Shown: positions 1-20,072 of the stretch, one piece after another
Position numbering within the stretch: the first letter of the stretch is position 1
How the letters are laid out: each line of letters opens with the position of its first letter
From: Candidatus Fermentibacterota bacterium
GTDB taxonomy: Bacteria > JAFGKV01
Assembly (NCBI GenBank): GCA_030620115.1
Contig: JAUXFG010000065.1
Span: 1 to 20,072, forward strand
Length of the DNA stretch: 20,072 nt
Reading direction: 5' to 3'
The notes under the pieces: model-generated
Told to the model about the DNA's origin: nothing
Seen by the model: the letters and a program-made list of their open reading frames with translations, nothing else
The model's database searches: none
Position numbers and translations under genes: made by a program

Positions 1-367
1 CCCCGCCTCTGCGTCGCGTGACGCTGACCTCCACAAAGTCCAATGTACCTTTGATGGGTACACGTGGTTTCCTGACGACAACTTCGACCTCGGTTACGGG
101 AAATCGCGAGAGAATCTCGACTGCGATTTCCTCAGCCAATGCCTCCAGAAGGTTGTAGACCCTCGTGGTGGTGATATGCTCCACAGTGGCATATACATGG
201 CTATAGTCAACAGCGGCTAAGAGACGGTCGTTCTGTGCCGCAGTATGGAGGTCAAGAAACATGGAGAGATCGATCTCGAATCTCTGTCCGAGTTCTCGCT
301 CGGCCTTGGATACACCGTGAGAGGCATAGAAGACCATGTTTTTCAAGGTGATTCGGTCAAGACTCAT
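1..367 (-). CDS. folB: Dihydroneopterin aldolase FolB (3' end beyond the left edge)
   Basis: Catalyses cleavage of 7,8-dihydroneopterin to 6-hydroxymethyl-dihydropterin plus glycolaldehyde in cytoplasmic folate synthesis. The reverse strand reads from ATG (365-367) for 122 codons with no stop before the window edge, so nearly the whole protein is visible (E. coli FolB is about 120 residues). Family landmarks are in order: SHGVSKAER near residues 16-24 with conserved Glu23, GQRFEIDL at 27-34, VDYSHV with Tyr55, NLLEALAEEIA at 72-82 with Glu75, and VRKPRVPIKG at 98-107 with Lys100. These correspond to the pterin-binding Glu and Tyr and the catalytic Lys. A GGGGTGA ribosome-binding sequence sits 6 bases before the ATG. 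Nothing odd is seen apart from truncation by the window. Family assignment is strong; epimerase activity (FolX type) cannot be excluded. Confidence 0.93.
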   Translation of the reverse strand, partial: MSLDRITLKNMVFYASHGVSKAERELGQRFEIDLSMFLDLHTAAQNDRLLAAVDYSHVYATVEHITTTRVYNLLEALAEEIAVEILSRFPVTEVEVVVRKPRVPIKGTLDFVEVSVTRRRGG

Positions 368-580
368 AAGGATTCACCCCGTATTCGACGCCCGGCGATA
401 TGCGTCCCGACATCCTTTCAGCATGGTCTCGTGCAGAGGCCCACATTCTTCACCCTGACATGCAGCCTCAAAGGCCGAAAATCACTATAGCCACCAGCCC
501 CACACTGTCAAGCGCCACAGTACTGCATGCTTCTGCGCACCCCATTCCTATCCCGGATCTCTCACCAGCTTTTGGCTGCA

Positions 581-601
581 GTCCCGCGTCAGACGCGGGA
601 C
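581..601. repeat. Perfect 10-bp inverted repeat, 1-base spacer
   Basis: GTCCCGCGTC, one A, then GACGCGGGAC: both arms match exactly. A related shorter motif, CCCGC-AGTAC-GCGGG, occurs at 2717-2731, so this may be one member of a small dispersed hairpin family. It has no T-run and is not a classical terminator. Confidence 0.75.
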
Positions 602-774
602 AGAGGATACGTCTGCGGGGTCCTCAGTCGCAAGCCTCGCATTCAGAACCATCTCGGCAGCTTCGCTTCGAAAGTCGGTGAGAAGTCCGGGCTAAATGGG
701 TTGTGAGTCGTTGGTTGTGAATTGTCTTTTCCAATCCCCCAATTCGCATTCGAGGATTCGAGGATTTCCGCACC

Positions 775-877
775 GAGATTCTTCGGTCGCTTCGCTTCCT
801 CAGAATGACATATAGTACTACTTTCTTCTGCGCACTACCGCTGTCATTCTGAGCGACTGAAAGGAGCGAAAAATCTC
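775..877. repeat. Inverted pair of 35-bp dispersed repeat units
   Basis: The unit at 843-877 begins GTCATTCTGAGCGA and ends AAATCTC. The unit at 775-809 is the same type in reverse, beginning GAGATTCTTC and ending CAGAATGAC. They face each other across 33 bases and could fold into one long imperfect hairpin. They resemble the intergenic CATTCTGAG...GAATCTC repeats common in environmental bacterial genomes. No transposase is present. Confidence 0.7.
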
Positions 878-919
878 TCCTCATTCCAGCAACATCCCAA
901 CACCCCAATACCCCAATCC

Positions 920-2170
920 TCAATTCCCCACTCCCGGCTTCCCAAGAACGCCTTTCACATCCTGTCCTGTGGGATACTGGAAGACCCTGAGCTCGAAAAG
1001 TGGTAGGGAAGCCATGATGTGGTCGAAGATGTCGGCTTGAATGCCCTCATAGTTGGCCCAGGCCTGATCACCGCTGAATACGTAGATCTCGATGGGCAGG
1101 CCATGTTCAGTGGGGGGAAGATGCCGAACCAGGAATGTCATGTCCTGCCTGATCTTCGGGTGCTGCTTCAGATATTCAACTATGTATGCTCGAAATGTGC
1201 CAATATTGGTGAGTCGTCTACCATTGATCAATTCGGAAGTATTATATAAATGCGCTTCATTATACTCTTCAATTTCGGCTGTCTTAGATCCTATGTATTG
1301 AGTGAGGAGTTGAAAGCGTTCAAACTTCTTCAGCATCTCATCAGTGCAGAATTTGATACTGGTCATGTCAATATTGAGCGATCGTTTGATGCGTCTCCCT
1401 CCGCATTCCTCCATACCTCTCCAGTTGGTGAAAGAGTCAGAGATCAAGGCATAGGTAGGAATCGTGGCGATGGTCTTGTTCCAGTTCTGAACCTTCACCG
1501 TGTTCAGGCTTATGTCGGTAACCGTCCCATCAGCACCATACTTCGGCATGGCAATCCAATCTCCTACATGGATCATGTCATTGGAGGCGAGCTGGATACT
1601 GGCAACAAGGGCCAGTATGGAGTCTTTGAAGATCAGGAGGAGAATCGCCGTCATGGCGCCAATGCCGCTCAGAACTCCCCAGGGGGACCGCCCCATGAGC
1701 GCAGAGATGACAATGACGGCGCCTATGATATAGATGAATGTCTTGGCAACTTGGACATAGCCCTTGATCGGCCGCTCTTTTGACACTTCGAAGGTGGCAT
1801 AGATGTCGAGAAGCGCACTAAGTGCTGAGTCCAAAACGAATATGGCCACGATCCCCATGTAGCAGATGGAGAGACGTTGGATACAATCAGTGAGCTGGGG
1901 GAAGGCCGCGGCAGAGAAGTAGATCACCAGGGCTGGAGCGAGATGGGAAAGCCGCAGGAAGACGCCTCTTTCGAAGAGCACATCGTCCCATGTCGTCTTG
2001 CTTTTCCGAACGATGTACCCCAGAGCCTTCAATAGACGCTTCTTGGCGATATGGTTGGCCACAATTGCCAGAACAACCACCACGAGGGCAATGACGAGCT
2101 CAGTGAGGTACAATGAGTATGGCTGCCCGATGCCAGCTCCTGACAACCACTCGTTGAGCAGATCTTTCAT
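920..2170 (-). CDS. ybdG: YbdG/MscM-type mechanosensitive ion channel
   Basis: Inner-membrane channel of the MscS superfamily that releases solutes when membrane tension rises on hypo-osmotic shock. The 416 residues match the length of E. coli YbdG (about 415) and show its signatures: hydrophobic segments near 22-42, 74-92, 100-124 and 138-160, the pore-helix region 164-198 (GIGAMTAILLLIFKDSILAL), and the beta domain with SNDMIHVGDWIAMPKYGADG (197-215), NTVKVQNWNKTIATIPT (223-239) and SDSFTNWRGM (244-253). GGRRIKRSLNIDMTSIKF and TNIGTFRAY further on are also YbdG-like, separating it from short MscS. The start ATG (2168-2170) has a strong AAGGAG about 5-6 bases upstream. It is a monocistronic-looking minus-strand gene, divergent from creB. 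Two overlapping perfect palindromes lie about 55-73 bp upstream of it. Confidence 0.95.
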   Translation of the reverse strand: MKDLLNEWLSGAGIGQPYSLYLTELVIALVVVVLAIVANHIAKKRLLKALGYIVRKSKTTWDDVLFERGVFLRLSHLAPALVIYFSAAAFPQLTDCIQRLSICYMGIVAIFVLDSALSALLDIYATFEVSKERPIKGYVQVAKTFIYIIGAVIVISALMGRSPWGVLSGIGAMTAILLLIFKDSILALVASIQLASNDMIHVGDWIAMPKYGADGTVTDISLNTVKVQNWNKTIATIPTYALISDSFTNWRGMEECGGRRIKRSLNIDMTSIKFCTDEMLKKFERFQLLTQYIGSKTAEIEEYNEAHLYNTSELINGRRLTNIGTFRAYIVEYLKQHPKIRQDMTFLVRHLPPTEHGLPIEIYVFSGDQAWANYEGIQADIFDHIMASLPLFELRVFQYPTGQDVKGVLGKPGVGN

Positions 2171-2224
2171 TATCTCTCCTTGGAGGAAGACTAGTTATTC
2201 GATTCGAGAACCGCGGCGTGGGCA

Positions 2225-2243
2225 CTCACGTGAGAGTCGACTC
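2225..2243. promoter_or_regulatory. Two overlapping perfect 10-bp palindromes upstream of ybdG
   Basis: CTCACGTGAG (2225-2234) and GAGTCGACTC (2234-2243) share one G. They lie 55-73 bp upstream of the ybdG start, where an operator could sit. No regulator is known for them, so the regulatory reading is inference only. Confidence 0.3.
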
Positions 2244-2551
2244 ATTGATGTCTCGCCCCGTTCTAATCGGGACACCGCAAAGATACGGAATTAGGCCGCT
2301 CAGAACAATGGCTCGGCGTGCCTGCGATTCAGAGAGCAGCTGTGAAATCCGGGATCGGACCAGTACCTTGACACCATCTCCCCGTTCCCTTAGGGTTCAC
2401 GCAAGAATAGGTTCGCATTCTTGGCGCACAGATTTGTCGCAGAATTTGGTATGTTTCATTTTCTCATTTTACGGTCTCGGCCTCGTGCTACGGCTCACGA
2501 TAGGAATACAAGATCCCGTGGAGAGATCCCGGAACCGTGGCGCCACCCTCA

Positions 2552-2712
2552 GTCATTGCGAGGAGGGGAGCGACGAAGCAATCTCCTGCCCTCAACTGAG
2601 ATCGCCGCGCTACTGCTCGCGATGACGAGCTCCACCACCTGTCATTGCGAGGAGAGTAGCGACGAAGCAATCTCATCCGCGCATTGAGATCGCTGCGCTG
2701 TCGCTCGCGATG
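2552..2712 (+). repeat. Two tandem copies of a 70-75 bp hairpin repeat
   Basis: Copy 1 (2552-2626) has a left arm starting GTCATTGCGAGGAG, a 12-base loop and a right arm from GAGATCG ending CTCGCGATGAC. Copy 2 (2641-2712) has the same layout, with the last two bases of the right arm lost. They stand head to tail, 14 bases apart. The arms are imperfect complements, so each could form a stem-loop of roughly 30 bp. They belong to the same broad family as the elements at 5008, 5240, 6283, 6974 and 8794. Confidence 0.8.
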
Positions 2713-2845
2713 CCCCCCCGCAGTACGCGGGATTTGCGGTCGAGACGAGGCCAATAGAGGTGGCGAAGATGGGATGTCAAAATGTAAAGTTATTTCTGCG
2801 CGAGCTCCTATCTCAGGTCAGCTTCATAAAAGGGGGATTGAGGGC

Positions 2846-2863
2846 ATGGAACGTAAACAATGA
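2846..2863 (+). CDS. Possible five-codon leader overlapping the creB start
   Basis: ATG (2846-2848) followed by GAA CGT AAA CAA TGA encodes Met-Glu-Arg-Lys-Gln. Its TGA (2861-2863) overlaps the creB ATG (2860-2862) as ATGA. G-rich sequence (AGGGGG at 2831-2836) lies 9 bases before this ATG, whereas creB itself has only a weak GGA upstream. This would allow translational coupling, but the peptide is too short for coding evidence and may be chance. Confidence 0.25.
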   Translation: MERKQ

Positions 2864-3552
2864 AGAAAATCCTCGTTATCGAAGATGAACCGTCTGTGGT
2901 TGAGAATATCACGTATGCGTTGAGCACAGAGGGTTTCGAGGCCATCTCTTGTTCCACGGGCCGGGAGGGGCTGGCCGTCTTCCGAAGGAGCCCCATTGAT
3001 CTTGTGATTCTTGATATCGGTTTGCCTGATGCAAGTGGTTTCGAGATCTGCAAAGAGATGCGCAGAATCTCGAATGTGCCCATCCTATTCTTGACCGCTC
3101 GCACCAGCGAGATCGACCGCGTCGTGGGGCTCGAGATCGGAGGCGATGATTACGTGGTAAAGCCTTTCAGCCCGCGTGAGCTTACCGCACGAGTCAAGGC
3201 CATTCTCCGTCGCTCTTCTGGTCCGGTCGATCCACCCGGCCCCGATCACGCCAATGACTGTTTTCCATTCAAGATCGATGGCGATCGTTGCACGATCCAC
3301 TTCCTGGGCACTGCCCTCCCGCTGACTCGCTATGAATACAGGCTTCTTGCGGTGCTTGTTCGGCGACCGGGGCGGGTCTACTCCCGGGACATGCTGCTCG
3401 AGCTTGCCTGGGAGGTTCCAGAGGCGAGCATGGACCGCACAATCGATGCGCACATCAAGAGCATCCGTGCAAAACTGCGGAAAGTCAGCGCCGATGTAGA
3501 TCCGATTAAGACACATCGCGGTTTCGGCTACTCGCTCAGGGATGACTGGTGA
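2860..3552 (+). CDS. creB: CreB-type response regulator (OmpR/PhoB family)
   Basis: Cytoplasmic transcription factor activated by phosphotransfer from CreC, encoded next to it. The 230-residue product has a receiver domain (about 1-120) with acidic pair Glu8/Asp9, phosphoacceptor Asp52 in LVILDIGLPD, Thr79 (FLTART) and Lys101 (VVKPFSPREL). A winged-helix domain (about 145-228) contains LTRYEYRLL, RPGRVYSRDML and DAHIKSIRAKLR, ending THRGFGYSL. The stretches RTSEIDRVVGLEIGGDDYVVK and ALPLTRYEY, the terminal Ser-Leu-Arg and the CreC-type partner point to CreB rather than a generic OmpR member. In E. coli CreB binds TTCAC-N6-TTCAC direct repeats and controls creD and metabolic genes. No creA or creD is present here. 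The ribosome-binding site is weak, possibly offset by coupling to the tiny upstream ORF. Confidence 0.93.
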   Translation: MKKILVIEDEPSVVENITYALSTEGFEAISCSTGREGLAVFRRSPIDLVILDIGLPDASGFEICKEMRRISNVPILFLTARTSEIDRVVGLEIGGDDYVVKPFSPRELTARVKAILRRSSGPVDPPGPDHANDCFPFKIDGDRCTIHFLGTALPLTRYEYRLLAVLVRRPGRVYSRDMLLELAWEVPEASMDRTIDAHIKSIRAKLRKVSADVDPIKTHRGFGYSLRDDW

Positions 3553-4985
3553 GAATCAGGACACGTCTTTTCCTCTGCTATTTCATCATTGTGGCCGCGG
3601 GATTCTACTATCTCGTGGACTGGATTCTGGATGATCTCCGGCCTCGCTATCTCGAGTCTGTGGAGGAATCGCTGGTAGACACGGCGAATATTCTCTCTTC
3701 CATATTCACCGATGTTTTGGCTGAAGGAACCGAGCCTGCTGAAGCATTTCGACACACTTTTGAGGATGTGAAGAAGAGGCGGTTTTCCGCTCGCATCTAT
3801 GAATTCGAGAAGACGCATGTTGATCTACGCGTGTACGCTACCGATTCGGAAGGGATTGTTGTCTTTGACTCCGATGATGGACGGGATGAAGGAGCCGACT
3901 ACTCACAATGGAATGACGTCTACCGGACCCTGGCCGGTGAATACGGCGCCAGAGCAACGCGAACGGACCCCGAGGATCCATCAACTACGATTCTCTACGT
4001 GGCGGCGCCCTTGAGATCCGGCGAGAACACGGTTGGGGTTTTGACCGTGTGCAAGCCATTGCTCAGTGGTAATCTTCTCATACGAGGCGCACAACAAAAG
4101 ATCATTATTGTCGGTATCGCCGCGGGGCTGTCCGTACTGCTCCTTGGGTTGGTGACGTCGACATGGATTACACGGCCCATCGAGAAGCTGACACAGTATG
4201 CCATGGCTGTCCGAGACGGAAAGAGAATAGGGCTTCCGGATCTCGGCAACAGCGAGATCGGCGTCATGGGCAAAGCACTTGATGAAATGAGAGAGGCACT
4301 GGAGGGGAAGGAGTACGTCGAGCAGTACATACAGACACTTACTCATGGGCTCAAAGGGCCGCTTTCGGCCATTCGAGGGGCGGTGGAGCTTCTCCAGGAG
4401 GATATGGGGCCCGAGCGACGTGGGCGGTTTTTGAGAAATGTGGAGGTGGAGACAGCACGACTTCAAAGAATCGCCGATCGTCTTCTTCTGCTTGCCTCCC
4501 TTGAGAGCAGAAAGGGGCTTCGAGACGTCGAAGATATTGATCTGGTACGCCTCATCGGCGAATTGATAGAGAGCTCCGCGGTGCATGTTTCTTCGAGGAA
4601 GATCGATCTCACTTCCTCTCCGGAAAAGGCCTACCTTGTTCGCGGCGAACGTTTCCTTCTCTACCACGCCCTCCATAATCTGATTCAGAATGCCACGGAG
4701 TTCACCTCCGAAGAGGGGGCCATTGAGATCGCCATCACGGAATCCGATATGATCGACATTTCAGTCATGGATGACGGCCCGGGCATTCCCGAGTATGCCC
4801 TTGATCGTGTTTTCGAACGTTTCTACTCATTGCAGCGACCCGACACCGGAAGAAAAAGCTCAGGTCTTGGCCTCAGTTTCGCCCGTGAGGTTGCCGAGCT
4901 CCACGGTGGAACCGTCTCGGTACAGAACAGACCGGAAGGAGGCGTAAAGGCCAGTTTTCGCTTGCCTCAGTCCCCTGTCTCATAG
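3549..4985 (+). CDS. creC: CreC-type sensor histidine kinase with altered H-box
   Basis: Inner-membrane sensor kinase partner of CreB. The GTG start at 3549 overlaps the creB stop (GTGA), and the N-terminus MRIRTRLFLCYF matches the CreC pattern; the 478 residues are close to E. coli CreC (about 474). Layout: transmembrane helix about 7-24, periplasmic sensor 25-183 including DYSQWNDVYRTLAGEYGAR, second helix 184-207, HAMP linker 208-262, dimerisation/phosphoacceptor region around His266, then an ATPase domain with the N-box (Asn381), DDGPGIP (408-414), VFERFYSL and SSGLGLSF (about 437-444). The H-box reads His-Gly-Leu-Lys-Gly (266-270) instead of the usual His-Glu-Leu-Lys-Ser. The acidic residue after the His, normally important for catalysis, is therefore missing although the rest of the kinase looks intact. 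It may be catalytically weakened or rewired. Confidence 0.94.
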   Translation: MRIRTRLFLCYFIIVAAGFYYLVDWILDDLRPRYLESVEESLVDTANILSSIFTDVLAEGTEPAEAFRHTFEDVKKRRFSARIYEFEKTHVDLRVYATDSEGIVVFDSDDGRDEGADYSQWNDVYRTLAGEYGARATRTDPEDPSTTILYVAAPLRSGENTVGVLTVCKPLLSGNLLIRGAQQKIIIVGIAAGLSVLLLGLVTSTWITRPIEKLTQYAMAVRDGKRIGLPDLGNSEIGVMGKALDEMREALEGKEYVEQYIQTLTHGLKGPLSAIRGAVELLQEDMGPERRGRFLRNVEVETARLQRIADRLLLLASLESRKGLRDVEDIDLVRLIGELIESSAVHVSSRKIDLTSSPEKAYLVRGERFLLYHALHNLIQNATEFTSEEGAIEIAITESDMIDISVMDDGPGIPEYALDRVFERFYSLQRPDTGRKSSGLGLSFAREVAELHGGTVSVQNRPEGGVKASFRLPQSPVS

Positions 4986-5007
4986 ATATGGTAACATATT
5001 GCTCGCA

Positions 5008-5078
5008 GTCATTGCGAGCCTTAGCAAAGCAATCCGCCAGCTGGCGGACTGCCGCGTCGCTTCACTCCTCGCAGTGAC
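5008..5078. repeat. Hairpin repeat with a CCGCCAGCTGGCGG centre
   Basis: The left arm starts GTCATTGCGAGCC (5008). The right arm (5047-5078) is the reverse complement, with one mismatch, of 32 bases of the GTCACTGCGAGGAG core found at 5240, 6283, 6974 and 8794. A perfect 14-bp palindrome sits at the centre. It starts 23 bases after the creC stop but has no T-run. Confidence 0.75.
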
Positions 5079-5151
5079 TTCATTGCAGCGCCGTGCCTAT
5101 CCGCACGAAGGCCGGCAAAAGAACCGGGTTGGCCTAGCCAAGTGAAGTGTA

Positions 5152-5278
5152 TCAGTGGCGCAGGTCAGTGGCGCAGGCGTCCCTGCCTGCGATGTTATCC
5201 TGCCTGCCCAAGAGCGATGCCTATTGTCACCCAACGATGGTCACTGCGAGGAGCGAAGCGACGCGGCAGTCTCAGCTC
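5152..5278 (+). repeat. Composite dispersed repeat, intact copy
   Basis: It starts with two exact tandem 13-mers TCAGTGGCGCAGG (5152-5177), then a GCAGGC/GCCTGC mini-hairpin and GATGTTATCCTGCC. A linker ending CCCAACGATG follows, then a 34-bp core (5240-5273) starting GTCACTGCGAGGAG and ending GCGGCAGTCTC. The first module recurs at 6713-6766, and the core recurs identically at 6283, 6974 and 8794, always on the plus strand. Confidence 0.8.
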
Positions 5279-5301
5279 TAAGGATGCTGTTACGCTATCG
5301 C

Positions 5302-5329
5302 TTGCCTCTGTCCGCAAATGTGATATACT
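5302..5329 (+). promoter_or_regulatory. Probable promoter of the toxin-antitoxin pair
   Basis: TTGCCT (5302-5307), a 16-base gap, then TATACT (5324-5329) preceded by an extended -10 TGA. Predicted start is near 5336, giving a leader of about 115 bases. A weaker alternative lies nearer the gene: TTGCTC (5390-5395), 17 bases, TATCTT (5413-5418). Confidence 0.45.
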
Positions 5330-5332
5330 CAC

Positions 5333-5352
5333 AGCATTCGGGATAGAATGCT
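5333..5352. promoter_or_regulatory. Possible autoregulatory operator
   Basis: AGCATTC, a 6-base gap (GGGATA), then GAATGCT: a perfect 7-bp inverted repeat over the predicted transcription start of the toxin-antitoxin unit. Antitoxins commonly repress their own promoters at such palindromes. Binding here is inferred. Confidence 0.35.
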
Positions 5353-5449
5353 ATTCGTTAGGCAGTCTTTCGTTCCCGATTAGTTCGTATTGCTCCTGCA
5401 ATCCAAGTCGCGTATCTTAAACTGATGGAGCCACTCACGAGGTGACAAG

Positions 5450-5683
5450 ATGATAGAAAGGATTGTTGTTGATCCCAAGGTTCACTTTGGAAAGCCCTGC
5501 GTCGCAGGCACGCGCATCACAGTGCAAAATGTCCTCGAACTACTTGATGAGGGTCTCCTTTTTGATCAGATTCTCCAAGACTACTATCCTGATCTGACTG
5601 TTGAGGATATCCATGCGTGCATTCAGTATGCGATTGCACTAGTAGCGTCTGAAGATATCCATCTGACAGCGATTCCGGCGTGA
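5450..5683 (+). CDS. DUF433 antitoxin (VapB45-like)
   Basis: Putative antitoxin that neutralises the PIN-fold protein encoded just after it. The 77-residue product carries the full DUF433 pattern: IVVDPKVHFGKPCVAGTRITV (about 5-25), then VLELLDEGLLFDQILQDYYPDLTVEDIHACIQYA, where the GTRI turn and the YP-LT-EDI helix are family hallmarks. The fold resembles a helix-turn-helix, consistent with repression of its own promoter. A good GAGGTGA (5439-5445) lies 4 bases before the ATG. Its stop overlaps the toxin start as GTGA, the usual arrangement for coupled synthesis. It is flanked on both sides by direct composite repeats, suggesting an accessory cassette. Antitoxin function is inferred from family and partner. 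Confidence 0.88.
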   Translation: MIERIVVDPKVHFGKPCVAGTRITVQNVLELLDEGLLFDQILQDYYPDLTVEDIHACIQYAIALVASEDIHLTAIPA

Positions 5684-6042
5684 AGTTTCTACTTGATCAC
5701 GATGTGTACAAAGCCACGGGTCAGTATCTGAGCCGTCTAGGGCATGATGTTGTTCATGTTGCTCAACTCGGCCTATCCAGGGCCAGCGATGAGGAATTGC
5801 TCGAAGTTGCTCAACAGCGAGGCCGACTCTTTGTCACACGTGATCGGGATTTCGGTCGTCTTGTCTTCTTGATGGGACTCAGTTCAGGAGTTCTTTATCT
5901 GCGCATGTTGCCTTCCACACAAAGCTTTGTTCACAACGAACTGAAAGGCGTACTGCGAGTCTACGACGAGGAAGAACTGTCACGGGCATTTGTCGTCATT
6001 GAACCGGGAGGACACAGGATTAGAAGACTTCCGAGGGAGTAA
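5680..6042 (+). CDS. DUF5615 PIN-like toxin (VapC45/Mut7-C type)
   Basis: Putative ribonuclease toxin of a type II toxin-antitoxin pair. The 120-residue product starts at a GTG (5680) overlapping the antitoxin stop by 4 bases; its first residues MKFLLDHDV are the expected N-terminus. Acidic residues typical of the family are visible: Asp6 (and Asp8), the SDEELLEVA helix with Asp37, and the TRDRDF motif with Asp55 and Asp57. The GHDVVHVAQLGLSRASDEE stretch is diagnostic. The length is typical and the active-site residues are intact, so it is probably not a decayed copy. The RNA target cannot be predicted. The C-terminal end (about 105-120) is basic. Confidence 0.88.
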   Translation: MKFLLDHDVYKATGQYLSRLGHDVVHVAQLGLSRASDEELLEVAQQRGRLFVTRDRDFGRLVFLMGLSSGVLYLRMLPSTQSFVHNELKGVLRVYDEEELSRAFVVIEPGGHRIRRLPRE

Positions 6043-6159
6043 GAGACAAGGACTTGATCAGTTCTACCGTTTCCCCCAAGAAGCGATCGATTTCGGTAGG
6101 ATCCTCTTCACCCTTTCGACGTTCATAAGATTTGCGGATTATCGCGTGACCACGTACCA

Positions 6160-6240
6160 TAGGTTGGGTTAGCGCAGCGTAACCCAACAACCCCGCCCGA
6201 ACCATGAATCGTCGGGTTACGTTTTGCTAATCCGACCTAC
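6160..6240. repeat. Large imperfect inverted repeat (TAGGTYGGRTTAGC type)
   Basis: The left arm (6160-6188) starts TAGGTTGGGTTAGC. The reverse complement of the right arm (6211-6240) starts GTAGGTCGGATTAGC. About 23 of 29 positions match. The left arm is itself a hairpin (TTGGGTTA/TAACCCAA). It looks like a solitary non-coding miniature element. Confidence 0.75.
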
Positions 6241-6259
6241 AGCCTAAAGTGCCTAGCCC

Positions 6260-6326
6260 AATCCTATTCTCACCCAGCGATAGTCACTGCGAGGAGCGAA
6301 GCGACGCGGCAGTCTCAGCTCCCGAA
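6260..6326 (+). repeat. Composite repeat copy without the first module
   Basis: Matches 6951-7017 over 67 bases with one mismatch (CAGCG versus CAACG). It includes the 34-bp core (6283-6316). Its left edge reads CCCAATCCTATTCTCACCC uninterrupted, and thus shows the sequence of the site before the nested element at 6776-6950 inserted. Confidence 0.85.
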
Positions 6327-6403
6327 ATACATGCGCTTTCTGCCACAGAAACAGCCGCATTGTCTGCTCTGCCACCCCTCACTCATCAGGAATCGAACCC
6401 ATC

Positions 6404-6443
6404 ATAAATCTCCACTAAATCCATGGATTTAGTGGAGATTTAT
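6404..6443. repeat. Perfect 40-bp palindrome with no spacer
   Basis: The 20-base half 6404-6423 (ATAAATCTCCACTAAATCCA) is exactly complementary to 6424-6443, centred on CCATGG. Symmetry stops abruptly on both sides (C at 6403 and C at 6444). The segment is A/T-rich compared with its surroundings. It could be a protein-binding site, a cruciform-forming element, the relic of a mobile-element end, or an assembly fold-back. Confidence 0.95.
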
Positions 6444-6540
6444 CGCGCCCACAATCTTGGGCCGCAACCAGACCGGACTACTGACCAGAACTCCTTTGCG
6501 AGCTCTGTCGATTCTGATAGAAATCCTCAGCCCTCCCCGT

Positions 6541-6582
6541 TGGACATTGGACATTGGACGTTGGATGTTGGATGTTGGATGT
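6541..6582 (+). repeat. Six tandem 7-bp units (TGGAYRT)
   Basis: TGGACAT twice, TGGACGT once and TGGATGT three times, without gaps. The array changes stepwise from one variant to another. There are no spacers and no cas genes, so it is a microsatellite-like array and not CRISPR. Confidence 0.9.
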
Positions 6583-6712
6583 TCATTCCTTCTCTTCAAT
6601 GCTCGCCCTATCTGACAGTGGGGAAATTCAGTGGCGCCACCCGCCATCCGGGGGGATCCTCCCATCACGAAACTTTGGTATGAATTGAAGAAGTTCGGGA
6701 CGAAGTTCTAGG

Positions 6713-7017
6713 TCAGTGGCGCAGGCCAGTGGCGCAGGCGTCGCTGCCTGCGATGTTATCCTGCCCAATCCTATTGGTAACCGTTCACGGGTTGAAAGGT
6801 TCATAGGTTCAGGGTTCACCGGAGATCTGAACCGTTGATTCGTGGGATCTGAAAGGTCCCGCTTCCAGCGGAAAACTCTGAACCTGTGAACGCCTCCACA
6901 TAGCCCAAGCTGACTTCAGGCAACCCTGAACGCTGAACCCGTGAACGGCTAATCCTATTCTCACCCAACGATAGTCACTGCGAGGAGCGAAGCGACGCGG
7001 CAGTCTCAGCTCCCGAA
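6713..7017 (+). repeat. Composite repeat interrupted by a nested element
   Basis: 6713-6766 repeats the first module of 5152-5209 (two 13-mers, TCAGTGGCGCAGG and CCAGTGGCGCAGG, then the GCAGGC/GCCTGC hairpin). The remainder, from AATCCTATTC through the identical 34-bp core (6974-7007) to CCCGAAA, resumes at 6951. The two parts are separated by the 175-bp element at 6776-6950. Confidence 0.8.
6776..6950. mobile_element. MITE-like 175-bp element with 9-bp target duplication
   Basis: AATCCTATT occurs at 6767-6775 and again at 6951-6959, immediately flanking this segment. The ends carry inverted repeats that share CCGTTCACGGGTT exactly, and further inside TTCAGGGTT. No ORF for a transposase exists, so it would be non-autonomous. 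The related copy at 6260-6326 shows the uninterrupted target. Short TTCA-rich motifs recur inside the element. Confidence 0.7.
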
Positions 7018-7035
7018 ACACCCTGCCTACGCTTC

Positions 7036-7062
7036 TTCATGAATTTTTCACATGTTTTTCAT
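7036..7062 (+). promoter_or_regulatory. Three TTCAY half-sites at 11-bp spacing
   Basis: TTCAT (7036), TTCAC (7047) and TTCAT (7058) are separated by exactly 6 bases. Direct repeats at this spacing are typical of OmpR/PhoB-family binding and resemble the E. coli CreB tag TTCAC-N6-TTCAC. They end 33 bases before a -10-like box that lacks a good -35. Regulation by the CreB encoded at 2860 is inference. Confidence 0.4.
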
Positions 7063-7094
7063 ACACATATCACGCCGTCTTCAAATCCATTGGG

Positions 7095-7100
7095 TATACT
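7095..7100 (+). promoter_or_regulatory. -10-like box before the membrane-protein pair
   Basis: TATACT at 7095-7100 matches the -10 consensus at five of six positions. The -35 position (about 7072-7077, ACGCCG) is poor, as expected for an activator-dependent promoter. Predicted start is near 7107, about 90 bases before the first gene. Confidence 0.35.
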
Positions 7101-7197
7101 CAATTAGAAGGCGCATGCGGCGCAGAGTGAACGGATTACTTCATCCGCCATCTGCGCGTACACGCCTGGTGAAAGACGCGGACCAGGAGAAGACGGC

Positions 7198-7890
7198 ATG
7201 AGAAATCCAATCACCACAGGTTTGCTGATCTGCCGGGGCGATCCTGGGGACATAGGAGATGGCCTGTGTCGTGAGCGGGAGTGGGGAATCGTCTGTCTCG
7301 TCTTGATCGTAGGGGGAGCTGGAATGTATGGTGCAACCATTGGGCTCTGGCGGGATGCCATTCAAGCGCTGTACACAGGTATCAAGTTCCCACTCCTCGT
7401 CCTATTTCTGACTGCGGGGAATGCTCTGATCAATGGCATGCTGGCGCAACTGATGGGACAAGGCATCACATTCCGACAGTCTTGCCTTGTGATCCTGACC
7501 AGCTTTGCCTTGGCGTCCGTCATTCTCGGGTCGCTTTCTCCGATCACCTTGTTTCTGTGGTTCAATACGCCTCCACGATCAGCAGGAAACGAGTTCCTTT
7601 CGCACAGTTTCATGCTGATCTCACATGTATTCATCATCGGCACTGCCGGTGTCATATCAAATATGCGACTTCTACGGCTCCTGATTCATATGAGCGGGGA
7701 TCGCGGAGCAGGTGTTCGCATTCTCTCCTCTTGGTTCGCAGTGAATGTGTTTCTCGGATGTCAGCTCTCATGGATCATGAGGCCTTTTGCCGGATCACCA
7801 GGGCTACCGGTGCAGTTTCTGCGAGACAATGCATTTGAGGGAAATTTCTATGAAATCACGTTTCAGGCACTGAAGAATCTGCTTGGGTAG
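7198..7890 (+). CDS. Polytopic membrane protein, YGxxxG/RPF family, first of pair
   Basis: A 230-residue inner-membrane protein with about five hydrophobic helices (near 30-50, 64-86, 95-122, 136-157 and 174-196). Recognisable motifs are AGMYGATIGLW (41-51), KFPLLVLFLTAGNAL (63-77), SPITLFLW (114-121) and the C-terminal QLSWIMRPFAGSPGLP (189-204) followed by EGNFYE (214-219). From memory these fit a widespread uncharacterised family in cyanobacteria and other environmental bacteria, sometimes mislabelled as an actin-binding WH2 protein; I cannot run the search to confirm. AGGAG (7185-7189) lies 8 bases before the ATG. It is followed after 24 bases by a homologous gene, probably in one transcript. 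The function is unknown; the lack of charged catalytic motifs argues against an enzyme. Confidence 0.8.
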   Translation: MRNPITTGLLICRGDPGDIGDGLCREREWGIVCLVLIVGGAGMYGATIGLWRDAIQALYTGIKFPLLVLFLTAGNALINGMLAQLMGQGITFRQSCLVILTSFALASVILGSLSPITLFLWFNTPPRSAGNEFLSHSFMLISHVFIIGTAGVISNMRLLRLLIHMSGDRGAGVRILSSWFAVNVFLGCQLSWIMRPFAGSPGLPVQFLRDNAFEGNFYEITFQALKNLLG

Positions 7891-7914
7891 CGGAATCGAA
7901 AGGAGACCGAACGG

Positions 7915-8685
7915 ATGAGCAATACCACGGACATGGGGAGTGCCGACAAGGGTGAATGCGGAGACGCCTCCGTCCCGCAGCGGACGATGAATAAAAACGA
8001 TCATCGTATGGCGGAGGCATTCGAGAAAATGCAGCGGCCAATGAATCTATTGACTGTGGCGCAAGAGCTCCTCAGACGTCCCGGACGCATCGTCTATGAG
8101 CTGAAACGCGGAAATACGGGCTCAATAGCTCTATTCTTACTCGTGCTCAGTGTGCTCTGCCTCCTCGCATATGGTGTGACTGTCGGGATGTTCACATGGG
8201 GAGCTCAGTTGTGGGCTGCACCGTTGAAGATCACTGTCGGCATGTTGGCAAGTGCACTGATTTGCTTGCCAAGCCTCATCATCTTCTCGAGCCTGGCAGG
8301 CACAGAGACAAGAATAGACGAGATATGCGGCCTTCTCGTCGGCATGGTTGCTCTGACTTCTCTCCTCCTCATTGGATTTGCACCGGTTTCATGGATTTTC
8401 TCTCAATCGACTGAGTCAGCGGCCTTCATGGGGACAATGCACCTTATCTTCTGGGCAGTAGGGATCAGCCATGGCCTGCGCTTCATGAGTAGTGCGCTAC
8501 GATTTCTCGACGGAAGGCCCAAATCACGCCTCGTGGTTTGGAGCATAATCTTTATCATGGTCTCATTGCAGATGGCAACGACGCTTCGTCCCATCGTTGG
8601 AGAGTCAGCCGGTTTCTTTCAGACAGAGAAGAAGTTCTTCTTGACGCACTGGTTCGATTGTTTGGGCGGGGCGGAGAGGGAGTAG
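7915..8685 (+). CDS. Polytopic membrane protein, paralogue of its upstream neighbour
   Basis: A 256-residue protein with a hydrophilic N-terminal region of about 68 residues, then about five helices (70-92, 103-127, 138-162, 171-192, 206-225). It aligns with the upstream protein by eye: AYGVTVGMF with MYGATIGLW, PLKITVGMLASALICLPSL with KFPLLVLFLTAGNALINGM, FAPVSWIF with LSPITLFLW, and LQMATTLRPIVG with CQLSWIMRPFAG. The upstream copy keeps the SPGLP...GNFYE tail; this one has diverged there. AGGAG (7901-7905) is 9 bases before the ATG, supporting this start over internal Met25 or Met32. A tandem duplication followed by divergence suggests the two may form a hetero-oligomer. The function is unknown. 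Confidence 0.8.
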   Translation: MSNTTDMGSADKGECGDASVPQRTMNKNDHRMAEAFEKMQRPMNLLTVAQELLRRPGRIVYELKRGNTGSIALFLLVLSVLCLLAYGVTVGMFTWGAQLWAAPLKITVGMLASALICLPSLIIFSSLAGTETRIDEICGLLVGMVALTSLLLIGFAPVSWIFSQSTESAAFMGTMHLIFWAVGISHGLRFMSSALRFLDGRPKSRLVVWSIIFIMVSLQMATTLRPIVGESAGFFQTEKKFFLTHWFDCLGGAERE

Positions 8686-8758
8686 TGTGGGTTTGAATCG
8701 GGATGAGATGAGAGGATGGAGTTGAGAAGGATCGACGAAGCTAGGCCCTTGTAGCACC

Positions 8759-8787
8759 ATCGACCACGCGAGGGTCGCGTGGTCGAT
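8759..8787. other. Perfect 13-bp stem-loop, 3-base loop
   Basis: ATCGACCACGCGA, GGG, TCGCGTGGTCGAT: perfectly complementary arms, 73 bases after the second membrane-protein gene. It could end or stabilise that transcript, but no T-tract follows (AATGAGG), so it is not called a terminator. Confidence 0.6.
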
Positions 8788-8793
8788 AATGAG

Positions 8794-8827
8794 GTCACTG
8801 CGAGGAGCGAAGCGACGCGGCAGTCTC
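8794..8827 (+). repeat. 34-bp core of the dispersed repeat, solitary copy
   Basis: Identical over all 34 bases to the cores at 5240-5273, 6283-6316 and 6974-7007, and in the same orientation. The flanks differ from the other copies, so the core behaves as its own unit. Confidence 0.85.
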
Positions 8828-8994
8828 GGATGTGAGATTCTGCCCTGGAGGGCCACTTCCTCCGAGCAAAACGCGGAGAAGTTGGCGAGAAAGCTCCCGA
8901 CAAGGCTCCCGACGAAGTTGTCCGGCTGGCCTCTGGGAGGTATTTCGATCTTGATGAGATCTGACGAAAGGGATAGGTAAAGACCTGATGCAGC

Positions 8995-9022
8995 TTGACC
9001 ACCATGTGAGTGATGGTATTTT
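8995..9022 (+). promoter_or_regulatory. Probable promoter of the two giant exported proteins
   Basis: TTGACC (8995-9000), 16 bases, then TATTTT (9017-9022) preceded by an extended -10 TGG. The start is predicted near 9029, leaving about 50 leader bases before the ATG at 9079. A longer reading frame from 9010 would begin upstream of this start site, which supports the shorter protein. Confidence 0.5.
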
Positions 9023-9078
9023 CGATTTTCAGCCCGGAACGGCTCGTGAATAATCCAACTCTTTCTCGGGGGGACTCT

Positions 9079-12000
9079 ATGACTCACAGGATAATCCACA
9101 TCGCAGTTTTCTTCATGGCGGTATTCGGACAGACGTCCCATGGCCAGCTCGGGGGACCAGGCACAGTATCCGTCTCTGAGGCGACCCTTCCCGCAAAAGG
9201 ACAGAACCACGTGGTCTTCGAAGTGGACCGACCCTGGCGAGTGTCCGCCCAGGTCACGAGTCCTATGGGAACGGCTCTTCGGGTCGTTGACCGTATCGAG
9301 GGGCCCGGCCCCTGGTCAGGAGAGCCGGGTGAGGCCGACGGTCGAGTAGATCTCCTTCTCGATAAGGGCTCGTATAAGGTCGACCTCCATTCACCGGATG
9401 CGGGGACCGATTCACTCTCACTCAAGGTTTTTCCGTTCAAGGAGGTTGGCGAAGAGAGAATCCAGGAACTTGACGGCGGGACAACGCGGTCATCGACCCT
9501 GCAAGATCTGGAGCAGCGCTCCTTCTGGTTCACGGCCGGTAGTGGAGGTTCGGTCCGAATGGAGGCAGCGGGCCGGGCGCTCACTGATCTCAAGATTTGG
9601 AGAGACGGGACCTGGCTCGTGGATATCGAATCAACGGAGCGGATAATCGAGCCGGGCATGGGGAAACCCATGACGAGATTCCTTCTGGCCGGTCGAGTGG
9701 AAGCGGGAGAGTATCTCGTGACGGCGTATGGTGGCGATCCGCTTCCATGGGCCTATGAGCCTGATTCTTCTCCTTTCCATATTCGATTCGGAGTGGAGGA
9801 ACTGCCCGAGTTTTTCTCCTCCCATCGCGCGGCCAGCCCGTTTGGAACCGATTACGTGAGAGTCCCAGGCACGACAAACACGTTCATGCTTTTCCTGGAT
9901 GAGAAGAAGGACTTCGAGCTCAAGGTGGGGCCGTTCAGGAGGGACAGTACCAGAGAGGAATACCAGGCGTGGGGCAGGATCGACAAAGAGTCGGTGGAAC
10001 CGGAGTGCTTAGTGAAGTATCAGGGACAGAGGGAAACACCAAGTCTGGTGGCGGTGACTGGGTCTCCTGGAGAGAAGTACCGAGTACTCGGCCTCAAGGC
10101 GGATCGGTCCAATGTATTCCATTTCTCGCGCCGTGCCGGGGTCACCTACTGGTTCTCCACCCTTCATGCCGGAAGGCTGGTGGATGCCATAGACGCCACC
10201 GGCATCGTGGTGCGAAGCGGGAAGAAAGTGCACAAAGCTATGGTGATTTCGCTGGGCAAAGGGCATGGTTGGAAGAGAACATTCAATCTCCTGGAGAAGA
10301 CGAACCTCTATGTCGAGATCTTGGAGGCGGGACGGTATGAGATCCGTTCCACGGGGGTCAATGTCCGCGTCAAGATGGAGCCGTTTTTCGTAAGCCCTCC
10401 CAAGCATTATCGAACCCCCAAGCTGCAAGAGACACCATCAACCTGGGATCTCGAGAAGGGAATGCACGTGGTGACCTTTGAGCCCATGCTGGAGGGTATG
10501 ATCGAGATCACCATCAGGCACGAAAAAGATGACATTGATGATCTTCTCCTCTCTCCGAAGAGAGTCAGCTTCAATGCCGGTCTCTACACAATGTATCCAG
10601 GGGAACCCAGTTACGCGTTGCATACCAATCGCCAACCAGGTGTGATCAAGGGCCTTTTCAGGAGGGAGTCGCCCGTCGACTTATCGATACCATTCATGTG
10701 CGAGCTATCCTCAGGCGAAGAGATCTCTTTTCCTTTCAAATCCGAATTCGAATGCGTCTTGAGATGCACCGCCGCCAGAGACCGGGAGATAGCGCTCCTT
10801 GTCGATGGGGAGCGAGTGACCCCGGAATCAGCCGTTCCTGCTGGCACGCATACCCTCAAGATGCAAAACCTGAGCGACCGGTATGCGATGGTGACGCTGG
10901 TTGCCGAGCGATACGCCGAGCCATTTGTCGGCCCGCCATGGGAACCTCCTCTGCCGGAACGGCGGGATCAACCTCTGCTAGTGCTCCTGCATGAAGACGA
11001 TCCTTTGTTTTTCGATTTCGAGAAGAACCAAAGCCACAGCGTGCTTCTCCAAGTGGCTTCTCCTGGGTCGTACACCATCGAGAGCCTGGGGCTCTTGAAG
11101 ACGAGATGCAGCCTTCGTACTAGAACAAAAATCGGGCTTCTATCCGACTGCCGTAGTGGGCCGGGGCGGAATTGTCTTCTCTCCTCCTTTCTTGGGGAAG
11201 GGTTATACCTCGTGACTGCCCATGTACAGGATAGGTCGGAAGGGAGAGGGGGCCTTCTGCTTCGTCCTGGCGGAATAATTCTGGGCGATACGCTTCAAAC
11301 CGGGACGAGCCAAGCGGTCCACGTGCCGGCTGGGCAGAGCCTCGTCAACTGGTTCTCAGTCGACACTGCAGGGGTGTACCGGATTGCCACAGTGGGGGAG
11401 TCGCGTCAGTTCCTTGCGCGCTTCGAGGATAGCGATGGGTGGCCCCTAGTCCGCACAGGGAGTCAATCGTCTCTCGATCTGGAGCTCGATCCAGGCACCT
11501 ATTCCATCACAACCTATCCATCAGATGTGGAAGGGTCGAGGATTACTACATTCGATCTCATGAAGAAGTATGTACCGATTCGAGGCAAGGGGCCACATAG
11601 ACTTGCTCTGGGGAAGAAGGAGTGGAACAGATGGATGGAGCCATCTGAAGGAGAGACGAGGAAAAGAGACATCTACCTGTTCGATATGCCTGGGAGCTCA
11701 GAGACAACGATTTCCTTGAGCAGCAGTATGAGAGGCTATCTCTTCAGGGACGACGGTGACAGCGCCATCGTCACGATGCGGAAACGCTGGGAAGGGGAGC
11801 TTGCAACGGGGAGCTACCGGTTGGAGGTTGAGAGCCGAACGGTGAGCAATCTCCAGGAATACACCATCCAGGTGAGCTGCCGCGATCTTGTGGCGGGCAC
11901 TTCCAGGGCAGTGACCGTTCCCGCAGAGCTATCCTTGTCAGTGGGCAAAGAGGGCATGATCGCCATCCGTGCCGCCGGTTCCGATGATGTGAAGGCGACG

Positions 12001-14259
12001 CTCTTCTCTGACGATGGAGCAGTGATTCAAGAGAGTGATGACTGCGTGGCAGACTGGAACTTTCACATCTGCTCCATGCTTGAGGCGGGCGCGTATCGTC
12101 TCAAGGTCGCTCCTGTTGGAAAAGCTACGGGCCGAACCGTAGTATCCATGGAGGCCATGGAGGAGTCGTGGCTCGATACCGTGGTTTTCCCGTCGCTGCT
12201 GGATCTCACGCTGAAGGGCAACGTCATGGTCCTCCCGCTCTCGCTACCGCTGGAGGAACCTCTTCTGGCTGTTCGAATCAAAGGCAGTGATCTCACGGGC
12301 TACTCCCTGCTGGACGTCGGCACTGAAGAGAGTGTTCTCGCCGAAGGACGCGATTTCGAGACCAGACTCCTTGTTTCCAGCCCCCTTTCAAGGCACTGTT
12401 TGCTGCGAGTGTGGTCATGGGGCCAAGGATCTGGGAATGTAAAAGTCGAACTTGGCCTGCCACCAGTGGAAACCGTGGACCTGAGGAAGCTCGAGAAGGG
12501 GGTCAAGATACGACCCATTCGTACGGCAGGGATGTGGTTGGCTCCTCTCCACGTGGAAACAGGGGAGCCTTCCACATATCGGATAGAGACCTCAATGCGA
12601 GGTTCGCTTCTTTACGCGGTACAGCCCGGAACCCGGCTTCAACCGTCCCCTGAAGGCGAGACTGAAGTCAGCTTCTCCGAAGATGGGTTTTTTCTGGCCA
12701 CCGAAACCGCCGGGTCTGGAAAAGTCAGGATCAAGGGAAGGCGACTGGTGCTCGATGAAGGTGAAGGCTGGACCGCTTTGATCAGGGGGAATGAGCCGGT
12801 ATTCCTTGACTTCAAGGAGTTGAAGAATAGGGTCGCCATTGCGGTAGCCCGTTCAAGAGACACGCAACCAGGGGTTTGTTTTTCGGGCAGAGACACTATC
12901 GATAGGATACCCCTCTACCTTGAAGACCAGATCTCGGTGGCCGTGTTTAGGCACGGTAAGAGACCCACTGTCCGGCTCTGGAACGCGAACCGTGTTGAGC
13001 ACAATTCACCCGTGGAAATGACAGTCACACATCACGCAGTGAATCACGACAGCGATCCGCCGGCCTTGGGATTCGGCACACACCAGGGAATTCTGGGGCC
13101 GGGGTTGAGTAGGAACTGGGCGCTTCCATCCGGCCGCAAGCTTGTTCGCATCGGCGGCTCGGCAAGAATTTTGTCCGTCCTCCTGGGGAGCGACACCATG
13201 GAAAGCATGCTATTGTCACCGTCGAGGCCGTCTCACGAGATCAGCACACAGGCGGAGGAGCTCTTGCTCTACTCCTTAGCTGAGGATGGAGAGAGCGCAT
13301 TCTCCGTGGAAATACTTCGCGACCAGGGTGGCGACCCTACAATTCTTGCAGGAAACGGACTGCTTCATGAGGAACTGGCATTTCATCCCGGCACAACATG
13401 GGTTCCGCTCGCAAACCTCCGGCGGGGCACACATCTGAGTACCACGGCAGACGAGCCCAGAAGATGCAGATGGATTGATGGGCAGGGTATCATCAATCCG
13501 GGCTGGGATCATGTGGTGGATAAGCCGGGCGGCTATCTTGAGATAGATCACGGAAGGGGGCTCGTGAAGGCGTGGGCCTGGACCGGTGGCGATAGCCTGG
13601 AGGCTCGGTGGGGCCCGCGCGAGAGCAAAAAGCCCGTTCCAATCTATGAATCATCGGTCCTATCTCTGGAGGGGAACCAAGGCCGATGGGTGTTGTGGGG
13701 AGACGAACCGTTCGCCATCAGTCTCCTGACCGACGGCGGTGTATGTGCCACAGTTCGGCATCAGGGCAAGGTCGTTGCCCTTGGAGAGGGGGGCGATGGG
13801 GTTTCGCTATCGAGATGGTTCCCCGGAGGTGAGTATGAGGTCCTGGTTCGCGGGCTCGGGGGACGACCCCTAGCCGGGAGTCTCATTCTGACCAGGGATC
13901 GGGCCGAGCAGATCGCCGAAGCATTTGGCCCGTGGGTTCTGCTCAAACCGGGTGAGAGCCGGTACTTCTCCTTTTCGGTCAAGGAATCGGGGAAGATTGG
14001 TTTGGGTGTACAAGGCAAGCGAGACGGGGCGAGGTGTGAAATCCTGACTCCTGAAGGAGTGACCTTGGCCGACGGAGTAAGGCTGGTGGAGGAGCTCTCC
14101 AAGGGGAGCTATCTGATCAGGATCTACCTTCCCATGGATGAGGATGTAGTGGCGGCTCGGGCTGTGGTTGCCGGCTTGATCCCACCGGGTACCGGGCCTC
14201 CAGATGAGTATATACGCCGATTGATGTCCAAGGGTGGATTCGTGCAGGAGGGAAGCTGA
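9079..14259 (+). CDS. Giant exported beta-sandwich repeat protein, unknown function
   Basis: A 1726-residue protein. The ATG at 9079 is preferred over an in-frame one at 9010 because a G-rich SD (9067-9073) precedes it, the predicted promoter lies just upstream, and it places a Sec signal peptide (about residues 1-22, hydrophobic core IIHIAVFFMAVFG) at the N-terminus. No Cys lipobox or other membrane anchor is visible, so it is periplasmic or secreted. The body repeats a motif of the form Gly-x-Tyr-hydrophobic-x-hydrophobic at about ten places (near 95, 208, 416, 706, 763, 803, 908, 1001, 1581 and 1673), for example EAGEYLVTAY, DPGTYSITTY, EAGAYRLKV and SKGSYLIRIY. This looks like serial PPC-like or jelly-roll domains; the last one (about 1620-1680, RYFSFSVKESGKIGLGVQ) is the clearest. 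No enzyme motif is seen. One base separates its stop from the alpha-2-macroglobulin gene, so a shared job is very likely. Confidence 0.85.
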   Translation: MTHRIIHIAVFFMAVFGQTSHGQLGGPGTVSVSEATLPAKGQNHVVFEVDRPWRVSAQVTSPMGTALRVVDRIEGPGPWSGEPGEADGRVDLLLDKGSYKVDLHSPDAGTDSLSLKVFPFKEVGEERIQELDGGTTRSSTLQDLEQRSFWFTAGSGGSVRMEAAGRALTDLKIWRDGTWLVDIESTERIIEPGMGKPMTRFLLAGRVEAGEYLVTAYGGDPLPWAYEPDSSPFHIRFGVEELPEFFSSHRAASPFGTDYVRVPGTTNTFMLFLDEKKDFELKVGPFRRDSTREEYQAWGRIDKESVEPECLVKYQGQRETPSLVAVTGSPGEKYRVLGLKADRSNVFHFSRRAGVTYWFSTLHAGRLVDAIDATGIVVRSGKKVHKAMVISLGKGHGWKRTFNLLEKTNLYVEILEAGRYEIRSTGVNVRVKMEPFFVSPPKHYRTPKLQETPSTWDLEKGMHVVTFEPMLEGMIEITIRHEKDDIDDLLLSPKRVSFNAGLYTMYPGEPSYALHTNRQPGVIKGLFRRESPVDLSIPFMCELSSGEEISFPFKSEFECVLRCTAARDREIALLVDGERVTPESAVPAGTHTLKMQNLSDRYAMVTLVAERYAEPFVGPPWEPPLPERRDQPLLVLLHEDDPLFFDFEKNQSHSVLLQVASPGSYTIESLGLLKTRCSLRTRTKIGLLSDCRSGPGRNCLLSSFLGEGLYLVTAHVQDRSEGRGGLLLRPGGIILGDTLQTGTSQAVHVPAGQSLVNWFSVDTAGVYRIATVGESRQFLARFEDSDGWPLVRTGSQSSLDLELDPGTYSITTYPSDVEGSRITTFDLMKKYVPIRGKGPHRLALGKKEWNRWMEPSEGETRKRDIYLFDMPGSSETTISLSSSMRGYLFRDDGDSAIVTMRKRWEGELATGSYRLEVESRTVSNLQEYTIQVSCRDLVAGTSRAVTVPAELSLSVGKEGMIAIRAAGSDDVKATLFSDDGAVIQESDDCVADWNFHICSMLEAGAYRLKVAPVGKATGRTVVSMEAMEESWLDTVVFPSLLDLTLKGNVMVLPLSLPLEEPLLAVRIKGSDLTGYSLLDVGTEESVLAEGRDFETRLLVSSPLSRHCLLRVWSWGQGSGNVKVELGLPPVETVDLRKLEKGVKIRPIRTAGMWLAPLHVETGEPSTYRIETSMRGSLLYAVQPGTRLQPSPEGETEVSFSEDGFFLATETAGSGKVRIKGRRLVLDEGEGWTALIRGNEPVFLDFKELKNRVAIAVARSRDTQPGVCFSGRDTIDRIPLYLEDQISVAVFRHGKRPTVRLWNANRVEHNSPVEMTVTHHAVNHDSDPPALGFGTHQGILGPGLSRNWALPSGRKLVRIGGSARILSVLLGSDTMESMLLSPSRPSHEISTQAEELLLYSLAEDGESAFSVEILRDQGGDPTILAGNGLLHEELAFHPGTTWVPLANLRRGTHLSTTADEPRRCRWIDGQGIINPGWDHVVDKPGGYLEIDHGRGLVKAWAWTGGDSLEARWGPRESKKPVPIYESSVLSLEGNQGRWVLWGDEPFAISLLTDGGVCATVRHQGKVVALGEGGDGVSLSRWFPGGEYEVLVRGLGGRPLAGSLILTRDRAEQIAEAFGPWVLLKPGESRYFSFSVKESGKIGLGVQGKRDGARCEILTPEGVTLADGVRLVEELSKGSYLIRIYLPMDEDVVAARAVVAGLIPPGTGPPDEYIRRLMSKGGFVQEGS

Positions 14260-14260
14260 T

Positions 14261-17200
14261 ATGAAACGGAATGCTTTGTTCGCGCTGTTGACTTTGGCCT
14301 TCTTGTGGTCGTGGAGTGCGGCCAAGGGGCCCGAAATCCTTCCTGAGAATTACCTGCGCGGCTATGATCCTGTCACAATCCTCTTCTCGGATCCCATTGG
14401 CCCTGAAGCAGGAGGTCCTTTGGATAGCCCGGGCGAGTTCCTGCGCGTCAACCCGGAGGTGAAAGGCGAGTTCAGGTTTGTGGATGCGAGGACGATCCAG
14501 TTCCGGCCGGCAGACCCATGGCCGCCATTGGCGCGATACCGATGGGAGGTCGGCAAGAACACGAGGATCCTGCATACCATGATGGTCCCACCCGAGAAGT
14601 TGATCCCTTCTGCAGGAACGAAGAACCTCGAGGAGTTTCGCGAGGTGACACTTCATTTCCGGGATCCCCTAGCCCTGGAAGGCTTGGGCGCCATGGTTTC
14701 GTTCGAAGTGCGCCCGCTGCCCGGCATCGAGAAGAAGGATGCATTCTGGCTCACCGATGCGGATTTTCAGGTCAAGGCCCTGCAAAGAGGCTCTTCAGAG
14801 GAACCGGCTCGGTACCTGGTGACGCTCAACACGCCGGTAGGAGCCGGCCACGCCATTACACTCCACCTGCGGCTTTCGCTGGATGATGAGAGTAGATCAT
14901 CATTCGTTCAGTACACCTTTTTCACTCGGGGTGAGTTCCGGATCGTCAAAGCGGGAGTGGGGAGAACCAACTATCCTATTCCACGTGGTGGCGCATCGTA
15001 TACCAAGGAACAGGCCATTAATGTGCCCGGTGGAGATAGGAGAATCGCCATAGAGTTCAATGCCGAACCCTCTCCCGTGGATATGTCGGTCATCAGTGAG
15101 ATGGTCCGTTTTAGCCCTGCGGTGAAGAAGTTCTCATTTCGGCAAGACGGCCGGCGAATAATACTCTCCGCGGCAGTGGAGGAAGAAACGATCTACAAAG
15201 TCATACTGGCGCCGACCCCGCTGATCACTGATGAAAGCGGGCGGACGCTTCTCGCCGAAGGGACCTCATCTTTTCACTTTTACGTGCCGAAACCGTCTCC
15301 CTATATCCGGTGGAATCAGAGCAAGGGTATCCTGGAGCGTTATGGCCCCCAGGAGCTACCGGTGAGTTCCAGGGGATTCGGGCGAATCGATTTACGCATA
15401 TACAAGATCGATCCATTGGATCGGCGGTTCTGGCCTTTTCCCAGCCAACCACTGGTGGTGGATGAAGACAATCGCCCGCCAGGACCCGGAGAGGAGCCAC
15501 CCGAGCCGGATGAGCTGAGAGGCCGGCTCTCAGCAGGCGTTTTAGAGAAGCATATCCAGCTCCTGGGCGCCCCACTCGTTTCACGAGTTGTCGACCTTCC
15601 TTCATACGGGACACAGCAGGCCCACCGCTATGGTATTCCCCTCCGAGACCACTTCGAGGAAATTTCAGGGCCGGATCAGCCCGGGACCTATCTGGTTGGT
15701 TATCGAAGATTGAACAAAGAGACCACGCGAACCTACGCGAGGGTGCAGGTTACTGATCTCTGCCTTACGACCGTGAAGCGAGCAGACCAGATCTTATTTG
15801 CAGTCACTTCCTTGAAGACTGGAATGCCAGTGAGCGGTGCAATGGTGTGTGTGGAGGGATATGAATGTGGAGGGAGTACTCTTGTGATTCTCCGCAAGGG
15901 AACGACCGATCGCAGCGGCGAAGTCGTTCTGAGGCGGAAGATTGGAAATTGTGGGCACTACTCCAAATGCAGCGTTGTGCGAGTCTACATTCGCAAGGGG
16001 GATGACGCTGTTGTTATCGATCCTTCGGATCCACCGCCGATCTTTGCAGATAACTACTGGTATGGACCAAGAGGCGGATGGCTCCAGAAATTCTGTGGCG
16101 ATTGCACGACTGCCCTTACACCGCTGGAAGTCTGGTCCGCCCATCTGATTACCGAGCGACCCATCTACAGACCGTCGGAGAAAGTCCACATCAAGGGCTA
16201 TGTGCGCGGGGAGCACTATGGCAAGATCAAACGCGTCTCCCCGCACGGGTATACGTTGCATATTGTCGCTCCCGGCGGCAGGACATGGAAGCAGCCCATC
16301 AGACTGACCGAGGCAGGCACCTTCCAGCATGAATTTGCGGCTGATGATATCCCTACGGGCGAGTACCGCGTACATCTGCGCTCGATATCGAGAAGTAGCG
16401 GTATTCGATGGAAAGGAGGCAGCACCTCCTTCAGGATGGAGAACTACCGGGTACCCACCTTCGAGGTGCGGCTACATGGTGATGATATCGTGGCTATGGA
16501 TGATCCGTTCACCGTTACTCTGACCGCTTCCTATTATGCCGGAGGCAGAGTGGGCGACGAGCAGGTCAACTGGCGAGCCACACAGTTCCCTTATGCTTAT
16601 TGTCCAAAGGGGCTCAAAGGCTATCTCTGGAGCTCCACGAGGCGCTACTCCAGGGCAGAAGGCTTTTCGTCGGAGCCCGTGGTTCAGAAGACCGACAGAA
16701 CCGACCAATTAGGTACGTCGCGCCTGGTCATTGATCCGACGCTGGAGGTGGATGGGGGGGCACGGAGATACGTGGTGGAAGGCACGGTCATCGGTGCGGA
16801 CGAGCAGACAGTGACTGCCACCAAGTCGGTGATCGCATTGCCTGCCTTCTCTCTGGGACTCCAGGTTCAGCGATATATCCGGGGAGAGAAGATCATCAGG
16901 CCGAAGATCCTCATCTTGGGAGTAGACGAGAAGCCCCTGGAAGGCAAAGAGGTCACGGTTCGGCTCTTCTCCAGGGAGTGGCATTCACACCTCCAGGAGG
17001 CGGACCTTTTCGAGGGGCGGGCGAAGTACGTGACCGACGAGGTTGATACCGAGATCTGGACGACCACGCTTATGAGCGGTCCAGGGCCGGATAGCCTCGA
17101 GATCCCTGTTGATCGTGCTGGCGTCTACATCATCAAGCTCGAAGCCAGGGACAAACTCGGCAGAGCGCAGGTCGTGTCGGCCGATCTCTATGTTGCAGGG

Positions 17201-20035
17201 GAGGAAGAGCTGGCCTGGGAGAAACCTCGAGGCATGGTTTTCCAGTGCGTGGCCGACAAGGAGCGGTATGATCCTGGAGATACTGCGCGTATTCTGCTGA
17301 AGAGCCCCTTTCAACATGCCAAGGTGTTGGCGGTTGTAGAACATCCAAAGAGAAACGAGTACCACTGGCTCACCGTGCGAGGCGGCAAGGCCGAGTTCAG
17401 TACCGTGCTGTTCAAGGAACACATACCGAAACTGCCCGTTCATTTCCTCCTCATGCGAGGGCGGGGAGAGTGGCGCGAGACAGAGGAGAAACGTCACGAT
17501 CTGACGAATCCCACATCGTTGGGGAGCACGGTCTGGCTGCCTGTCACCTCTAAAGAGAACCAGATAGTGGTTACCCTTGACCATCCTACGAGAGCGCTCC
17601 CCCGGGATACGGTTGAGGTTATCATAAGGCTGGCAACGCCGGACGGGACACCACTTCCAGGCGAAGTCACATTGTGGCTGGTGGATCAGGCAGTCCTGGC
17701 ACTTGGTGAGGAAAAGCCCCTGGATCCTCTCCCCACGTTTCTACCGAAGGCTCGATCGAATATCAGGATCGCCGACACGAGGAACAGAGCGGTGGGTCTT
17801 GTGCCTGTGGTGGAAGAGCCGGGCGGAGGCGGTGCCGCGAGGGAGCGGGCGCCGGAACTGTTAGACAAAGTTACCGTCCGCAAGAAGATCGTGCCGGTGC
17901 CCTATTACAATCCACGGATTTTGGTGTCGGAGGATGGTATTGCCACGGTATCCGTTGAGCTTCCAGACAACGTCACTAATTTCAAGATACGGGCTGTGGC
18001 ATGTTCAGGGCCTTCCAGATTCGGCATCGCGAAGTCCATGCTCGCTGTTCGGTTGCCTATGGTCGTGCAGGGGGCCTTGCCTCGGTTTGTGCGGCCTGGA
18101 GATAGTTTTCGAGCAGGTGGCATCGGCAGAGTCGTAGAAGGTGCCGGTGGGCCGGGCTGGTGCAAGATCGAGGTGGACGGTCTTTCTGTTGAAGGCGAGA
18201 CCGTGAGAAAGATCAACTGGGCGCCGGGGCGTGCAGAGAAGTTGTTCTTCCCAATCAAGGTGGAAGTGCCGGACTGGGACGAGGTGGAGGGGAAGAATGT
18301 GGAGGTCACGCTTTCGATTCTTCGAGATTCAGACGGCGCCGGTGACGCGCTGAAGCTCCAGCTTCCTGTGAAGAAAGATCGACGTCGTGTGCGATTTGAA
18401 AAGCTGGCAGCAGTTGCCACCGGCGATGAGGTGCCGTTTCCTGAATTGGAGGAAGCGCCCAGAGATGGTACTGTCTTTCAGAGCATTGTGATGACCAGCG
18501 AAGAGGCAGTGCTCTACATGGCGGCGGCACTGGACTATCTCATGCGTTATCCCCACGGCTGTACCGAGCAGGTGGTGAGCCAGGCGTATCCCCTTGTGGC
18601 CATGAAGGATCTTCTTGAGCCGCTAAGCATGAGGTCGGCGATGCCTGCGGTAGCCACACGGTTCGAAGATGCGATACGCTACCTGAAGCGAACTCAGAAA
18701 TCCTCCGGATTGTACTCCTATTGGCCAGGGTCTTCCCATACCTATGTGTACCTGACTGCCTATGTCGTCGAGTTCCTGGTGGAGGCCAGGCAAGCTGGTT
18801 TTGAGTTCCCGGATCGTCTCTTGACACGGGCAGTTGCGGCGCTTCAACGGGCACTTCGATCCGACTACAGCGGATTTGTGAGTGGTTGGCGCTATGTGGA
18901 GCGGGCGGATGCGCTCTACGCCTTATCACGGGCGAATCATTTCGAAGAGTCCTACGGCATAGAACTGCTGCGCAAGAACCAGTACATGGATGCCTACGGG
19001 AGAGCCCGGGTGGCAATGGCGCTGGTTTTCGCTGATCGCACCGGCCTGGCGGTCAATCTGGAGCAGCCTCTGTGGGATGAGGTGGTATTGAGGCTTCGGA
19101 GCGGAAGAGAGGTTTTTTCAGGGCTCCAGGAGCAGAAGCGTGGCTACTCGTGGGGAGGAGTCATCAACAGTTCGGAGATCAGGTCCACGGCCTGGCTGCT
19201 CCGTGCCCTGGCGAAACTGAACCCAACTGAACAAAGGCTAGATCTCTTGGTGCGTGGTCTGGTGGACATGGGTGACAGATTCGGGTGGGGCAATACATGG
19301 AACAATGCGTCGTGCATGATAACTCTGGCAGAGTTCTTAGGGAGAGAAGACAATCGCCCCGAGGATTTGGTGTTTGAAACGAAGTTCGCCTCTGCCCGCC
19401 ATGAGCTTGTCTTGCCCAAGGGAAAGATCGCAGCATCGGATTCCTTTGATGCCGAGACAAACGGTGCTATCACCCTGATTTCCGGCACGCCTGATACGTC
19501 GGTGGTAGCCAGGATGACGCTGTCATACGTGCCCAGAGCTCCTGGTGACAGTGTAGCGGCTGGGGTGAAGGGTTTCGTAGTCTCGAGAGAGCTCTCCCTG
19601 GTTCCCGAAGGAAAGGCGCCACAGTCAAGGACGTGGATTGATTCGCCCGGCCAACCGCTTGAGTACGGGATAGGCGATGTAATCGAGGAGCACATCAGAG
19701 TGGTGAATCCCGAGGAGCGTCATTTTGTGGCAATCATGGCCCCCTTTGCCGCGGGTTTCGAACCACTGAATCCTGAACTGGCCATCTCAGGCCCCGAGGC
19801 CACCCCATCCAAGCCGAACACAATAGAGCCCTCGTACAGTATGTTCGAGGATGACCAGGCCGGATTCTATTTCGAAACTATGCCCAAAGGCACACACGAT
19901 TTCTATTTCAGACTGAGAGCCACCTTCGAGGGCTCCTTCGTGCACCCCGCCGCCTGGGCCGAAATGATGTACAAGGAAACCACCCGAGGAAATTCCCCCG
20001 GCTCCAGGATGATGATTGTTCAGAGGGAGGAGTAG
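14261..20035 (+). CDS. Bacterial alpha-2-macroglobulin with intact thioester
   Basis: An exported protease trap: cleavage of a bait segment by an invading protease exposes a thioester that links to it covalently. ATG 14261 has AGGAGGG (14246-14252) at 8 bases and gives a signal peptide (about 1-20, no lipobox Cys), so it is chosen over an upstream GTG at 14234. The length of 1924 residues exceeds E. coli YfhM (about 1650). Domains: N-terminal Ig-like/MG region (about 24-350), a Cys-rich MG-like insert (about 510-620), the ERPIYRPSEKVHIKGYVRG signature (632-650), MG domains up to TLWLVDQAVLAL, a Gly/Arg-rich bait-like linker (about 1150-1210), and the A2M domain (YYNPRILVSEDGIATVSVELPDN, about 1210-1235). 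The thioester domain has YPHGCTEQ (Cys1434, Glu1436, Gln1437), and the last domain ends PAAWAEMMYKETTRGNS. It is co-translated with the preceding gene; no pbpC follows within the window. Confidence 0.95.
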   Translation: MKRNALFALLTLAFLWSWSAAKGPEILPENYLRGYDPVTILFSDPIGPEAGGPLDSPGEFLRVNPEVKGEFRFVDARTIQFRPADPWPPLARYRWEVGKNTRILHTMMVPPEKLIPSAGTKNLEEFREVTLHFRDPLALEGLGAMVSFEVRPLPGIEKKDAFWLTDADFQVKALQRGSSEEPARYLVTLNTPVGAGHAITLHLRLSLDDESRSSFVQYTFFTRGEFRIVKAGVGRTNYPIPRGGASYTKEQAINVPGGDRRIAIEFNAEPSPVDMSVISEMVRFSPAVKKFSFRQDGRRIILSAAVEEETIYKVILAPTPLITDESGRTLLAEGTSSFHFYVPKPSPYIRWNQSKGILERYGPQELPVSSRGFGRIDLRIYKIDPLDRRFWPFPSQPLVVDEDNRPPGPGEEPPEPDELRGRLSAGVLEKHIQLLGAPLVSRVVDLPSYGTQQAHRYGIPLRDHFEEISGPDQPGTYLVGYRRLNKETTRTYARVQVTDLCLTTVKRADQILFAVTSLKTGMPVSGAMVCVEGYECGGSTLVILRKGTTDRSGEVVLRRKIGNCGHYSKCSVVRVYIRKGDDAVVIDPSDPPPIFADNYWYGPRGGWLQKFCGDCTTALTPLEVWSAHLITERPIYRPSEKVHIKGYVRGEHYGKIKRVSPHGYTLHIVAPGGRTWKQPIRLTEAGTFQHEFAADDIPTGEYRVHLRSISRSSGIRWKGGSTSFRMENYRVPTFEVRLHGDDIVAMDDPFTVTLTASYYAGGRVGDEQVNWRATQFPYAYCPKGLKGYLWSSTRRYSRAEGFSSEPVVQKTDRTDQLGTSRLVIDPTLEVDGGARRYVVEGTVIGADEQTVTATKSVIALPAFSLGLQVQRYIRGEKIIRPKILILGVDEKPLEGKEVTVRLFSREWHSHLQEADLFEGRAKYVTDEVDTEIWTTTLMSGPGPDSLEIPVDRAGVYIIKLEARDKLGRAQVVSADLYVAGEEELAWEKPRGMVFQCVADKERYDPGDTARILLKSPFQHAKVLAVVEHPKRNEYHWLTVRGGKAEFSTVLFKEHIPKLPVHFLLMRGRGEWRETEEKRHDLTNPTSLGSTVWLPVTSKENQIVVTLDHPTRALPRDTVEVIIRLATPDGTPLPGEVTLWLVDQAVLALGEEKPLDPLPTFLPKARSNIRIADTRNRAVGLVPVVEEPGGGGAARERAPELLDKVTVRKKIVPVPYYNPRILVSEDGIATVSVELPDNVTNFKIRAVACSGPSRFGIAKSMLAVRLPMVVQGALPRFVRPGDSFRAGGIGRVVEGAGGPGWCKIEVDGLSVEGETVRKINWAPGRAEKLFFPIKVEVPDWDEVEGKNVEVTLSILRDSDGAGDALKLQLPVKKDRRRVRFEKLAAVATGDEVPFPELEEAPRDGTVFQSIVMTSEEAVLYMAAALDYLMRYPHGCTEQVVSQAYPLVAMKDLLEPLSMRSAMPAVATRFEDAIRYLKRTQKSSGLYSYWPGSSHTYVYLTAYVVEFLVEARQAGFEFPDRLLTRAVAALQRALRSDYSGFVSGWRYVERADALYALSRANHFEESYGIELLRKNQYMDAYGRARVAMALVFADRTGLAVNLEQPLWDEVVLRLRSGREVFSGLQEQKRGYSWGGVINSSEIRSTAWLLRALAKLNPTEQRLDLLVRGLVDMGDRFGWGNTWNNASCMITLAEFLGREDNRPEDLVFETKFASARHELVLPKGKIAASDSFDAETNGAITLISGTPDTSVVARMTLSYVPRAPGDSVAAGVKGFVVSRELSLVPEGKAPQSRTWIDSPGQPLEYGIGDVIEEHIRVVNPEERHFVAIMAPFAAGFEPLNPELAISGPEATPSKPNTIEPSYSMFEDDQAGFYFETMPKGTHDFYFRLRATFEGSFVHPAAWAEMMYKETTRGNSPGSRMMIVQREE

Positions 20036-20072
20036 TGGTCAACCATCCTTCCCTCCCAAACTTCGTCTCGAA

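Follow-up and report, generated by a model that had tools for sequence, protein, structure and literature searches.

A gene for a very large, predicted all-beta protein extends the bacterial alpha-2-macroglobulin-PBP1C pair in one macroglobulin clade

The DNA analyzed here, a stretch of 20,072 nucleotides from a Candidatus Fermentibacterota assembly that is referred to below as the window, carries two adjacent genes for very large exported proteins on its forward strand. The first, named X in this work and the first gene of the cassette described below, extends over 9079..14259 (ATG at 9079, TGA at 14257-14259) and encodes 1,726 amino acids. The second, at 14261..20035 (ATG at 14261, TAG at 20033-20035), encodes a thioester alpha-2-macroglobulin (A2M) of 1,924 amino acids that belongs to the X-linked clade delineated below. 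A single base, 14260, separates the two genes, and a Shine-Dalgarno-like AGGAGGG for the A2M gene (14246..14252, forward strand) is located within the last codons of X. Coordinates and sequence thus confirm the original prediction of two exported proteins encoded one base apart, with the ribosome-binding site of the second inside the first gene. GC content at the three codon positions is alike in both frames (0.61/0.47/0.64 and 0.61/0.45/0.64). Both N termini have the look of Sec-type signal peptides, as judged by eye and with a simple hydropathy script, and inspection of these N termini revealed no lipobox in either protein. Two sigma-70-like sites upstream of X (8995-9022 and 9026-9054), against 0.5 expected, lend weak support to the promoter that the two genes had been proposed to share. 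The region further upstream of the cassette (2860-4985) encodes a response regulator along with a sensor kinase that weakly matches dCache; it is followed by approximately 2.2 kb without an open frame of more than 120 amino acids (4990-7190). Scanning the whole window for Rfam families and tRNAs gave no matches, in this stretch or elsewhere.

Searches with the window X returned nothing in Pfam at an E value below 0.1, no match in NCBIfam and, by sequence against the PDB, only two chance-level matches (E values of 0.34 and 0.8). These family searches gave no enzyme match, in agreement with the earlier statement that X bears no enzyme signature. Two AlphaFold2 models, which cover residues 24-1040 and 936-1726 and draw on 27 homologues, were nearly all beta and had a mean pLDDT of 87. 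Six domains, all encoded on the forward strand, were found to be connected by profile self-comparison. The N-terminal beta-sandwich domain (residues 30-122; 9166..9444) aligned to the domain 733-835 (hhalign, 93%), and a domain with the PPC fold (residues 630-732; 10966..11274) aligned to the domain 938-1036 (hhalign, 97.5%). The latter PPC-fold domain matched the ColG collagen-binding domain 1nqj in VIA-align with a Z score of 13.1 and 2.0 A over 92 residues, the match spanning X residues 634-730 approximately. Next are the PPC-like domains 733-835 (11275..11583; hhalign, 96.6% to 1604-1705 and 96.1% to 938-1036) and 836-936 (11584..11886; hhalign, 91.9% to 938-1036), of which the second superposed on E. 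coli PliG 4dxz (Z score of 9.8, 2.7 A, 93 residues). The homologue alignment placed the most conserved motif of X, DVxAxL..SDD...DWN....L.PGxYxLxVxPVG, in the PPC-like domain 938-1036 (11890..12186), for which model residues 1-91 matched the ColG collagen-binding domain 2o8o in VIA-align with a Z score of 11.7. The C-terminal PPC-fold domain (residues 1604-1705; 13888..14193), recognized by VIA-align, matched both 1nqj (Z score of 12.3, 22% identity) and Aeromonas PliG 4dzg (Z score of 11.8), and showed weak sequence matches to collagenase collagen-binding domains in a PDB profile search (E values of 0.02-0.05).

X is hence predicted to be an all-beta string that includes several PPC-fold domains. 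The serial PPC-like domains proposed originally are backed by the predicted fold, by the self-comparison and, weakly, by Pfam PPC (PF04151) matches in 3 of the 27 homologues at an E value of 0.01 or better; in the window X no PF04151 match rose above the cut-off. Several X domains share the fold of the PPC proteins, such as the collagen-binding domains of collagenases, at Z scores of 12-13, but X differs from these proteins in that it is very long and peptidase-free, and most members, including that of the window, fall below the Pfam model. The other domains of X are beta-rich; VIA-align reached little of the middle and N-terminal ones, and we therefore do not propose a new fold for them. Foldseek matches of the whole model to complement C5, A2Ms and toxin subunits had TM-scores of mostly 0.05-0.2 and were set aside, because long strings of beta-sandwiches yield such matches.

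The assignment of the second gene to the A2Ms is solid by sequence. Pfam domains bMG10 (5.9e-23), the bait-region domain (2.5e-14), MG2 (4.4e-14) and A2M (1.4e-10) all exceed their curated cut-offs, and translation and motif search located a CTEQ thioester motif at residues 1434-1437 (YPHGCTEQ; 18560..18571, forward strand; numbering from the alignment). Among 42 A2Ms placed in a tree by a quick method with SH-aLRT support only, and with a long-branch warning for the A2Ms that are not X-linked, all 26 X-linked proteins formed one clade with full support. The remaining 16 A2Ms have no adjacent X and include those of the E. coli type, some with a pbpC gene of their own. Many genomes with X possess further A2Ms of other clades, which no X adjoins. 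The genome of the window is one example: a second, very different A2M of 2,045 amino acids with CTEQ and the lipobox LAIGC is encoded on another contig (L008, G000:C215, 219-6356), and no X was found beside it. X and the X-linked A2Ms have signal peptides without a lipobox. Most X-linked A2Ms contain the CxEQ motif; in four of them (L052, L054, L075 and L081) GGVEQ, GGAEQ or GGTEQ replaces GCTEQ, and in that of L043 no thioester motif was found, X being kept in all five cases. This loss of the thioester cysteine in some members parallels the type II A2Ms.

A first scan of 98 genomes yielded one X homologue, in a genome of another lineage (G079), with 28% identity over the best stretch, located directly before an A2M gene that is followed by pbpC. 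X was also present in 4 of 7 further genomes of the same phylum, with an A2M adjoining wherever the contig permits. A five-protein X alignment was then used as the sole query against one genome per species (84,980 species), which resulted in 36 loci from at least seven phyla. Their labels comprise Alpha- and Gammaproteobacteria, Magnetococcales, Desulfuromonadales and Desulfobacteraceae, as well as Acidobacteria, Elusimicrobia, Schekmanbacteria, CSSED10-310 and Spirochaetales. Identity between X and its relatives is approximately 25-30%, while the gene order persists. In each of the 34 distinct loci whose sequence extends past X, tblastn and frame analysis placed an A2M gene directly 3' of X on the same strand. 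This is a hand count of loci in which X has an intact 3' end and the contig continues past it; it adds the window, L075 and three Rhizobium plasmids and leaves out duplicates and truncated loci. The expectation that X is a dedicated A2M partner gene, found beside A2Ms in unrelated genomes, is therefore borne out with a query that contained X only. The opposite finding, homologues located mostly far from A2M genes, is not upheld, since every distinct homologue with continuing sequence precedes an A2M. Pairwise distances of X and A2M were correlated (r of 0.94, 22 loci, with a contribution of shared species history), which fits the expectation for a unit that is inherited together.

The dependence between the two genes goes in one direction. 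In 200 Acetobacteraceae genomes that were not picked for adjacency, X was found in 8 and A2M in 103, so that X implies an A2M of the X-linked type, whereas an A2M does not imply X. In this family, every X gene that is intact or nearly so has the bMG10 domain of a same-strand A2M at a distance of approximately 7-8 kb, the spacing that adjacency of the two genes demands. One genome (G234) contained only a frame-broken X, and its single detected A2M was on a different contig.

At the 3' side, the cassette usually continues. A PBP1C-type gene was third in 23 of the 27 loci with enough room, and many junctions are short gaps or 4-base overlaps. It was absent from the third place at L021, L032, L043 and L050; three of these four genomes have a protein with a BiPBP_C domain elsewhere. 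At the window locus the contig stops 37 bases past the A2M stop codon, so the usual third gene is out of view; a possible GTG start of a further gene overlaps this stop codon (20035..20072, forward strand), a candidate read from the sequence only and truncated by the end of the contig. The assembly to which the window belongs yielded no PBP1C: the search for BiPBP_C gave no match, and the only Transgly matches were proteins of the PBP1A and MtgA types. On the 5' side, each upstream gene family was seen in two of the 29 loci at most. The same three-gene block is present on plasmids of Rhizobium sp. CIAT894, R. acidisoli and Rhizobium sp. NZLR1, with unrelated flanks. There, X is annotated as "hypothetical protein" or "lysozyme inhibitor LprI family protein", followed by an "MG2 domain-containing protein" and a "transglycosylase domain-containing protein". 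The starts of two Rhizobium X genes (L089, 12043; L090, 11986) look too late, as a signal peptide and an LprI domain are encoded in frame upstream.

The pair of A2M and PBP1C was reportedly proposed as a periplasmic defence about two decades ago, and the observation of A2M next to pbpC is said to come from Budd et al. 2004. Since most relatives of X run on into pbpC, the X cassette is to be seen as an extended variant of this pair. Of the original proposal of an undescribed system, the extra partner gene, X, stands and the free-standing new system does not. No description of X was found in the open-access literature, to the extent that this was covered. In the type I pair, exemplified by YfhM/PbpC of E. 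coli and the A2M of Salmonella, a thioester A2M with a bait region likewise precedes a PBP1C-type gene. However, the X-linked A2Ms form a separate clade that is preceded by an additional giant gene, and they lack the lipobox, in contrast to YfhM with its lipoprotein annotation. The A2M of the window matched YfhM-type A2Ms in the PDB only distantly (E value of 1.5e-17), in contrast to 1e-180 for the YfhM-type A2M encoded in an X genome. Another arrangement in which an A2M is accompanied by partner proteins, among them the stabilizing MagB, is that of the type II A2M MagD of Pseudomonas aeruginosa. The mag operon has six genes, and MagD is devoid of CxEQ (PMC5764988). The X cassette consists of X and A2M, usually with pbpC, and most of its A2Ms keep CxEQ.

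The only clue to the function of X comes from a domain fusion. LprI was named for lysozyme inhibition in M. tuberculosis, and PliG is a periplasmic inhibitor of g-type lysozyme. X proteins of several Alphaproteobacteria carry an N-terminal LprI-type domain (L033, L048, L050, L051, L054 and L057), as do the frame-broken X of L042 and the three Rhizobium plasmid proteins. The Pfam LprI family (PF07007) matched four aligned X members and the CIAT894 protein, with a best E value of 4.4e-10, and the remaining cases were recognized by motif or visual match. In contrast to these alphaproteobacterial proteins, the window X has no Pfam match to PF07007, and no MliC match was found in X. The Salmonella protein ScwA, which has an LprI domain and no MliC domain, does not inhibit lysozyme and affects cell-wall homeostasis, showing that LprI alone need not inhibit lysozyme (PMC7933661). 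The safe reading of the fusion, judging from sequence, is that it links X to peptidoglycan. Such a link is in line with the PBP1C gene of the cassette and with the proposal in the literature that protection and repair of the periplasm are a joint task of A2M and PBP1C (PMC5764988, PMC3328433). The likeness to PliG, a single-domain protein that superposes on two X domains, appears to be confined to the fold, and PPC folds occur widely; PDB profile searches with two PPC-like X domains gave no match to PliG by sequence.

Given these links, our favored reading, to which we assign about an even chance, is that X is a periplasmic, wall-facing partner of A2M and PBP1C that acts as a scaffold, as an inhibitor of wall enzymes or as both in a three-gene envelope-defence cassette. 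This reading builds on the pairing of the genes, the limits of the cassette, the link to a single A2M clade, the LprI fusion and the fold as predicted; that X is periplasmic, touches its partners, acts as a scaffold or against muramidases and shares a role in defence is what we infer from them. A2M would covalently trap proteases that cross a damaged outer membrane, and PBP1C, anchored in the inner membrane, would rebuild peptidoglycan. X, as a long string of beta-sandwiches, may face the cell wall and keep the lipid-free A2M close to the wall and to PBP1C, and/or may bind and block peptidoglycan-cleaving enzymes such as lysozyme-like muramidases. Trapping of proteases would in this way go hand in hand with protection and repair of the wall. 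Counted against this reading are the restriction of LprI to some alphaproteobacterial X proteins, the failure of ScwA to inhibit lysozyme, the limitation of the PliG likeness to a widespread fold, the lack of a detected PBP1C in the window's assembly and the four loci where pbpC is not third.

The main rival holds that X is purely a structural scaffold or stabilizer of the X-linked A2M clade, with PPC domains serving as protein-protein adhesive modules and with no activity against wall enzymes. This is possible, although we consider it on the unlikely side. It would account for the presence of X beside A2M at the four loci without pbpC in third place, and MagB, which stabilizes and localizes MagD, offers a precedent (PMC5764988). 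However, no membrane anchor was detected in X, unlike MagB, and the LprI fusion suggests more than a passive role. The distance correlation over 16 loci is higher for X and A2M (0.96) than for X and pbpC (0.91), as a scaffold would lead one to expect, but both values are confounded by common species history. It appears improbable that X is a surface tether, as had been suggested, that holds the protease trap outside the cell and binds extracellular substrates through its PPC domains in the manner of collagenases. The fold shared with collagen-binding domains and the missing lipid anchor of A2M would fit such a role, but X has no lipobox, a sorting domain for the cell wall or the outer membrane is not consistently present, and the only candidate for a surface-anchoring feature was one weak match to a T9SS tail in 1 of 27 homologues. 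Furthermore, the enzyme encoded by the usual third gene synthesizes wall material in the periplasm, and the LprI fusion points to periplasmic peptidoglycan or lysozyme biology. That X is a mere genetic companion, co-inherited as a block with A2M and pbpC in the absence of a joint function, is very improbable: the block does move as a unit on plasmids and adjacency by itself is no proof of function, but an order conserved over at least seven phyla at such low identity, with tight junctions and varying upstream genes, is hard to explain otherwise.

The regular position of X in front of one A2M branch and, usually, of PBP1C in at least seven phyla suggests that a component of envelope defence in bacteria has been overlooked. 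X is a further gene that accompanies every A2M of one clade, travels with the pair on Rhizobium plasmids and in some cases bears LprI, and it provides a direct handle on what A2M and PBP1C do together. A likely context is also gained for a family of giant proteins that often carry the annotation "hypothetical". A bolder version, which we regard as rather doubtful, is that X belongs to an undescribed, horizontally mobile envelope immune module in which X would counter wall-cutting enzymes, A2M would counter proteases and PBP1C would carry out repair. If true, a combined "protease plus lysozyme" defence would have been kept over at least seven bacterial phyla.

Two single loci deserve mention. 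One Acetobacteraceae genome (G159) possesses two X-A2M cassettes, at C4:117967-120945 and C12:84378-87368. The cassette of a genome labelled Mycobacterium sp. KBS0706 (L044) is near-identical to that of Inquilinus limosus, and its Mycobacterium label is for this reason probably wrong.
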